A stretch of DNA of 64,000 nt, from the NCBI GenBank assembly GCA_947166625.1, contig CAMVEX010000007.1, forward strand, positions 1 through 64,000. The letters are read 5' to 3'. Positions 1-64,000 of the stretch are shown here, in pieces (position 1 is the stretch's first letter; each line of letters starts with the position of its first letter). A program made the translations under genes and the position numbers. The notes under the pieces are model-generated. The model searched no databases. It saw only the letters and a list, made by a program, of their open reading frames with translations, and was not told the origin of the DNA. Source of the stretch: an uncultured Clostridia bacterium. GTDB lineage: Bacteria; Bacillota; Clostridia; Oscillospirales; Acutalibacteraceae.

Positions 1-2779
1 CGTCTATATTGAGAACTATCGCGCCGTTTGCGTCAAGATCGGCCTTTGCTTTTGAGCCGTCAAGCGATTGCAGAGCGCTGCGGATGGCGCCTATCAGCTT
101 GCCGTATTTGGGCCCGAGGGTCTTGAGCTGAGGCTTGAAGGAATATGAAACATAAGACGATGAATCATCAACGAACTCAACGCTCTTTATATTGAGCTCC
201 TCTTCGATTATCTCAAGATATTCTTCGGGAAGAAGGCGCGGAACGCCGACATACATCTTGCCCAGAGGCTGCCTGTTTTTGATATTTGCGGTGTTTCTCG
301 CGGCTCTGCCGAGCGCTACGACTTTGAGCACCTCATCCATATAGTTTTCGAGGTCTTTGTCGATATATTCTTCGTTTGCCTGAGGATAATCGCAGAGATG
401 GATGCTCTCGGGAGCATTCTTATCGACGGTGCGGACAAGATTTTGATAAATATCCTCGGTGATGAACGGGATCATCGGAGCCGCAAGCTTGATGAAGGTT
501 TCAAGCGCGGTGTAAAGGGTCATATAGGCGTTTATCTTATCTTCATCGCCCGTCTGCTTCCAGAAGCGCTCTCTGCCGCGGCGTACATACCAGTTTGAAA
601 GCTCATCCACAAAGGTCTGGAGCGCCTTGCCCGCCTCGGGAATCTGATAAGTATCAAGGTATCCGTCAACGGTCTTGATAAGGGTATTCAGGCGGGAAAG
701 AAGCCATCTGTCCATTACAGAAAGTTTTGAATAATCAAGGCTGTGCTTTGTGGGATCGAAATTATCTATATCGGCATAAAGGATGTAGAATGCATAGGTA
801 TTCCAGAGGGTGCCCATAAATTTGCGCTGACCCTCAACGACCGCCTTATCATGGAATCTGTTGGGAAGCCAGGGGGCGGAATTCGTGTAGAAATACCAGC
901 GTATCGCATCCGCTCCGAGGCTCTTGAGAGCATCAAACGGATCGACGGCGTTGCCCTTGGACTTGCTCATCTTTTGACCGTTTTCATCCTGAACAAGCCC
1001 GAGAACTATAACATTCTCATAGGGGGATTTATTGAAGAGCAGAGTTGAGATCGCCATGAGCGAATAAAACCAGCCTCTTGTCTGGTCAACAGCCTCCGAA
1101 ATAAACTGAGCCGGGAACTGCTGCTCAAAGAGCTCTTTATTCTCAAAGGGATAATGATGCTGAGCAAAGGGCATTGAGCCGGAATCATACCAGCAGTCGA
1201 TGACCTCGGGGACTCTGTGCATCTGCTTGCCGCATTTTTCGCATTTTATGGTGACATCATCTATAAACGGGCGGTGAAGCTCGATATCATCAGGGCAGTT
1301 ATCGCTGAGCTCCTTAAGCTCGGCAATTGAGCCTACGGAATGCCTGTGACCGCATTCGCACTCCCAGATATTGAGGGGCGTACCCCAGTAACGGTTTCTT
1401 GAAATACCCCAATCCTGGATATTCTCAAGCCAGTCGCCGAATCTGCCCTTGCCGATGCTCTCGGGGATCCAGTTGACGGTGTTGTTGTTTTTGACAAGCT
1501 CATCGCGCACGGCTGTCATCTTGATAAACCAGGATTCTCTCGCGTAATAGATGAGCGGAGTGTCGCAGCGCCAGCAATGAGGATATTCGTGCTCAAATTT
1601 GGGGGCGTCAAAAAGCTTGCCCTCTTTATCGAGATCGATGAGTATCTTGGGATCTGCGTCTTTGACGAAAAGCCCCGCATAGGGAGTTTCCACAGTCATA
1701 TTGCCCTTGCCGTCAACAAACTGGACGAAGGGCAGATCGTATTTTCTGCCGACCTTGGCGTCGTCTTCGCCGAATGCAGGAGCGATATGGACTATACCCG
1801 TGCCGTCGGTCATGGTAACATAATCGTCAACGGTCACAAAATGAGCCTTTTTGCCCTGCTTCGCAGCCGAAACGCCTGCGCACTCAAAGAGAGGCTCATA
1901 CTCCATGCCCTCGAGATCGGTGCCTTTGTATTCCTCAATTATCTCATAAGCCTTTACGCCGTTTTCTTCATCACCGAGTTTACCGAGGACGGAATCGAGC
2001 AGAGCCTTTGCCATATAGTAGGTGAAGCCGTCTGCCGCCTTGACCTTTACATAGGTCTCATCGGGATTTACGCAGAGAGCGAGGTTTGAGGGCAGGGTCC
2101 AGGGGGTGGTCGTCCACGCGAGAAGATATTCATCCGCGCCCTTTACCTTGAACCTGACAACGGCGGAGCGCTCCTTGACGAGCTTATAGCCCTGAGCGAC
2201 CTCGTGAGATGAGAGAGGGGTGCCGCAGCGCGGGCAGTAGGGAACGATCTTGAAGCCCTTGTAAAGCAGGCCCTTTTCCCAGATCTGCTTGAGCGACCAC
2301 CACTCGGATTCTATATATTCGTTATGATAGGTGACATAGGGATCATTCATATCCGCCCAAAAGCCGACGGTGCCTGAGAAATCCTCCCACATCCCCTTAT
2401 ATTTCCATACGCTCTCCTTACAGAGCTTGATGAAGGGCTCAAGGCCGTAATCCTCGATCTGATCTTTGCCGTTGATGCCGAGCTGCTTTTCAACCTCAAG
2501 CTCTACGGGCAGGCCGTGAGTATCCCAGCCGGCTTTGCGGGGAACGAAATTGCCCTTCATGGTACGGTATCTCGGGATCATATCCTTGATAACTCTTGTG
2601 AGCACATGGCCTATATGGGGCTTGCCGTTTGCCGTGGGCGGGCCGTCATAGAAGGTGTAGGTAGGGCAGCCCTTCCTGTTTTCCATGCTCTTTTCAAAAA
2701 TACGGTTTTCATTCCAGAATTCGAGAACCGATTTTTCACGGTTTACGAAATCGAGATTTGCTGAAACTTTCTTATACAT
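1..2779 (-). CDS. ileS: Isoleucyl-tRNA synthetase (partial, C-terminus outside window)
   Basis: Charges tRNA-Ile with isoleucine in the cytoplasm. The reading frame stays open to base 1, so the 3' end lies outside the window. It starts MYKKVSANLDF, with HIGH signature KPHIGHV near residue 55 and KMSKS signature GQKMSKSKGN near residue 590. Cysteine pairs are present (CPRCG, CEKCG). The forms GWDTHGLPVE and KMSKSKGNAVDPFD resemble the eukaryote-like type 2 IleRS more than the common bacterial type 1. Type 2 enzymes are known for low mupirocin sensitivity; the type call here is from motif style only. ATG at 2779 follows a GGAGGAATC-type ribosome binding site. It lies 23 bp downstream of the 2803-3669 gene on the same strand, so the two may be co-transcribed. 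No T-box was found upstream. Confidence 0.95.
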   Translation of the reverse strand, partial: MYKKVSANLDFVNREKSVLEFWNENRIFEKSMENRKGCPTYTFYDGPPTANGKPHIGHVLTRVIKDMIPRYRTMKGNFVPRKAGWDTHGLPVELEVEKQLGINGKDQIEDYGLEPFIKLCKESVWKYKGMWEDFSGTVGFWADMNDPYVTYHNEYIESEWWSLKQIWEKGLLYKGFKIVPYCPRCGTPLSSHEVAQGYKLVKERSAVVRFKVKGADEYLLAWTTTPWTLPSNLALCVNPDETYVKVKAADGFTYYMAKALLDSVLGKLGDEENGVKAYEIIEEYKGTDLEGMEYEPLFECAGVSAAKQGKKAHFVTVDDYVTMTDGTGIVHIAPAFGEDDAKVGRKYDLPFVQFVDGKGNMTVETPYAGLFVKDADPKILIDLDKEGKLFDAPKFEHEYPHCWRCDTPLIYYARESWFIKMTAVRDELVKNNNTVNWIPESIGKGRFGDWLENIQDWGISRNRYWGTPLNIWECECGHRHSVGSIAELKELSDNCPDDIELHRPFIDDVTIKCEKCGKQMHRVPEVIDCWYDSGSMPFAQHHYPFENKELFEQQFPAQFISEAVDQTRGWFYSLMAISTLLFNKSPYENVIVLGLVQDENGQKMSKSKGNAVDPFDALKSLGADAIRWYFYTNSAPWLPNRFHDKAVVEGQRKFMGTLWNTYAFYILYADIDNFDPTKHSLDYSKLSVMDRWLLSRLNTLIKTVDGYLDTYQIPEAGKALQTFVDELSNWYVRRGRERFWKQTGDEDKINAYMTLYTALETFIKLAAPMIPFITEDIYQNLVRTVDKNAPESIHLCDYPQANEEYIDKDLENYMDEVLKVVALGRAARNTANIKNRQPLGKMYVGVPRLLPEEYLEIIEEELNIKSVEFVDDSSSYVSYSFKPQLKTLGPKYGKLIGAIRSALQSLDGSKAKADLDANGAIVLNID

Positions 2780-2802
2780 AAACAGATTCCTCCGCTCTTA
2801 AA

Positions 2803-3669
2803 TTATATATCAAGCTTGAATTCGCGCACAAACGCATTCACGAACAGGGTGCCCATATCAACGGCGACGATAACGGGCTTTCCGTCACGCTCCGCTACGG
2901 TCATCCCCTCGCCCTCTCCGGGCGGTATGAGATTGCGGTCAAGTATTTTTTCGCTTTTGCCGGCAGATATATCTATCTTGTAAACCGCCGCGGTATCGTC
3001 ATTGGTGGCGGCATAGAGACATCCTGAGTAGAATTCCGCACCCTGAATGGAGGATACGGCGCCGTCAAGGGCGATCTCTCCGAGCCTTTTCATCCCGTCA
3101 TTCACATCGTGATAATACAGCTTTCCGGGAGTTCTGTTGTTTTCGCCGACATAGAGATAGCCGGTATCGGGATCGACCGCGACCCACGGCACGCCTTTTT
3201 TGACAAGCAGCTCGCCGTCCTCGCCCGTTTCATCGAGGCGATAATATTCTTCAAGTTCGAGAGTTTCGCTGCTGAAAACTCCGATTATAGGATTTTTGAA
3301 TATTTTGCTGTCTTCCATTCCGGCATATATTTTGCCTTCAAAAAAGCTTATTCCGCCGATATGCTTTATCCCGAATTTTTCTTTTAACCCGTCGGGTATG
3401 GCCGAAAAGTTGATCTTCTCGGGAGTTTTTTTATCGCTTCCGGTTTTGAGAAGAGTGCTTTTGGAAGAAAAATAGAAATATTCTCCGTCGGTAGTGACAC
3501 CCTGCGAATAGAGAAACGCCGAAGGCCCTGCGATATTCACTTTGACATTATCGGGGCGCCCGGCTTCGCCGAAAAGATCAATGCCGCCGGTAAGCGCCGA
3601 CAGAGGGATAAACAGCGCCGCCATCACGGCGGAGACCGCTTTGACAAGGAAAGGGAATGCAGTAAGCAA
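2803..3669 (-). CDS. Secreted or anchored beta-propeller-like protein, function unknown
   Basis: A 288-residue protein with a hydrophobic N-terminus (residues about 5-27) that looks like a signal peptide or anchor. The rest is short beta-rich repeats with motifs such as VDPDTGYLYVGENN and FYSGCLYAATND, in the style of SMP-30 or NHL-like propellers. No catalytic motif can be assigned. The TTG start at 3669 is supported by GGGGTGA six bases upstream. It faces away from the metallophosphoesterase gene at 3882 and runs into ileS. Function is not known; the propeller call is by sequence texture only. Confidence 0.6.
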   Translation of the reverse strand: MLTAFPFLVKAVSAVMAALFIPLSALTGGIDLFGEAGRPDNVKVNIAGPSAFLYSQGVTTDGEYFYFSSKSTLLKTGSDKKTPEKINFSAIPDGLKEKFGIKHIGGISFFEGKIYAGMEDSKIFKNPIIGVFSSETLELEEYYRLDETGEDGELLVKKGVPWVAVDPDTGYLYVGENNRTPGKLYYHDVNDGMKRLGEIALDGAVSSIQGAEFYSGCLYAATNDDTAAVYKIDISAGKSEKILDRNLIPPGEGEGMTVAERDGKPVIVAVDMGTLFVNAFVREFKLDI

Positions 3670-3822
3670 GAAATCACCCCGCCCGCATAAAAATATCGGA
3701 TGATATTATAACAATAAATAAAAATAAAATCAAGCGTTTTTAAGCGGTATATTGTCAAAGGATAAAATATCGGGCAAAAAACTGCGTCAGCGCACATAAG
3801 TCCTACACTTTCGCATTTTCTC

Positions 3823-3851
3823 TTGACTGAAAAGCAGCGATAAACTATAAT
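3823..3851 (+). promoter_or_regulatory. Sigma-A promoter for the metallophosphoesterase gene
   Basis: TTGACT at 3823-3828 and TATAAT at 3846-3851 with a 17-bp spacer. Predicted transcription start is near 3858, which favours translation from GTG 3882 over GTG 3864, since the latter would leave almost no leader. Confidence 0.75.
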
Positions 3852-3881
3852 TTTCTCATAAAGGTGAAAGGAAGTGCGGCA

Positions 3882-5087
3882 GTGAAAAAGATAATCGGAA
3901 TTCTGACGGCGGCGGTAATGATTTTTGCATTTACCTCAGGCTCATACTCCGCGGCTGACAAAACAGAGCTGAAATTCAATGAGGGCAAATTCAAAATCCT
4001 CGTGCTCTCCGACACTCAGGACGATCATCATCCCGCGCCCGATATGGTCAATCTGATAACAAAAGCCATCGAAGAGGCGGACCCCGATCTGATAGTTTTC
4101 ACGGGCGATCTCGTTGAGGATTCGAGAGCTTTTGACATCGGCTCGGATGATGAGCCCTTCAAGGAGGGCGTAGTCGTCAAAAAAGGCGGAGAAATCGACC
4201 GCGACAAGACATACGCCAATGTTGAAGCTGCTTCAAAAATCGTGCTCGATGTATTTGAGGCTTCCGGAGTGCCGTTCGCAACAGTCCAGGGAAACAACGA
4301 TTACAAGGTCGGCGTCACAAATGAAGAATGGCTCGAAATCTATTCGCGTTATTCAAATTCGCTCGCTTTTGACGAGAGCGACGACGCAGAGGGCAGGATC
4401 GACTATCACCTCGAGATAAAAGGCTCGGACGGCAGCGACAAATTCAATTTATGGATAATGGACACCGGCAGATACGGGATAAACGACGATCAGATAAACT
4501 GGTATAAGAAAAAATCGACCGAGCTGACACAAAACAACGCAGGGACGCCCGTCCCCGCGATAGCCTTCCAGCATATCCAGGCGGACGATATAGGCAATCT
4601 CTTCACGGAATGCTCGCCCTTTGACGAGGGCGCAAGGGCAAAGGGCCTCAAATTTTACAGGCTCGATCCCGAGAGAGCCGCGGGATATAATTTCTTCGCT
4701 TACGCCCCCTGCGAGCCGACTTACGAATTCAAAGCGTGGAAAGAGCAGGGAGATGTGATCGGTGCATACTTCGGCCATCAGCATATAGAGGGCTTCACCG
4801 GCACCTGTGACGGAATAGAAATGGGCTTCACTTACGGCTGTGAAATGGCGAAAACCGGGCCTTACGGTTACAGGCTCATAACCCTTGATGAAAACAATCC
4901 CGCCGAGTATGAAAATACCCTTTACACATACGAAGGAAGTGTAAAAACAGGTAACGCGCGCTTTGAAAAGCAGGATGATACCCCGTATAAAGACTACGGC
5001 GATTCGCCTCTCAAATATATCCTCGGAATCGGGAATTTTGCCTGCAGCATGATAAGCGTGATCATCGACTTTTTCGCTTCGCTGTAA
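3882..5087 (+). CDS. Secreted calcineurin-like metallophosphoesterase
   Basis: Predicted two-metal phosphoesterase outside the membrane. The signal peptide (MKKIIGILTAAVMIFAF) is followed by metal-site motifs in order: LSDTQ, FTGDLVED, QGNNDY (GNND in place of the usual GNHD/E), FQH and GHQH. This order is typical of the family. GTG at 3882 has AAGGAAG seven bases upstream and gives a clean signal peptide; GTG at 3864 is an alternative six codons longer. The protein ends in a hydrophobic helix (SMISVIIDFFASL), a tail type shared with other secreted proteins in this window. The substrate is unknown. No clear terminator lies before the pgm promoter at 5101. Confidence 0.85.
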   Translation: MKKIIGILTAAVMIFAFTSGSYSAADKTELKFNEGKFKILVLSDTQDDHHPAPDMVNLITKAIEEADPDLIVFTGDLVEDSRAFDIGSDDEPFKEGVVVKKGGEIDRDKTYANVEAASKIVLDVFEASGVPFATVQGNNDYKVGVTNEEWLEIYSRYSNSLAFDESDDAEGRIDYHLEIKGSDGSDKFNLWIMDTGRYGINDDQINWYKKKSTELTQNNAGTPVPAIAFQHIQADDIGNLFTECSPFDEGARAKGLKFYRLDPERAAGYNFFAYAPCEPTYEFKAWKEQGDVIGAYFGHQHIEGFTGTCDGIEMGFTYGCEMAKTGPYGYRLITLDENNPAEYENTLYTYEGSVKTGNARFEKQDDTPYKDYGDSPLKYILGIGNFACSMISVIIDFFASL

Positions 5088-5100
5088 AATTTCATAAATC

Positions 5101-5129
5101 TTGACAATCCGCCCCTTGTATTTTATAAT
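5101..5129 (+). promoter_or_regulatory. Perfect consensus sigma-A promoter for phosphoglucomutase
   Basis: TTGACA at 5101-5106 and TATAAT at 5124-5129 with exactly 17 bp between. The gene's ATG is at 5166 after an AAGGAGAA ribosome binding site. Confidence 0.85.
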
Positions 5130-5165
5130 AAGGGGTGGAATTATTTTTTTCAAGGAGAACAGCCG

Positions 5166-6881
5166 ATGAATAATGTCAAAGAACTTTATGAGCTTTGGCT
5201 CAAAGGAACTGAAAATGATCCCGCTTCTCACGATGAGCTCGTTTCGATAGCGGATAATGACGATGAAATTCTCGACAGATTTTACAGAAATCTCGAATTC
5301 GGCACCGCAGGTCTGCGCGGAGTGCTCGGCGCGGGCACCAACAGAATGAATGTTTATACCGTGGGTCAGGCCACTCAGGGGCTCGCCGATTATCTCAATT
5401 CCAAAGGCGGCGGAGCGGTCGTTATCGGGTGCGATTCAAGAATCAATTCGGATGTGTTTTCAAAACACAGCGCGTGCATACTCGCAGCCAACGGTATCAA
5501 AGTTTATCTTTACCGCGAGATAGAGCCCACACCGTTTGTTTCTTACGCGGTGATGCGCCTCAAATGCGCAAGCGGAATAGTCATAACCGCGAGCCATAAC
5601 CCCTCCAAATACAACGGCTATAAATGCTATGATCCGCGCGGCTATCAGATGACGGAGGAGGCCGCGGCGGCCACATACGGATATATACAAAAGACCGATA
5701 TATTCGGCGGGATAAAAACAACGGATTTTGACTCCGCTCTCGCCTGCGGAAAGATCGAATATGTTTCCGATGAGATCATCGAGGAATTTTATGCGGAATG
5801 TCTCAAGAGACCGCTGCACCCCGAAATCGTAAAAAACAGCGATGTCAAAATCATCTACTCCCCTCTCAACGGCACGGGAAACATCCCGGTAAGGACGGTG
5901 CTCGAAAGAGCGGGATATAAAAATGTCCGGGTCGTAAAAGAGCAGGAAATGCCGGACGGCAACTTCCCCACCTGTCCCTATCCGAACCCCGAGATCAAGC
6001 AGGTATTTGAATGCGCGCTCGCCATGACGGACGAATTCAAGGCGGATCTCCTCCTCGCGACCGATCCGGACTGCGACAGAGTCGGCACAGCCGTATTGAC
6101 GGGCGGCGAATACAAGCTCCTCAGCGGCAACGATATAGGCGCTCTGCTCGTAAACTACATTCTCTCTCAAAGAAAGGCGCTGGGCACGCTCCCCGAAAAT
6201 CCGGTGATCGTCAAATCATTCGTATCGACAAAGCTCGTGGATAAAATCTGCGAGAAATACGGCGCGAAGCTGTATGACGTGCTCACGGGATTCAAATATA
6301 TCGGCGAGATAATCTGCAATCTCGACGCACAGGGCAAGATCGATGATTTTGTGATGGGATTTGAGGAGAGCTATGGCTATCTTATCGGAACTCACGCCAG
6401 GGATAAAGACGCCGTTGCGGCTTCACTGATGATATGCGAAATGACCGCGTATTATAAATCGCTCGGCAAAACTCTCTATGATGTATTGCTTGAGCTTTAT
6501 GATGAATTCGGCTGCTACTGCAACACCCTCATGAATTTCACATTCGAGGGCGCCGACGGTATGGCTGCAATGGCAAAAATCATGGCGGACGCCGCAGCGA
6601 ATCCTCCCGAAAAAATCGGAGATTTCAAGGTTATCAAGCGCTATGACTACAATATAAGCGAATGCACCGATAACGAAACGGGAGCGAAGGAAGCGATTCC
6701 CCTTCCCAAGAGCAATGTGCTCGCTTACGCCCTGCCCGACGGCAACTTTGTGATAATGCGTCCCTCGGGCACGGAGCCCAAAATCAAGATCTACATAACC
6801 GCCGTAGGCAGCAGCCGCGAGGAATCTCAGGCAAAAGCCGATGAAATCTCGGCGGCGATGAAAGCTCTGCTCGGAGTCTGA
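5166..6881 (+). CDS. pgcA: Phosphoglucomutase / phosphomannomutase family
   Basis: Interconverts hexose 1- and 6-phosphates, probably glucose, feeding UDP-glucose and wall or teichoic polymer synthesis. At 571 residues it matches the long PgcA-like subgroup. Visible motifs are the N-terminal FGTAGLRG, the phosphoserine loop TASHNPSKYNGYK near residue 142, the metal loop ATDPDCDR near residue 300, the sugar loop GFEESYGY near residue 400, and the C-terminal phosphate loop RPSGTEPKIK near residue 535. Transcribed from a perfect consensus promoter. The small gene at 6891 follows after nine bases, so the next two genes are probably co-transcribed. The symbol is given by similarity to the B. subtilis enzyme; mannose specificity cannot be excluded. 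Confidence 0.9.
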   Translation: MNNVKELYELWLKGTENDPASHDELVSIADNDDEILDRFYRNLEFGTAGLRGVLGAGTNRMNVYTVGQATQGLADYLNSKGGGAVVIGCDSRINSDVFSKHSACILAANGIKVYLYREIEPTPFVSYAVMRLKCASGIVITASHNPSKYNGYKCYDPRGYQMTEEAAAATYGYIQKTDIFGGIKTTDFDSALACGKIEYVSDEIIEEFYAECLKRPLHPEIVKNSDVKIIYSPLNGTGNIPVRTVLERAGYKNVRVVKEQEMPDGNFPTCPYPNPEIKQVFECALAMTDEFKADLLLATDPDCDRVGTAVLTGGEYKLLSGNDIGALLVNYILSQRKALGTLPENPVIVKSFVSTKLVDKICEKYGAKLYDVLTGFKYIGEIICNLDAQGKIDDFVMGFEESYGYLIGTHARDKDAVAASLMICEMTAYYKSLGKTLYDVLLELYDEFGCYCNTLMNFTFEGADGMAAMAKIMADAAANPPEKIGDFKVIKRYDYNISECTDNETGAKEAIPLPKSNVLAYALPDGNFVIMRPSGTEPKIKIYITAVGSSREESQAKADEISAAMKALLGV

Positions 6882-6890
6882 GGCGGGAAT

Positions 6891-7115
6891 ATGAAAAAAC
6901 GAAATCTGGTAACAAGAGTGATAGCGATAATTCTCTGCGCGCTGATGGTGCTCAGCATAGGAGCGATCGCGCTGACAAGAGTATTCGCCTTTGAAGCGGG
7001 CGCGGCGTCTCCCGATACGGGCAGTTCAAACACGTGGATAATATTTGCCGTTGCAGGCGGAGCGGCTCTTATAGCAGCCATCGCCGCAATAGCGACGACA
7101 AAAAAGAAACAATAA
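6891..7115 (+). CDS. Minimal sortase-substrate-like protein (signal peptide plus SPDTG sorting signal)
   Basis: A 74-residue protein made almost wholly of two export signals. Residues 1-34 look like a signal peptide (positively charged start, long hydrophobic core). Residues 40-44 read SPDTG, followed by a hydrophobic stretch and a KKK tail, the layout of an LPxTG-type cell-wall sorting signal with a variant motif. After both processing steps only about ten residues would remain. It sits between pgm and a DUF4097-like gene in one run. Alternatives are a small two-helix membrane protein, or a receptor for another partner. The function is unknown. Confidence 0.65.
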   Translation: MKKRNLVTRVIAIILCALMVLSIGAIALTRVFAFEAGAASPDTGSSNTWIIFAVAGGAALIAAIAAIATTKKKQ

Positions 7116-7127
7116 AAGGTGACTGAT

Positions 7128-8054
7128 ATGAAGAAAAAAATAATCATAGGAGCGGCAGTGGCGTTGGTCCTTGTAATTTCCGCGATTTGTCTGCTCCGGC
7201 TCCCTTCGCTGAGAAAATATGAAACGGGCGAAGCGCAGATAGATAAGAAAATCGAAAACCTTAAAATCAACTGTTCATCCGGCAGTTTCACCGTGATACC
7301 GACCTCGGGCACTAAATTCGTCATCGAGGAATTGGCGGGCACACAGACCGCCGGAGACGGCAAAACCGAGAGCAGCGTAAAATGGCTCACTTCGGGCAAA
7401 ACTCTCTATATCGAATGCGGCGGAGCCGGCAGGAATTATGTGGTCGGAGTGCCCGAGGGGCTGGCCCTTGACGACCTTGACATCATAGGCGGCAATGTCG
7501 ATGCGCAGATAAGAAAACAGACGATCCGCGATATGACCGTAAGACTTGACGGAGGGTATTCCGAAATAGAGGGCTGTAAATGCATAGACGCTCTCATAAT
7601 CAACGCCCCGTCATCCTCATTCAATATCGAAAACACATTCGCACGCAGGATGAATATCAAAACGGTTTCGGGCTCGGTGCTGATTCAAAACCCGGAATTC
7701 CAGAGATACTGCAAGATAATTACCGATTCCGGCGATATAGAGATGAGACTTCGCAAAGACGCGAAAATCGACCTTACCGAATCTCACGGCACGGGCACGA
7801 TCACAAACGATTTCAAATCGGATAAGAGCGGCTCGTCATACACCGTCAAAACCGCCAAAGGAAACATAAATATCCTCAGCTATTTCGACGCGGATCAGGT
7901 GGTCGATATAGGCAATGAGGCTCCGGGCGAGGTAATAATACCGACTGTTCAGGGCGAATCTGAATCCGTTACACAGAGCGAAAACGCTTCCGAAACGGCT
8001 CAGACATCAAGTGCCGAAAAATCCGTAACCGAAGCGGAAACCGTGAAGGAATAA
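7128..8054 (+). CDS. Membrane-anchored DUF4097-like beta-repeat protein
   Basis: An N-terminal membrane anchor (residues about 4-24) leads into a beta-rich region with repeated short strands (LKINCSSGSFTV, MNIKTVSGSVLI, KIITDSGDIEM, SYTVKTAKGNINI) typical of DUF4097 adhesin-like domains. The last 40 residues are low-complexity Ser/Glu/Thr. ATG at 7128 is chosen because AAAAGGTGA sits just upstream; the in-frame GTG at 7119 lies inside that ribosome binding site. It follows the SPDTG mini-protein by 12 bp and ends at a strong terminator. Members of this group often accompany envelope-stress or anti-sigma genes, but none is seen here. Confidence 0.75.
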   Translation: MKKKIIIGAAVALVLVISAICLLRLPSLRKYETGEAQIDKKIENLKINCSSGSFTVIPTSGTKFVIEELAGTQTAGDGKTESSVKWLTSGKTLYIECGGAGRNYVVGVPEGLALDDLDIIGGNVDAQIRKQTIRDMTVRLDGGYSEIEGCKCIDALIINAPSSSFNIENTFARRMNIKTVSGSVLIQNPEFQRYCKIITDSGDIEMRLRKDAKIDLTESHGTGTITNDFKSDKSGSSYTVKTAKGNINILSYFDADQVVDIGNEAPGEVIIPTVQGESESVTQSENASETAQTSSAEKSVTEAETVKE

Positions 8055-8071
8055 ACTCATATATACAGTTA

Positions 8072-8110
8072 AACTCACAGAGAGCCGGGCTCCCTGTGAG
8101 TTTTGTTTTA
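8072..8110. terminator. Bidirectional intrinsic terminator between convergent genes
   Basis: AACTCACAG at 8072-8080 pairs with CTGTGAGTT at 8094-8102, with a GAG/CTC inner extension, followed by a T-rich tract on the plus strand. Confidence 0.8.
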
Positions 8111-8111
8111 T

Positions 8112-10604
8112 TTACCACATAATTCTTATGAGGTAATATTGTATTTTTTTGCCGGTTTTCATAGACCCGACGGTTTCGGACTGACATTTTTTAATGACGC
8201 CGATGATTGAATCATATTCCGGACCCGAAATCTCTCTGCCCGAAAACAGCGCTCTTTCAAAATCATCGCAAAAACCGGGCGGGATGAAATCGTATCTTTC
8301 ATTTCCGGCAAACATTTCAAAGAATTCTCCGTAGGCCTTTTCGGATTTGAAAGCGCCCGTGAATTTCAGAGTGTCATAAAGGCGCAGATAACGGCTGCCG
8401 ATATTCACCCTGCGATCGGAAGTGTTGAAGCTCCTGTGTCTCGGAATCACGATGACCGCCATTCTGATGAGGTAGGCGAGAAGCAGTAAACCGACGGTTA
8501 TCATAAACAATCTGAAAATGCCCGCCTTGGTCTGCTCCGTATTTATCTTTCGCACCCCGTCGATTATATTTCGGGTGGTGTTTGAGAAGGGATTGTTTCT
8601 GAAAATCCCGCCGAGCAGGCTCAGGCCGCTGTCATCCGACGGCGCGGTCGTCGCTTCGACCACCTGCCAGCCGAGCCCCTTTTGATAAACCTCAACCCAG
8701 GCGTGACCCGATGAATCGGGGACATCGATTTCGGTGGGGAAATTATCGGAGCTGTAAGGAGTTTTTATCCAATCTTCCTTCTTTTCCTGCATAAGGTCCG
8801 TGCCCATATAGAAATCTTCGCGGTTTATCACATAGCCTTCAGCGTATCTGGCGGGTATGCCGAGATATCTGAATATCATGGTCGCCGCAGACGCGAAATG
8901 CTGGCAGTAGCCCTTCATATTTGCAAGCAGGAAATAGTTGATATAATCCTCTCCGTAGGGCACCTTGCCCGGCTGAAGGGTGTAGGTATAGTTATTTTCG
9001 AGCGCGGATATGACCTCGGTGATCACATCGGTCATCGTATCGGCGTTATCGCGCTTGATATTATATGTTTCGAGGAATTCCTCTATCGCGGCTTTGTTGA
9101 CCTCGGGAACACTCAAAGCATTTGAAGTCGCGTAGCTCTCAAAATTTGAATCCAGATCATAAAAAGAGCCTGACGAAGCTGAGGCGAGGGATGAATAATC
9201 GATCTGCGGCTCATCGACGGTATAAAAGGTATATTCCGCGGTCTCGTTATCTTCGCTTTCGGAATTATAAATCTGACCCGAGGTTTTGAATTCCACGCTC
9301 CCGTCATCGGGTATAAGGGCGTAATAAGGGACGGCGAGGGGATCATCGAGCAGATCGGGATCTACTATGCGGACCGTCATTTTATGAACGCTCTTATCCG
9401 CCGTCTGCTCACCTTCATAATCCTCTTTGAGAATATTTGCCGTATTATTGAAATAATCGGCATTTGAAAATTCTTTCGCTTCATTCGCCACCCATCTGAG
9501 GTGGTCCGGGTCATAGTAATAGCCGACAAACTGGCGCAGATAGATCCTGTCCGTCCTGTAGTTGACTACCCGCACTTTAAGATCGGTCATACCGTCATAG
9601 GCGACATTTGAAACATTGCTGAGGCTGCCCGGGGCGGAATTGTTGCTCGACGGAGAAAAGAGTGAGCCGAGGCCGTATGAAAGAAAATTCTTGACTACGC
9701 GCTCGGTGCTCTGCTTGACACCGTCCGTCGGCAGCGCGATATCAAAATTATCCTGCGGCACCGCCGCGAATATCACTCCCGTAACCAGAAGCACGCATGA
9801 GAGCATTATCAGGGCTATCTGAGCCACATTTTTTGAATCCGTCACAAAGCCGTAGCTGTGTTTATGCTTTTTGACCGACGACCTGCTTATCATCCTGACA
9901 GTCAGACCGTTATAAGCGTTGGTCAGTTTCACCGCCGCCACCAGCACCCAGCCGGAAACGACAAGAATCATTCCGATTTTTGAAACATTATAATTAAAAT
10001 ACATCCCGAACTGGGTAATCGGAAATGTGATGAGAAACAGCGCCAGCAGGCTCATTTTTTCGCTGACGAATATATTTATGAGAAGCATCAAAATGACCGA
10101 AAGCACGCTTGCCGAAACGGTCATGGACACATAGTCATCCGAATAATAAGTATTGAATTCGCGAAGGAACGGCAGATTGCTGTGGGTATCAATATATGAC
10201 AGAGTGTGGTTTCTCAGCGCACTCACGCCGCTGTTGACCACCGAATAAAATGAAGTGCCCAGAGCAATTATCAAAAACAGTATGAGCAGGTAAACGATTA
10301 TTTTTATCCGCCTGCCGGCATACATAAACGAGAAAATAAACGAAAAGACAACGCACGAAAACACCACGGGGATTATGTTGAGATCAAGCTCAAACGCCGT
10401 AATGAAACAATAAAGCGAGCCGAAGGCGGTGCAGAAGAGGATCATGGCATTCACGATATATTTGATAAACGGAAAGCCCTCTTTTTGTGCGGAGAGATCG
10501 GGCGAAAATCTGATGCCCGTCTCTTTCGCAAGCTCTTCTCTGTAAGCGCCTGCTCTGCGCTCTCTATTCAGTTTTAATCTGCCGCTCTTTTTTACTGCAG
10601 CCAT
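8112..10604 (-). CDS. Membrane transglutaminase-like protein (TgpA/DUF3488 type)
   Basis: An 830-residue protein: about six membrane helices in the first 230 residues, a large extracytoplasmic part, a transglutaminase-like core, then one more membrane helix near residue 720 and a cytoplasmic DUF4129-like tail. The core shows the Cys motif KGYCQHFASAATM, the His motif SGHAWVEVY, and VVEATT where the acidic residue follows, as in YebA/TgpA relatives. It overlaps the upstream DUF58 gene by 13 bp and completes a moxR-DUF58-transglutaminase set, a widespread trio thought to act on envelope or assembled protein complexes. The substrate is unknown. The gene ends at a bidirectional terminator. Confidence 0.88.
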   Translation of the reverse strand: MAAVKKSGRLKLNRERRAGAYREELAKETGIRFSPDLSAQKEGFPFIKYIVNAMILFCTAFGSLYCFITAFELDLNIIPVVFSCVVFSFIFSFMYAGRRIKIIVYLLILFLIIALGTSFYSVVNSGVSALRNHTLSYIDTHSNLPFLREFNTYYSDDYVSMTVSASVLSVILMLLINIFVSEKMSLLALFLITFPITQFGMYFNYNVSKIGMILVVSGWVLVAAVKLTNAYNGLTVRMISRSSVKKHKHSYGFVTDSKNVAQIALIMLSCVLLVTGVIFAAVPQDNFDIALPTDGVKQSTERVVKNFLSYGLGSLFSPSSNNSAPGSLSNVSNVAYDGMTDLKVRVVNYRTDRIYLRQFVGYYYDPDHLRWVANEAKEFSNADYFNNTANILKEDYEGEQTADKSVHKMTVRIVDPDLLDDPLAVPYYALIPDDGSVEFKTSGQIYNSESEDNETAEYTFYTVDEPQIDYSSLASASSGSFYDLDSNFESYATSNALSVPEVNKAAIEEFLETYNIKRDNADTMTDVITEVISALENNYTYTLQPGKVPYGEDYINYFLLANMKGYCQHFASAATMIFRYLGIPARYAEGYVINREDFYMGTDLMQEKKEDWIKTPYSSDNFPTEIDVPDSSGHAWVEVYQKGLGWQVVEATTAPSDDSGLSLLGGIFRNNPFSNTTRNIIDGVRKINTEQTKAGIFRLFMITVGLLLLAYLIRMAVIVIPRHRSFNTSDRRVNIGSRYLRLYDTLKFTGAFKSEKAYGEFFEMFAGNERYDFIPPGFCDDFERALFSGREISGPEYDSIIGVIKKCQSETVGSMKTGKKIQYYLIRIMW

Positions 10605-11662
10605 ATCAAAACCACTTTATCCTTATAATTTCCGAGTCTGTTTGTATCCGATATTCCGCTGAAACCGGGGGTGGTAAAATAAACCGCCGAATCCCCCGCC
10701 CGTTTGGGCGCGCCGCTGTATTTTTCATACGCCTCATAACCGGTATAGCTTTGCATCATGAATATCTGGTTTAAGGCGTCAAGCAGGCCGTCTTCATCAT
10801 TCACGTTTTCTTCGCAAAATCTGCTCTGCTTGGTATCATACCACTGCACTTTGAAGGGGATCTCAAGCTCGATAAGTTTGATAGCAGCCGAATAAAACGC
10901 CGTTATGAGCTCATCGAGAAATCCCGCTTCTTCGCTGTCACGCCTGAGCTCAACGAGCAGGGCAAGAGTTCTGTCATAAAGCCGCTCAAATTCTTTAACA
11001 TACAGATCATCGTATTTCGCGCTGATCTTCCAGTTCACTCTCTGCATTCTGTCGCCGGGGGCATATTCTCTGAATTCCTTTACCTGAGTGACATCCTCGC
11101 TCGTGAGAGCCGAATCGGTATCGCTCTCATCACCTTCCGCAAAGGCATTCTCTACGATATTCATCACTATATCGTCCGCATTGGGCAAAACGGTTATCCT
11201 CGCGTCTGCACCCCACTCGCGTTCAAACACAAAAAGCCCGAGATAATCCTGCATTTTGAGAGATTTGCCCGTGAGGGTCACCAAACCGGAATACACGCTG
11301 CTTATCTTCCAGCGAAACGAATGTGTGCCCCGCCTCACGGGCAGAGTCATTTCCTGCTTCTCCTCATTTGGATAAAAGCCGTTTTCGACCTTATAACCGA
11401 GCCTGACGCCCGGCATGGGGAAAGGAGTGGAATTCTCAATGATAAAATCGACGGGGATGTCGTTATTACTGCCGACGGTGCCGAGCGGAATATTTACCTT
11501 GACCTCTATGCCGTTAAACGCTTTTTTGGAAACGGAAAAACTTATAACGGCAAGCAGGACCGCCGCGAGCAAAAGATAGAAGAAAAAGAAATTATGATAG
11601 AATAGAAACAGCAGCACCGCAACAAGCAGGATGACGCCGTATTCAATTCTGTTTTTAAGCAA
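10592..11662 (-). CDS. DUF58 domain protein
   Basis: A 356-residue protein with two N-terminal membrane helices (residues about 8-45), a beta-rich middle, and the family signature EYAPGDRMQRVNWKISAKYD near residue 200. DUF58 proteins share a VWA-like fold and are usually linked to a MoxR ATPase and a transglutaminase-like membrane protein, as here. It starts 33 bp after moxR and overlaps the transglutaminase gene by 13 bp, so translation may be coupled. The molecular role of the family is not settled. Confidence 0.88.
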   Translation of the reverse strand: MLKNRIEYGVILLVAVLLFLFYHNFFFFYLLLAAVLLAVISFSVSKKAFNGIEVKVNIPLGTVGSNNDIPVDFIIENSTPFPMPGVRLGYKVENGFYPNEEKQEMTLPVRRGTHSFRWKISSVYSGLVTLTGKSLKMQDYLGLFVFEREWGADARITVLPNADDIVMNIVENAFAEGDESDTDSALTSEDVTQVKEFREYAPGDRMQRVNWKISAKYDDLYVKEFERLYDRTLALLVELRRDSEEAGFLDELITAFYSAAIKLIELEIPFKVQWYDTKQSRFCEENVNDEDGLLDALNQIFMMQSYTGYEAYEKYSGAPKRAGDSAVYFTTPGFSGISDTNRLGNYKDKVVLIWLQ

Positions 11663-11695
11663 GACGGATCATCCTTTCTCCGCGGTAACGGGTTT

Positions 11696-12643
11696 TTATT
11701 TGATAGCAGGCATTTTGACCTGCTGAGTGATCTCCGAGATTATCTCCTCTTCGGTCCTGCCCGCCGCTTTTGCCTTGGGGCTGAGCGTGACTCTGTGGCA
11801 GGCGACCATATTCATGACCGCAAGCAGATCCTCCGGTATCACATAATCTCTGCCGCTGATATACGCGTGAGCCCTGCCCATCCTGAGCAGCGCCTTGCCG
11901 CCTCTGGGGCTGACTCCGCTTCGGAGCCATTCGCTGCTTCTGCCCGCGAGCAAAAGCGCCGAAATATAATCAAAGAGGGAATCATCCACATGCATCTGCG
12001 AGGCGTCATACTGCATCTGCTTGATCTCATCCAGAGTCATAATAGCGTGCAGAGACTCCATATTGCTCTTATCTTTGTTTTCGTTTTTGAGAATGATCGC
12101 TTCGCTCTGAGCATCGGGATAGCCCATTGTGAGGCGGATCATAAATCTGTCAAGCTGTGACTCGGGCAGCTTTTGTGTGCCTGCGGAGCCGAGAGGATTC
12201 TGAGTGGCGATAACAAAAAAAGGCGAAGGAAGCGGATGGGTAACGCCGTCAACGGTAACGCTCCCCTCCTCCATTACCTCGAGCAGGGCGGACTGAGTTT
12301 TGGGCGAAGTTCTGTTAAGTTCATCCGCGAGGAAGAGATTGCACATGACCGCTCCCTCTTTATATTCAAATTCTTCGCTTGATTTATTATACATCATAAA
12401 TCCGGTAACATCGCCCGGCATGGCGTCCGGGGTGAACTGCATACGCTTATAGTCAAGAGAAAGCGTCTTTGACAGAGCGAGCGCAAGCGTTGTTTTGCCG
12501 ACTCCCGGAATATCCTCGAGCATTATATGACCGCCCGCGATCATCGCCATAAGGACGGATTCTATAACATCATCCTTACCGATTATGACCTTCTTGATCT
12601 CATTTTTGACTTCCTCGGGTTTGTGCTGAAGAGTATTATTCAT
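11696..12643 (-). CDS. MoxR-family AAA+ ATPase
   Basis: Chaperone-like ATPase of 315 residues. The Walker A motif is IPGVGKTTLA near residue 45 and Walker B is LFLADELNRT near residue 105, followed by sensor motif ATQNP. ATG at 12643 is preceded by GGGGGAAAG and gives the usual family length; longer in-frame starts would run into mcsB. The stop codon of mcsB lies 13 bp upstream, so this gene seems to belong to the mcsA-mcsB transcript. Known relatives load or remodel partner proteins with VWA-like folds, consistent with the DUF58 gene downstream. Confidence 0.92.
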   Translation of the reverse strand: MNNTLQHKPEEVKNEIKKVIIGKDDVIESVLMAMIAGGHIMLEDIPGVGKTTLALALSKTLSLDYKRMQFTPDAMPGDVTGFMMYNKSSEEFEYKEGAVMCNLFLADELNRTSPKTQSALLEVMEEGSVTVDGVTHPLPSPFFVIATQNPLGSAGTQKLPESQLDRFMIRLTMGYPDAQSEAIILKNENKDKSNMESLHAIMTLDEIKQMQYDASQMHVDDSLFDYISALLLAGRSSEWLRSGVSPRGGKALLRMGRAHAYISGRDYVIPEDLLAVMNMVACHRVTLSPKAKAAGRTEEEIISEITQQVKMPAIK

Positions 12644-12656
12644 TTTCTTTCCCCCA

Positions 12657-13673
12657 TTATCTGTTTTGAACAAGTGCCTTTCTGACAAGCTCCGCTCTGC
12701 GGATATCTCTCGCCGCGACCGTGTCGATCCCCTCATTTGTGACTGAAACGGTGGCGGGCTGCATATCCGTGATCAACGCATTGATCGTTTCTATCGGGAT
12801 GTCTATAATACCCACCGCTGCACCGAGGCGGACATAGGAAATGAGTTCCATAAATTCATCGGTGTTGAGCATTCTTGCATTTTCGAGCACTCCGAGAGAT
12901 CTGTAAATCTTATCTTCGAGAGCGGGATTTTTGATCTCTCTCTCGGCGGCGCTCCTCTCCTGATTTATGAGCTGACGCACTATAGACTCAAGATTTGCCG
13001 TAGCGGTGTCTTCCGTGATACCCAAAGTGATCCTGTTTGAAATCTGGTAGATGTCGCCCGCGGGCTTCTTTCTGCTTCCGTAGGCTCCGCCGATACTCAG
13101 CCCGAGCTTTGAAACGGTGTTTGAGATGGCGTTTATCTGGCCGCAGGCAGTGAGCGCCGGCAGATGAAGAAAAACGGACGCGCGCATGGCGGTGCCGAGG
13201 TTTGTGGGATCTGCCGTCATATATCCTATCCTCTCATCAAAGGCGTAATGGAGGCTCTTATCAAGAGAATTATCAATGCTGTCCGCAGTTTTATATGCTT
13301 CCGAAAGAGCAAGGCCGCTTTTCATGACCTGAAGACGGATATGATCTTCTTCGCATATCATTATGCTCACGCTTTCATCCGATGAGATCAGAAGGCCGGT
13401 GCCTTCTTCGCACGAGGTGAATTCGGGGCTTATCACATGCCTCTCCGCAAGGGAAACGGCCTGCAAATGCGATAGATCGGTCATTGAGATATAGCCGAAC
13501 TGCTCGGGAAACTCTTCAAAAACGGCGTTTTTAACAAGCTCGTTTACCTTGGTTTTTCCCTGAAAATCAAGCCTCCAGGGGAAGGCGATATCATCAATGT
13601 TTCTCGCAAGGCGGATCCTTGTGGAGATGACGGTATCGCTCTGATCGCCGCTGAGTGAATACCATTTATCCAT
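12657..13673 (-). CDS. mcsB: Protein-arginine kinase McsB (variant active site)
   Basis: McsB phosphorylates arginines to mark proteins for ClpCP degradation. The phosphagen-kinase signature STRIRLARN (residues 17-25) and the arginine-phosphate pocket RDIRRA near the C-terminus are present. The usual catalytic-loop cysteine (CPTN in typical McsB) is replaced by aspartate: TADPTNLGT with Asp at residue 155, codon 13209-13211. Length 338 is slightly short of the roughly 360 usual in Bacilli. It overlaps mcsA by 8 bp. No ctsR or clpC is adjacent, unlike the classical operon. Activity may be altered, or the Asp form may be normal in this lineage. Confidence 0.92.
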   Translation of the reverse strand: MDKWYSLSGDQSDTVISTRIRLARNIDDIAFPWRLDFQGKTKVNELVKNAVFEEFPEQFGYISMTDLSHLQAVSLAERHVISPEFTSCEEGTGLLISSDESVSIMICEEDHIRLQVMKSGLALSEAYKTADSIDNSLDKSLHYAFDERIGYMTADPTNLGTAMRASVFLHLPALTACGQINAISNTVSKLGLSIGGAYGSRKKPAGDIYQISNRITLGITEDTATANLESIVRQLINQERSAAEREIKNPALEDKIYRSLGVLENARMLNTDEFMELISYVRLGAAVGIIDIPIETINALITDMQPATVSVTNEGIDTVAARDIRRAELVRKALVQNR

Positions 13674-14181
13674 TGACGCTCTCTCCTTCCAGTTTCTTTA
13701 TAGTATCTCTGATCTCGGCGGCCTTTTCAAAATCCTGGATTTTGACCGCCTCATCCATTTCAAGACGGAGCTTATCTATCTTTTCCTGCGCGCTCTCGAT
13801 CCTCTCGCGCTTGCCGGAGGATCTGCCGATTTTTCCGGTATGATCTATTTTGCCGTGGATCCTGCGGATCGAAGGCAGAAGGCGATCGTAAAAAGTCCTG
13901 TAACACTCGGGGCAGCCGACCTTACCCTGCCTTACTATATCGTCAAAAGAGCAGCCGCATTTTTCGCATCTGACGGCGGGTCCGCGCGAAACGGCAGGCA
14001 CCATATCCCCGAGAAATCCGCTCAAAAATCCGCTCAGGCTGAAATCAAAGCCCGAAAACATATCGGAATAACCGAGATGATCCGCGCAGTCGCGGCAGAG
14101 ATGGGATTCTGCCATATCGCCGTTGATTATCTGCTTTATATGAGTTGTCGCTTCGTTCTTTCCGCAATTCTGGCACAACAT
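13666..14181 (-). CDS. mcsA: McsA, zinc-binding activator of McsB
   Basis: A 171-residue adaptor with paired Cys motifs for zinc: CQNCGKNEATTH and CRDCADH near the start, CEKCG and CPECY in the middle, then a UvrB/UvrC-type helix pair near residues 130-165 (KAAEIRDTIKKLE). ATG at 14181 is chosen because AAAGGAAG lies nine bases upstream and the protein then begins MLCQNCG as in relatives; an in-frame start 14 codons upstream lacks such a site. It is the first gene of a predicted mcsA-mcsB-moxR-DUF58-transglutaminase operon. Confidence 0.9.
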   Translation of the reverse strand: MLCQNCGKNEATTHIKQIINGDMAESHLCRDCADHLGYSDMFSGFDFSLSGFLSGFLGDMVPAVSRGPAVRCEKCGCSFDDIVRQGKVGCPECYRTFYDRLLPSIRRIHGKIDHTGKIGRSSGKRERIESAQEKIDKLRLEMDEAVKIQDFEKAAEIRDTIKKLEGESVNG

Positions 14182-14227
14182 ATTCACTACTTCCTTTCTG
14201 CAAAAAGCGAAACACTTTAACATTATG

Positions 14228-14256
14228 ATTATAATGAGTTATTTTTATTTATTCAA
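14228..14256 (-). promoter_or_regulatory. Sigma-A promoter for the mcsA operon
   Basis: On the minus strand, TTGAAT (14251-14256) and TATAAT (14228-14233) with a 17-bp spacer. No direct-repeat CtsR operator (GGTCAAA type) was recognised around it. Confidence 0.7.
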
Positions 14257-14299
14257 TAGACAAATTGTTAACAGAATGCCGAAATCGCGCCTCACCCGA

Positions 14300-14328
14300 T
14301 TGCATTTTAATTCGCTTTGTGTTAGAAT
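14300..14328 (+). promoter_or_regulatory. Sigma-A promoter for rarA
   Basis: TTGCAT at 14300-14305 and TAGAAT at 14323-14328, spacer 17 bp. It is divergent from the mcsA promoter about 45 bp away. Confidence 0.7.
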
Positions 14329-14362
14329 GATAAGACAGATTGTCAATGAAGGAGGCATACAA

Positions 14363-15631
14363 ATGTCCTCACCTCTTGCCGACCGTCTCAGGCCGGAAAA
14401 TATAGACGAAATGGTTGGCCAGACCCACCTCATAGGCCGCGGCAAACCGCTCAGGAACATAATAGAATCGGGCGAGCTGCCCAATATGGTGTTTTACGGC
14501 CCTCCCGGAGTGGGCAAGACCACCCTTGCGAGAATAATTGCAAAGCAGACGGACCGCTATCTTGTCAAGCTTAACGGCACCACCGCGGGCACCGCAGATA
14601 TCAAAGAGGTAGTGGCTCAGCTCGACACCCTCGCCGCCGTAAACGGGATCTTGCTCTATCTCGACGAAATACAGTATTTCAACAAGAAACAGCAGCAGAC
14701 TCTTTTGGAATATATAGAGAGCGGCAGGATAACCCTTATCGCCTCCACCACGGAAAACCCGTATTTTTATGTTTACAGCGCGATCCTTTCACGCTCCACG
14801 GTATTTGAATTCAAGCGTGTGGAGCCGGGCGAAATCGCCAAAGCGGTCCGGCGCGGATTTGATGAAATGGCAGAGAGCAGAGGCGAAAGCTACGATATAG
14901 AAGACGGAGTGATCTCTCATATTTCGACCGCCTGCGCAGGCGATGTGCGCAAAGCGCTCAACAGCGTGGAGCTCTGCGTTCTCAGCGCTTACGGCAGCGA
15001 GATTCCCAAAAAAATCACTCTCGAAAGCGCTCGCTCTCTCACACAGACAAGCGCCATGCGATATGATAAGGATTCCGATGAGCATTATGACATTATTTCC
15101 GCTTATCAGAAATCTATGAGAGGCAGCGACCCGGACGCGGCGATCCACTATCTTGCAAGGCTGCTTGAAGCGGGCGACCTCCCCTCCGCGTGCAGGAGGC
15201 TGATGGTATGCGCCAGCGAGGATGTCGGCCTTGCGTATCCGCAGATAATCCCTATTGTAAAAGCCGCTATCGACGCCGCGCTTATGCTCGGCCTTCCCGA
15301 GGCGCGTATTCCGCTTGCGGACGCGGTAATCCTCGTGGCGACAAGCCCGAAATCAAACTCCGCGTATAACGCGATAAATACCGCGATGGCGGATGTAAAA
15401 AACGGCAGGACGGGAGCGATACCCCGTCAGCTTCAGAATAAGCACTATGACGGCGAGGATAACCCCGTAAAAGGTCAGAATTATAAATATGCCCACGACT
15501 TCCCGGGGCACTGGGTGGATCAGCAATATCTGCCGGACGCGATAAAGAATACAAAATATTATGAATTCGGCGATAACAAGATCGAGCAGACCTCAAAGGA
15601 ATACTGGGCAAAAATCAAAGGTAAACAATAA
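14363..15631 (+). CDS. rarA: Replication-associated recombination protein RarA (MgsA) ATPase
   Basis: AAA+ ATPase acting at stalled replication forks, 422 residues. The Walker A motif is GPPGVGKTTLAR near residue 45 and Walker B LLYLDEIQYF near residue 100. The C-terminal half has the conserved SEDVGLAYP and KNGRTGAIP motifs of the family. ATG at 14363 has GAAGGAGG seven bases upstream; in-frame codons farther upstream cover the promoter. The stop codon overlaps the bioY start by one base. In Bacillus subtilis rarA also lies near a 6S RNA gene, which fits the RNA called at 16592. Confidence 0.95.
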   Translation: MSSPLADRLRPENIDEMVGQTHLIGRGKPLRNIIESGELPNMVFYGPPGVGKTTLARIIAKQTDRYLVKLNGTTAGTADIKEVVAQLDTLAAVNGILLYLDEIQYFNKKQQQTLLEYIESGRITLIASTTENPYFYVYSAILSRSTVFEFKRVEPGEIAKAVRRGFDEMAESRGESYDIEDGVISHISTACAGDVRKALNSVELCVLSAYGSEIPKKITLESARSLTQTSAMRYDKDSDEHYDIISAYQKSMRGSDPDAAIHYLARLLEAGDLPSACRRLMVCASEDVGLAYPQIIPIVKAAIDAALMLGLPEARIPLADAVILVATSPKSNSAYNAINTAMADVKNGRTGAIPRQLQNKHYDGEDNPVKGQNYKYAHDFPGHWVDQQYLPDAIKNTKYYEFGDNKIEQTSKEYWAKIKGKQ

Positions 15632-16197
15632 TGGAATCGGTCAAATCAAATAAAGCAGTTTCAAAATTAACATACGCGGCGTTTACGGCGCTGACGGCGG
15701 CGATCATAGCGGTATGCGCCTGGATAACTGTCCCCGGGCCCGTCCCATTCACGATGCAGACTTTCGGAGTTTTTCTCGCGCTGAGGCTTCTCGGCGGCAA
15801 AAGAGGCTCGATCTCCGTCGCGCTTTATATCCTTCTGGGAGCCGCAGGTCTGCCCGTCTTTTCGGGCTTCAAAGCCGGCATAGGCGTGCTTATCGGGCCG
15901 ACGGGCGGCTATATTTTAGGGTTTATTTTTATGGCGCTCATATATCTTGCGGCGGAAAAGGCGCTTGTCAACAGGGTAAGAGTTTACGCCGCAATGATCT
16001 CGGGGCTTTCGGTCTGCTACGCATTCGGCACCGTCCAGTTTATATTCGTGATGAAAACATCAGGCACGGTTTACGGCGCAGTTCAGGCGCTGATGCTCTG
16101 CGTCGTTCCCTATATCATTCCGGATATCCTCAAGATGATCCTTGCGGATCTGACGGCTGCAAGGCTCGGAACGGCGCTCAAAAAACTTCACGAATAA
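15631..16197 (+). CDS. bioY: BioY-family biotin transporter substrate-binding subunit
   Basis: S component for biotin uptake by an ECF-type transporter. The protein has 188 residues and about six membrane helices. The family motif PGPVPFTMQTFGV lies near residue 30, followed by LGGKRGSISVALYILLGAAG and the GPTGGYILGF motif near residue 90. Its ATG overlaps the rarA stop, so it is probably translated from the rarA transcript. No biotin genes or EcfAAT genes are in the window, so it must share an energising module encoded elsewhere or work alone. No BirA operator was recognised. Confidence 0.93.
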   Translation: MESVKSNKAVSKLTYAAFTALTAAIIAVCAWITVPGPVPFTMQTFGVFLALRLLGGKRGSISVALYILLGAAGLPVFSGFKAGIGVLIGPTGGYILGFIFMALIYLAAEKALVNRVRVYAAMISGLSVCYAFGTVQFIFVMKTSGTVYGAVQALMLCVVPYIIPDILKMILADLTAARLGTALKKLHE

Positions 16198-16213
16198 TTA
16201 AGCAATGTAAATG

Positions 16214-16242
16214 TTGACTAATCCGGTCAATCATAGTAAAAT
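16214..16242 (+). promoter_or_regulatory. Sigma-A promoter for the DUF1292 gene (and possibly 6S RNA)
   Basis: TTGACT at 16214-16219 and TAAAAT at 16237-16242, spacer 17 bp, 33 bp before the ATG at 16275. Confidence 0.7.
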
Positions 16243-16274
16243 AACAGCGAAGAAACAAGAAAGGAACAGCCCCG

Positions 16275-16577
16275 ATGGATGAAGAATATATCCCCGAAAT
16301 AGTCAGCGTAATAGACGAAGAGGGAAAAGAACATATATTTGAGGAGCTTGACAGAATCGAAACGGAAAAGGGCCGTTATGTGGCTCTCAGCCCTCTGCCT
16401 GAGGATCCCTCCAAAATAAGTGAGGAGGATGATGAATTCATAGTCCTCAGAGTCATTCCCGGCAAAGGCGATGAGGTAACTCTTGAGCCGATAGAGGATG
16501 ACGAAGAATATGACGAGATAGGTAACATCTTTCTCGAAAGGCTCGCCGAGATGTTTTCAGGCGAGGATGAAGAATAA
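16275..16577 (+). CDS. DUF1292 (YrzB-like) acidic protein
   Basis: A 100-residue, very acidic cytoplasmic protein with the DUF1292 layout: VSVIDEEGKEHIFEELDRIE, then YVALSPL and FIVLRVIPGKGDEVTLEPIED near residue 60. The family is widespread in Firmicutes and of unknown function; in other species it often sits beside the Holliday-junction resolvase gene ruvX, which is not seen here. ATG at 16275 follows AAGAAAGGAACAG. It is transcribed from its own promoter and is followed within 20 bases by the 6S RNA. Confidence 0.88.
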   Translation: MDEEYIPEIVSVIDEEGKEHIFEELDRIETEKGRYVALSPLPEDPSKISEEDDEFIVLRVIPGKGDEVTLEPIEDDEEYDEIGNIFLERLAEMFSGEDEE

Positions 16578-16591
16578 TTACAAATAAATAT

Positions 16592-16808
16592 TGCCGTCTG
16601 CCTTGTTCGATAACTATGACTCTGATGTAACCCAACGAAAAAATATTGGGAGCCCGACTCCGTCGCCGGACTGCAGACCTCCCGCCCCGGGGATTCTCTT
16701 TTGAGCGCTCGCCGGCAAGCGGATGAAGGGAGCGAGAAATCGACGGGAGGCACCCACCTGCCAAAGAGCAGGTTACAAGCGGTCATTCCCGGCAGGGCGG
16801 ACTGTATT
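16592..16808 (+). ncRNA. ssrS: 6S RNA (SsrS-like)
   Basis: A global regulator RNA that binds the housekeeping RNA polymerase. The region folds like 6S RNA. The closing stem pairs GCCGTCTGCC (16593-16602) with GGCAGGGCGG (16791-16800). The conserved GTTCG follows at 16605-16609. A local hairpin CCCAA/TTGGG (16631-16650) sits on the 5' side of the central region. A distal stem CCTCCCG/CGGGAGG (16678-16684 with 16743-16749) holds an apical arm. On the 3' side a hairpin ACCTGC/GCAGGT (16756-16773) is followed at once by GGTTACA, the same hairpin-then-GGTTACA order as in E. coli 6S RNA. Size, about 215 nt, also fits. Ends are approximate. Confidence 0.75.
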
Positions 16809-16857
16809 TTGAGCGCTGCCAGTGACAGCACCGGCGGCGGATATACAGGAGCAAATA

Positions 16858-17526
16858 ATGCAAAAAATATTTAATGCGGATCTGCTTGACATTTACCCTA
16901 CTGATGAAGGGTTTGTATATTCGTGCAGAGAATCTCTCGGTGATAACGACACCGTGGGATTTTTCAGCTACAATATGCACGCCGATCTTTTCGAGAGGCT
17001 CTCTATCAAGGAATATATCATTTCAAAATACGGCGAGGAGGGATTCGGGCTCGCAAAATTGCTCGGAGACTTTGTCACCTGCACTCTGAGAAGCGTTTCC
17101 TCCGCTACCAACATCGCCTCATACGCCGACGGAACGATAAAGGTTTTTAACAATTACGGATTTATCACCGACACAAAAAGCGTAAAATATCTCGATTATC
17201 CCGCGAGGTCTCCCGAGCCGGTCGGAAGGGATCTCTGGATGACCGTGCCCGAGGCAAACGCCGTGATAAACTATTCTCTCAAATATGACAGGATCGAATT
17301 CAGGATCGGAGGCCCGAAGGAGACAGCCTTTTCACATCCCGCAAGCCTCTCCCTCTATGATGACCGTCTGTATGTCTGCAACGAGAATTCCTTTAACATA
17401 AAGACCATCGATCTTACCACCTACAAGGTTTCGGGCTACTGCGTTTTTAACGAGCCCGTTTCAAGATATTTCAGAGTGGAAAACAGCGAATTCGTTATAC
17501 TTAAATCGGGCGTTTACAAGCTTTGA
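16858..17526 (+). CDS. Conserved-looking protein of unknown function
   Basis: A 222-residue soluble protein that I do not recognise. It has no signal peptide or membrane helix. The sequence is beta-rich with repeated patterns such as VYSCRESLGDNDTVGFFSY, RIEFRIGGPKE, SLYDDRLYVCNENSFNIKT and YRFVENSEFVILK-like strands, compatible with a small propeller or sandwich fold. ATG at 16858 is chosen because AGGAG lies six bases upstream; an earlier in-frame start at 16822 would run into the 6S RNA end. It follows the RNA by about 50 bp and ends at a bidirectional terminator shared with cysS. Confidence 0.7.
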   Translation: MQKIFNADLLDIYPTDEGFVYSCRESLGDNDTVGFFSYNMHADLFERLSIKEYIISKYGEEGFGLAKLLGDFVTCTLRSVSSATNIASYADGTIKVFNNYGFITDTKSVKYLDYPARSPEPVGRDLWMTVPEANAVINYSLKYDRIEFRIGGPKETAFSHPASLSLYDDRLYVCNENSFNIKTIDLTTYKVSGYCVFNEPVSRYFRVENSEFVILKSGVYKL

Positions 17527-17554
17527 CGGCCGAAATCAAAATGAATTGAATATG

Positions 17555-17597
17555 AAAAAGCCCGCAGGATCATTAAAATCCGCGGACTTTTATTTTT
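17555..17597. terminator. Bidirectional intrinsic terminator
   Basis: AAGCCCGCAGGAT (17558-17570) pairs with ATCCGCGGACTT (17578-17589) with one bulged base, flanked by an A-run on the left and a T-run on the right. It serves the 16858 gene and cysS. Confidence 0.85.
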
Positions 17598-17607
17598 TTG
17601 CAAAATC

Positions 17608-19005
17608 TTATCCTCTGTGCCACTTGGCGCCGAGAGGCGTATCCTCAATAACGATGCCGCGTGATTTGAGCTCATCGCGGATGCGGTCGGCCTCCGCCCA
17701 GTTTTTATCTTTTCTCGCCTGAGCGCGGGCTTCTATGAGGGCATCGATCTCCGCGTCGTCATCACCGGAGGATGAATCGCGGTTATAGACAAGCCCGAGC
17801 ACGCCGGTCAGCGTATCAAACACCTTCGCGGCATATTCGACAGTACATTTTGAGGCGCCTTTGCCGACGGCGAGCGTGTTAATATCGCGAACGAGGTCAA
17901 AGACGGCGGCTATCGCGTCAGCGGTGTTGAGGTCATCATCAAGAGCAGAATCAAACTGAGAGATTCTTTTATCAAGCTGAGTTTTGACAGCTTCGTCGAT
18001 TTCACCGTCGGGAGCGTTTTTAAGCTCAAAATCAAGATTGTCACGGCAGGTATAAAGGCGGGTGAGCGACGCTTTGCACTGCTCGATGATTTCGGCCGAA
18101 TAATTTATCGGGCTTCTGTATGATGAAGAAATCATCAGATAGCGGATAGGCTCATATCCGTATTTCCCGGCGACATCGCGAACGGTGAAAAAGTTGCCGA
18201 GGGATTTGGACATTTTTACATTATCCACATTTATGTAGCCGTTATGCATCCAGTAATTTGCGAAGGGTTTGCCGGTAAAGCATTCGCTCTGAGCGATCTC
18301 GTTTTCGTGGTGGGGGAAAATAAGATCGAGGCCGCCGCAATGGATATCAATGGTTTCGCCGAGAAATCTCAGATTCATAGCGGAGCATTCGATATGCCAG
18401 CCCGGTCTTCCGTGACCCCAGGGAGAATCCCAATAGGGCTCGCCGGGTTTGGCCGCCTTCCAAAGAGCGAAATCCATCGGATCTCTCTTGATATCGCCCA
18501 CCATGATCCTCGCGCCCGCCTCAAGATCTTCAAGCGGCTGGTGAGAGAGTTTCCCGTAGGTTTCAAAGGTTTTGGGGCTGAAATATACATCGCCGTTCAC
18601 CTCATAGGCATGACCGCTCTCGATAAGGCCGCTGACGATTTCGATGATCTTATCTATATTTTCCGTAGCTTTCGGGTGAATATGCGCGTGCTTGAAATTG
18701 AGGCCGTCCGCATCCTTCCAGAATTCCTCAATATACTTTTCGGAAACGGTCTTGTAATCGGAGCCTTCTTCATTCGCTTTCTTGATTATCTTATCGTCAA
18801 TATCGGTAAAATTCTGAACGAACGTCACTTCATATCCCTTGTATTCAAGGTATCTGCGCAAAACATCAAACACGCAGAGTGGGCGCGCGTTTCCGATATG
18901 GATATAGTTATAAACAGTCGGTCCGCAGGCGTAAATCTTGACTTTACCCGGCTCAACCGGCACAAACTCCTGCTTTTCTCTGGTGAGCGTATTAAAGATC
19001 TTCAT
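17608..19005 (-). CDS. cysS: Cysteinyl-tRNA synthetase
   Basis: Charges tRNA-Cys. At 465 residues it has normal length. Visible are the zinc-site cysteine in [10 protein letters not shown], the HIGH-type motif YIHIGNARP near residue 34, zinc ligands in WHIECSAM and [12 protein letters not shown], and the KMSKS motif VKMSKSLGN near residue 267. It overlaps cysE by 14 bp and is the second gene of a cysE-cysS operon governed by a cysteine T-box, a classical pairing of cysteine synthesis and cysteine charging in Firmicutes. Confidence 0.97.
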
Positions 19006-19651
19006 CGTAGTTATCTCCTTGATTTGATGAATTTACGGATTTTTTGAGCTTGCGTATCTCTTTACGAAGCAGCGCGAGCTCCTGGGCAACGGGGTCGGGA
19101 ATATCGATCTGATCGAGGTCGGTATCGACCCTGACGCCGTCTCTCTTAACGATTTTTGCGGGCACGCCGACAGCGGTGCAGTTTTCGGGAATATTACGAA
19201 GCACCACCGCGCCCGAAGCTATCTTTGAATTATCGCCTATAACTACGGGACCGAGCACTTTGGCGCCCGAGCCTATCATCACATTATTGCCTATCGTCGG
19301 ATGCCTCTTGCCGAGCTCTTTGCCCGTGCCTCCGAGGGTGACGCCCTGATAAATCGTCACATCGTCGCCTATTTCGGCTGTTTCGCCGATAACGACGCCC
19401 GTTCCGTGGTCGATAAACATCCTTCTGCCGATTTTGGCGGCGGGGTGGATCTCAATGCCGGTCTTGCGGACGGCTTTTTGCGAGATCCATCTCGCGATAA
19501 AAAACATCCTGTGGCGGTAAAACCAGTTTGCGTGCCTGTGCATTATTATCGCCTTGAGCCCCGGATAAAGCAGCAGCACCTCAAATATACTGCGAGCGGC
19601 AGGGTCCCTGTTTCTCACGCACGCCACATCTTCTCTTAATCTGTCAAACAT
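18992..19651 (-). CDS. cysE: Serine O-acetyltransferase
   Basis: Makes O-acetylserine from serine and acetyl-CoA, the first step of cysteine synthesis. The 219-residue protein starts MFDRLREDVACV; the alternative upstream start in the same frame would fall within the T-box terminator. Left-handed beta-helix hexapeptide repeats run from about residue 70 (GIEIHPAAKIG, IDHGTGVVIGETAEIG, GVTLGGTG, GNNVMIGSGAKVLGPVVIG). A GGGAGA ribosome binding site lies just upstream. The short length matches the Bacillus-type CysE. Expression is predicted to rise when uncharged tRNA-Cys accumulates. Confidence 0.95.
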   Translation of the reverse strand: MFDRLREDVACVRNRDPAARSIFEVLLLYPGLKAIIMHRHANWFYRHRMFFIARWISQKAVRKTGIEIHPAAKIGRRMFIDHGTGVVIGETAEIGDDVTIYQGVTLGGTGKELGKRHPTIGNNVMIGSGAKVLGPVVIGDNSKIASGAVVLRNIPENCTAVGVPAKIVKRDGVRVDTDLDQIDIPDPVAQELALLRKEIRKLKKSVNSSNQGDNYDEDL

Positions 19652-19659
19652 CACATTCT

Positions 19660-19938
19660 CCCGTATTGTCACATAAAAACCGAAACGCCTCCGCAGATAC
19701 ACTGCGGAGGCGTAATTACGCGGTCCCACTCCGATTTATTACTCCGGCAGACGCTGAAACAGCTCTGCCCGGGCTTTAACGCAGCCTTACGCGCGGGAAT
19801 ACTTAAAATATTTTGTTCCTCCCGCGAGCCGCCGGGCGCACTTCACGATCCTGCGCATAAAGGGCTTTTCAGCTTCCGCCCTCTCTCTGATATGCTCCGG
19901 AGCGCTACTCTTCCCGACCGTTGCTTTCTTATATTGAG
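19660..19938 (-). promoter_or_regulatory. T-box leader, cysteine-specific, for cysE-cysS
   Basis: The leader RNA senses uncharged tRNA and controls transcription. On the minus strand the order is: stem I with the AGAGAG...GCTGAAAAGC block near 19887-19865, a specifier loop GTGAAG followed by TGC (Cys codon, 19838-19840), then the T-box GAGTGGGACCGCG (about 19720-19732), and finally a perfect terminator hairpin GCCTCCGCAG/CTGCGGAGGC (about 19687-19711) followed by a T-rich run. The TGC specifier agrees with the genes downstream. The T-box reads UGGG where UGGA would be the exact match to a tRNA-Cys acceptor end; a G-U pair would be needed. Confidence 0.92.
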
Positions 19939-19941
19939 TGT

Positions 19942-19970
19942 ATTATAGTTTACTTTTTTACAAATGTCAA
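19942..19970 (-). promoter_or_regulatory. Perfect consensus sigma-A promoter for the T-box cysE-cysS transcript
   Basis: On the minus strand TTGACA (19965-19970) and TATAAT (19942-19947) with a 17-bp spacer. The -35 box overlaps the stop codon region of rimO. Confidence 0.9.
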
Positions 19971-21295
19971 GAATTATCCCTGCCGATAAGATCATAATCA
20001 TTTACGCCTATCACGGTCACATCGGCAAAATCACCCGGCTCATAATTGCGTGAGGAGGTGAATCTGATAACTCCGTCTATCTCGGGAGCATCCATATAAG
20101 TTCTGCCCGAATAGCTGTCGGAATAGGAATCATAATCCTCCACCAGCACCCTGCAGGATTTGCCGATACGCTCCTCATTTTTAAGGGTCACGATCTCGAG
20201 CTGATCCTGCATGATTATCTCTCCGCGGCGCACTTTGACGCTCTCATCGACCTGATCTTCCATATCAAACGCGGGCGTGCCCTCCTGCGGGGAGAATGAG
20301 AAACAGCCGAGGCGGTCAAATTCCATCTCATTGACAAATTCGGCGAGATGCTCAAATTCCTCTTCACCTTCGCCGGGGAAGCCTACCATCATGGTAGTGC
20401 GGATAACAGCATCGGGCATTGCGGAGCGGATCCTGCCCACAACATCCCTGAGCAGAGCGGAATCGCCGTGCCTGTTCATGGCTTTGAGGATCTTATCATC
20501 CGCATGCTGAAGCGGGAGATCTATGTAATGAAGTATCTTGGGCTCGCGCGCCATGACCTCAAGCAGCTCATCGGTGATTTTATCCGGGTAGCAGTAGAGG
20601 ATCCTTATCCACTCAATGCCGTCGATCTTGCAGATGGCTTCAAGCAGCTCGGGCAGGCGCAGGCGGCCGTATTTTTCCATACCGTAAGCGGTGGTATCCT
20701 GAGCAATGAGAATGAGTTCTTTGACTCCCGACGCGGCAAGCTGAGCGGCTTCTTCGAGGACGGTTTCAAAATCCACGCTTCTGTAATTTCCTCTGATATA
20801 GGGAATAGAGCAATAGGCGCATCTGTTTGAGCATCCGTCTGCGATTTTAAGATAAGCCCAGTATTCGGGGGTAGTCAAAAGGCGCTCTCCGACAAGAGGC
20901 AGATCATATTTTGACGGCAGGTCGCTCACTCTTTCTCCGGCAAGCACTCTGTCTATTATCTCCGTTATCCTGCCGATGGCTCCTATACCGACTACGGCGT
21001 CAACCTCCGGCATCTCTTTGAATATCTCCTCTTTGTAAACTTCGCTGAGACAGCCGGTGACGATTATCTTTTTGACCGTGCCCTCCTCCTTGAGCTGGGC
21101 TATCTCAAGGATATTGTCTATTGCTTCCTGCTTCGCGGCGTCAATGAAACCGCAGGTGTTGATAATAACGGCATCCGCCCCGTCATAACAATCGGCGATC
21201 TGATACTCTTTCTCATCAAGCGAAGCGAGCATTCTTTCGGCATCCACCTGATTTTTGGGGCATCCGAGTGAAATCATACCTACTCTAATCATCAA
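19967..21295 (-). CDS. rimO: Ribosomal protein S12 methylthiotransferase
   Basis: Radical-SAM enzyme that adds a methylthio group to an aspartate of ribosomal protein S12. Length is 442 residues. The UPF0004 domain begins with GCPKNQVDAERM, followed by NTCGFI and GCLSEVY, giving the three cysteines of the second cluster. The radical-SAM cluster motif is CSNRCAYCSIP near residue 155, and a TRAM domain closes the protein (about 370-435). The CPKNxVD signature distinguishes it from MiaB. It overlaps recX by 11 bp and is the last gene of recA-recX-rimO. Confidence 0.95.
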   Translation of the reverse strand: MMIRVGMISLGCPKNQVDAERMLASLDEKEYQIADCYDGADAVIINTCGFIDAAKQEAIDNILEIAQLKEEGTVKKIIVTGCLSEVYKEEIFKEMPEVDAVVGIGAIGRITEIIDRVLAGERVSDLPSKYDLPLVGERLLTTPEYWAYLKIADGCSNRCAYCSIPYIRGNYRSVDFETVLEEAAQLAASGVKELILIAQDTTAYGMEKYGRLRLPELLEAICKIDGIEWIRILYCYPDKITDELLEVMAREPKILHYIDLPLQHADDKILKAMNRHGDSALLRDVVGRIRSAMPDAVIRTTMMVGFPGEGEEEFEHLAEFVNEMEFDRLGCFSFSPQEGTPAFDMEDQVDESVKVRRGEIIMQDQLEIVTLKNEERIGKSCRVLVEDYDSYSDSYSGRTYMDAPEIDGVIRFTSSRNYEPGDFADVTVIGVNDYDLIGRDNS

Positions 21296-21914
21296 ATTCC
21301 GCCTCCGTTTCCGTTAAAACTTCGTTAAGTCCTGATTTTATTTCCGACCACGAGTATCCGAGGCGCCTGAGCACCGCGGTAATTTTTCGTATCCCTTTCT
21401 CATCATCAATATAACGCAGATATTTTTTATTGATAAGCGAGGCAATTTCAGAGACGGGATCAAGCTCCGTTTCTTCAAGCGTTTCCTCTATGATATCCGA
21501 TGAAATACCACGGCGGAAAAGCTCGGATCTTATGCCCGCTTTGCTCATGTGTTTAGTCCTTATCAGACGGTCGGCAACCGCCGCGGCAAAGCGCCTGTCA
21601 TTTATATACCCGCATTCTTCCATAGTGTCAAGCGCTGAGTTGATGCATTCGGCGCCGTGCCCTTTACGCAGGAGTTTGAGATAAAGATCGCGGCGGCTGT
21701 TGTCGCCGTAAGATAAAATCCTCAGGCCCGAGACAAAAGCATATCTCGAGCCGATTTCGGATCTGAATTTTTCACATTCGTCGCTGTCGGTTATCTCCGT
21801 CATACGGTAGTACGGAGTCAGAAACCAATATTCTGCGTCAACGGTATATTTATATTCGCCGTCAACGGAAATGTGAATTTTGTTTTCTCTGCCCTTGGTA
21901 TAGGATATTTTCAT
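21285..21914 (-). CDS. recX: Regulatory protein RecX
   Basis: Modulator of RecA filaments, 209 residues and all-helical. Recognisable three-helix repeats include LRILSYGDNSRRDLYLKLL, ALDTMEECGYINDRRFA and MSKAGIRSELFRRGIS, then EIASLINKKY and LRRLGYSWSEIKSGL. Its ATG overlaps the recA stop by one base and its end overlaps rimO by 11 bp, so translation of all three is probably coupled. Position directly after recA supports the call. Confidence 0.93.
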   Translation of the reverse strand: MKISYTKGRENKIHISVDGEYKYTVDAEYWFLTPYYRMTEITDSDECEKFRSEIGSRYAFVSGLRILSYGDNSRRDLYLKLLRKGHGAECINSALDTMEECGYINDRRFAAAVADRLIRTKHMSKAGIRSELFRRGISSDIIEETLEETELDPVSEIASLINKKYLRYIDDEKGIRKITAVLRRLGYSWSEIKSGLNEVLTETEAEFDD

Positions 21915-23023
21915 TATTCGTCTTCGTCAACGACTATATCGAGCTTTGCTCTGGCTCTCGCCTTGGTGATGGGCGCTTCGGGAGCTGAGGGAATCTCGGG
22001 CTCTTTGGGCTCTCCGCCGTTATTTCTCTCATCGATCTCGGCCTTGATAGCCGCGTTGATCTTTGCCTCGACCTCTTCGGCAAGAGCTTTGTCGGAATTG
22101 AACAGCTCTTTAACGGCCTCTCTGCCCTGACCGATCTTATTTTCATTATATGAGAACCATGAGCCGCTCTTTTTGACGATCCCGTATTTGACGCCGAGAT
22201 CTACAAGCTCGCCGACCTTTGAAATTCCCTTGCCGTAAAGAATATCGAATTCCGCCTCTTTGAAGGGAGGAGCGACCTTATTCTTGACTATTTTGACTCT
22301 CGTTCTGTTACCGACTATCTCTCCGCCAGTCTGCTTGATGGCTTCGATACGGCGGACTTCAAGGCGCATACTCGCATAGAATTTAAGCGCTCTGCCGCCG
22401 GTGGTGACCTCGGGATTGCCGTAAATCACGCCGACCTTTTCACGCAGCTGATTGATAAAGACGATGAGCGTATTTGATTTGGCGATTGCGCCCGCAAGCT
22501 TTCTCATAGCCTGAGACATAAGCCTTGCGTGCTGGCCGACATGGCTGTCTCCCATTTCACCCTCGATCTCGGAGCGGGGAACAAGAGCGGCGACAGAGTC
22601 AACCACCACCACATCAATGGCACCGGAGCGGGCGAGAGTTTCGGCTATTTCAAGAGCCTGCTCGCCGTCATCGGGCTGCGAAACAAGGAGCGAATCAATA
22701 TCCACGCCGAGATTTTTTGCATAAACGGGATCGAGCGCATGCTCGGCGTCAATAAACGCTGCCTCGCCGCCAGACCTCTGAGCCTGAGCGATAACGGTAA
22801 GAGCGAGAGTGGTTTTACCCGATGACTCGGGGCCGTATATTTCTATGATCCTGCCTCTGGGCATACCGCCTATGCCGGTAGCTACATCAAGAGAAACCGA
22901 GCCGGTGGAGATTGCCTCGACATTGAGGCCGCTCGACTGACCCAGACGCATTATCGAGCCTTTGCCGTATGCCTTTTCTATTTTTTCAAGTGCTGTTTCA
23001 AGTGCTTTTTGCTTATCTGCCAT
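21914..23023 (-). CDS. recA: Recombinase RecA
   Basis: Strand-exchange recombinase, 369 residues. The Walker A motif is GPESSGKTT near residue 66, with [19 protein letters not shown] following near residue 140 and the DNA-binding loop region [17 protein letters not shown] near residue 210. The C-terminal tail is acidic and proline-rich. The ribosome binding site is ACGGAGGCAG. The promoter (23058-23086) shows no recognisable Gram-positive LexA site of the GAAC-N4-GTTC type, so SOS control is not evident from the sequence. It leads the recA-recX-rimO operon. Confidence 0.98.
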
Positions 23024-23057
23024 ATTTACTGCCTCCGTATATTATTTTTACTATTAA

Positions 23058-23086
23058 AATTTACCACTTCATTCTGCATTTGTCAA
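23058..23086 (-). promoter_or_regulatory. Sigma-A promoter for recA
   Basis: On the minus strand TTGACA (23081-23086) and TAAATT (23058-23063), 17-bp spacer. No GAAC-N4-GTTC SOS box overlaps it. Confidence 0.75.
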
Positions 23087-23210
23087 TACTTTTTATTAAA
23101 TTATCGGGATTTTTTCAATATTTTAAGAGATATTCTCGATTTTTTCAATGTTGTTTTTCTGTTCTCCAGTTTTTGCAAAGAAAATAAAAATGACAAAAAT
23201 AAAAAAACTC

Positions 23211-23239
23211 TTGCAATTTGCTCAAAAATCTGTTAGAAT
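23211..23239 (+). promoter_or_regulatory. Sigma-A promoter for rpmB
   Basis: TTGCAA at 23211-23216 and TAGAAT at 23234-23239, spacer 17 bp; ATG at 23273 after AAAAGGAGGT. Confidence 0.8.
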
Positions 23240-23272
23240 GTTGCTCGTTAATGACAAAAGGAGGTGCGACAC

Positions 23273-23461
23273 ATGGCAAAATGTGAATTCTGCGGTAAGG
23301 ATGTGTCCTTCGGCATCAAGGTTTCCCATTCACACAGACGTTCAAACAGAACATGGAAACCCAACGTTAAAAGAGTCAAGGCCGTTGTAAACGGAACTCC
23401 CAAGAGAGTTTATGCTTGCACCCGTTGCCTTCGCTCCGGCAAGGTTACAAGAGCCGTCTGA
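23273..23461 (+). CDS. rpmB: Ribosomal protein L28 (bL28), zinc-ribbon form
   Basis: Structural protein of the 50S subunit, 62 residues. It begins MAKCEFCGKDVSFGIKVSHS and contains RRSNRTWKPN and a second Cys pair ACTRCLRSGKV, so it is the zinc-binding (C+) form. ATG at 23273 is preferred over the in-frame ATG three codons upstream because AAAAGGAGGT is correctly spaced only for the former. Single-gene unit with its own promoter and a small terminator. Confidence 0.97.
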   Translation: MAKCEFCGKDVSFGIKVSHSHRRSNRTWKPNVKRVKAVVNGTPKRVYACTRCLRSGKVTRAV

Positions 23462-23487
23462 GCATTAAAACCGAACGAGATGATTAA

Positions 23488-23512
23488 GAAGCCGTTATGC
23501 GGTTTCTTTTTC
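23488..23512 (+). terminator. Intrinsic terminator of rpmB
   Basis: GAAGCCG (23488-23494) pairs with CGGTTTC (23500-23506), followed by TTTTTCTTTT. Confidence 0.7.
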
Positions 23513-23656
23513 TTTTCGGCAAAAACAGAATTCAGCCGAAAAAACAATTTCTACATTTTACACAAATAATTTGTGGCGGAGTTCCCCTTTTGACCACTAT
23601 AAATTGTGGTTTTATACTCCAAATGTAGAACTTATCAAAATGCTTTGATTTTTTGG
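23513..23656 (+). other. Multi-dyad intergenic element, candidate structured RNA
   Basis: This stretch between rpmB and the dnaD-like gene contains no gene but an unusual density of inverted repeats. The first is TTTTCGGC/GCCGAAAA (23513-23520 with 23535-23542). Next, TTCTACATTT (23549-23558) pairs with AAATGTAGAA (23621-23630) and encloses two further hairpins: CACAAATAATTTGTG (23561-23575), and GGAGT/ACTCC (23578-23582 with 23616-23620) with CCAC/GTGG inside it. This would form a three-way junction. It is followed by ATCAAA/TTTGAT plus a T-run (about 23634-23655), which resembles a weak terminator. It matches no riboswitch or RNA family that I recognise. A decayed inverted-repeat element is the main alternative. 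Confidence 0.45.
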
Positions 23657-23673
23657 CCGTTTACAGTTATAAT
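23645..23673 (+). promoter_or_regulatory. Sigma-A promoter for the dnaD-dnaC-tex genes
   Basis: TTGATT at 23645-23650 and TATAAT at 23668-23673, spacer 17 bp. The -35 box lies inside the terminator-like hairpin of the preceding element. Confidence 0.75.
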
Positions 23674-23749
23674 GTTTTTATATAACGCGGCAATCAGCGG
23701 ATCCCGCGCCTTCGCAAGACCTATAATTATTCAGAAGAGTGATTCTTAA

Positions 23750-24781
23750 ATGAGCTACAAAGTAAAGGAAAAAATCAAGGGAGGCACCTTTTCAATTCCC
23801 GATGTCATTGCCGATAAACATCTGCGTTTTGCATCGGGCGATCAGATAAAGGTGCTTATTGTTGCGCTCAGACATCCCGAAAAAAGCTGCGACGCTCACT
23901 CGATCTCCAAATATCTTAAAATGACCGAAGCCGACGCAGAGGACTGCCTGCAATACTGGGTCCTGATGGGGATTCTTACAGATCAGAATTCCGAGGAGGA
24001 TGCTGCCGAAGCGCTTCCCCCGCAGCCCGTAAAATTCATACCGGGCAAGATTGCGGGCGATCCCGTAAAGCCTCCCGTAAAATCAACTCCGAAAACGGAT
24101 ATCTCGGATTATACACGCCCGTCGGCCGCAGAAATAGCCACGAGGATGGAGGAATCCGCCGAGATAAGCGCGCTTTTCCGTGAGCTTCAGATGAGACTCG
24201 GCAAGACCATAGGATATGACGGTCAATGCACCTTCATCAGCCTCTATGACCGCTACGGACTGCCTGCGGATGTGATATATATGCTCGTCGATCACTGCGT
24301 GAGCATGGGCAAAACCGGATATTCATATATCGAGAAGACGGGAAAAAGCTGGGCGGAGCAGGAAATAGATACCATCGAAAAAGCGGCGGAGAAAATCGCA
24401 AGCCTCGATAAGGCGGGCAAATTCTGGAAAAAATTCGCCGCGGCGCAGGGTCTCACGAATTCAAAGCCCACTTCAAACCAGACCAAATATATAACGAGAT
24501 GGCTCGATGAGCTCAAAATGAGCTTTGATATGATATGCCTCGCCTATGAAGAAATGACCGAGCGCACCGGCAAAATCAGCTACCCCTATATGGATAAAAT
24601 TCTGCTTAACTGGCATGAGTGCGGATATAAGACTCCCGAGGATGTGGAAACCGCTTCAAAAAACAGATCGGACGCCGCCAAGGCGGTAAAGCAGGATAAA
24701 ACCGCTTCATACGATCTCAGCTCGGTAAAAAACAGCGAGCTGAACGGCAACCTCAAATATGAAAGGAAGAGCAAGAAATGA
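23750..24781 (+). CDS. DnaD-domain primosome protein
   Basis: A 343-residue DNA-replication initiation protein. The N-terminal part (about 10-85) looks like a DnaD-type winged helix (DAHSISKYLKMTEADAEDCL). A DnaB_2/DnaD C-terminal-like helical region follows near 155-215 and again near 225-290 (TKYITRWLDELKMSFDMICLA, YMDKILLNWHECGYKTPED). It overlaps the helicase-loader gene by four bases (ATGA), the usual Clostridia pair that loads the replicative helicase. ATG at 23750 follows a weak AGAAGAG site. Not assigned to DnaB or DnaD proper. Confidence 0.88.
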   Translation: MSYKVKEKIKGGTFSIPDVIADKHLRFASGDQIKVLIVALRHPEKSCDAHSISKYLKMTEADAEDCLQYWVLMGILTDQNSEEDAAEALPPQPVKFIPGKIAGDPVKPPVKSTPKTDISDYTRPSAAEIATRMEESAEISALFRELQMRLGKTIGYDGQCTFISLYDRYGLPADVIYMLVDHCVSMGKTGYSYIEKTGKSWAEQEIDTIEKAAEKIASLDKAGKFWKKFAAAQGLTNSKPTSNQTKYITRWLDELKMSFDMICLAYEEMTERTGKISYPYMDKILLNWHECGYKTPEDVETASKNRSDAAKAVKQDKTASYDLSSVKNSELNGNLKYERKSKK

Positions 24782-25755
24782 GCTATTCCCGGGCTAATAT
24801 AAGGCTCGCCATGGAAATACTGAGCGAACGGAAGGCGAAAGCCGAGCTCACATATTCCAAAAGGCGCGAGGAAATAACAAATAAAATTCCCGAAATAGGA
24901 AAATGTCTGTCACAGATGACGGATATAAGTCTCAAGATCCTTGACGCCGCTCAATCCGAGGATTTCCAAAAGAATCTTGAGGAAATAAAGCAGACCAATA
25001 ACAGGATTCAGGATCTAATAGCCTCAAAGCTGAAAGAAAACGGATATCCGGAGGATTATCTCGAAATCCCCTACACCTGTAAAAAATGCTCGGATACGGG
25101 CGTTGTCGGCAGAGATACCTGCTCCTGCATGAAAGATCTGCTCAATCAGCTCAACATAAAAGACCTTGAGGATTCCTCCCCTGCCAAGGGATGCAGCTTT
25201 GAAAATTTTTCGCTTGATTATTACCCCGATGTTTCGCTTGACGGAAAGAGCATTTCTCCGCGCGCGCAGATGAAAGCCGTATATGAATTCTGCAAAGATT
25301 ATGCGGATGATTTTGATGCCGATTCCGGCTCGATATATATGCACGGAGAAACGGGGCTCGGAAAGACCCACCTTTCTCTCGCGATCGGCAACGCCGCAGC
25401 GCGCAAGGGATACAGCGTTTATTACGCCTCTGCTCAGACCCTGCTCGCGGATATAGAGAGAGAAAAATTCGGCAGAGAAAAATCGGCGGTTTCCGAAAAC
25501 AAGGCTCTCGGATGCGATCTGCTGATAATCGACGATCTCGGGTGCGAATTCGGCACTCAATTCTCCGCCGCCGAAATTTACAATATCATCAACTACAGGA
25601 TCAACCAATCGAAGCCTTTTATCATCAGCACAAATCTCGATTGGGAAGAGCTTGAAAAGAAATATTCAAAAAGGGTTGCCTCAAGGATAATAGGAAGCTG
25701 CTCAAATCTTAAATTCATAGGCAACGATATAAGACAAATCAAAAGTTTTAACTGA
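24778..25755 (+). CDS. DnaC/DnaI-like helicase loader ATPase
   Basis: AAA+ loader of the replicative helicase, 325 residues. A helical N-terminal region is followed by a zinc motif CKKCSDTGVVGRDTCSCM near residue 102, Walker A GETGLGKTHLS near residue 190, and Walker B LLIIDDLG near residue 250; STNLDWEEL supplies the sensor 1 region. It begins inside the last codons of the DnaD-like gene, supporting a shared job. The zinc motif between the N-terminal region and the ATPase is typical of Gram-positive DnaI-type loaders. Confidence 0.92.
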   Translation: MSYSRANIRLAMEILSERKAKAELTYSKRREEITNKIPEIGKCLSQMTDISLKILDAAQSEDFQKNLEEIKQTNNRIQDLIASKLKENGYPEDYLEIPYTCKKCSDTGVVGRDTCSCMKDLLNQLNIKDLEDSSPAKGCSFENFSLDYYPDVSLDGKSISPRAQMKAVYEFCKDYADDFDADSGSIYMHGETGLGKTHLSLAIGNAAARKGYSVYYASAQTLLADIEREKFGREKSAVSENKALGCDLLIIDDLGCEFGTQFSAAEIYNIINYRINQSKPFIISTNLDWEELEKKYSKRVASRIIGSCSNLKFIGNDIRQIKSFN

Positions 25756-25763
25756 GGTAACCA

Positions 25764-27944
25764 ATGGACATCATTTCATCACTCACAAAGCAATTCAACC
25801 TTCAGAAATGGCAGGTCGAAAACGTAGTCAAGTTGCTTGACGAAGGCAACACCGTCCCCTTTATCGCAAGATACAGAAAAGAACAGCACGGCACGCTTGA
25901 CGATCAGATCATCCGCGAGCTGTCGGAGCGCCTCGAATATCTGCGAAATCTCGACAAGCGCCGCGAAGAGGTCAGAGGGCTCATCGCCGCTCAGGAAAAA
26001 CTGACGGACGAAATCTCCGCATCGCTTGATAACGCCGCCACGATAACCGAGATAGACGATATTTACAGGCCGTTCAGACCGAAAAGAAAAACCAGGGCGT
26101 CGGTCGCAAAAGAAAAGGGACTGGAGCCTCTCGCAAACGAAATTTTTGAGCAAAAGGCAGATTCGGCTGATCCCATCAAGCTCGCCGAAGCTTACATAAA
26201 TGAAGAAAAAGGCGTGGCGACCGCCGAAGAAGCTCTCAAGGGGGCTCTTGACATCATAGCGGAGAATATTTCGGACGACCCCGATATAAGAAGAAGGCTG
26301 CGCAATCTCTTCACCGTTATAGGCACGGTCACCGTAAAAGCCGCCGACGAAAACGCTCAGAGCGTATATACGATGTATTACGATTATTCGGAGAGCGTAA
26401 AAACGATCCCCGGCCACAGAGTGCTTGCGATCGACAGAGGCGAAAAAGAAAAATTCCTCAAAGTTTCCGTGACCATAGACCCCGTCAAAGCTTCAAATGT
26501 AATCACCTCCGCTACTTTGAATCCACACGGCTCACCTACTACGGAGGCGGTACGCGAAGCCGGAGCAGACGCCTACACGAGGCTCATTTATCCCTCGATC
26601 GAGCGTGAGATAAGGAATATGCTCACCGAAAATGCGGCGGCAAAAGCGATAAAAGTATTTGCGCTCAATACAAAAGAGCTGCTGCTTCAGCCGCCCGTTA
26701 AGGGAAAGACGGTCATCGGACTTGACCCCGGCTACAGAACGGGCTGCAAGGTCGCCGTAGTTGACAAAACCGGGAAAGTGCTTGACACGGGCGTAATTTA
26801 CGTGACCCATTCAAAGGAACAGAGAGATAAGGCAAAAGCTCTTATCAAGAGCCTTATATCAAAATACAATGTTGACTGCATCTCAATAGGCAACGGCACC
26901 GCCTCAAAAGAAACCGAAATGTTTACCGCCGAGATACAGCGCGAGATAACCGCGAATGTTTCTTATATGGTAGTCAGCGAAGCGGGAGCCTCCGTATATT
27001 CGGCATCGAAGCTCGCTGCAAAGGAATTCCCGGACTATGATGTTTCTCTGAGAAGCGCGGTTTCCATAGCAAGAAGGCTTCAGGATCCGCTCGCGGAGCT
27101 TGTAAAAATCGACCCCAAAGCAATCGGCGTGGGCCAGTATCAGCATGATATGCCTCCCAAAGAGCTTGACGCCGCTCTTGACGCCGTGGTAGAGGATGCG
27201 GTAAACTCCGTAGGAGTGGATCTCAACACCGCCTCCGCTCCCCTGCTCGCGAGAGTATCGGGCATCAACTCCACCATCGCGGGCAATATCGTGGATTATC
27301 GCGACGCAAACGGCGAATTCACCGGCAGGAGCCAGCTTAAAAAGGTTTCAAAGCTCGGAGACAAAGCATTTGAGCAGTGCGCGGGATTCCTGCGCATTTC
27401 GGAAAGCAAAAATCCGCTCGACAACACCGGAGTCCACCCCGAAAGCTATGAGGCGGCAAAGAAACTGCTCGAGCTCTTCTCATACACTCCCGCCGATATT
27501 GGCAAAGAGGATATCAAAGCGATATCCGCTCAGGTCGCCCTGCTCGGAGAGGAAAAGGTTGCCGAAAAGCTGAATATCGGCGTGCCGACCCTCAAGGATA
27601 TAGTCAAGGAGCTCATCGCTCCCGGCAGAGACCCGAGAGACGAACTTCCTCCCCCGATGCTTCGCACGGATGTAATGGATATCAAAGATCTCAAGCCCGG
27701 CATGGAAATGCGCGGCACCGTAAGGAATGTCGTCGATTTCGGAGCATTTGTGGATATAGGAGTGCACGAAGACGGTCTTGTTCATATATCGCAGATAACA
27801 GATAAATATATCAAGCACCCCTCCGATGTGCTCAAGGTCGGCCAGGTAGTGACAGTCTGGATACTCAAGGTCGATACCGCGAAAAACAGGATCTCTCTGA
27901 CAATGAGAGAAAAGAACATCCCCAAAACTCAGGAAGAGGAATAA
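25764..27944 (+). CDS. tex: Tex-family RNA-binding transcription accessory protein
   Basis: A 726-residue protein with the full Tex layout: N-terminal helical part (NTVPFIARYRKEQ), a YqgF-like RNase H fold domain near residues 320-450 (GLDPGYRTGCKVAVVDKTGK), helix-hairpin-helix motifs near 490-560 (DLNTASAPLLARVSGI), and a C-terminal S1 domain near 645-715 (GMEMRGTVRNVVDFGAFVDI). It starts eight bases after the helicase-loader gene and ends at a strong terminator, so it is probably the last gene of the dnaD-dnaC-tex unit. The cellular role of Tex is RNA related but not settled. Confidence 0.96.
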   Translation: MDIISSLTKQFNLQKWQVENVVKLLDEGNTVPFIARYRKEQHGTLDDQIIRELSERLEYLRNLDKRREEVRGLIAAQEKLTDEISASLDNAATITEIDDIYRPFRPKRKTRASVAKEKGLEPLANEIFEQKADSADPIKLAEAYINEEKGVATAEEALKGALDIIAENISDDPDIRRRLRNLFTVIGTVTVKAADENAQSVYTMYYDYSESVKTIPGHRVLAIDRGEKEKFLKVSVTIDPVKASNVITSATLNPHGSPTTEAVREAGADAYTRLIYPSIEREIRNMLTENAAAKAIKVFALNTKELLLQPPVKGKTVIGLDPGYRTGCKVAVVDKTGKVLDTGVIYVTHSKEQRDKAKALIKSLISKYNVDCISIGNGTASKETEMFTAEIQREITANVSYMVVSEAGASVYSASKLAAKEFPDYDVSLRSAVSIARRLQDPLAELVKIDPKAIGVGQYQHDMPPKELDAALDAVVEDAVNSVGVDLNTASAPLLARVSGINSTIAGNIVDYRDANGEFTGRSQLKKVSKLGDKAFEQCAGFLRISESKNPLDNTGVHPESYEAAKKLLELFSYTPADIGKEDIKAISAQVALLGEEKVAEKLNIGVPTLKDIVKELIAPGRDPRDELPPPMLRTDVMDIKDLKPGMEMRGTVRNVVDFGAFVDIGVHEDGLVHISQITDKYIKHPSDVLKVGQVVTVWILKVDTAKNRISLTMREKNIPKTQEEE

Positions 27945-27960
27945 TTCAATACAAAAATTC

Positions 27961-27993
27961 AAGCCTCACGGAATCATCTCCGTGAGGCTTTTG
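27961..27993. terminator. Bidirectional intrinsic terminator
   Basis: Perfect 12-bp stem AAGCCTCACGGA/TCCGTGAGGCTT (27961-27972 with 27979-27990), with a short T-rich tail on the plus strand and A/T-rich sequence on the other side. It serves tex and the ABC permease gene. Confidence 0.88.
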
Positions 27994-28011
27994 CCTTAAA
28001 ATTTATTGTAG

Positions 28012-29601
28012 TTAAAATGACTCAAAGAGTGTAACGCCCTTGGTCTTGATCCATCTGAGCATCAAAACCGCTGCCGCCAGATAGATAAGGCAGACAGCTG
28101 TCAGGGCAACGGGCACTCCGAAGCCCGAGAGCAAAGCTCCGGCAGGCAAGGGGATCAGAGAAGAGGCAAAGCCGAAAAGCATGGAAAAAATAATCGGCAC
28201 ATCCTGCTTCACGGGGATTATTTCGCTTGTCCAGGTAAAATCGGGTTTAAGCAGATTAAACATCAATCCCGCGCTCGCGGATGCAAGGCAACTCAGAATC
28301 ACCGCTGAAACGGCAATGACAGCCGAAACAATACCGGTCTTGAATGCGAAACACATGATCGCCGCCGAAAAAGCCGCAGGCACCGAGTTAAGCAACATCT
28401 GAAGTTTTATCTTTGAGAGCAGAAGTTTTGAAGTATCCACGGGCACGGAGCGGATTATCCAAAGTGTTTTCCCTTCAAGAGAAACGGACGGCGCCGTGAT
28501 ATTATTCATTGAGAAAATCAGGCAGACCGCGGTTATGACCGCAAACGGCAGTATAAATTCATACTGCGGGAAACCGTCGGCAACAATGGTGCGAAGCTGA
28601 TCGCCCTTAATAAGCGCGATCACGGAAACAACGGGAGCTATCAGTATCCCGAGCCCGGTATTAAACATATAAATAGGCGTGCCCGTAAATCTTGCGATTT
28701 CTCTGCGAAGGAGCGCAGATGACATTCCGGCGGATTTTACCGAATTCTCTTTGTATTTTTTCTTTTTCGCTCCCTTATTTGATGTGGCGAGCTTTAAGAA
28801 TGTGGCAGACATCACCAACACGGCGACAGCCAGAAGGGCAAAGGAGATCGCCGCAAAGGCGATAAAAGAGACCGCGTTGCCGGTATTTCCGGCTCCGAAA
28901 GCGTAAAGAGGATATATCTTTCTGAATGTATCCTCCCATTCGAGCGCTCTGTCGCCGAGAGTGTTCAGCATCGAGTTCATTCTGAACATCAGCACATAAT
29001 ACGCGCCGAAAATCACAAGCGACAGTATCATTACTATCGTATTCTTGTTTCTCATCCGGCTCGCGGCAACGGCGACCAGCCAGCTGAAAAAGCAGGTGAG
29101 CGCAAGCACCGCAAAGCAGGATATGAAGAGATTCAAAATCTGAAAGAGAGTATCGACAGCCGTATTATCAGCGTAACGCCGGTAAACGATGACGGTGGGG
29201 ACATATATCACCGCCTCATATATGATGCTCAGAATATACGCGCTTGCCATCCTCGAGCTGAGTATTACAGACGGCTTTATCGGCATGGCAAGGAGCAAAT
29301 CATTATCCTTTGACAGATAGAGCATCGAATAAGCGCTGAAAACGGACCCGAAAACGCCGATAACCATTGACGCCGCTCCGAGAACGGCAAAATAGAGCCA
29401 ATCATGCCCCGAAGGGATGAGAGAAGCGCCGAGGATCTCGACCACGCCGGAAAAGGCGTGAGACACCATACCGAGCAGGAAGATAAAAAGCATTATGAAT
29501 AACGCTATCTGCCACTTTGAACGCATCTTCCCCGTTTTTCTGTCAACGAAGTAGCCGCGGAACAGCTCCGTCATCTGTTTTTTAAGCAGAAGCAAAAACA
29601 T
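28012..29601 (-). CDS. ABC-2 type exporter permease
   Basis: A 529-residue integral membrane protein with roughly twelve hydrophobic segments and a basic loop near residue 275 (SNKGAKKKKYKEN). The phrase LYLSKDNDLLLAMPIKPS near residue 95 is a hallmark of the EcsB/ABC-2-like exporter permeases of Firmicutes. It starts two bases after the stop of its ATPase gene. Cargo cannot be deduced; such pairs export peptides or lipids, or support membrane processes. Confidence 0.88.
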   Translation of the reverse strand: MFLLLLKKQMTELFRGYFVDRKTGKMRSKWQIALFIMLFIFLLGMVSHAFSGVVEILGASLIPSGHDWLYFAVLGAASMVIGVFGSVFSAYSMLYLSKDNDLLLAMPIKPSVILSSRMASAYILSIIYEAVIYVPTVIVYRRYADNTAVDTLFQILNLFISCFAVLALTCFFSWLVAVAASRMRNKNTIVMILSLVIFGAYYVLMFRMNSMLNTLGDRALEWEDTFRKIYPLYAFGAGNTGNAVSFIAFAAISFALLAVAVLVMSATFLKLATSNKGAKKKKYKENSVKSAGMSSALLRREIARFTGTPIYMFNTGLGILIAPVVSVIALIKGDQLRTIVADGFPQYEFILPFAVITAVCLIFSMNNITAPSVSLEGKTLWIIRSVPVDTSKLLLSKIKLQMLLNSVPAAFSAAIMCFAFKTGIVSAVIAVSAVILSCLASASAGLMFNLLKPDFTWTSEIIPVKQDVPIIFSMLFGFASSLIPLPAGALLSGFGVPVALTAVCLIYLAAAVLMLRWIKTKGVTLFESF

Positions 29602-29603
29602 GA

Positions 29604-30308
29604 TCAGCCCTCCAATTCAAGAAAGACCGATTCAAGCGAAGCGTCACCCTTGACTTCATCCATGGTGCCCGATCGGATAAGACTTCCGTCCTTGATAATG
29701 GCTATCTTATCGCAGAGCTTCTCCGCGACTTCAAGCACATGAGTAGAGAAGAAAATCGCACCGCCCGAATTGCAGATCTCGCGCATAATTCCCTTGAGCG
29801 TAAACGCCGATTTGGGGTCAAGGCCGACAAACGGCTCGTCAAGTATAACAAGCTCGGGCGAATGGATGAGAGCGGAAATTATCGCAAGCTTTTGCTTCAT
29901 TCCGTGAGAATATGACTGGATAGAATCTGCGAGATCGTCTTTGATCTCAAAAGCGCTTGCGTATTCATCAATCTTTTGACGCCTTACATCGGCGGGGATT
30001 TTGAAAATATCGGCAATGAAATTCAGATATTTTACGCCGCTCATATAATCATACAAATCCGGATTATCCGGGATATAGGCTATTTTTTTCTTACATTCGA
30101 GCGGATTTTCTCTCATTGAGATGCCGCCTACATATATCTCGCCCTCGTCAAAATTGAGGATACCCACACAGCTTTTGAGCGTGGTGGTTTTCCCCGCGCC
30201 GTTGTGGCCGATAAAGCCGTAGATCTCGCCGGGCATGATATGAAGCGAAAGATCGTTTACGGCGCACTTTTCACCGTATTTTTTTGTAAGATGCTCTATC
30301 CTGAGCAT
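29604..30308 (-). CDS. ABC transporter ATP-binding protein
   Basis: A 234-residue ATPase partner of the permease downstream. Walker A is GHNGAGKTTT near residue 34, the signature region is QSYSHGMKQKL near residue 132, Walker B LVILDEPFVGLDP near residue 152, and the H-loop is in FFSTHVLEVAE. A Q-loop is replaced by the YIPDNPDLYDY variant common in the EcsA/CcmA-like export group. It lies 32 bp after the PspC gene on the same strand. Confidence 0.93.
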   Translation of the reverse strand: MLRIEHLTKKYGEKCAVNDLSLHIMPGEIYGFIGHNGAGKTTTLKSCVGILNFDEGEIYVGGISMRENPLECKKKIAYIPDNPDLYDYMSGVKYLNFIADIFKIPADVRRQKIDEYASAFEIKDDLADSIQSYSHGMKQKLAIISALIHSPELVILDEPFVGLDPKSAFTLKGIMREICNSGGAIFFSTHVLEVAEKLCDKIAIIKDGSLIRSGTMDEVKGDASLESVFLELEG

Positions 30309-30340
30309 AAAACCACCTCTTTGAATTATTAAAAATCATT

Positions 30341-30526
30341 TCAGGGCTCTTCGGGCATAACGGCGGCGCACACAAGATAAGGGATAAGTCCGCTGCCTCC
30401 CGCAAGGCAAAAGAGAACAAGGATGACCCTCACGACCGTCGCGTCTATCCCGAGATACTCCGCGAGCCCGCCGCACACGCCGAAAAGCTTTTTATCCGTG
30501 CGGCTCTTATAAAGTTTCTTTTTCAT
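30341..30526 (-). CDS. PspC domain small membrane protein
   Basis: A 61-residue protein consisting of one PspC domain: basic start KKLYKSRTDKKLFGVCGGLA, then EYLGIDATVVRVILVL and a hydrophobic helix ending at a PEEP tail. PspC domains occur in phage-shock or envelope-stress systems; stand-alone copies are common in Firmicutes and their role is not established. It is positioned just upstream of the ABC exporter on the same strand. Confidence 0.9.
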   Translation of the reverse strand: MKKKLYKSRTDKKLFGVCGGLAEYLGIDATVVRVILVLFCLAGGSGLIPYLVCAAVMPEEP

Positions 30527-30628
30527 ATTCTTTACCTCTCTTTTATATCATATCGGGTGACGAAAGTAAATACCGTTATCGCTCAAAGCGCACCCGAACG
30601 CTTTACAAGGAAATAATACTCCGCCGGG

Positions 30629-30667
30629 CAAAAATAATAAACCGCGTTATCGCCGAAATAACACGGT
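30629..30667 (-). terminator. Intrinsic terminator of hslO
   Basis: On the minus strand ACCGTGTTAT pairs with ATAACGCGGT (30641-30650 with 30658-30667), followed by a TTTATTATTTTT tract. Confidence 0.8.
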
Positions 30668-30701
30668 CTATTTTGTAAAATCTGCAAATTTTCGTTTACG
30701 A

Positions 30702-31568
30702 TCAATGCATCAGTTTTTTTATCTCCTGCGGAGAGAAGCGGTATTTTTTATTGCAAAAGTGGCATTTCACCTCTGTAACGGGGTCCTGCGCCATCTCTTC
30801 GAGGTCTTCGTTTTTAAGGGTGGCTATACCGCGTGCGAATCTTTCTTTGGAGCAGTTGCATCTGTATTCCGGGCTGAATTCATCGAGCTTTTCGAGCTCG
30901 AATTTTTTAAGAGCGGATCTGCATATTTCTTCCGGAGAAAGCCCCGAGGTGATCATATTTGTCACGGGAGGAATATCGCGGATGCTCTCCTCTACAAGAT
31001 CTATCGTATCGTCACCCGCCCCTGGCAAAAGCTGGATAATAAACCCTCCGGCGGCCTTTACGGAGAGATCCGGATTTACCAAAACTCCGAGAGCGCATAC
31101 CGTCGGGGTCTGCTGGCTCTGAGCAAAATAAGCCGTGAGATCCTCCGCGATTTCTCCGCTGACGATAGGCACCTGCCCGATATACGGCTCCTTTAAGCCG
31201 AGATCCATCATTACGGTCAGGGTGCCGTCTTTGCCCACTGCGCCCGCGACATCGAGCTTGCCCTTTTTATTGAGCGGTATTTCGACAACGGGCTCGCCGA
31301 TATATCCTCTCACATTTCCGCTGCTGTCCGATACGGCTACAACAGGGCCGGCGGGGCCGTTGCCGTTAAGGCGGAGGGTGAGCGAATCTTTTTCGCCCTT
31401 GAGCTGCGAGCCCATCATAGAGGCGGCGGTGAGCAGCCTGCCGAGAGCCGCCGAGGTCACTGCGGAAGTGCAGTGGATTCTTTCCATATAAGCGACTATA
31501 TCTGTAGAATCGACGGCGATAACGGATACCGCTCCGTCGTTTGTTATCATTCTTACGGTTTTTGCCAT
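30702..31568 (-). CDS. hslO: Hsp33 redox-regulated chaperone
   Basis: Cytoplasmic holdase chaperone turned on by oxidation, 288 residues. The C-terminal redox switch shows the full zinc set: CNC near residue 236 and CHFC near residue 268. The N-terminal domain has the family motifs MERIHCTSAVTSAALGRLL and GNVRGYIGEP. It begins two bases after the methyltransferase stop, and a terminator follows its stop, so the two form a small operon. Confidence 0.96.
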   Translation of the reverse strand: MAKTVRMITNDGAVSVIAVDSTDIVAYMERIHCTSAVTSAALGRLLTAASMMGSQLKGEKDSLTLRLNGNGPAGPVVAVSDSSGNVRGYIGEPVVEIPLNKKGKLDVAGAVGKDGTLTVMMDLGLKEPYIGQVPIVSGEIAEDLTAYFAQSQQTPTVCALGVLVNPDLSVKAAGGFIIQLLPGAGDDTIDLVEESIRDIPPVTNMITSGLSPEEICRSALKKFELEKLDEFSPEYRCNCSKERFARGIATLKNEDLEEMAQDPVTEVKCHFCNKKYRFSPQEIKKLMH

Positions 31569-31570
31569 AA

Positions 31571-32302
31571 TTACCTCTTTCTTGCCGCGAAAACAACTCT
31601 TTCGGAATCGCCGCGCGCATTTTCAAAACTCATATCTTCATACACTCCGATAATATCAAACCCCGCATCCTCAAGCATTGATCTGACTTCGCTTATCTCA
31701 TAGGCGAATTCGGAAAAAGAATCGGTGTGTCTGATATATCTGTCGGCGTCTTTTTCAAAGAAATTCAGGGTGATATCCACGCTGTCATCCTCATACAGCG
31801 TATTTTGCCAGGCGCAGAATACATCGCCGGATTCTATAACGAAATCGTTATCGGCGAGTATCTCCCGATGCTTATAAACAGTATTCATATCGAAGGCGAA
31901 TATTCCTCCGGGATTCATAAACAGAGAAACTTTTGAAAACGCCTCTTTGACCGCTTCTCTCCCCTCAAGATGATTGACGCTGTCAAGCACGCTTATCGCG
32001 CAGTCAACGGTACCGTATAAATCAAGCTCCTCCATAGGCTGGTTGAGAAGGAGTATATTCCTGCCGGCGGTCTTTTTAAGGGCCTCCGAAAGCATTTCTT
32101 CGCTTGAATCAGCCCCTATGACCTCATAGCCGTAATCATCCATAAGGAGGCTCATGGTCCCCGTGCCGCAGCCGAGATCGAGGAGAATGCCAGATCCGAC
32201 CCCGTTTTTGCTGAGCAGACGGTGATAATAATCCGCTCTGCCGTTATAATCGGCATTTTGCATCAGCAGATCATAGTATTTTGAAAACGATTCGTAAGCC
32301 AA
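31571..32302 (-). CDS. Class I SAM-dependent methyltransferase
   Basis: A 243-residue Rossmann-fold methyltransferase. The SAM-binding motif is LLDLGCGTGTMSLLM near residue 43, with acidic motif EVIGADSSEEML following. TTG at 32302 is chosen: GGGAGG lies seven bases upstream and the protein then begins MAYESFSKYYDLLM, as relatives do. The GTG at 32320 lies within or before the ribosome binding site. The substrate is unknown. It is co-transcribed with hslO (two-base gap). Confidence 0.88.
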   Translation of the reverse strand: MAYESFSKYYDLLMQNADYNGRADYYHRLLSKNGVGSGILLDLGCGTGTMSLLMDDYGYEVIGADSSEEMLSEALKKTAGRNILLLNQPMEELDLYGTVDCAISVLDSVNHLEGREAVKEAFSKVSLFMNPGGIFAFDMNTVYKHREILADNDFVIESGDVFCAWQNTLYEDDSVDITLNFFEKDADRYIRHTDSFSEFAYEISEVRSMLEDAGFDIIGVYEDMSFENARGDSERVVFAARKR

Positions 32303-32435
32303 GGCACGGCCTCCCTTCACAGCGGAGCAATTATAACACTTTAAGCATTTTCCGTCAATAAAATTAACATATTGTTAACCTATTTTAAGGGAGACGTATA
32401 TATAATTATAAAATAGATAAAAGGCAGGGAAGTCT

Positions 32436-33332
32436 ATGCTCGGATATGTGAAGGCGGACAAGCATAATCTTACAATCGGAGATTATGAGATCTATCGCGG
32501 AATTTACTGCTCGCTGTGTAAGGCGCTCGGCAGGAATTATTCCGTTTTTGCCCGCGCGTTTCTCAGCTATGATTTTACGCTTGCCGCTCTGCTGCGCCTT
32601 TCGGTATTACCGGATGAATGCGTATTTGACCGCTCGCGCTGCCCCTTTAACCCTGCAAAAACCTGCCTGTATTGCAGAAACACCGCCGAATTTGACTTTT
32701 GCTCACACTGCGTGATAATAATCGCCTATTACAAAATCCTCGATGATCTGCACGACAGAGGCATTTTCAAAAAACTGCTCGCACTCCTTCTTTTCCCGAT
32801 GATCTCACTCATGCACAAAAAAGCCAAACGCTTCGCGAGAGATATAGACACGCTTATCGGCAACAATATGCTCGGGCAGGCGCAGGCGGAAAAAGATCCC
32901 GACACGGGGATAGATGAAGCGGCGCATTTCAGCGCAGACTCGCTCGGAGCGGTTTTTTCCGCAGGCTCAGACCCCGAAACGGCAGAGAATATGTATCGCA
33001 TAGGGTATCTGACGGGGAGATTTGTTTATATCCTTGACGCGGCAGACGATCTTGGCGACGATATCAAAAGCGGTAATTTCAATCCTCTTAAAAAAGAATT
33101 TCCCGACCTTGACTCCGCCGAAAGAAAGCAACAATTCATTTTGAGGGCGGAGAAGTTGCTCAATCACACTCAGGCGCAGCTGCTCGAAGAAACGGATAAG
33201 GCGGATTTCAAAAGATTCGGTGTTATTATCGAAAATATTTTCTCCGGCGGTCTTGAGCGCTCCGCAAAATCGGCGCTGATGAAATACACCGATAATCAGT
33301 CGGATAAACAAAAAAGCTTTACGGTAAAGTGA
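32436..33332 (+). CDS. DUF5685-family cysteine-containing protein
   Basis: A 298-residue protein of a clostridial family without known function. The start reads MLGYVKADKHNLTIGDYE, then YRGIYCSLCKALG, with further cysteines in RCPFNPAKTCLYC and FDFCSHC in the first 95 residues, suggesting a metal site. A basic patch follows near residue 125 (HKKAKRFARD), and the rest is helical (YILDAADDLGDDIKSGNFNPL). The acidic DDLGDD motif and helix-rich layout recall prenyl-synthase-like or phycobilisome-like folds, but this is not firm. A degenerate J-domain gene follows nine bases later, hinting at a shared function. Confidence 0.8.
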   Translation: MLGYVKADKHNLTIGDYEIYRGIYCSLCKALGRNYSVFARAFLSYDFTLAALLRLSVLPDECVFDRSRCPFNPAKTCLYCRNTAEFDFCSHCVIIIAYYKILDDLHDRGIFKKLLALLLFPMISLMHKKAKRFARDIDTLIGNNMLGQAQAEKDPDTGIDEAAHFSADSLGAVFSAGSDPETAENMYRIGYLTGRFVYILDAADDLGDDIKSGNFNPLKKEFPDLDSAERKQQFILRAEKLLNHTQAQLLEETDKADFKRFGVIIENIFSGGLERSAKSALMKYTDNQSDKQKSFTVK

Positions 33333-33341
33333 GGTGTTGAT

Positions 33342-33935
33342 GTGAATAATCCTTATGATGTGCTCGGGGTCCCTCAAAACGCGACCCGCGATCAGATAAA
33401 TTCCGCTTACCGCGAAAAAGCGAGAGAATACAGCGAAAAAAATCAGCTGAATAAATTAGATGAGCTGAACGAAGCCTATGACAGCGTGATCCTCAACGCA
33501 GGCGCTTCCGGCTCATATCAATCCGGTTATTCACAGACCTCCTCGGGTAAATATTATAACACCGTCGATTACAGCGACATCGCGGCTAAGATCAGCGCTC
33601 ACCGCCTTGAGGACGCTCAGATCTTACTTGACGGCATTCCCAAAGGCTCAAGGGGCGCGGACTGGTATTTCCTCAAAGGCGCCGTTTACGAAAAGAAGGG
33701 CTGGCTCGAGCAGGCGGCCAATATGTACGCCACGGCTCACGGCATGGAGCCCTCGAACAGTAAATTCAGAGCCGCTTATGAGAAGGTGACTTCTCAGCAA
33801 AACGGCGGATATAAGACGGCGCGCCGCTCTTCAAATTCGGGCTGCGGCGGGTCATTCTGCGATATGTGTCTCGGGCTTCTCTGCCTTGACAGCTGCTGCG
33901 AATGTATGGGCGGCGACTGCATCCCGGGATGCTGA
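33342..33935 (+). CDS. Degenerate J-domain protein with Cys-rich tail
   Basis: A 197-residue protein. Residues 1-50 resemble a J-domain (NPYDVLGVPQNATRDQINSAY), but the essential HPD motif is replaced by Ser-Glu-Lys at 31-33, so activation of DnaK ATPase is unlikely. A TPR-like region follows (about 85-145: WYFLKGAVYEKKGWLEQAA). The last 30 residues contain about ten cysteines (SGCGGSFCDMCLGLL, CCECMGGDC), possibly a metal site or lipid-modified tail. GTG at 33342 is the only start fitting the frame. It lies between the DUF5685 gene and a membrane protein gene, in one run. Confidence 0.8.
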   Translation: MNNPYDVLGVPQNATRDQINSAYREKAREYSEKNQLNKLDELNEAYDSVILNAGASGSYQSGYSQTSSGKYYNTVDYSDIAAKISAHRLEDAQILLDGIPKGSRGADWYFLKGAVYEKKGWLEQAANMYATAHGMEPSNSKFRAAYEKVTSQQNGGYKTARRSSNSGCGGSFCDMCLGLLCLDSCCECMGGDCIPGC

Positions 33936-33944
33936 GGTAACAAT

Positions 33945-34478
33945 ATGAAGCAGAGTTCAAAATGCGCCATAGGCGGTATCGTCGCGGCGCTGTCGCTGGT
34001 GCTTATGATATCGGTGGCGGTCGTTCCTTTTCTGACCTATGCCCTGCCCGCGGTCGCGGGGGCGATGATGATATTTGCCGTAATTGAAATAGATAAAAAA
34101 TGGGCTTTCGGCATTTACGCCGCGGTGGCTATACTCGGGATCTTCCTTGTGCCCGATAAAGAGGTCGCGGTGATGTATCTTGCGTTTTTCGGCTACTATC
34201 CGATATTAAAAGCCGTTATCGAAAGCAAATGCGGCAGATTTCTTGAATGGATATTGAAAATTCTTGCCTTCCTCACCACAATAACCGTTTCATACTGGCT
34301 GATGATCAAATTTATGGGGGTCACGATCGACGAAACGGAAACCTGGGGCAAATGGGCGATTCCGATACTGCTCGGTATGGGCACGGCGGCTTTCATTATC
34401 TACGATATAGCGCTGACAAAGCTTGTATTTATCTACAATGTAAAATTCCGCAGGCATTTCAGGCGCTATTTCAAATAG
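33945..34478 (+). CDS. Five-helix integral membrane protein, function unknown
   Basis: A 177-residue hydrophobic protein with about five membrane segments and a basic C-terminal tail (KFRRHFRRYFK). Features such as AIGGIVAALSLVLM at the start and EIDKKWAFGIYAAVAILGI recall small ECF-type S components, but no ligand motif can be named. It begins ten bases after the degenerate J-domain gene; the sugar operon begins 30 bp later. I cannot assign a function. Confidence 0.75.
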   Translation: MKQSSKCAIGGIVAALSLVLMISVAVVPFLTYALPAVAGAMMIFAVIEIDKKWAFGIYAAVAILGIFLVPDKEVAVMYLAFFGYYPILKAVIESKCGRFLEWILKILAFLTTITVSYWLMIKFMGVTIDETETWGKWAIPILLGMGTAAFIIYDIALTKLVFIYNVKFRRHFRRYFK

Positions 34479-34508
34479 CAAACAACAAGCAAACGGAGGG
34501 AACGCACT

Positions 34509-35780
34509 ATGTCAGAATCTGTAAGAATAGGCTTCATCGGGCTCGGCGGCAGAGGCCGCGGTCAGCTCGGCGAGCTGCTCAACTGCGAGGGAGTTATCGT
34601 GCCCGCGGTATGCGATAAATACGAAGACCGCGCGCTCGAAGGCAAAAAAATAGTTGAAGAAAAAACCGGGGTCACACCCGATGTTTATATAGATTATAAA
34701 AATCTCATAGCGCGTGACGATCTCGACGCGATCATGTGCTGCACCACCTGGATAACCCACGGCAGGATTGCCGTAGATTCCATGAGAGCGGGCAAGCATG
34801 TGGCTATTGAGGTCGGCGGAGCGGCAAGCATCGAGGAATGCTGGCAGATGGTGCGCGCAAGCGAAGAAACGGGCAAATTCTGTATGCTTCTCGAAAACTG
34901 CTGCTATGACCGCACCGAAATGGCGGTTTACAATATGGTCCGTCAGGGCATATTCGGCGAGATCATCCATCTTGAGGGCGGATACCGTCACGATCTGAGA
35001 GACGAAATATGCCTCGGCAGAGAAAACAGACACGGCAGGCTCTTTAATTTCCAAAAGAGAAACGGCGAGCTTTACCCGACTCATCAGCTCGGTCCCATCT
35101 CAAAAGTTCTTTCGATCAACAGGGGCAACAGATTCGTTTCGCTCTGCTCGATGTCATCAAAATCGAGAGGGCTCAATGAATGGATAAAGAAGAATAAAGG
35201 CGAGGACTATGACCTTGCGGACTTCAATTTCAATCAGGGCGACGTCACGACGACTATGCTCAAATGCGCCAACGGCGAGACGGTAGTTCTCACCCACGAC
35301 TGCTCGCTTCCGAGACCGTATTCGAGGAATTATGTGGTCCAGGGGACAAAAGGCATCTATCAGGAGGACGGCGACGGGATATATCTCGACGGCATAACTC
35401 CCATCAAAGAAGGCGACTGGATGCACGAATTCCAGCATTTTGAAGAGGACGGCTACCTTGCGAAATATGAGCATCCGCTCTGGAAAAAATATTCGCAGGA
35501 CGGTATTCACGCAGGCGGTCACGGCGGCATGGATTATCTGGTCATCTCCGCTTTTGTCGAAAGTGTCAAGCTCGGCGAAAAGCCTCCCATAGATGTCTAT
35601 GATACGGCAGTATGGATGGCGGTAACAGCTCTCTCTGAGCAATCCATAGCCATGGGCTCAATGCCCGTTCCGTTCCCCGATTTTACAAACGGTATGTGGA
35701 TAGACAGAGAGCCGGTAAGGCGCGGCATCTTCTGCCTTGACGAAGTATGCAACGAATTCTTTGAGGGTGAGGAAAAATGA
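34509..35780 (+). CDS. GH109-like NAD-dependent glycosidase (Gfo/Idh/MocA family)
   Basis: A 423-residue protein with an N-terminal Rossmann fold (IGFIGLGGRGRGQLGEL) and a Gfo/Idh/MocA-type C-terminal domain. Several segments match the GH109 alpha-N-acetylgalactosaminidase group rather than ordinary dehydrogenases: LLENCCYDRTEMAV, the EGGYRHDLRDE segment, YPTH at residues 189-192, and SINRGNRF. The Tyr and His of YPTH have the same spacing as the active-site Tyr225/His228 of the founding GH109 enzyme. GH109 enzymes keep NAD bound and cleave GalNAc glycosides by a redox route. There is no signal peptide, so it acts on imported sugar. It overlaps the kinase gene by four bases. Confidence 0.82.
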   Translation: MSESVRIGFIGLGGRGRGQLGELLNCEGVIVPAVCDKYEDRALEGKKIVEEKTGVTPDVYIDYKNLIARDDLDAIMCCTTWITHGRIAVDSMRAGKHVAIEVGGAASIEECWQMVRASEETGKFCMLLENCCYDRTEMAVYNMVRQGIFGEIIHLEGGYRHDLRDEICLGRENRHGRLFNFQKRNGELYPTHQLGPISKVLSINRGNRFVSLCSMSSKSRGLNEWIKKNKGEDYDLADFNFNQGDVTTTMLKCANGETVVLTHDCSLPRPYSRNYVVQGTKGIYQEDGDGIYLDGITPIKEGDWMHEFQHFEEDGYLAKYEHPLWKKYSQDGIHAGGHGGMDYLVISAFVESVKLGEKPPIDVYDTAVWMAVTALSEQSIAMGSMPVPFPDFTNGMWIDREPVRRGIFCLDEVCNEFFEGEEK

Positions 35781-36724
35781 AATACTATATAGGGGTTGAC
35801 GGCGGCGGCACCAAAACCGCCTACGCTCTCTTTGATGAAAATAAAAACATAATCGAGACCGCCGAGGGGCCGGGCAGCAATCATGAAAATCTTGACGGCG
35901 CCTTTGACGAGGCGAGCGATTATGTGATCGAGGGGATAAATTCTCTCTGCGGCAAAGCCGGTATCGCTCTTTCGGATATAAGCTTCACTCTGATGGGGCT
36001 TGCCGGGATAGATCATCCATATCAGCACGATAAAATGTGCAGCCTGCTGGAATCCAAAGGCCTTAAAAACTTTGAAATATACAATGACGGGTTCATAGTC
36101 GTTAAGGCGGGCTCCGTATCGGGCGCGGCTGTCGGCTACAACTGCGGCACTGGAGTATGCTGCAACGCGATAGATTCAACAGGCAGGATGCTTCAGCTCA
36201 TGGGGCTCGGCGAATTCACGGGCGACATCTCCGGCGGCGGAAACATTGCCTGCAAGGCTTTTGAGCTGATCTATAACGAGCTTTATCTCGGAATGGAAAA
36301 AACTCTTATAACCGAATATGCGAAAAATCACTACGGCTTAGAAAAAAGAGAAGAATTCCTCTCGCTTGTGGAAGAATTCGAAGGCGAAAACGCAAAGGAG
36401 CATATCAGAAACTTTGTGGGGTTCTTCTTTGACGCCGCCGAAAACGGCGATAAGCCCGCTCTTGATTACTGCGAAGCGATGGCAGAGAGGGGCGCAAGGT
36501 CGATATCGGCTCTCGCCAACCAACTTCAATTTGACGGCGATGAAATCGAAATCGTACTTTCGGGCTCAATAAACGTTAAACTCAACAACAAGGCCTATAT
36601 TGATATGCTGATGCAAAAAGCTCAGGCTTACAGCAAAAAGAGGCTGAAATTCATAAAGCTCAGCGCGATGCCGGTGACCGGCTGCATCAACTGGATCTTA
36701 CAGGAATACACAAATAATAATTGA
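35777..36724 (+). CDS. BadF/BadG-type sugar kinase (N-acetylhexosamine kinase-like)
   Basis: A 315-residue ASKHA-fold ATPase. The phosphate-1 motif is GVDGGGTKTAYALFD at the start, phosphate-2 motif is GYNCGTGVCC near residue 122, and an adenosine motif VLSGSINVKLN lies near residue 258. In the BadF/BadG/BcrA family, stand-alone proteins of this length are usually N-acetylglucosamine or related hexosamine kinases. The start overlaps the GH109-like gene, so the released amino sugar may be its substrate. A GH4 gene follows 14 bp later. Confidence 0.85.
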   Translation: MKYYIGVDGGGTKTAYALFDENKNIIETAEGPGSNHENLDGAFDEASDYVIEGINSLCGKAGIALSDISFTLMGLAGIDHPYQHDKMCSLLESKGLKNFEIYNDGFIVVKAGSVSGAAVGYNCGTGVCCNAIDSTGRMLQLMGLGEFTGDISGGGNIACKAFELIYNELYLGMEKTLITEYAKNHYGLEKREEFLSLVEEFEGENAKEHIRNFVGFFFDAAENGDKPALDYCEAMAERGARSISALANQLQFDGDEIEIVLSGSINVKLNNKAYIDMLMQKAQAYSKKRLKFIKLSAMPVTGCINWILQEYTNNN

Positions 36725-36738
36725 CGGAGATGATATAA

Positions 36739-38019
36739 ATGAAAGAAATCAATGTAACGGTGATCGGCTCCGGAAGCACCTATTGCCCCGAGCTCATAGA
36801 CGGCTTTCTCAAAAGGCAGGATTCACTGAAACTTAAAAAAATATCCTTTATGGATATAGACGAGCGCAAGAGAAACATAGTGGGCAATCTGTGTGTGCGT
36901 ATGCTCAAGGCTCAGGGGATAGACTGCGAAACCTTGATGACAGACGATCTCGATCTCGCTCTGAAGGATGCGGATTTTGTTATAACCCAGATAAGGGTCG
37001 GCAAGCTCCCCGCAAGGTATCTCGACGAAACGATCCCGAATAAATACGGGCTTATCGGGCAGGAAACCACGGGTATCGGCGGATTCTTCAAGGCTCAGAG
37101 AACGATACCGGCAATGAAGCATATCTGCGACAGGATAGAGGCGGTGTGCCCCGACGCCTGGCTGATCAATTTCACCAATCCCTCCGGTATCATAACCGAA
37201 TTCATCCTCAACAACACCAATGTGAAATGCATAGGTCTCTGTAATGTGCCGATAGATATGATAGACGATATCAAAGAAGATGTCGGCGAGGATATGGAAT
37301 ACACCTATGTAGGCCTCAATCATCTTAGCTGGATGACAAGCGTTCGCAAAAACGGCGAGGAGCTCATTGATAAGCTTATCGGCGAAGGTTTCACCCCGAA
37401 GGTAATGGCAAATATCAAAGACGACGGCTTCACCATAGAGAATCTCAAAGCGATTCACGCAATCCCGTCATCATATCTTCAATATTATTATTGCAGGCAG
37501 GCGAAGCTCGATCATCAGCTCAGCGGAGATAAATGCAGGGCTCAGGAATGCATGGAGATAGAAGAACAGCTTCTTGAAATGTATTCCGATGAGGGGCTTT
37601 ATGTGAAACCCGCTCTGCTTGATAAGAGGGGCGGCCACAAATATTCGCTCGTAGCGGTCAACCTCGTTGACGCCATAGCCAACGATACGGGAGATATACA
37701 GGTGGTAAACATCAAAAACGGAAACACTCTCCCCTTCTTAAAGCCCGACGATGTGATCGAAGTGGCCTGCCGTGTGGGCAAAGACGGCGCGGTGCCCGTG
37801 CCCGTAGGCGAAGTCACCAACCGCCATATAATCGGTCTTATGCGCATAGTCAAGGATTATGAAAATCTGACGGTGGAAGCGGGAATCACCGGAAGCGACG
37901 AAACCGCTCTCAACGCGCTTATACTTCATCCGCTCGTCGGCGATTGGGAAAAGGCATATAAATGCTTCAACGAAATGAAAGAAGCTCACAAAGATTATCT
38001 GCCTCAATACTTCAAATAA
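36739..38019 (+). CDS. Family GH4 NAD/Mn-dependent glycosidase
   Basis: A 426-residue GH4 enzyme, probably a 6-phospho-beta-glucosidase or relative. The dinucleotide motif VTVIGSGSTYCPEL is at the N-terminus. The metal-binding Cys is in GLCNVP near residue 158 and the His is in GLNHLSW near residue 195. INFTNPSGI near residue 142 is also conserved. GH4 enzymes use bound NAD and Mn2+ to oxidise and eliminate the sugar. The operon contains two unrelated families with NAD-based chemistry plus a kinase. No transporter gene is adjacent. The exact substrate is not readable from the sequence. Confidence 0.9.
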   Translation: MKEINVTVIGSGSTYCPELIDGFLKRQDSLKLKKISFMDIDERKRNIVGNLCVRMLKAQGIDCETLMTDDLDLALKDADFVITQIRVGKLPARYLDETIPNKYGLIGQETTGIGGFFKAQRTIPAMKHICDRIEAVCPDAWLINFTNPSGIITEFILNNTNVKCIGLCNVPIDMIDDIKEDVGEDMEYTYVGLNHLSWMTSVRKNGEELIDKLIGEGFTPKVMANIKDDGFTIENLKAIHAIPSSYLQYYYCRQAKLDHQLSGDKCRAQECMEIEEQLLEMYSDEGLYVKPALLDKRGGHKYSLVAVNLVDAIANDTGDIQVVNIKNGNTLPFLKPDDVIEVACRVGKDGAVPVPVGEVTNRHIIGLMRIVKDYENLTVEAGITGSDETALNALILHPLVGDWEKAYKCFNEMKEAHKDYLPQYFK

Positions 38020-38025
38020 TACGCA

Positions 38026-38066
38026 AAACGCGGCTGTCATTCAGGCGACAGCCGCGTTGATTTATT
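38026..38066. terminator. Bidirectional intrinsic terminator
   Basis: Perfect 12-bp stem AACGCGGCTGTC/GACAGCCGCGTT (38027-38038 with 38047-38058) with a T-rich tail on the plus strand. It separates the GH4 gene from the convergent GH25 gene. Confidence 0.85.
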
Positions 38067-38070
38067 CAGA

Positions 38071-39324
38071 TCAGCCCGCACTCGAGGCAAATGATGAAAT
38101 AAGCTTTGCGATCCACTGAGCAAACATCATAAAGAAATTGAGAAGCATTTCGATGATACTGCCCGCATCGGAAATCTGCGGATCCGGCTCGGGCGGTTTT
38201 TCGCTGACGGTAAGTTTAAGATCCTTTGTGAGCTCCATATCGACATAGGTGCCGGGGGCCTCGGGATCGGGCACGGAAATGACGACTTTGCCCGTGATCA
38301 CGGATTCGCCCGAGGCAACTCCGCTCGCCGTCCCCTTTTCATCTACCGTGATGACCTCTGTGTTTGAAGAAGTCCAAGAAACTTCGCTGACCTTGCAGCC
38401 GAGTGAAAGATAAAAATCTCTGTCATAGAATGCGGTAAGGCTTGCGGTCTCGCCGATATAAATATTGGATTTGGATGAGTGGACGCGGAAGCTCTCGGGC
38501 TTTTCGCCCTCTTTGATATAATAGAAGCTTCTGTCAACATTTCCGCTGATTCCTTCCGCGCTCCCCTTGCCGGTATATTGCCACATTATATAATCGCCCG
38601 AATATTTTGCGGAGCTTGAAAAGCTGGCGAGCCAGATGGGGTATGAGCCCAGCGAAGAAACGCTGATTTTTGAGGTAAGCATATAGGGATTGGCGTAAAT
38701 CATTGCCTTATAGCCCGCCGATTCGATCCTCTCGCAAAACGCGTTGCACAGCGAAGCTATCTGATAAGGATTGAGGTTGGCATCATAAAATCTGCCGGTA
38801 TATCCCCCTCCGCTCTCGGCAAACTCGCAGTCATAAGCGACGGGGAGTTTGATATCATATCCCGAAATCAGGGCGAGAGTGTGATCCGCCTCGGCGACGG
38901 CTTCCGCGGTATTGGTGGCCTGGGTATAGAAATACACGCCTACTTCAATCCCTGCGTTTATGGCAGCTCTGATATTTTCGTGAAACTTGCTGTCTGTATT
39001 GACAGAGCCCTCGCTGCCGTAGCCTCTCCAGCCGGCGCGGATAATGGCATATTTTATCCCCGAAGCGGCAACCGCGCTCCAGTTGACATTGCCGTTATGA
39101 GAAGAAACGTCGATCATATCGGCGATCGTATAGCCCGTGAGGAATTTTTCATTATGGGTATATTCCGCTTCCTCCTGAGGCGCATTTTTTGATTTAGCCT
39201 CCGCCTTTTCGTATCTGCCGTTAAGCGGATCATCTGTAACTGCGAGCACAGCCGGCGTAAGAAGCGAACCGAGCATAATTACGCTGAGGATCACGCACAG
39301 CGTCGATTTGAAAAATCTTTTCAT
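38071..39324 (-). CDS. Secreted GH25 muramidase with bacterial Ig-like domain
   Basis: Peptidoglycan hydrolase of 417 residues. The signal peptide (MKRFFKSTLCVILSVIM) is followed by a GH25 lysozyme domain near residues 60-265: MIDVSSHNGNVNW, YAIIRAGWRGYG, VAYDCEFAES with the catalytic Asp/Glu pair, and YANPYML. A BIG2-like Ig domain follows (about 290-385: VSWTSSNTEVITVDEKGTAS). The last 30 residues are a hydrophobic helix (MLLNFFMMFAQWIAKLISSF), a tail type repeated in other secreted proteins here. ATG at 39324 follows GGGAGG. It is divergent from the CHAP-like gene. Confidence 0.92.
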   Translation of the reverse strand: MKRFFKSTLCVILSVIMLGSLLTPAVLAVTDDPLNGRYEKAEAKSKNAPQEEAEYTHNEKFLTGYTIADMIDVSSHNGNVNWSAVAASGIKYAIIRAGWRGYGSEGSVNTDSKFHENIRAAINAGIEVGVYFYTQATNTAEAVAEADHTLALISGYDIKLPVAYDCEFAESGGGYTGRFYDANLNPYQIASLCNAFCERIESAGYKAMIYANPYMLTSKISVSSLGSYPIWLASFSSSAKYSGDYIMWQYTGKGSAEGISGNVDRSFYYIKEGEKPESFRVHSSKSNIYIGETASLTAFYDRDFYLSLGCKVSEVSWTSSNTEVITVDEKGTASGVASGESVITGKVVISVPDPEAPGTYVDMELTKDLKLTVSEKPPEPDPQISDAGSIIEMLLNFFMMFAQWIAKLISSFASSAG

Positions 39325-39367
39325 AATTTCCTCCCGTTTTACGATTTGTGAGCAAATAAAATCCGAT

Positions 39368-39396
39368 ATTATATTTATTATACCATACGTTGTCAA
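39368..39396 (-). promoter_or_regulatory. Sigma-A promoter for the GH25 gene
   Basis: On the minus strand TTGACA (39391-39396) and TATAAT (39368-39373) with a 17-bp spacer, a perfect consensus. Confidence 0.85.
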
Positions 39397-39490
39397 TACA
39401 TTTGTTAATAAATCGCAAATTTTAGCTCCCCGCGCTTGCGCCGGAAGGGCGGGTGTTCATGCCTACCCGGTGCCTGTAAAGTTAAAAAAC

Positions 39491-39519
39491 TTGACAAACC
39501 TCTTTTTTTGTGATATAGT
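39491..39519 (+). promoter_or_regulatory. Sigma-A promoter for the CHAP-like gene
   Basis: TTGACA at 39491-39496 and TATAGT at 39514-39519 with a 17-bp spacer, 53 bp before the TTG start at 39572. Confidence 0.85.
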
Positions 39520-39571
39520 AGGCGCACTTGTATTATTTGGTTGCTCACAAAAAATACAGAGAGGTAAAATT

Positions 39572-40273
39572 TTGGCACAAAAATTTAAGAGATTCCTGTC
39601 GCTTGTTTTTTGCGTCCTTATGCTTACAGGAGCCCTTAACATTAACGCTTTTGCGACTGATGTTTCAAGCGACGAGGCAGTAGCGTGGGTCAAATCGAAT
39701 CTCGGAAGGCGATTCGGAGACGGCTGGTGCGTTGACCTTATCGAAGCCTATTATGAGTTTCTCGGTGAGACCCCGAATGACATTGCCGCGCGTAACTACG
39801 CCGGCGTAGATCTGCCCGAAGGATGGACCCGCACAAAGGGCGGGATCCCCCAAAAAGGCGATATCCTGATTTACACAAACGGCTATAACGGCCATGTCGG
39901 AATCTATGAATCCGACTATTCGACTTATCACCAGAATTGGTCCGGATGTATGTATGTCGTAAACTACGGCGGATTATACTCCTGGCGTCAATACTGGGGA
40001 TGTATCCACCCGAATTTCTCCGATGATCCCGTGATCGAGACGGAGGAAAAAGACGAAGACAAACCGGCTTACCACGGAGTTGATGATACCCCCGTATCTG
40101 TCTTTGCAATGGCAGAAGCGGACCCGGAGCAACCGCAAATCATCAGCGAAACGGACACCACTCCGGCGGTGGCGGGCGCGACCGACAGGCTCTCGGCGGT
40201 AGTATCGTTTTTCACGGTGCTTCTCAAGGGGCTGTCGATCATAATAGATCTGGTACAGCAGATCGCAAAATAA
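39572..40273 (+). CDS. Secreted CHAP-like cysteine hydrolase
   Basis: A 233-residue secreted protein, probably a peptidoglycan amidase or endopeptidase. A signal peptide (residues about 1-28, ending AFA) leads to a CHAP-like domain near 33-150. The likely catalytic Cys is in DGWCVDLIEAYYEFLG and the His in NGHVGIYES, followed by TYHQNW. TTG at 39572 is chosen: AGAGAGG lies nine bases upstream and the strong promoter ends at 39519, so longer in-frame starts would lie upstream of the transcript. The C-terminus is a hydrophobic helix (VVSFFTVLLKGLSIIIDLV) after an acidic linker. It is divergent from a GH25 muramidase gene. Confidence 0.82.
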   Translation: MAQKFKRFLSLVFCVLMLTGALNINAFATDVSSDEAVAWVKSNLGRRFGDGWCVDLIEAYYEFLGETPNDIAARNYAGVDLPEGWTRTKGGIPQKGDILIYTNGYNGHVGIYESDYSTYHQNWSGCMYVVNYGGLYSWRQYWGCIHPNFSDDPVIETEEKDEDKPAYHGVDDTPVSVFAMAEADPEQPQIISETDTTPAVAGATDRLSAVVSFFTVLLKGLSIIIDLVQQIAK

Positions 40274-40280
40274 TACAAGA

Positions 40281-40312
40281 GGCGGCAGGCTCGGCTTGCC
40301 GCCGGCTTTTTT
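40281..40312 (+). terminator. Intrinsic terminator of the CHAP-like gene
   Basis: GGCGGCA (40281-40287) pairs with TGCCGCC (40297-40303), followed closely by a run of T. Confidence 0.8.
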
Positions 40313-40319
40313 ATACGGG

Positions 40320-40348
40320 TTGAATTTTTGCATAGAAAGCGGTATAAT
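40320..40348 (+). promoter_or_regulatory. Sigma-A promoter for the acetyltransferase gene
   Basis: TTGAAT at 40320-40325 and TATAAT at 40343-40348, spacer 17 bp. Confidence 0.75.
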
Positions 40349-40382
40349 TATAAGGAATAAAAATGAAGAAGAGGTAAAATAT

Positions 40383-40952
40383 ATGATAAGGATCGCGACA
40401 CCGGATGACGCCGCCGCATTATGCGCAATATATTCGCACTATGTCATCAACACCGCCGTTTCTTTTGAGATCACTCCTCCCGATGCAGAGGAATTCAAAA
40501 GAAGGATAGAAAACACTCTCAAAACATATCCGTACCTTGTCTGTGAAATTGACGGAAAAGCAGTAGGTTATACATACGCCTCCCGTTTCAGAGACAGGGA
40601 AGCTTATGATCGCAGTGTGGAAACGACCGTTTACCTTGATAAAGATTATCTCCATTCGGGATACGGCACCGAGCTTTACAGCGCGCTTGAGAAAGCCCTC
40701 TCTCTTCAGGGAGTGACAAATCTTTACGCCTGCATAGGTTACCCGACTCAGGATGATGATGAGTATATAAGCATGATAAGCCCCGAATTTCACGCGAAGC
40801 GCGGGTTTACGCTTGTGGGCAGGCATAACTCCTGCGGGATAAAATTCGGCAGGAAATATGACATAGTGTGGATGGAAAAAATAATATCCGCCGAAAGCGA
40901 AGATTTCAAAAATTTCAACGAAATCAGAGCCGAATTTGAATCTTGTCTGTAA
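40383..40952 (+). CDS. GNAT acetyltransferase, phosphinothricin-acetyltransferase-like
   Basis: A 189-residue acyl-CoA N-acyltransferase. The start MIRIATPDDAAALCAIYSHY and the segment TAVSFEITPPDAEEF are typical of the Pat/methionine-sulfoximine acetyltransferase group, as are YASRFRDREAYDRSVETTVY and the CoA loop HSGYGTELYSALEKAL near residue 98. ATG at 40383 follows AAGAGGT. It has its own promoter and terminator. The natural substrate is unknown; amino-acid analogues are the usual targets of this group. Confidence 0.88.
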   Translation: MIRIATPDDAAALCAIYSHYVINTAVSFEITPPDAEEFKRRIENTLKTYPYLVCEIDGKAVGYTYASRFRDREAYDRSVETTVYLDKDYLHSGYGTELYSALEKALSLQGVTNLYACIGYPTQDDDEYISMISPEFHAKRGFTLVGRHNSCGIKFGRKYDIVWMEKIISAESEDFKNFNEIRAEFESCL

Positions 40953-40962
40953 TTGAGTTGAT

Positions 40963-40993
40963 CACAGCCGTAAAACCGGCTGTGTATTTTTAT
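40963..40993 (+). terminator. Intrinsic terminator of the acetyltransferase gene
   Basis: CACAGCCG (40963-40970) pairs with CGGCTGTG (40977-40984), followed by TATTTTTAT. Confidence 0.8.
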
Positions 40994-41110
40994 ACCGGAT
41001 GATTCTGTGCAAATCTCAAAAATAACTGTATTAAAAAAATAAGACTCAAGTATAATTATAATGATTGCGGCAAAAAATAAGATGGTTTATTGTAACAACG
41101 GAGTAAAGAA

Positions 41111-42733
41111 ATGAAGCTTTTGAAGAAAACAGTATGTGTATTCACAGCCATATGTCTGGTAATCGGAAGCGTTTTTTGCTTCCCTGCGTCGGCCGCCGGC
41201 ACTTATTCATCAAAGGTGCCCATAATCTATGTCCACGGGCAGGGCACTCCCTCCGGAGTCCGTCAGGAGGACGGGACCGTAAAAATGGTCAAGGGCACAG
41301 ATATGAGCTTTAATTCGGAGATCATCACCGGCGTTATCTCCGAAAACAAAGATATAATTCTCGAGGCTATCAAGACTCAGGACTGGTCTGATTTTATCGA
41401 CCTGGTCGCGGATTTTATGATAGATTCTTTCGGAGAAGCAGCCCTCGGGCCTGACGGTTACCCGACAGACGGTTCGGAAGTAATGTTTAGCTTTGACAGA
41501 GGCTCGATAGCGCCCACATTCTACGGCGTTAATGATTCTCTGAACAGATACTCATTCTTTTATGATTGGCGCCTTGACCCTACCGATAATATGGCAAGGC
41601 TGCGCGAATATGTTGAGCTTGTGCTCGAAGTTACGGGCAGCGAAAAATACGCCATGATCGGCAGATGCGAGGGTGCGTGCCTTGCGCTCACCTATTGGGA
41701 AACATATCACGATGAGAGAATGACCGATCTGATCTTTTACGCTTCCGCCGCGAAGGGAGCTATGCCGATAGGCGAGGCTTTCAGCGGAAATCTCCATATC
41801 GACCCGGATTCCGTGGAAAGATATATTTACGAGACCGATCTCGGGCTCAATGTTGAGGTCAACGAAAACTTTACGCTCACCGATGACGTTCTTTCCGATA
41901 TTCTCAGGACCGTCAGCAATATGTACGGGCTTGATTACGCCTGCTGGGCGATCAACAATGTATATGTTCAGATATATGAGGAAGTGACAAGGAAAACCGT
42001 CAAACCCACTCTCGCCACATTCCCCGGATACTGGGCTATGTGTGAAGATAAATACTATGAGGATGCAAAGAAAGTGATTTTCGGCGGCGAAGAAGAAAAA
42101 TACGCCGAATTCATCAAGAAGATAGACAATTATCACTACAATATAATGAACAGAGCGGAAGAGATAATCAAAAACGCTCAGGACAGCGGAGTCAGGGTTT
42201 CAGATATAGTCAAATACGGTTTCCAGAGCTTCCCCGTCACTGCGGACAGCAACCTTCAATCAGATCAGATGGTCAAGGTAAACTGCGCGGGATTCGGAGC
42301 CGGATGCACGAAAATCGGCGAAACATTCTCATCCTCATACCTTAAAATGACTATGGGTGACGGATCTTTGAAATACATCTCCCCCGATCTTACCATAGAC
42401 GCTTATAAATCCGTGCTGAAGGATTCCACCTGGTTTATTAAAAATCTGCTTCATACAGACTTCCCGGATTGTGTGGATGACCTGATATTTCATATAGTAA
42501 ACAGCGAAAAGCCGGATGCGCCGAATGATACCGAATATCCGCAGTATCTTTTCTATGACAAAGAATCCGGTACGCTTACAAAGCTTGCTTCAACGGAAAA
42601 GAAAACCAAAATCGACGAATTCAACGAGATCAACAGGCAGGATTTTGCCCGCAAGATGAAGCCCATCTTCAAAATTTTCTACCATGTGGTAGTTTTGATT
42701 CTCAAGATTTTCACACCGAGAGCAAGAGTTTAG
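41111..42733 (+). CDS. Secreted LCAT/lipase-like alpha/beta-hydrolase with Cys at the nucleophile elbow
   Basis: A 540-residue secreted protein. The signal peptide (MKLLKKTVCVFTAICLV) is followed by an alpha/beta-hydrolase start PIIYVHGQGTPSG, then SFFYDWRLDPTDNMARL as in LCAT-like acyltransferases, and the elbow MIGRCEGACLAL. The elbow reads G-R-C-E-G with Cys186 where serine is expected (GxSxG). Fold assignment rests on these three motifs; the C-terminal half has no clear landmarks. The protein ends in a hydrophobic helix (IFKIFYHVVVLILKIF) with a basic end, similar to tails on other secreted proteins here. It may be a thiol-type acyltransferase or a non-catalytic relative. Confidence 0.68.
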   Translation: MKLLKKTVCVFTAICLVIGSVFCFPASAAGTYSSKVPIIYVHGQGTPSGVRQEDGTVKMVKGTDMSFNSEIITGVISENKDIILEAIKTQDWSDFIDLVADFMIDSFGEAALGPDGYPTDGSEVMFSFDRGSIAPTFYGVNDSLNRYSFFYDWRLDPTDNMARLREYVELVLEVTGSEKYAMIGRCEGACLALTYWETYHDERMTDLIFYASAAKGAMPIGEAFSGNLHIDPDSVERYIYETDLGLNVEVNENFTLTDDVLSDILRTVSNMYGLDYACWAINNVYVQIYEEVTRKTVKPTLATFPGYWAMCEDKYYEDAKKVIFGGEEEKYAEFIKKIDNYHYNIMNRAEEIIKNAQDSGVRVSDIVKYGFQSFPVTADSNLQSDQMVKVNCAGFGAGCTKIGETFSSSYLKMTMGDGSLKYISPDLTIDAYKSVLKDSTWFIKNLLHTDFPDCVDDLIFHIVNSEKPDAPNDTEYPQYLFYDKESGTLTKLASTEKKTKIDEFNEINRQDFARKMKPIFKIFYHVVVLILKIFTPRARV

Positions 42734-42747
42734 TATTTTATATTCAA

Positions 42748-42776
42748 CGACGGGGCTTGTGCCTCGCCTGTTTTTT
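42748..42776 (+). terminator. Intrinsic terminator of the lipase-like gene
   Basis: GGGGC/GCCTC hairpin with a TTGT loop, extended by imperfect pairs, followed by TTTTTT at 42771-42776. Confidence 0.7.
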
Positions 42777-42855
42777 AAGTAAAATCGCATTTTGACCCTT
42801 AAATTATATTTTTTTCAAAAAAATTTTATTTTCTTTGCAACAAAACGGCGAAAAT

Positions 42856-42884
42856 TTTACACTGATAAGTGTAACAAATAATTT
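42856..42884 (+). promoter_or_regulatory. Possible promoter with overlapping operator dyad before yqeG
   Basis: TTTACA at 42856-42861 and TAATTT at 42879-42884 are 17 bp apart. A perfect dyad TTACACT-GATA-AGTGTAA (42857-42874) covers the -35 box and spacer, which would suit a repressor site. The promoter is weak by sequence and the regulator is unknown. Confidence 0.4.
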
Positions 42885-42941
42885 ACCTTCAGGGATGGCG
42901 GTAAAAACTCGCAGATTTCAGAAAGGATCACTTTTAAAGAT

Positions 42942-43457
42942 ATGTTAGTCAACAAAAACGAAAACGCGATACCGGATTATTATTACAGACATATTCTCGA
43001 TATTACTCCCGATAAGATCAAAAATATGGGAGCCGAAGCGGTGGCGGTCGATCTTGACAACACCGCGGTGCATTTCGGCTCTTTCAGATTAGAGGACGGG
43101 ATGCGCGAATGGACGGAGAATATGCTCAGCTCCGGCATCAAGGTGTATATAGTCACAAACGCACTCCTCGGCAGGGCTTTTATCCTCTCGAGGCAGATGT
43201 GTTCGGTGGGCTTCACCGCGATTTCTCTCAAGCCTTCGACCAGAGGGATCGAAACCGCCTCGCGCCGCCTCGGAGTCCCCGTTTCAAAAATCGCGATGAT
43301 AGGCGATAAGCTTTCGAGCGATGTTCTCGCCGCAAACAGAGCGGGAGCGATAGCGGTAAAGGTTGAGCCGCTCAGCAAGAGCTCCGGCAAAGCGGCGAAA
43401 TATGCCGCCGCAGCCGCAGCCGCTGCCGCGACCGTAGTAACAGCCGTGATCAAATAA
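42942..43457 (+). CDS. yqeG: YqeG-family HAD phosphatase
   Basis: A 171-residue HAD superfamily (IIIA) phosphatase. The start PDYYYRHILDITPDKIK matches YqeG; the catalytic loop VDLDNTAVHF is near residue 33, motif II Thr-Asn in VYIVTNALL, and motif III Lys-Pro in SLKPSTRG, then IGDKLSSDVLAANRAG. The C-terminus carries an unusual alanine-rich hydrophobic tail of about 20 residues that is not part of the HAD fold. Substrate unknown. In other Firmicutes the gene neighbours yqeH and aroE; neither is here. Confidence 0.9.
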   Translation: MLVNKNENAIPDYYYRHILDITPDKIKNMGAEAVAVDLDNTAVHFGSFRLEDGMREWTENMLSSGIKVYIVTNALLGRAFILSRQMCSVGFTAISLKPSTRGIETASRRLGVPVSKIAMIGDKLSSDVLAANRAGAIAVKVEPLSKSSGKAAKYAAAAAAAAATVVTAVIK

Positions 43458-43485
43458 AAATAACATACATTCCTCTTGATACAGT

Positions 43486-43520
43486 AAAAATCCGCAGGGT
43501 CAGTTATCCTGCGGATTTTT
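43486..43520. terminator. Bidirectional intrinsic terminator
   Basis: AAAAATCCGCAGG (43486-43498) pairs with CCTGCGGATTTTT (43508-43520), between the convergent yqeG and M20 peptidase genes. Confidence 0.88.
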
Positions 43521-43522
43521 GT

Positions 43523-44980
43523 TTATTTATAATTCTTTATGATGTATTTGTAGCATTTTACGCCTTCAGCGACGGCGTCGGTGCTTATGCTCTCATTCGC
43601 GCCGTGCATTGCCGCCATCTGATCGGGATGAACTCTCATCGGGCAAAGCCTGATACAATTATCGCTGACGGATTCATATTTGCGGCAATCCGTGCCGCCG
43701 GTCATATAATACGGCGTGAAGCAATAACCGGGATAGCAGGCGTTGACACATTCTTCTATATACTTCATTTCCGCGCTGTGAGAATCGGTAATTCCCGAAG
43801 CACTGTTTCCGATGATCAGCTCGGTTTCAATATCATATTTCGCGGCAATCTTTTTGAGGACCGCGAGGCACGAATCAAGATCCTGCTGAATGGCGGGGCG
43901 GATATTCGCAACAACATAAGCCTCGGACGGTATCACATTCGCCGCCTCGGAGCCGCCGCTCATGGTAAAAACGACGGTCGTGGTAAGGAAGGCGTTTGCC
44001 ATCGGTGAAAATTTCGGCATTGCAAAGCCTACAATGGGCTTGAAGAGCCAAAGATTACCGAGCAGAAGCCTCAACGGGAACGACAGGTAAGGAGCGAGCC
44101 TCGTAAACATCTCCGTTACCACCGGGGTAAACTGCTTCTTGAAGGGATTCTTTTTCTCTATCTCGCATACAAAAGCGGAGAGCCTTGCTATCGGAGTATT
44201 CTTCGGAGGAGTTGAGGAATGGCCTCCCTTTCCCTTCGCGGTAAATCTGATATGAGCGGAGCCTTTTTCGACCACGCCCGCGGCGGCTACCCAGGTATTC
44301 ATTCCGGGCAAAAGTCCGTTGACTATCGCTCCGCCTTCATCCATCACAAAAGCGAGCCTGATTCCTCTTTCCTTAAACCATTCCACGATGCGTTCGGCTC
44401 CGCCGCCCGAATTCTCTTCATTGACGGAGCTTGTAAGATACAGATCCTGACCGGGCTTAAAGCCCTCAGAAAGCAATTCCTCGACCGCCTGCCATTCGGC
44501 AAACACGGTGGATTTGCAATCGAATGCTCCCCTGCCGTGGACTCTGCCGTCTGCAATCTCTCCGGAAAAAGGCGGATACTTCCAGGCGCCGTCATCCGTT
44601 GCAGGGACAACATCCTGATGGCCCATAAAAAGGATCGGTTTTTTTGAAGGATCCGCTCCCTTGATTTTTACTATGAGATTGCCGTCTATATCGGTTATCT
44701 CCCCCGCCTCAAAAATACGCGGAAAAATCTCTTTCATCACGGCGTGGAGCTGCCTGAATCTCTCGGGGCAGGGCTCGCCGCGCTGAGCGGACACCGTAGG
44801 CACCTTGACCATCGCAGAGAGTTTTTCGGCGTAGAGCTTCTCTTCATCCGCCGTAAATGATACGGCGCTTTTTTTATCTGCCGGCTTGGCTTTTATCAAT
44901 AACGCCCTTATTATCGCTGTAAGCAAAAGAATCAAAAGCAGAGCGATTATACCGACAAGAGCAAACAGAAAATATTTCAT
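43523..44980 (-). CDS. Membrane-anchored M20-family metallopeptidase
   Basis: A 485-residue zinc peptidase of the carboxypeptidase S/PM20D1-like M20 group. An N-terminal membrane helix (residues about 3-28) is followed by metal and catalytic motifs: MGHQDVVP near residue 120, GRGAFDCKST near residue 150, NEENSGGG near residue 188, and a late metal His in PMRVHPDQMAAMHGANESI. The VVEKGSAHIRFTAKGKGGHSS segment marks the lid domain. Likely substrates are small peptides or N-acyl amino acids. The ribosome binding site is AAAGGGATG. It follows the V-ATPase operon after a strong terminator. Confidence 0.9.
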   Translation of the reverse strand: MKYFLFALVGIIALLLILLLTAIIRALLIKAKPADKKSAVSFTADEEKLYAEKLSAMVKVPTVSAQRGEPCPERFRQLHAVMKEIFPRIFEAGEITDIDGNLIVKIKGADPSKKPILFMGHQDVVPATDDGAWKYPPFSGEIADGRVHGRGAFDCKSTVFAEWQAVEELLSEGFKPGQDLYLTSSVNEENSGGGAERIVEWFKERGIRLAFVMDEGGAIVNGLLPGMNTWVAAAGVVEKGSAHIRFTAKGKGGHSSTPPKNTPIARLSAFVCEIEKKNPFKKQFTPVVTEMFTRLAPYLSFPLRLLLGNLWLFKPIVGFAMPKFSPMANAFLTTTVVFTMSGGSEAANVIPSEAYVVANIRPAIQQDLDSCLAVLKKIAAKYDIETELIIGNSASGITDSHSAEMKYIEECVNACYPGYCFTPYYMTGGTDCRKYESVSDNCIRLCPMRVHPDQMAAMHGANESISTDAVAEGVKCYKYIIKNYK

Positions 44981-44992
44981 TTTATCATCCCT

Positions 44993-45023
44993 TTCAAAAA
45001 TCTCCCGGCATAGCTGCCGGGAG
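44993..45023 (-). terminator. Intrinsic terminator of the V-ATPase operon
   Basis: On the minus strand CTCCCGGCA/TGCCGGGAG (45002-45010 with 45015-45023), perfect 9-bp stem, followed by ATTTTTG. Confidence 0.85.
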
Positions 45024-45039
45024 TAAGATTAAGACGGGT

Positions 45040-45693
45040 TTACTGCTCATAGTGATGAGCCTGATTTAGCATCATATCCTTCACCTTCATAAGGCGCGTG
45101 GTGGTGCTTCTTTCATTCTCATCAAGCTTCATGGAAATATATTTGATGGTTTCTTCATATCTCGGGATCATGACATGCTCAAGCGCATTTACCCTGCGGC
45201 GGGTCTTTTCTATTTCATCCGCCATAAGCTGGCATGATTTCTCGATCTCGGCAAGGCGTATCATCTTGGGCATTATATCCGAAAGCGCCTTTACCGCGAT
45301 ATCAAGCTCGCCGGATGTTTCGGCAAATCCGTAGGAATAAATATCATGCTCATTCGCGGTCCTGAATTTTACATCAAAGGCGGGTATCATTACGCTCATC
45401 ACATTTTTTTCCGTAACATTCAGATACATTTCCTGAGTGGGAAGCATCAGCGCAACATCGAGAGCCTTATCGCTCATCACACATCTGGCTACGCTCATCG
45501 CGGTATTTGCCCTGCTGATACCCTCCTCGACCTCTTTGCGAAGCTCTTTATTTTCACGCACTTTTTCGAGAAATATGCGCATAAGCTCATCGCGCTTATC
45601 TTTGAGGAGTTTATGACCTCTGCGGGCGGTGACAAGCTTCCTTTTCAGATTGGTTAGCTCCATTCGGGTGGGGTTGACATTCATTATTGCCAT
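45040..45693 (-). CDS. ntpD: V-type ATPase subunit D
   Basis: Central rotor shaft subunit of 217 residues, largely coiled coil. It begins MAIMNVNPTRMELTNLKRKL and has the family segment RRGHKLLKDKRDELMR, then RRVNALEHVMIPRYEETIKYI near residue 165, where D subunits carry the conserved VNALE motif. It is the last gene of the nine-gene operon, 14 bp after ntpB, and is followed by a strong terminator. Confidence 0.96.
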   Translation of the reverse strand: MAIMNVNPTRMELTNLKRKLVTARRGHKLLKDKRDELMRIFLEKVRENKELRKEVEEGISRANTAMSVARCVMSDKALDVALMLPTQEMYLNVTEKNVMSVMIPAFDVKFRTANEHDIYSYGFAETSGELDIAVKALSDIMPKMIRLAEIEKSCQLMADEIEKTRRRVNALEHVMIPRYEETIKYISMKLDENERSTTTRLMKVKDMMLNQAHHYEQ

Positions 45694-45707
45694 AGCTTCA
45701 CCCCGCC

Positions 45708-47081
45708 TCAGACCTTGCCGTAATATTTATCGAGATATTCATCGCTGATTCTCTTGAGCTCGCTTCTGGGCAGTATTTCAAGCAGCTTCCAGCCGATATC
45801 AAGGGTCTCCTCTATATCCCTGTTGGTTTCATAGCCCTGTGAAACATATACTTTTTCAAATTCATCGGCAAATTTTGCGTAAAGCTTATCCATATCGGTA
45901 AGAGCCGCTTCACCGAGAACTACCATAAGCTCTTTTGCGTCTTTACCTCTCGCGTAGGCAGAGAAAATCTGATTCATGGTGTTTGAATGATCTTCTCTCG
46001 TCTTTCCCTCGCCTATGCCCTTATCTTTAAGACGGGAAAGGGATGGCAAAACATTTATGGGAGGATTGACGCCTTTTCTGTAAAGCTCGCGGTCAAGAAT
46101 TATCTGACCCTCGGTAATGTAACCGGTGAGGTCGGGGATCGGATGAGTTTTATCATCCTCGGGCATCGTGAGAATGGGGATCATGGTGATCGAGCCGTCT
46201 TTGCCCCTCTGCCTGCCCGCTCTCTCATAGATCGACGCTAAGTCGGTGTACATATATCCGGGATATCCGCGGCGGCCGGGAACCTCTTTACGAGCGGCGG
46301 AAACCTCACGCAGAGCGTCTGCGTAGTTTGTGATATCCGTGAGGATAACAAGCACATGCATACCCTTATCGAAGGCAAGATACTCGGCGGCGGTCAGCGC
46401 CATTTTGGGGGTCGCAATCCTCTCAATGGCGGGGTCATTCGCGAGATTTGAAAACATAACCGTCCTGTCAAGGGCGCCGGTAGAGCGGAAAGACTGCACA
46501 AAATAATCGCTCTCTTCAAAGGTGATGCCCATTGCGGCGAAAACGACCGCAAACTGCTCATCCTTGCCTCTGACCTTTGACTGCCTCGCTATCTGCGCGG
46601 CAAGGCGTGCGTGAGGAAGTCCGCTCATTGAGAATATCGGGAGCTTCTGACCTCTTACAAGGGTATTGAGCCCGTCAATGGCGGAGACGCCGGTCTGAAT
46701 AAATTCCTGAGGATAACTGCGGGCGGCGGGGTTTATGGGGACGCCGTTAACATCCATTCTCTTTTCGGGGATGATCTCAGGGCCGCCGTCTATCGGTCTG
46801 CCGAGGCCGTCAAAGACTCTGCCGAGCATATCGAGCGAAAGCCCGAGCTCCATCTGCCTGCCGGTGAAACGCACGACACTGTCGGCAAGGTTGATGCCGG
46901 TGGAATCCTCAAAAAGCTGGACGAGGGCATTCGTACCGTCTATCTCAAGGACTCTGCATCTTCTCTTTTCACCGTTTGAAAGCTCGATCTCTCCGAGCTC
47001 ATTATACGCCACTCCTTCGACCTCGCGCACGAGCATAAGGGGGCCTGCCACTTCCTGAATAGTTCTGTATTCTTTGGGCAT
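45708..47081 (-). CDS. ntpB: V-type ATPase subunit B (non-catalytic)
   Basis: Regulatory nucleotide-binding subunit of the A3B3 head, 457 residues. Family segments include [30 protein letters not shown] (no P-loop lysine/threonine, as expected for B), and [21 protein letters not shown]. It shares one base with the A subunit stop, so translation is coupled. Normal length. Confidence 0.97.
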
Positions 47082-48853
47082 CAGTATTCCTCCTTGTTTG
47101 ACTCGGCGACTTTAAGCTGATATGCAAGATCGTCGGATATTTTTTTGAATTCATCATTTACGTTCTCTTCGGGAACATATTTGAATCTGCCGATCGCCTC
47201 TCTTACTGGAAGGGCGACTATTTCATTGATATTCGCTCCGTTGCCGAGGGCGGCGATGGATTCATCATAATATTTGATGACCAGCTTCATCATACAATAC
47301 TGCTTGTTGAGCGAGGTATAGGTATCGACCTCGTGGAAGGCAAGCTGATGAAGGAAATCTTCGCGGATGGACCTCGCCGCTTCCATTTTGAGGCGGTCGG
47401 AGGGAGAAAGCGCATCCATACCGACGAGCTTGACTATTTCATCAAGCGACGCTTCATCCGAGAGCAGAGCCATGATCCTTCCTCTGAGAGCGGTCCATTC
47501 GGGGTTAACATTATCATTAAACCATTTACCGAGAGAATCGGCGTAGTTTGAATAGCTTGTGAGCCAGTTGATAGCCGGGAAATGGCGTTTATAGGCGAGC
47601 GCCGAATCAAGGCCCCAGAAAACTTTTACGATACGGAGGGTCGCCTGGGAAACGGGCTCGGAAATATCGCCGCCGGGAGGCGAAACAGCGCCGATTACGG
47701 AAAGAGCTCCCTCGCGCTCATCCGAGCCGAGCGAGATCACTCTGCCCGCTCTCTCATAAAACTGAGCAAGACGGCTGCCGAGATAAGCGGGATAGCCTTC
47801 TTCACCGGGCATCTCTTCAAGACGGCCGGACATTTCACGAAGGGCCTCCGCCCATCTGGAGGTAGAATCCGCCATAAGCGCTACAGAATAACCCATATCG
47901 CGGAAATACTCGGCTATTGTGATGCCGGTATAAATAGAAGCTTCTCTCGCCGCAACGGGCATATCCGAGGTGTTGGCTATAAGGACGGTACGCTCCATAA
48001 GGGATCTGCCTGTATGCGGATCTATAAGCTCGGGGAACTCATTGAGAACATCGGTCATTTCGTTGCCGCGCTCTCCGCACCCGATATAAACGACTATATC
48101 CGCCTCAGCCCACTTTGCAAGCTGATGCTGTGTAACGGTTTTGCCGCTGCCGAAGGGGCCGGGAATCGCCGCGACGCCGCCCTTAGCTATCGGGAAAAGG
48201 GCGTCAACGACCCTCTGACCGGTAACGAGAGGAATATCGGGCGAAATCTTTTTGGCATAGGGTCTGCCGCGTCTGACAGGCCACTTTTGCATAAGGGTAA
48301 GCTCATAATCACTGCCGCTGTCGGTCTTGAGCGAGCCGATCTTTTCGGTTATCTTGTATTCGCCTGCGGCTATCTCGGAGACCGTGCCCGATACGGTGGG
48401 GGGCACCATGATCTTATGGAGAACTACATCGGTTTCTTTTACCGTTCCGATCACATCTCCGCCGATAACTCTGTCACCCGGCTTTACACAGGGCTCAAAA
48501 TGCCACACGGCGTCTCTGTCAAGCGCAGGGACTTCGATACCCCTCGTGAGGTTGTTGCCGGCGATCTCTTTTATCTTTTCAAGCGGGCGCTGAATTCCGT
48601 CAAATATGCCCTTGATAAGGCCGGGGCCGAGCTCAACGCTGAGCGGCTCTTCGGTGGATTCGACAGGCTCGCCGGTCTTGATCCCGGAGGTTTCTTCATA
48701 AACCTGTATGGAAGCCCTGTCGCCTCGCATTTCGATTATCTCGCCGATAAGACGGGAATCGGAAACACGCACAACATCAAACATATTCGCGTCTCTCATC
48801 CCGGACGCCACTACAAGCGGCCCGGCAATTTTGGTTATAACACCGGTACTCAT
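47081..48853 (-). CDS. ntpA: V-type ATPase subunit A (catalytic)
   Basis: Catalytic subunit of the V1 head, 590 residues. The P-loop [13 protein letters not shown] lies near residue 233, preceded by the non-homologous region that separates A subunits from F-type beta (about 110-190). [42 protein letters not shown] and ADSTSRW-type catalytic loops are intact. It overlaps ntpB by one base. A long open frame of over 450 codons on the opposite strand is a shadow of codon bias. Confidence 0.98.
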
Positions 48854-48872
48854 ATTAAATCATACCTTTCTG

Positions 48873-49184
48873 TCAGGATAATATATCGCTGCCTACTGCC
48901 TTCTCGACAAACTTGCTCACATTGTCAAGCCCGAGACCCGTATTGCCTCTGACACCGGGGATCGGGATGATTGCAGGCAGAGGTCTTGATGCGAAACGCT
49001 CAAGCTCCGCCGTCATCCCGGCGGCAAGGCGCTCCGTAATATAGATAACTCCGTAATCCGCATCCGCAAGCCTCCTGAGGATCTTAATGCCCTCGGCGGC
49101 GTCTTCCGCGGGGAATATATTGACTCCGAGTGAAGCGAAGCCGTATATACTGTCTTTATCGCCTATTGCGGCGGTCTTATACAT
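48873..49184 (-). CDS. ntpF: V-type ATPase subunit F
   Basis: Small subunit at the base of the rotor, 103 residues. It begins MYKTAAIGDKDSIYGFASLGV and contains DYGVIYITERLA and the IPGVRGNTGLGL stretch, all typical of the family. Overlaps the C subunit gene by eight bases and precedes ntpA by 19 bp. Confidence 0.95.
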   Translation of the reverse strand: MYKTAAIGDKDSIYGFASLGVNIFPAEDAAEGIKILRRLADADYGVIYITERLAAGMTAELERFASRPLPAIIPIPGVRGNTGLGLDNVSKFVEKAVGSDILS

Positions 49185-50142
49185 ATAACTCCCTCACTCT
49201 CTGTGAAATCACGCTGTCGGGGACACCGCTCGCCTTTGCCGAGAGAATAATTCTCACATTTTTGATCTCGGCAAGTTTTCCGTAATAATAAGCCACGGCG
49301 GCGTCCGGACCGAAAACTTCGTGTTTATATTCTTTTGCTTTTTTTGTGATCAGATTATCGCAATACATCTCAAGCAGAGTAAAATCACCGTCTGCATATT
49401 CCGCCAGCTCTTCAAGCCCCGGAGCCTTGACGGCTTCTGCCAAGCCCTTATTATCATAAGCGGCGTTGACGAGTGCAGACGAGTCAAGCTTTCCGCTGCC
49501 GCTGACTGCGTCAAGAGCAAACTGCTTTGTTTTGCCGGTGGATACACAGCGCCTCGCTGTCTTGATATCCGAAACGGCGGCGGTAAGAGTATGGATCTCT
49601 TTGAGAAGGCTGCTCTGAGCCTTATCTGCGCAGGATAATTTGTATGCGGCGCAGGCTTTGTCAATTATTATCTCGGTAAGCTGACCGCTCTGCTTTTCCG
49701 TATAGGCGTGATACGCTTCGTATGCGCAATCTTTCAGATAATCGGGCAAATCGGCAAACTCGCCCTCATCGACCGCCTTTATTATCTTTTCAACAGGGCA
49801 GACGCAGGGAACAGTCATATAACTCTCAAGCGGATGATTTGAGAATTTTGCCTTTATCGCCGCCTTGAGATTGGCAAAATCATTGCCGATTATAACCGCT
49901 TCAAGCAGCGACCTGTCGGGAACGCTCTCTGAAATAAACTGCCAAGCCGATTCAAGCTCCGCCTCGCAAATATCATAAGCCGAATTTGCATCGGGCTGAG
50001 CCCAGCCCTTATCTGTCAAAATTCTGACGGCGGCATCATAGCTTTCGGCGGAAATAAGCCGCTCCAGATCCTGCGCACCGAGCATTTTAAGCTCGTTTGC
50101 CCTTATCCTTGCTATGGCATAAGCATATTCGGTTTCGCGCAT
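49177..50142 (-). CDS. ntpC: V-type ATPase subunit C (archaeal d-type)
   Basis: Helical funnel subunit joining the shaft to the membrane ring, 321 residues. The start ETEYAYAIARIRANELKMLG and motifs LLEAVIIGNDFANLKAAIKA near residue 80 and NVRIILSAKASGVPDSVISQRVRELYV at the end fit the V-ATPase C/AC39 family. It lies 16 bp after ntpE and overlaps ntpF by eight bases. Confidence 0.94.
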   Translation of the reverse strand: MRETEYAYAIARIRANELKMLGAQDLERLISAESYDAAVRILTDKGWAQPDANSAYDICEAELESAWQFISESVPDRSLLEAVIIGNDFANLKAAIKAKFSNHPLESYMTVPCVCPVEKIIKAVDEGEFADLPDYLKDCAYEAYHAYTEKQSGQLTEIIIDKACAAYKLSCADKAQSSLLKEIHTLTAAVSDIKTARRCVSTGKTKQFALDAVSGSGKLDSSALVNAAYDNKGLAEAVKAPGLEELAEYADGDFTLLEMYCDNLITKKAKEYKHEVFGPDAAVAYYYGKLAEIKNVRIILSAKASGVPDSVISQRVRELYV

Positions 50143-50158
50143 TTAAGTTCACCGCCCG

Positions 50159-50749
50159 TCAAAAAATAATTTCGCTGATTTTTTCTTTATAAATATCCGA
50201 ATTCTCTTCGATGACCGCTTCAAAAGAGCAATCGATCGCTATATTTCCGTAATCGAGGAAAACTCCGCTCTCTATCTCGCAGGGTTTATCCGAAAGGACG
50301 CATTCGGCGCCCTTTTCCGCAAGAGCTTCTTTAAGATCTTTGCCGAAATCCGCCGGCAGACGCTCAAGATCCCTTTTGCCTACAAAGGCGGTGCATTTGC
50401 CGGGCATTGCGTTATCGCCCGCAAGCTTCACTACCGCCGGAAAATACTTATCGGCAGGCAGGGCGCTCAGCGCGGAAATCAAAGACGAAAGGGTTTCGTT
50501 GACGGCCTCTACCTTTGCGGAAAGCAGGGTCTGCCTTGAAATCTGCGAAGCCGAAGATTCCGCCATGGTGATAATGTTCCCGGCGTCGCTCACCGCCTTT
50601 TTTTCAGCTTTGAGAGCGAGCTCGGCGCCGTCTTTTTCCGCTTTTGCGGCGATCTCTTCACATTGTTTCTTTGCCCTTGCCTCGATGCCTGAGCATATCA
50701 GGTCGGAATCGGAATTGATTTTTTCAAGTATTTTATCAAGTCCTGTCAT
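50159..50749 (-). CDS. ntpE: V-type ATPase subunit E
   Basis: Peripheral stalk subunit of 196 residues. N-terminal coiled coil (LEKINSDSDLICSGIEARAK, then KKQCEEIAAKAEKDGAE), then a compact C-terminal domain with GVFLDYGNIAIDCSFEAVIEE. ATG at 50749 is chosen: the preceding TGAGGT overlaps the stop of the K gene and a 47-codon longer frame would lie inside that gene. Normal for subunit E in size and position. Confidence 0.92.
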   Translation of the reverse strand: MTGLDKILEKINSDSDLICSGIEARAKKQCEEIAAKAEKDGAELALKAEKKAVSDAGNIITMAESSASQISRQTLLSAKVEAVNETLSSLISALSALPADKYFPAVVKLAGDNAMPGKCTAFVGKRDLERLPADFGKDLKEALAEKGAECVLSDKPCEIESGVFLDYGNIAIDCSFEAVIEENSDIYKEKISEIIF

Positions 50750-50759
50750 ATCAAAGACC

Positions 50760-51248
<489 letters not shown>

Positions 51249-53255
51249 TTAGTCCTCCTTGACCTGATAATACTTTGTATTTGTTTTTAACGGGGTGAAG
51301 GATCTGCCTCCGCCCTCGTAGAATTTTGAGAAAAACTCAACATACTGAAGTCTGTTTGTGTGAACATAGGTACCGATAAGATTTATCGCCATATTCACAA
51401 CATGGCCGAATATAAATACCGCAATCAGCATTACCGCTTTTACGGCTTTATTTGAAGGTATACAACCGAGGGTATTTACAACGGTAGCTATTACGCCGGT
51501 ACAAAGCCCGAGCGCAAGAAGCCTCGAATATGAGAGAATATCGCTCAGCCAGCCCGACGCCGTATTATACAGACCGTAAAGCCCGAGCCCGAGCTTGCCG
51601 ACAATATTTTTTGAATCTCTGCCCGCGGTCAACACCACCGAAACGGCGCCGGCGATCGCGAGATATTTACCTGCCGTAACGAGAACGGGCGGTACGGTGA
51701 CATTGAGAATGCCCGCCCCTATCGGGACGATGCCGAGGATCAGAAGAAATACGGGCACGCAGTCAAACACGGCGCCGGTTTTATTCCCCTGCTTCCACAT
51801 TTTGACAAATGCGCATCCCAAGCCGAAAAACAGGTGGATGATTCCGAAAAGGAATGAATAACACAGCAGCTTCATGGGATCCTTGACCGGCTCAAACCAC
51901 AGGGCTATGGAGCCCGGCTCCTTTGCCCACGGGACCGTCAGCACCTTGCCGAAGAACTGCTCGGATACTCTCGGGATTATATCTCCGAAAAAGCTGCCGA
52001 AAAGCGCTCCCCAGAAGACGGTCGAAAGACCGCACCAGAAATACATATCAACGGTCTTTTTGAGCTTGCCGGTCACCTTATATTTGAATTTGGCTATTCC
52101 GCACCCTATCGCCATCAGCAGACCGTAGCCCGCATCCGACAGCATAAGCCCGAAAAATACATAATAGAATATGCTCATGACGGGATTTGGGTCGAGATCG
52201 GTACGATCGGGCAGAGCGTACATCTCCGTTATCGGCTCTACCGCCGCGGCAAACGGCTTGTTGCGGAGCAAAACGGGTACATCCTCATCGGGCGGATCCG
52301 CCGCCTCAAGAGCCGCGGAGAATTTTTCATAAAGCTCCTCTTTGAGAGCCTCTGTCTTTTCCGCGGGGAGATAACCCCCGAACGCCACCACCGTATCGCC
52401 GGCGGATGTATTTTGAAGCGCTTTGTATCTGTCGCGCTTGATCGTGAACCAGTCACAGGCAAATTTGATATTATCCCGCTCAGCGGCGAGCTCCTTTATG
52501 AGAGCGGTATCATTCCCGATCTCTTCTTTTGCCGCTTCGATTTTTGCCTTCATACGCTCATAGCGCACCTTGGGCGGATGCTTTGTGGGATCCGAAGGAA
52601 AGGCAAAATCCAATCTGCGAAGGGCGGAGAGAACATTCTCATAAGCCTCATTGTGAACGAGGACAAAAATGCAGGATCTGCCGGCAGATTTGCTGACAAC
52701 TTCGCACTCATATCTTTCTTCGCCTTCAAGAAATTGAGCGAGAGCGATCCTGAGACTGTCAGCCGTATATTCGTCGGGCAGAGTGCCTATGACAGCCTTT
52801 GAGCTTTCCGTTCCCTTAAACTGCATGGGAACATCGAGGCTGAGCCAGGGCTCTACGCCGTCCATAGCGGCACGCGCACGCGAGATGAGGGCTTTGTTTT
52901 CGGTTATATTTTTTTCAGCAGCGCAGATCTTGAGGCATACGCCGAGTATCTCATCTGCTTCATCGGATTTTTTGATATATTCGCTTTCGCTCAATACGGG
53001 AATGCCCTTCAGCGCGCTGAGCAGGCTCGATTTTTCGGGAGCGTATCTGTCCGCGATCTCGAGCGCGGTCGAAGCGGTATCGAGGTATTTTTCGATCGAA
53101 GTGACGACCGGACCTGTTTCAAAATAATCCAGCCCATCTGTTTCATCCAGCTTTTTGATCTCCATAACGGAGCGGACCTGAAGAAAATCAAACAGATCCT
53201 TCGCCGAATCTATCGGAGCGACGACTTCGATATATTGCATATCAACCTTTGCCAA
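51249..53255 (-). CDS. ntpI: V-type ATPase subunit I (a-type stator)
   Basis: Membrane stator subunit of 668 residues. The N-terminal half (about 1-340) is a soluble coiled-coil arm; the C-terminal half has about seven to eight membrane helices, beginning near MSIFYYVFFGLMLSDAGYGL, with the essential channel arginine expected in LSYSRLLALGLCTGVIA. NRLQYVEFFSKFYEGGGRSF near the end is a family hallmark. It ends three bases before ntpK. Confidence 0.96.
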   Translation of the reverse strand: MAKVDMQYIEVVAPIDSAKDLFDFLQVRSVMEIKKLDETDGLDYFETGPVVTSIEKYLDTASTALEIADRYAPEKSSLLSALKGIPVLSESEYIKKSDEADEILGVCLKICAAEKNITENKALISRARAAMDGVEPWLSLDVPMQFKGTESSKAVIGTLPDEYTADSLRIALAQFLEGEERYECEVVSKSAGRSCIFVLVHNEAYENVLSALRRLDFAFPSDPTKHPPKVRYERMKAKIEAAKEEIGNDTALIKELAAERDNIKFACDWFTIKRDRYKALQNTSAGDTVVAFGGYLPAEKTEALKEELYEKFSAALEAADPPDEDVPVLLRNKPFAAAVEPITEMYALPDRTDLDPNPVMSIFYYVFFGLMLSDAGYGLLMAIGCGIAKFKYKVTGKLKKTVDMYFWCGLSTVFWGALFGSFFGDIIPRVSEQFFGKVLTVPWAKEPGSIALWFEPVKDPMKLLCYSFLFGIIHLFFGLGCAFVKMWKQGNKTGAVFDCVPVFLLILGIVPIGAGILNVTVPPVLVTAGKYLAIAGAVSVVLTAGRDSKNIVGKLGLGLYGLYNTASGWLSDILSYSRLLALGLCTGVIATVVNTLGCIPSNKAVKAVMLIAVFIFGHVVNMAINLIGTYVHTNRLQYVEFFSKFYEGGGRSFTPLKTNTKYYQVKED

Positions 53256-53293
53256 ATCAACACCTCCTTATCATAGAATATTATCGGTCATAA

Positions 53294-53605
53294 TTATCCG
53301 GTAATCTCACTTATCAGTTTTGAAACGGCCTCGCCGCTTTTTGACAGAGCGTCGGCTTTGATTTTTTCTGCCCGCACAGCCGTTTCATCCGCGGCTTTGC
53401 GGGTTATCTGCTCCGCATCTGCGTGTGCCTTTTGAAGTATGGCTTCGGTTTTTTCGGCCGCCTGCGCACGGTATCTTTCAAGCGTTTCGGCTGCGGTGCT
53501 TTTTGCGCTTTCAACCATATCGCGCGCGTTTTTTTCCGCTTGAGCGGTTTTTTCGGCTCCCGCTTTTTCTGCGGCAATTACCGAATTGATGATTTCGGAC
53601 GCCAT
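53294..53605 (-). CDS. V-type ATPase subunit G/H-like stalk protein
   Basis: A 103-residue, alanine- and lysine-rich coiled-coil protein (VIAAEKAGAEKTAQAEKNA, then ETLERYRAQAAEKTEAILQK). It is the first gene of the V-ATPase operon, 38 bp before ntpI, where the peripheral stalk G (also named H) subunit is encoded in related operons. Identification rests on position and coiled-coil character more than on motifs. Confidence 0.85.
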   Translation of the reverse strand: MASEIINSVIAAEKAGAEKTAQAEKNARDMVESAKSTAAETLERYRAQAAEKTEAILQKAHADAEQITRKAADETAVRAEKIKADALSKSGEAVSKLISEITG

Positions 53606-53648
53606 ATACTACCTCCTTATGTCGATCTCAGGCAAACAAATATATTTT

Positions 53649-53677
53649 ATTATATTACTTTAATATGTTTTTTTCAA
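53649..53677 (-). promoter_or_regulatory. Sigma-A promoter for the V-ATPase operon
   Basis: On the minus strand TTGAAA (53672-53677) and TATAAT (53649-53654) with a 17-bp spacer, 44 bp before the first gene. Confidence 0.75.
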
Positions 53678-53775
53678 TACAATTTAATAAGAATTATCAA
53701 TTTTTGTTGTTTTGTATTGTCATCTTTACATCCGGGTGAATTTTTGACGGTACGGGGATTATTTCATAAAAAACA

Positions 53776-53804
53776 TTGCCAAATTCACGCTCATATAGTA
53801 AAAT
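53776..53804 (+). promoter_or_regulatory. Sigma-A promoter for mscS
   Basis: TTGCCA at 53776-53781 and TAAAAT at 53799-53804, spacer 17 bp. Confidence 0.65.
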
Positions 53805-53836
53805 GATAAGGCAATATAAATTCAAGAGGTCAAGCG

Positions 53837-54709
53837 ATGGAAATTATAAAACTGGATTTTGCTCAGCTCATCAGGGACAGGGATTTTGAAGGGATCAAGG
53901 CGCTCACGATCTCGAAACTGCCGCTCATAATCGCGGTCGTTATCATCATAGCCGTGGGCTTTTTCATTTCAAATCTTATCGGAAAGATAGTAGTAAAAGG
54001 TCTTAAATTAAAGGGAGTGGATTCATCCGTCCACGGATTCGTAAAGACCATAGTCACATTCATACTGAAGCTGTTTTTCATTCTCACGGCTCTCGCGACT
54101 CTCGGAATCGACGTCAATTCCTTTATTGCGGCGCTGGCGGCAGGCGGTCTGACCGCCGGATTCGGATTGCAGCACAGCATAAGTCAATTCGCGAGCGGGC
54201 TCCAGATCCTTATAAATCACCCGTTCAGAAGCGGAGATTATATTGATATAGGGTCTGTCAGCGGAACGGTGAGAGAGATCAAGATAATGTACACCGTGCT
54301 CACCACCCTCGATAATCGCAGAGTGATAGTCCCGAATTCTCACATCACCGAAAGCAATATCATAAATTTCACCGCCGAGGGCAACCGCAGGATCGACCTG
54401 CAATATTCGGTATCATACAGCGACGATATCGACAAGGCGAAGAGCGCCGTTATTGCCGCCGCGGGCAGATGCGATAAGATTTTTGAATCCCCCGCCCCCG
54501 CAGTTTATGTCAGCGAACACGGCAGCAGCAGCATAAACCTCGTCGCCATGATCTGGTGTAACAGCAAAAACTACTGGGAAGTATTTTACTTTATGCAGGA
54601 GCAGGTCAAGCGTGAATTTGACAAAGCCGGCATCACGATACCCTTCAGCCAGATCGATATACATATCGACAATAATCAACCCTCCGAAAACGGCGAGGCA
54701 GATTCATAA
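53837..54709 (+). CDS. mscS: MscS-type mechanosensitive channel
   Basis: Small-conductance channel that releases solutes on hypo-osmotic shock, 290 residues. Two or three membrane helices (about 28-150) end in the pore helix region AAGGLTAGFGLQHSISQF. The beta domain follows with NHPFRSGDYIDIGSVSGTV near residue 132 and VPNSHITESNIINFT near residue 165, all conserved. The C-terminal alpha/beta domain is of normal length. It has its own promoter and terminator. Confidence 0.94.
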   Translation: MEIIKLDFAQLIRDRDFEGIKALTISKLPLIIAVVIIIAVGFFISNLIGKIVVKGLKLKGVDSSVHGFVKTIVTFILKLFFILTALATLGIDVNSFIAALAAGGLTAGFGLQHSISQFASGLQILINHPFRSGDYIDIGSVSGTVREIKIMYTVLTTLDNRRVIVPNSHITESNIINFTAEGNRRIDLQYSVSYSDDIDKAKSAVIAAAGRCDKIFESPAPAVYVSEHGSSSINLVAMIWCNSKNYWEVFYFMQEQVKREFDKAGITIPFSQIDIHIDNNQPSENGEADS

Positions 54710-54758
54710 AATATACCCCGCCGTCGGGTTTATGGATTTTACACAAATAAGGCTTGAA

Positions 54759-54795
54759 TTTCCGTGAATATTTTTTCGCGGAAAATTTTTATTTT
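54759..54795 (+). terminator. Intrinsic terminator of mscS
   Basis: TTTCCGTG (54759-54766) pairs with CGCGGAAA (54777-54784), followed by ATTTTTATTTT. Confidence 0.75.
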
Positions 54796-54877
54796 CCCTT
54801 TTAATTTCAAAGGCATTACTATATAATGTATATGGTTAGTTAATAACAACTGAATACATTCATCGGAGGTATGGGAA

Positions 54878-56041
54878 ATGGCTGATCCGCAATTCATTAC
54901 AGAGCCCGTAGGCAAGCTCGGCATCATCGCTCTCAAAGGCTGCGAGGAGATGGCTGACAAAATCAATTTCTATCTCAACAAATCGAGGGCGCTTCGCCCC
55001 AACGACCATTTTGAGGGCTACCACAAAGATTCTTACATCATTGAGACCGAATTTGTCAGATTCGGCTCAGGCGAGGGAAAATGCGTTATCAAGGAATCCG
55101 TCAGAGGCTATGATATTTTTATCCTGATAGATCCCTTCAACTACGGTGTTACATATAAAATGTACGGCGCCGATCAGCGCTACAGCCCCGACGATCACTA
55201 TGCCGATCTCAAGCGCGCTCTGAGCGCGATAGAAGGCAAGGCCAAGAGGATCACCGTGCTTATGCCCATGCTCTATGAAGGCAGGCAGCATAAACGCACC
55301 CGCAGAGAATCGCTTGACTGCGCCGATATGCTCAGAGATCTCTGCTACAACTACGGTGTTGATAATGTGATCACATTTGACGCTCACGATCCCAGAGTTC
55401 AGAATGCCATTCCCGAAAAGGGCTTTGAAAGCGTTCAGCCTGCCTATCAGTTCATTAAGGCTCTCTGCGCCAATATCCCCGATCTTAAAATAGATAACGA
55501 TCACATGATGATCGTATCGCCCGATGAAGGCGGTATGGGCCGCTGTATTTATCTCGCAACGGTGCTCGGGCTCGAGCTCGGCGCATTCTATAAGCTGCGC
55601 GATTATTCAAGAGTAGTTGACGGCTCAAACCCCATACTCAAGCATGAATTCCTCGGCGACAGTATCGGCGGCAAAGACGTTATCGTTATTGACGATATGA
55701 TTTCATCCGGCAGCTCGATGATTGAGGTCGCCGAAAAGCTCAAATCAATCGGTGCCAAGAGAATATTCATCTATTCCTCATTCGGTCTTTTCTGCAACGG
55801 CTATGATAAATTTGACAAGGCTTTTGCCGACGGTCTGATCGACCGCGTATTCACCACAAATCTTGTTTACAACGCTCCCGAGCTTCTCGAAAAGCCCTGG
55901 TATGTGAATGTAAATATGTCAAAATACTGCGCTTATATAATCGACACTCTCAACCACGATGAATCTCTCAGCTCGCTCCTCAACCCCAGCGACAGAATAA
56001 ACGCGAAGCTGAAAGAATATAACGAGAAAAACAATAAATAA
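54878..56041 (+). CDS. prs: Ribose-phosphate pyrophosphokinase, long clostridial form
   Basis: Makes PRPP from ribose 5-phosphate and ATP for nucleotide, His and Trp synthesis. At 387 residues it is longer than the usual 310-320. Two phosphoribosyltransferase-like halves can be seen; the PRPP loop VIVIDDMISSGSSMIEVAEK lies near residue 268. The first half has RFGSGEGKCVIKESVRGYD and the ATP-loop region VLMPMLYEGRQHKRTRRES. FDAHDPRVQNAI stands where canonical enzymes have the DLHA loop. ATG at 54878 follows ATCGGAGGTA. Probably a paralogue of the standard Prs; assignment to PRPP synthesis is by motif. Confidence 0.88.
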   Translation: MADPQFITEPVGKLGIIALKGCEEMADKINFYLNKSRALRPNDHFEGYHKDSYIIETEFVRFGSGEGKCVIKESVRGYDIFILIDPFNYGVTYKMYGADQRYSPDDHYADLKRALSAIEGKAKRITVLMPMLYEGRQHKRTRRESLDCADMLRDLCYNYGVDNVITFDAHDPRVQNAIPEKGFESVQPAYQFIKALCANIPDLKIDNDHMMIVSPDEGGMGRCIYLATVLGLELGAFYKLRDYSRVVDGSNPILKHEFLGDSIGGKDVIVIDDMISSGSSMIEVAEKLKSIGAKRIFIYSSFGLFCNGYDKFDKAFADGLIDRVFTTNLVYNAPELLEKPWYVNVNMSKYCAYIIDTLNHDESLSSLLNPSDRINAKLKEYNEKNNK

Positions 56042-56052
56042 TTCCCGAAACT

Positions 56053-56093
56053 TAAAAGGACGGTTACTCAAACGGTAACCGTCCTGTTTTTTT
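56053..56093. terminator. Bidirectional intrinsic terminator between prs and the pilus operon
   Basis: Perfect 11-bp stem AGGACGGTTAC/GTAACCGTCCT (56057-56067 with 56075-56085), followed by GTTTTTTT on the plus strand; AAAA flanks the other side. Confidence 0.85.
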
Positions 56094-56106
56094 ATATAAT
56101 TCGGTT

Positions 56107-56715
56107 TCAGGCGTCATTCTGAACTCTTATGAGCCTCAGAGTCTGCCTCTGCCTGCCGCTGTAAGTGCAGGTGAAAAGGGTCATATCCCAGCCGTCATCC
56201 TGCTTCATTCCCTCGCTGTCATATCCGTCAATTCTCGATGTCGAGATAACTTCAAAATAATAATTAAGGCCCATTACATCGGTGAAGATGACCTTGTCGC
56301 CGACCGATGCATATTTCAGATTCCCGAAATGGCTCTGATAATTATGGGCGCAGATTATCAGCGAGCCGTCGGTCAGATCACCGCTGTATCTGCAAGGCGA
56401 GGTTTTGAGCTTCTCAAGGCTCCATTCCGACTGGACGGGAAGCGAGATACCGAGCGACGGGATCGAAATAACTCCGATATATTTTTCGCCGTCTATCTCA
56501 GCGGTGCGCTCGCCGTTTTCTTCAACCTCAACAAGGGAATCATTATTTGAATCGGCGACCGCTTTGATTATCATATCCGCTTTTTCGCCTGCGATCCTGT
56601 CGTTTCTCGCATTGTAAGCAAAAAGACCTCCGGCCGCCGCAATAAGCAGCAGACCGAAAGTCATAAGTATTACGCCGATCCCGGCTTTAGTTCTCTTTTT
56701 TCCTGCTTTCTCCAT
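56107..56715 (-). CDS. Second sortase of the pilus operon
   Basis: Membrane transpeptidase of 202 residues, probably anchoring finished pili or substrates to the wall. One N-terminal membrane helix (12-33); sortase core from about residue 78 with catalytic His124 in ICAHNYQSHFGNL, Cys183 in LFTCTYSG and an Arg in RQRQTLRLI. It lacks the class C lid and C-terminal membrane helix, so it is not the polymerising type; class B, D or E is not resolved. ATG at 56715 is preferred over TTG at 56724. It overlaps the upstream minor pilin gene by 29 bp, so translation is likely coupled. Last gene of the operon. Confidence 0.88.
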   Translation of the reverse strand: MEKAGKKRTKAGIGVILMTFGLLLIAAAGGLFAYNARNDRIAGEKADMIIKAVADSNNDSLVEVEENGERTAEIDGEKYIGVISIPSLGISLPVQSEWSLEKLKTSPCRYSGDLTDGSLIICAHNYQSHFGNLKYASVGDKVIFTDVMGLNYYFEVISTSRIDGYDSEGMKQDDGWDMTLFTCTYSGRQRQTLRLIRVQNDA

Positions 56716-57493
56716 AAACAACAAATCCTGTTATAAACATCAGCATTCCGGCAACGGCAAGAATGGGGATCGGATACTGAAGCATACCCGTCTGCGGGAG
56801 TTTCTCTCCCCTTGTCGTTTCTTCGGGCGCGGAGGTATTATCCGGATTTACCTGCGAATCCGCTCTTGTTACGGGGTTATGAGGCCTTGTCGGCACCGAA
56901 ACACCGGGGACCGGTCCGGGAACCGGAGCGGGGACTACGGGAACGGTCACTATCGTAACCGTCTCACCCGAAGGGGTCGTGGGCTTGGTTTCATCCGGCT
57001 TGGTGGGCACGGTTTCGGGCGGGATGTCGATCTTGGGCTCTGCGGTCACATCAAACGCGATACCGTCATCACCGGCCATCGGAATAAACACGATAAAGGG
57101 ATTGAAAAGCTTATCGGGTGAATATACAAGATAAGCTCCCAAAGCGCAGTTTTCAAATTTTGCGACGCCCTGCGAATCGGATTTGACTTCGGCTCCTGCC
57201 GATGAATTGGCGAGGACAATGTCATAGAGCTTGATCTCGGCGCCGGACTGCTTGAGATCGACGCCCGATGAAGCGAATTCACCCGAAAGAGTAAACTCGG
57301 GCTCCTTTCCGGGCGTATAGCTTGCCTCGGCAACCTTTACCGCCTTAACCGTCTTATTCGCGAGGGGATTTTTATCGGCTTTATTTATTAAATTCAGAGT
57401 GATACTGCCCGCAGAAGGAGCGGCAAACGCACAGGGACTGAACGATATCACGGTCAGGAGAACTGCCGCGATGACCGCTGTTATTCTTTTCAA
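56687..57493 (-). CDS. Minor pilin / LPQTG-anchored pilus subunit
   Basis: A 268-residue surface protein. A signal peptide (1-24) leads to a Cna-B-like beta domain (about 28-155: SITLNLINKADKNPLANKTV, then GAYLVYSPDKLFNP), then a Pro/Thr-rich stalk (about 158-225), and the cell-wall sorting signal LPQTG at 232-236 with a hydrophobic stretch and RKKEN tail. Size and position suggest the basal (anchor) subunit of a SpaA-type pilus. It overlaps both neighbours (four bases with the sortase C gene, 29 with the second sortase gene). Confidence 0.88.
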   Translation of the reverse strand: MKRITAVIAAVLLTVISFSPCAFAAPSAGSITLNLINKADKNPLANKTVKAVKVAEASYTPGKEPEFTLSGEFASSGVDLKQSGAEIKLYDIVLANSSAGAEVKSDSQGVAKFENCALGAYLVYSPDKLFNPFIVFIPMAGDDGIAFDVTAEPKIDIPPETVPTKPDETKPTTPSGETVTIVTVPVVPAPVPGPVPGVSVPTRPHNPVTRADSQVNPDNTSAPEETTRGEKLPQTGMLQYPIPILAVAGMLMFITGFVVYGESRKKEN

Positions 57494-58329
57494 GAGTTTT
57501 CCCTCCGTTTTTCTTTAAGTTTAAGCAGAAGCAGAATAATGAAGAATAAGAGCATTATTCCGCCTGCTATTATCAAAGCCATCGCCGTGGGTGAAACCAG
57601 ACGGACGGGCTGCGCGGGTTGACGGGTAACGTTTATCGTGCTGTCATACGGGACCCTCGTGCCTCTGACGAGGAGACGGTGGGTATTGATGCCGTAAGGG
57701 GTACAGGTAACGAGCGTTACATGATCCTGACCTTTAATGATCTGAAGATCTTTTGTTTCGGTCGGCAGCACGGTCTTGATCTGATCTATTTTATACGCCA
57801 GAATATCATCCAGAACGTAGATATAAAAGACGTCGCCGACAACAAGCTTATCGAGATCCGTAAAAAGCTTTGCAGAGGGCAGGCCTCTGTGACCCGTAAG
57901 GACGGCGTGGGTGTTTATACCGCCGACGGGAAGCGAAGTGGTCGGCATGTGGCCGACTCCCTTCTGGAGCACGGATTCCTTTGTGGTATGATAAATCGGC
58001 ATTTTCAGTTTGATGGCGTCGATTTTAAGATAGCCCATCATTCCGTTATCCGACGGATTCATCACATTATGATATTCGGCATTGCCCTCGAGGTCGCGTT
58101 CATCGCGGGGAAATTCATTGGTCGTAATTGTCCTGTTATACAAACGCGCATCCTCAAGAATATTATGAAAATCATCCTTTGACATACTCGCGATCTGTTT
58201 ATCATAGGTATCTATGGCAACAGACTGGTGGGCATTATTGACAATATTACTCACGGTCGGGTACATCATCAGACCGAGCCCGACAAGGAAAACCGCTATC
58301 AAAATAATCGTAGATAATCGTTTTTTCAT
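57490..58329 (-). CDS. Class C (pilus-polymerising) sortase
   Basis: Transpeptidase of 279 residues that links pilin monomers. N-terminal membrane helix (5-25), catalytic His147 in LTGHRGLPSAKLF, Cys209 in TLVTCTPYGINTHRLLVRG and Arg218, then a C-terminal membrane helix (about 248-270), all typical of class C. The TLVTCTPYG form is diagnostic. It lies after a strong GC-rich hairpin that separates it from the backbone pilin gene. Confidence 0.95.
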   Translation of the reverse strand: MKKRLSTIILIAVFLVGLGLMMYPTVSNIVNNAHQSVAIDTYDKQIASMSKDDFHNILEDARLYNRTITTNEFPRDERDLEGNAEYHNVMNPSDNGMMGYLKIDAIKLKMPIYHTTKESVLQKGVGHMPTTSLPVGGINTHAVLTGHRGLPSAKLFTDLDKLVVGDVFYIYVLDDILAYKIDQIKTVLPTETKDLQIIKGQDHVTLVTCTPYGINTHRLLVRGTRVPYDSTINVTRQPAQPVRLVSPTAMALIIAGGIMLLFFIILLLLKLKEKRRENS

Positions 58330-58350
58330 AAATCCTGCACTCAGTCTGAT

Positions 58351-58391
58351 GATATGTCCGACCCCGCCCGTTACCGGGCGGGAGACATATC
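58351..58391 (-). other. Stable hairpin between backbone pilin and sortase genes
   Basis: GATATGTC/GACATATC (58351-58358 with 58384-58391) encloses CCCGCCCG/CGGGCGGG (58363-58370 with 58375-58382) with a four-base loop. There is no T-run after it on the minus strand, so it is more likely an mRNA stability, processing or partial-attenuation element that lets pilin mRNA exceed sortase mRNA. Confidence 0.7.
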
Positions 58392-58428
58392 AAGCGTGGT
58401 TAAATCAGTTATTATAGGTAATTTATAA

Positions 58429-59931
58429 TTATTTTACGGTTGACTTTCTCTTTTTGGAAAGGAGAATGGCAACTGCGGCGATCATGAGAACGGCACCGCC
58501 GATGGTGAAGATATAGGTACCGATTCCGCCGGTTGAGGGAAGAAGGCCGCCCGCTTTGTTGACGATGGTCTTTTCGTTGCCGGTAACTGCGGTAACTTCG
58601 CCGTCTGCATTATAAGTAGCTACTATCTCTATCTCAACGGGATCTTTGAGAAGGTTGTAGTTTGCGGGAGCTTCGATTTCGGTAAGGGTATATTTGCCTG
58701 CCGCAAGTCCGTCAACATAGATCTTGCCGTTTGCGTCTGAAACTACGGTTGCATTAGCATCGGTAGCCGCAAGGGTATCGGATACTTTGTATCTGCCGTC
58801 TGCCTGAGTGAGAGGAATGTAATTGCCGGCTTCATCCTGAAGGGTGAATTTTGCGCCGGGGAGCTTCTCATTCTTGGAGTTTACCTTGGTGATATCAAGA
58901 GAGAAGAGATAAACGTTAACGGTTGAGGAAGGAGTGGTTTCCTTTATTGTTTCATCGTTGTAGTTGTTTGAATACTCAAGAGTAGCTTCGTTGGAGTTGC
59001 CGTCGGTTGAGGGATAAACCTTTGCGTTTGCGTTAACTCTTGCGGAGTAAGTAACTTTAACGGGCGTATCTTTAGCATAGTTGCTGAGGATATCGAAGGG
59101 AACGGAAACCGTGGTAACCTGACCGTCATAAGTGATGTCACAATCGGAAGTAACATCGTCGCTGCCGATGGTAACTTTAACGTTCTGGTCGGGAGTAAGA
59201 CCTACGGTCATGGTATCGGTGAACTTATAAACATAGTTGGTGTAATTGGTGAGGTCGGGAACGATAGAATCGATCTGGAAGCCTACATGCTGGTTGATCT
59301 TAGCGTCAACGCCGTCGGAACCTGTAGCGGAAGCAGCGTTTGTAGCTGTGTCGGAAACACCGGTGATCTTTTTGTCAACGGTGGGAACGGAAGCTTTGAG
59401 AACGATGGTTGCATCGGGAGCGGCTGTGGTGAGAGCGATATTTGCGATAGCCTTCTCTGCGTTGTCGGCTGCGCTTGCGTTACCCTCATCATATACGAGA
59501 TAGTAACCGTTAGCAAGGCCGGTGATTACAGCGCTGTTTGCATTGGTTGCGGTAACTGAGCCTGCGGCGCTGCCTTTGGAGCCGTAGATGTCATTTGCAA
59601 ATGCCTGGAGAGCGGCGTCGCCGGAGATAGCGGAAACATAGGAATATGCTCTCGCATCGAGATCTTCACCGAGGGTAGCGGGAAGATTGAGGCCTTCAAA
59701 ATAAGAGGTGAAGGGCTCGGCGATCGTGTAATCATAGGTGGTCTTTTCGGCATCATAAGTTACATCAAAAATCTTATATGCCTTGTAGGTGTGGCCGTTC
59801 ATGGAAACTGCTTCGTTGCTGTTTGTGATGGTGATGGTGCCGTTATCCTCTGCGAATGAGGGAAGCGCCATTGAGAAAAGGACGAACAGTGCAAGGACTG
59901 CCGCGGTGATAACTTTTGCTGTGTTTTTCAT
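58429..59931 (-). CDS. Major (backbone) pilin, LPSTG-anchored
   Basis: A 500-residue shaft subunit. The signal peptide (1-27) is followed by an N-terminal domain, a central Cna-B/SpaA-like region and a last Cna-B domain (about 350-455: LDITKVNSKNEKLPGAKFTL) with the E-box-like YTLTEIEAPANY near residue 424. NANAKVYPS near residue 310 may be the pilin motif with the linking lysine. The sorting signal is LPSTG at 464-468, then a membrane stretch and a KKRKSTVK tail. The domain set fits sortase C polymers with internal isopeptide bonds. It starts 51 bp after the tip gene, with AGAAAGGTG as ribosome binding site. Confidence 0.93.
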   Translation of the reverse strand: MKNTAKVITAAVLALFVLFSMALPSFAEDNGTITITNSNEAVSMNGHTYKAYKIFDVTYDAEKTTYDYTIAEPFTSYFEGLNLPATLGEDLDARAYSYVSAISGDAALQAFANDIYGSKGSAAGSVTATNANSAVITGLANGYYLVYDEGNASAADNAEKAIANIALTTAAPDATIVLKASVPTVDKKITGVSDTATNAASATGSDGVDAKINQHVGFQIDSIVPDLTNYTNYVYKFTDTMTVGLTPDQNVKVTIGSDDVTSDCDITYDGQVTTVSVPFDILSNYAKDTPVKVTYSARVNANAKVYPSTDGNSNEATLEYSNNYNDETIKETTPSSTVNVYLFSLDITKVNSKNEKLPGAKFTLQDEAGNYIPLTQADGRYKVSDTLAATDANATVVSDANGKIYVDGLAAGKYTLTEIEAPANYNLLKDPVEIEIVATYNADGEVTAVTGNEKTIVNKAGGLLPSTGGIGTYIFTIGGAVLMIAAVAILLSKKRKSTVK

Positions 59932-59982
59932 TTTAATACACCTTTCTGACTTACTTTTATGTTTGAAATTATTAAAACCTTA

Positions 59983-62900
59983 TTAAAGCGTGCGTTTTCG
60001 CTTTTTGCGGTAACGCGGTACCAACTCGCTGAATATCAGCGCCGGCAAGGCTATCGCGACGAATGAAACGCCGATCAACGGGATATTCGTTTCGCCCTTG
60101 CCGCCCGTCTCGGGCAGAGGACCTATAGCCGAATTTGATTTATTCGTGACCGTAATCACGCCGCCGGTTACGCCCTCCGTATTATTTTCGCTGTATGAAG
60201 CGGTGAAACCGGGGACATCGGTCGTTTCCTCGATAAAATATTTGTAATTATAAATTATCTCGGGATTGACCGAATCCGGCTTTGATAAAATCAAGTCGCC
60301 GATGGTCTTTTGCCATTCATTATAGTAGCTCAGCGAGAATGATTCATACAGTTCATCTTCGCCCTGAGATACGGAATAATCGACAGCAGCAGGCTCAGTC
60401 TTTGACAGATCGAGTATCATATAAGGATATATCACATTACCGTTTCTGGTGTAGGGGAAATCTCTGGTGTTTATCGCCACGCTGCTGATATAGTTAAGGG
60501 TCAAATCATCCGTGACGGTAAATTGCTGCTCAACGGTTTCTCTGCACCACCTGTTGTTGTGGTTTACAGAGGCTCCGTAAACGAACGGATCATCCGTGTA
60601 GGCGTTGGCGTTTCTGACCTGACTATAATCCGAAGTGACCGTTACGGGATCGCCGCCGTTTTGACTCAGACTGATGGTCGCGGTACTGTAATTGCTGCGG
60701 ATGTAAATTCTCGGTGTAAAGGTGATCACTGTTCCGTCCGGAACTATGAACTGCCTCTGATACTCGGTAAAGGATTTATTCGGATCGGAAACATAGATCG
60801 TAACCGTATGCTTCAGCGGTGTTAAAACTTCAACATGCCGCTTGAGTTTTATGTTAACGGCAGGCATGGATGAAGTGTCTGCGATCTCCGCTCCGATTTT
60901 ATTGGTCCACTGCTTTTTGACGGATAATACACCTTCATCGGGTAATTCTCTGTTTGTGAGAGTCAGAGTGCCGTCATACGCGCGAAGCGGAGAAGAAATA
61001 TCCGCTACATAATATCCATCCGGACAGTTTTCTTTAATGTAGTAGGTGTAGCGCTTATCATTCGGATCTCTGATCGGAAGGGTGTAGGTTTGCGAATAAT
61101 TATTTGAATTGCTCAGACGAACTTCCTGCACGACTTCTTCATGATGACTGTCATCCGCCATACGGCAAAGATCGACTGTAATCACGGGCAAGCCCGAAGT
61201 ATCAGTAATGAGCGTTCCTTCTTTATCCTCCCACTTCTTTTCAACGGTGATTTCGATATTCTCTTTCCTTGAAAGGAAGGTCGCCTTACCGTTGTTGCCG
61301 AGCAGGCCGTTGACCGTTGCGCTCGAATTCGCAGTGCCCTCATTCATAGCGGTGTAGGCGTATGAATGGGAATCGGGTGCGGTTGAAGTGGTGTTATCGG
61401 TCTTTGCCGTGTAGCCGTCGAGGCCGGGCTTTATAGTACTGCTGACAAAATTATGAAGCTCATCCTTGACAACATTGAAATAATAATCGTTATCGCCGGG
61501 GATCTCGTAAGTTACCGTAGTGAGCGGGACCATATTCTGATCGAAGGCGTTGGTGTAGGCAGGGCCTTCTTCTATATCGTTGGTGAAATCCACTCCGTAA
61601 GTCAACACGGTGGGGTCTGCGGCTATATATTCGCCGTTTGTCACATCTTCTCTGTTTGCGAAGGTGAACATTGCGACTTCTTTTGCGGGAAGCCTCCATA
61701 CAAGAGTTTGCTGACCGCTGTCATCCTCGGTCAATGTTACGGTGGTATCATATCCGGTAAAAGTATAGGTGCCGTCGCCGTCTTCATCAACGCCCGTAAC
61801 AGGAGGTTTGCCGTTTTGCTTCAGGGTTATATCGGTGACAAACATTCCTTCGCCGATAACATCGGTGAACTCCACATCGCTGCTCTGTTCGCCGGAGCCT
61901 TCGTGATTGACTATGGGAATCGTATATTCCATCGAGCCCATCTTGATGATATTTGCGAGTGTCACAAAGGCATTCATAAGAACCGAATAAGTATTTGCAA
62001 AGGTTACATAACCGTCGCCTTCATTGATATAGGTATAGTTGCCGTCCGCGGAATAATCTTTTTCCGTAACTTTGGGAGCCCAGTCGGGCTGACCCATATA
62101 ATATTTGATTTTCTCCGGCGAGGTAGTGCCATATCCGTTTCTTCCTTCCACTCCGACCATATAATAAGGATTCAGAAGGCAGGCGGTATAGCTGGGGTCG
62201 TCGGGGTCAGTGGGCTCATCAACTCCGAGACCTATATTGAACCACTGAACATCGATTTCTTTACCGTCGTTGTTATATTCCTCATAAGCATCGGCAATAC
62301 GGTCGCGCCATATAGCTGCCGAAAGTATTGCACCTGTTGCAAAGAGTTCGTTTCTGTCACCGCCGCTCGAGGTCGTTATCGTATTGTTTCTGAGATCCGA
62401 AAGAGTTTCCGAATTCCAGTTTTTACTCGCCAGTGTCGGCTCGCCGTCGGTAAGCATGATAACATAGGGCCTGCGTTCGATACTGTTATCCGTCTCGGCG
62501 TTTATGTCATCAACAAAACTTTTAGCTCCCGCCACTATACCGTATTGGGTGCAGGTTCCGCTTTGGGCCTGCTCGCTGAACGAAAACGTTTCGCCGTCTT
62601 TGAGCAGTGTACTGCTCGATGCCACACTTCTGCTGCCGGAGAGGCGGATATATTTATCTTTCGTATCCTCGGAAGTGCTGCTGCTGGTATAGTGAGCAAG
62701 CGGCATAAACTCTTTTGTGTAATTGACACAGCTCGTACCGCTGCCGCTGAAGCGGACCAGCTTTATTCTATTATTGGGATTTGTTTGCGTGATAATATCA
62801 ATCGCTTCGTTGGCGGCATCAACCATCGCCGAAAGTCTTGTAACTCTGGTTCCGTCATCTTTCTCAACATCGCTGTTGTTATACATTGAAGTCGTGAAGT

Positions 62901-63219
62901 CGAGAATGAAGAGAACATCTGCGGCGATCGAGGTCGTCTCCGACGAGCCGTAAGAAGAGATATACTCCTGAGCAAGCACCTTGAGGTTTACATCAAAGTG
63001 ATCGTCGTTGACAGATACGCTCTTATCGGTCCAGATCCTGCCGTTATTTGAAATCGTACCGAATCCGTCGGGCACCGTGCCGGTATCCGGATCGGATGAC
63101 AGGGTATAGGTATATTCGCCCTTTTCCGCCGTGCCGGTATCGGCAGAGGACGAAATAAAGGGCAACGCCCCAGACACTATCAACGCTATAAGCAGAATTG
63201 AAATGATCCTTTTCCTCAC
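59983..63219 (-). CDS. VWA-domain pilus tip adhesin, LPETG-anchored
   Basis: A 1078-residue surface protein. The signal peptide (1-26) is followed by the pilus-tip motif GRIWTDKSVSV (60-70), then a VWA domain (about 98-330) with metal-site residues DFTTS at 107-111 and MLTDGEP near residue 265. Cna-B-like repeats near 690-765 (EITVEKKWEDKEGTLITDTS) and near 775-1030 (LSVKKQWTNKIGAEIADTSS) form the stalk, and LPETG at 1035-1039 ends it with a hydrophobic stretch and basic tail. The MIDAS has Thr where Ser is usual. GTG at 63219 has AAGGAG correctly spaced. First gene of the pilus operon, under the c-di-GMP riboswitch. Confidence 0.94.
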   Translation of the reverse strand: MRKRIISILLIALIVSGALPFISSSADTGTAEKGEYTYTLSSDPDTGTVPDGFGTISNNGRIWTDKSVSVNDDHFDVNLKVLAQEYISSYGSSETTSIAADVLFILDFTTSMYNNSDVEKDDGTRVTRLSAMVDAANEAIDIITQTNPNNRIKLVRFSGSGTSCVNYTKEFMPLAHYTSSSTSEDTKDKYIRLSGSRSVASSSTLLKDGETFSFSEQAQSGTCTQYGIVAGAKSFVDDINAETDNSIERRPYVIMLTDGEPTLASKNWNSETLSDLRNNTITTSSGGDRNELFATGAILSAAIWRDRIADAYEEYNNDGKEIDVQWFNIGLGVDEPTDPDDPSYTACLLNPYYMVGVEGRNGYGTTSPEKIKYYMGQPDWAPKVTEKDYSADGNYTYINEGDGYVTFANTYSVLMNAFVTLANIIKMGSMEYTIPIVNHEGSGEQSSDVEFTDVIGEGMFVTDITLKQNGKPPVTGVDEDGDGTYTFTGYDTTVTLTEDDSGQQTLVWRLPAKEVAMFTFANREDVTNGEYIAADPTVLTYGVDFTNDIEEGPAYTNAFDQNMVPLTTVTYEIPGDNDYYFNVVKDELHNFVSSTIKPGLDGYTAKTDNTTSTAPDSHSYAYTAMNEGTANSSATVNGLLGNNGKATFLSRKENIEITVEKKWEDKEGTLITDTSGLPVITVDLCRMADDSHHEEVVQEVRLSNSNNYSQTYTLPIRDPNDKRYTYYIKENCPDGYYVADISSPLRAYDGTLTLTNRELPDEGVLSVKKQWTNKIGAEIADTSSMPAVNIKLKRHVEVLTPLKHTVTIYVSDPNKSFTEYQRQFIVPDGTVITFTPRIYIRSNYSTATISLSQNGGDPVTVTSDYSQVRNANAYTDDPFVYGASVNHNNRWCRETVEQQFTVTDDLTLNYISSVAINTRDFPYTRNGNVIYPYMILDLSKTEPAAVDYSVSQGEDELYESFSLSYYNEWQKTIGDLILSKPDSVNPEIIYNYKYFIEETTDVPGFTASYSENNTEGVTGGVITVTNKSNSAIGPLPETGGKGETNIPLIGVSFVAIALPALIFSELVPRYRKKRKRTL

Positions 63220-63270
63220 GATTATTACTCCTTAACAGGTTTAACCTGACTTGCTTTATATTCTTAAAAA

Positions 63271-63317
63271 GAAAAAACGGCCACAGGAAAATCAAAGAAT
63301 GATTTTAACTGCAGCCG
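63271..63317 (-). terminator. Riboswitch-linked intrinsic terminator
   Basis: On the minus strand CGGCTGCAG pairs with CTGTGGCCG (63309-63317 with 63278-63286), extended inside by AAAATCA/TTGATTTT and followed by TTTTTT (63272-63277). Its 5' arm is also the 3' strand of the c-di-GMP aptamer, so the two folds exclude each other. This predicts an ON switch. Confidence 0.8.
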
Positions 63318-63390
63318 GTCAATCATACATTATATAAATGCTTAGACACCTTGGCTTTGCGTCACCGGATTTCTCCGGCTTTGCCGAATA
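63308..63390 (-). promoter_or_regulatory. Cyclic di-GMP-I (GEMM-I) riboswitch
   Basis: Senses c-di-GMP in the leader of the pilus operon. Read on the minus strand: GGCAAAGCC, a hairpin CCGGA-GAAA-TCCGG with a GNRA tetraloop, GACGCAAAGCC, then GGTGTCTAAG, a small stem CATT/AATG, and TATGATTGACCGGCTGC. This is the full GEMM-I order. AGCC and GGT pair with ACC and GGCT to form the second helix. The conserved GACGCAAAGCC and CTAAG blocks are intact. A perfect TATAAT (63394-63399) sits just upstream, and a terminator overlaps the 3' strand. Confidence 0.95.
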
Positions 63391-63393
63391 TCA

Positions 63394-63399
63394 AATTAT
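63394..63399 (-). promoter_or_regulatory. -10 box for the riboswitch/pilus transcript
   Basis: TATAAT on the minus strand, between the GGDEF gene stop (63407) and the aptamer. Predicted start is near 63387. No good -35 box is seen at 17 bp (GAGACG), so the promoter may need an activator, or read-through from the GGDEF gene may contribute. Confidence 0.5.
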
Positions 63400-63406
63400 A
63401 AGAGAT

Positions 63407-64000
63407 CTATCCGCGCCCGTCTCGCTTATCGGCATACATCATCACATCCGCTTTGCGGAAAAGCTCATCATAATCCCCTTCGGAAGAAACGGAGCCTTTG
63501 ACCGAGCCGAAGCTGCAGGATATTTTTTCATCGATCCCTTCAACGCTCAGAATATCGAGCGTGGATTTTACGCGATCAATCTTTTTATCAAACTCATCTT
63601 TGCCTGACTCGCTGACGATAACGAACTCATCGCCTCCGTAGCGGTAAACGGCGTTTTCGCCGAAATTATCAACAAGCACATCGGCTACCGCTTTGATGAC
63701 GCTGTCACCGGCATCGTGACCGTATCTGTCGTTAATGCGCTTAAAGCGGTCAATATCGCAAACGCACAGGATGATCTCTCTGCCTTCATAAGACGAAGCA
63801 TCATCAACGAGAGCGTAGCGGTTTTTGACATCCGTGATTATATCGGTCCTCGCGGCTCTGTGCAGCTCTGCGTTGAGGGATTTGACCTCCAGCTTGCTCT
63901 TGATAAGGCTGAAGGAAACCCTGTATCTCGCCAGAGAGCCGTAAATGCAAAAGAGCATGAGCCCGATATAATTGAAAACATCGACCCCATGAGCGCCGTT
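63407..64000 (-). CDS. GGDEF diguanylate cyclase (partial, N-terminus outside window)
   Basis: Makes c-di-GMP from GTP. The frame is open to the window edge; the visible part is a hydrophobic segment (membrane helix end, NYIGLMLFCIYG), a short coiled linker, and a GGDEF domain of about 155 residues. The active-site loop is YRYGGDEFVIV, and DIDRFKRINDRYGHDAGD carries the metal and substrate residues. No inhibitory RxxD site precedes the loop (FGEN stands there), so product inhibition may be absent. It lies directly upstream of the c-di-GMP riboswitch and pilus genes on the same strand. Confidence 0.93.
   Translation of the reverse strand, partial: NGAHGVDVFNYIGLMLFCIYGSLARYRVSFSLIKSKLEVKSLNAELHRAARTDIITDVKNRYALVDDASSYEGREIILCVCDIDRFKRINDRYGHDAGDSVIKAVADVLVDNFGENAVYRYGGDEFVIVSESGKDEFDKKIDRVKSTLDILSVEGIDEKISCSFGSVKGSVSSEGDYDELFRKADVMMYADKRDGRG

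Follow-up and report, generated by a model that had tools for sequence, protein, structure and literature searches.

The locus described here lies at the end of the window, i.e., the whole 64,000-nt stretch of contig CAMVEX010000007.1 that was analyzed, in the draft genome of an uncultured Clostridia bacterium (G000) whose genus consists of uncultured bacteria, several of them from ruminants. A diguanylate cyclase gene, a c-di-GMP-I (GEMM-I) riboswitch, and a sortase pilus operon follow one another on one strand (Table 1). This arrangement, which an earlier note had read from the DNA letters, was confirmed by matches to RF01051, PF00990, and sortase and pilin families. The covariance-model check that the note had proposed for positions 63300-63400 of the minus strand was run within an Rfam scan of the whole window and gave a full-length match (model positions 1-87; 67.7 bits vs. 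a cut-off of 35; E = 4.1e-11), which rules out a chance aptamer. This match is one of three in the window, and the other two are a T-box leader (19703-19930, minus strand) and a 6S RNA (16592-16807, plus strand). The stop codon of the GGDEF gene is indeed close to the aptamer, but the distance to the aptamer model is 11 nt rather than the about 15 bases given previously; a further 87 nt separate the aptamer from the GTG start codon of the tip gene. The ligand-site letters (GGCAAA, GACGCAAAG, and CUGC), which we take to be those named G20, A47, and C92 in GEMM-I aptamers, are kept in 8/8 aptamers of the genus.

Table 1. Features of the cyclase-riboswitch-pilus locus, with positions in the window.
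Feature	Position	Strand	Evidence and remarks
Diguanylate cyclase, C-terminal 197 aa (GGDEF domain and last membrane segments)	63407..64000	minus	PF00990, 94.3 bits
Possible promoter	63395..63423	minus	GAGACG, 17 nt, TATAAT (-10 at 63400-63395); 9/12 consensus letters, perfect -10; weak
c-di-GMP-I (GEMM-I) aptamer	63307..63395	minus	RF01051, 67.7 bits
Intrinsic terminator hairpin	63278..63317	minus	5' arm CGGCUGCAG is the 3' closing strand of the aptamer
Tip/adhesin-like pilus protein, 1078 aa, GTG start	59983..63219	minus	Cna_B, LPETG; VWA below its cut-off
Major pilin, SpaH/EbpB family, LPSTG	58429..59931	minus	NF033902, 116.3 bits vs. 95; PF16569, PF17802, PF00746
Class C (pilus-polymerizing) sortase	57490..58329	minus	NF033745, 273.3 bits vs. 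cut-off of 160
Third LPXTG protein (LPQTG), probable accessory or basal pilin	56687..57493	minus	PF00746
Second, smaller sortase	56107..56724	minus	PF04203, 50.4 bits; below class C cut-off
Terminator-like inverted repeat, operon end	56057..56085	minus	Found on both strands; longer T run on plus

The operon behind the aptamer encodes a class C sortase and a major pilin that has both an isopeptide domain and an LPXTG motif, and its gene content predicts a function in pilus formation. In its set of a tip-like protein, major pilin, class C sortase, accessory LPXTG protein, and second sortase, it resembles the Spa/Ebp-type operons, but differs from these in having a c-di-GMP-I aptamer in the leader and a cyclase gene beside it. 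An LPXTG gene at the place of the third LPXTG protein is also present in the seven other loci of the genus. Separately, G000 has a second sortase pilus operon (L300, G000:C3:46000-64000) that begins with a signal-peptidase-like gene and is without GEMM-I or GGDEF. Here and below, genes called signal-peptidase-like, STAS-plus-kinase-like, RsbW-like, flagellar hook-like, glycosyl-hydrolase-like, and glycosyltransferase-like were named by eye, and these names are our presumption.

The cyclase gene runs past the window to an ATG at approximately 64489, a start chosen by alignment with relatives, and the full product has approximately 360 aa with about five hydrophobic segments. No named sensor domain was identified by Pfam in the membrane half of the G000 and G010 cyclases. 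The catalytic domain has the GGDEF motif and DIDRFKRIND, which includes the metal-site Asp, and is presumably active as a diguanylate cyclase; the motif of the G018 homolog is GGDEL. Residues 9 to 6 before GGDEF are FGEN, such that the RxxD inhibition site is absent as had been noted, and it is likewise absent from all seven complete cyclases of the genus, G000 included. RxxD is no defining mark of activity, and many active cyclases are without it. Just past the window (contig positions 64855-68136; L002 9856-13137), a partner-switching-like module composed of a 5TMR_LYT plus SpoIIE phosphatase gene followed by STAS-plus-kinase-like and RsbW-like genes is divergent from the cyclase; no such module was seen beside the cyclase of G060. 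The Asp in GHxxGD, at what we take to be the site of Ser in Hypr enzymes, is found in 7/7 complete cyclases, and none of these has the Ser. Replacement of Asp by Ser at the base-reading position is the signature of the Hypr (cGAMP-making) GGDEF enzymes (PMC6456294).

In the G000 genome (2.49 Mb, 97.5% complete), there is one GEMM-I match and one GGDEF match, and the two are neighbors. Given that a neighborhood of 12 kb on both sides accounts for approximately 1% of the genome, simple arithmetic puts a chance adjacency at about 1 in 100 per genome, and the single GGDEF match rules out that the cyclase is one of many that happens to lie nearby. No further GGDEF, EAL, HD-GYP (PF13487), or PilZ match and no second c-di-GMP-I match was found in this draft genome. 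Among the 45 genomes of the genus, GEMM-I is present in nine and GGDEF in nine: eight have both, one has the riboswitch only (G003), one has GGDEF only (G067), and 35 have neither (Fisher p = 3.7e-7, not corrected for relatedness; 1.6e-6 without G016). Both mismatches look like effects of contig ends. In G003, the riboswitch is 430 nt from the contig start, and a 93-aa open reading frame there, which continues past the end of the contig, matches the N-terminal part of the G018 cyclase at 47% identity and looks like a cyclase gene cut by the contig end. The GGDEF match of G067 is a fragment of 73 aa located at the end of a contig, with 65/73 positions identical to the G020 cyclase. Furthermore, the sole GGDEF match borders the sole riboswitch-pilus locus in seven genomes (G000, G004, G010, G012, G018, G020, and G060), and a sortase pilus operon follows 8/8 riboswitch loci of the genus for which the downstream sequence could be read. 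The misfit is G016, which has a riboswitch at a contig end together with six GGDEF, two EAL, and two HD_5 matches and may be a mixed bin. The other eight riboswitch genomes have no match to EAL, PilZ, or HD_5 (for HD-GYP, PF13487 only), absences that are provisional because these genomes are 78-97% complete drafts.

Based on these patterns, we propose that the locus is likely a self-sufficient c-di-GMP circuit with positive (feed-forward) logic that turns on pilus formation. The membrane cyclase would sense a cue and make c-di-GMP, which would stabilize the GEMM-I aptamer in the pilus leader and so withhold the 3' strand of the aptamer from the terminator. Read-through transcription of the tip, pilin, and sortase genes would then lead to pili, presumably the only output; when the signal is lacking, the terminator would win. 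A local circuit had been suggested earlier from the gene order, and it gains support from the sole-cyclase adjacency in 7/8 genomes, from the joint presence and absence in 45 congeners, and from the re-pairing described below. Together, the cyclase and riboswitch seem to make up all of the recognizable c-di-GMP pathway in these genomes, and they may be held together because neither would be useful without the other. Several observations count against this proposal, namely, the G016 misfit, the GGDEL motif in G018, congeneric pilus operons without the module, the two loci of the genus (G003 and G004) that a 700-nt rule does not count as cyclase-adjacent, two unremarkable shuffle controls on the terminator stem (see below), and a GEMM-I-pilus operon of Butyrivibrio with no cyclase seen nearby and mostly no terminator overlap. 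Its weakest point is signal removal, as no phosphodiesterase families were found in the eight genomes.

This weak point is also what an alternative reading draws on, in which c-di-GMP acts globally through unrecognized protein receptors and a hydrolase, and the pilus is one of several outputs. A signal without a removal enzyme is odd; moreover, the receptor search covered PilZ and the hydrolase search covered EAL and HD_5, and a search for c-di-GMP-II riboswitches gave 0/10 but was silent in the control genome too. We nevertheless consider a global role unlikely, given that the eight genomes have no EAL, HD_5, or PilZ match, that there is a single GEMM-I per genome, and that the nine congeners with riboswitch-free sortase loci have no GGDEF match.

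For the local circuit, comparison among relatives gives a more varied picture than a fixed gene order, the conservation of which the earlier note had named as a test. The tandem order of cyclase, aptamer, and pilus operon is kept in G000 and G060 only, and elsewhere the cyclase is differently placed: divergent and upstream in G010, G012, G018, and G020 (with a remnant in G003), and convergent at the far end of the operon, approximately 10.7 kb from the aptamer, in G004. By a 700-nt rule, 6/8 loci of the genus count as cyclase-adjacent (all but G003 and G004), and all eight are ON-type (see below). Two types of cyclase can be distinguished, type A in G000, G004, and G060 (46-66% identical) and type B in G010, G012, G018, and G020, with the remnant in G003. 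Their membrane halves differ, and their catalytic domains are approximately 30% identical. As a single clade of A and B was not rejected in the GGDEF-domain tree (p-AU = 0.117), the distinction concerns the membrane halves and the low identity and is not a proven separate origin. The pilus operons are also of two types. The first has a VWA-like tip (G000, G060, and G003), and the second has a coiled-coil-like open reading frame and a signal-peptidase-like gene followed by a 1600-aa tip (G004, G010, G018, and G020); the operon of G012 is a hybrid of the two. Each cyclase type is paired with both pilus types. In the sortase tree, which is the one source for gains and losses of the module, riboswitch-linked operons are found in two distant places, and at least three changes are forced by well-supported branches. 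As a side observation, the first gene of the operons in L028, L029, L033, L032, and the Butyrivibrio loci, located before the signal-peptidase-like gene, is an open reading frame of approximately 160-280 aa that has KLxRxELLE close to its start; the one from G004, which was the one tested, matched no Pfam family over the cut-off.

Among the other 37 congeners, 35 are without GGDEF and GEMM-I, and seven of these 35 have the same type of pilus operon. The first pilus type without an aptamer is found in G013, G026, G028, G029, G030, G065, and G066, and there is no GGDEF or GEMM-I match in these genomes. No GEMM-I was found in the readable leaders of G026, G030, G065, G066, and G013, and the operons of G028 and G029 (and of G035, whose sortase is more distant) are cut off by contig ends. 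Since operons of the first pilus type that are without the aptamer are also without GGDEF, the presence of the cyclase follows that of the riboswitch rather than that of the pilus, and the module is dispensable for the pilus, as these congeneric operons exist in its absence. These distributions bear on the possibility that the riboswitch controls the pili while the cyclase is assorted cargo of pilus islands, with its c-di-GMP irrelevant to the pilus. The type, side, and orientation of the cyclase do vary, and several changes of the riboswitch label are seen across the sortase tree, as would be expected of such cargo. However, the cyclase is the only GGDEF match in seven genomes, and nine other congeners with class C sortase loci have neither a GGDEF nor a GEMM-I match; with no other cyclase in the genome, the riboswitch would be left without a source of its ligand. 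We therefore regard this linkage by mere cohabitation as quite unlikely.

Within the proposed circuit, the loci may differ in how the leader is transcribed. A perfect TTGACA/TATAAT promoter ends 14-25 nt before the aptamer model in five of the eight leaders (G003, G004, G010, G012, and G020), and the match in G018 is 9/12. The two tandem loci have weaker matches (9/12 with a perfect -10 in G000 and 8/12 in G060), and the possible promoter in G000 was not among the sites from a scan of the window. With the aptamer directly behind the cyclase gene and weaker promoter matches in G000 and G060, there is room for co-transcription, and the leader may be transcribed together with the cyclase in these two genomes.

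The predicted polarity of the switch derives from the terminator. Such a hairpin is present in 8/8 leaders of the genus (best fold of -19 to -31 kcal/mol), and all eight were classed as overlapping with the aptamer. In G000, the hairpin is followed by a U-rich tract (63277-63266), and GGCU of the leader can pair with AGCC to close the aptamer or, alternatively, pair within the terminator. For the nine-pair terminator stem, 91.7% of the cells are paired across eight distinct sequences, three pairs are changed on both sides, and the covariation is 0.341 compared to at most 0.127 with the partner slid. Of five shuffle controls, three (paired cells, covariation, and cells changed on both sides) had values that were each reached by 1/500 shuffles, and two were unremarkable (pairs changed on both sides, 51/500; further pair types, 456/500). 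At column 114, G000 and G060 have G and the other six leaders have A, with both the aptamer partner and the terminator partner changed from C to U; these changes are comparative evidence for two mutually exclusive pairings, although they may stem from one or two events only.

This overlap between the 5' arm of the terminator and the 3' strand of the aptamer is like that of the Geobacter metallireducens pilM GEMM-I, a transcriptional ON switch for cGAMP. There, terminator and aptamer exclude each other, and the C that pairs with the ligand is tied up in the terminator (PMC9262584). Because the terminator reuses the 3' strand of the aptamer in a layout as in pilM, the leaders of the genus are predicted to be ON switches. 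They are unlike pilM in the predicted ligand (c-di-GMP), in the sortase pilus operon, and in having a canonical cyclase close by, with no other cyclase found in the genome. Precedents for the reverse polarity or another ligand do exist, as class I switches in Clostridioides difficile are OFF (PMC6200980; PMC11477304) and many GEMM-I RNAs of Geobacter prefer 3',3'-cGAMP (PMC6456294). We nonetheless find it very unlikely that the switch is OFF or responds to 3',3'-cGAMP: OFF logic is disfavored because the terminator takes the aptamer's own strand, as in the ON switch of pilM, and cGAMP is disfavored by the Asp in GHxxGD of 7/7 complete cyclases and by both G of GGCAAA, kept in 8/8 aptamers. Finally, a misjoin of cyclase and pilus operon in one draft assembly is hardly credible, for although the congeners with the module are drafts and several related operons are at contig ends, the same tandem is also present in another assembly (that of G060, whose cyclase shares only 46% identity), which rules it out, and the GC contents are alike (cyclase 0.476, tip 0.479) on a contig of 124.8 kb.

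Outside the genus, GEMM-I was found in 104/394 sampled genomes of the order. Loci were analyzed from 76 of these 104 genomes besides G000 (including G040, G041, G044, and G047; G039, G055, and 25 others, among them G336, G072, G088, G132, and G228, were left out), and often only some loci where a genome has several riboswitches. Among the 91 aptamer loci outside the genus (some sharing a genome), seven have a GGDEF gene within 700 nt, six of them tandem and upstream and one divergent; these adjacency counts are lower bounds because the GGDEF genes were called with a 21-seed profile. Based on terminator overlap, 7/7 cyclase-adjacent loci are ON-type compared to 12/84 others (p = 6e-6, uncorrected), a comparison that is exploratory since it was made after the ON pattern of the adjacent loci had been seen. 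These seven loci come from six families, and several of them have cyclases or operons that are related. Five of the seven (L143, L155, L200, and L206, tandem; L173, divergent), which represent five families of the order, precede a VTC/DUF4956/CotH/glycosyl-hydrolase-like operon that also has glycosyltransferase-like genes, such that the cyclase/aptamer layout seems to serve another surface product; the Pfam assignments of VTC, DUF4956, and CotH are from G262 only. The loci of G262, G299, G383, and G208 (and of G151, divergent) thus likewise have a cyclase beside an ON-type GEMM-I before a surface-product operon. They differ from the pilus locus in that the output is exopolysaccharide-like and in having more than one GGDEF match where these were counted (six in G262, five in G151, and two in G383).

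Sortase pilus operons behind GEMM-I also occur elsewhere. One is in G369, where no cyclase was seen nearby. GEMM-I was found at 10 of the best 80 class C sortase loci of named records (among at least 596 confirmed stretches), namely, three genus members, six Butyrivibrio, and one Bacillota MAG. The six Butyrivibrio operons (L246, L234, L225, L217, L228, and L223) match the second pilus type gene by gene, with the last sortase seen in 4/6, and the upstream gene is flagellar hook-like in the 4/6 that are long enough to judge. No GGDEF was found near these loci in the 1.0-1.9 kb upstream or in the downstream part examined. As the terminator does not overlap with the aptamer in 5/6, the Butyrivibrio switches may be OFF, i.e., of opposite polarity. 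Taken together, a cyclase, an ON-type GEMM-I, and a surface operon might form a recurring transmissible cassette of maker, RNA reader, and output that needs no phosphodiesterase or protein receptor, is gained and lost as a unit, and swaps its cyclase and its output, with pili here and probably exopolysaccharide in other families of the order; we consider the chances that this broader view holds to be about even.

With respect to known systems, the earlier note had cited C. difficile as a precedent. The presence of riboswitches before type IV pilus and adhesin genes in that species stands, with the correction that those of type IV pilus and sortase-substrate genes are class II ON switches, those of class I acting OFF (PMC6200980; PMC11477304). 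The C. difficile arrangement therefore differs from that of a class I ON switch placed ahead of a sortase pilus operon. What the two have in common is an RNA-mediated rise in the expression of pili or sortase-dependent adhesins with c-di-GMP, described for C. difficile (PMC6200980; PMC11477304) and predicted here. They differ in scale, with 37 DGC/PDE proteins and 16 predicted riboswitches in C. difficile (PMC6200980) compared to one cyclase and one riboswitch here, and in output, with single sortase substrates there and a whole sortase pilus operon here. In this sense, the locus of the genus is at the opposite extreme from the C. difficile network. The CdgF/CdgE/PelD system of Bacillus cereus differs in that it has a protein receptor and includes a phosphodiesterase, and the genome probably encodes eight c-di-GMP enzymes; the main text of its description does not contain the word riboswitch. 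No report of the cyclase/GEMM-I/sortase-pilus arrangement was found in the open PMC literature. The parts and the logic are known, and what appears to be new is that the pathway occupies one locus, is present as a sole copy, and turns over in modules.

Networks of c-di-GMP usually have many cyclases and receptors, and the source of local specificity is hard to tell. A pathway of one cyclase, one RNA receptor, and one output, with congeners that have the same type of pilus operon but are free of the module, would allow direct tests of local signaling and feed-forward switching. A natural one-locus system would also allow tests of how a signal is removed without a known hydrolase. These patterns suggest that riboswitch-based control by a second messenger can move between operons as a unit, and that in this genus a c-di-GMP pathway, usually made of many parts, appears to have shrunk to one portable locus.
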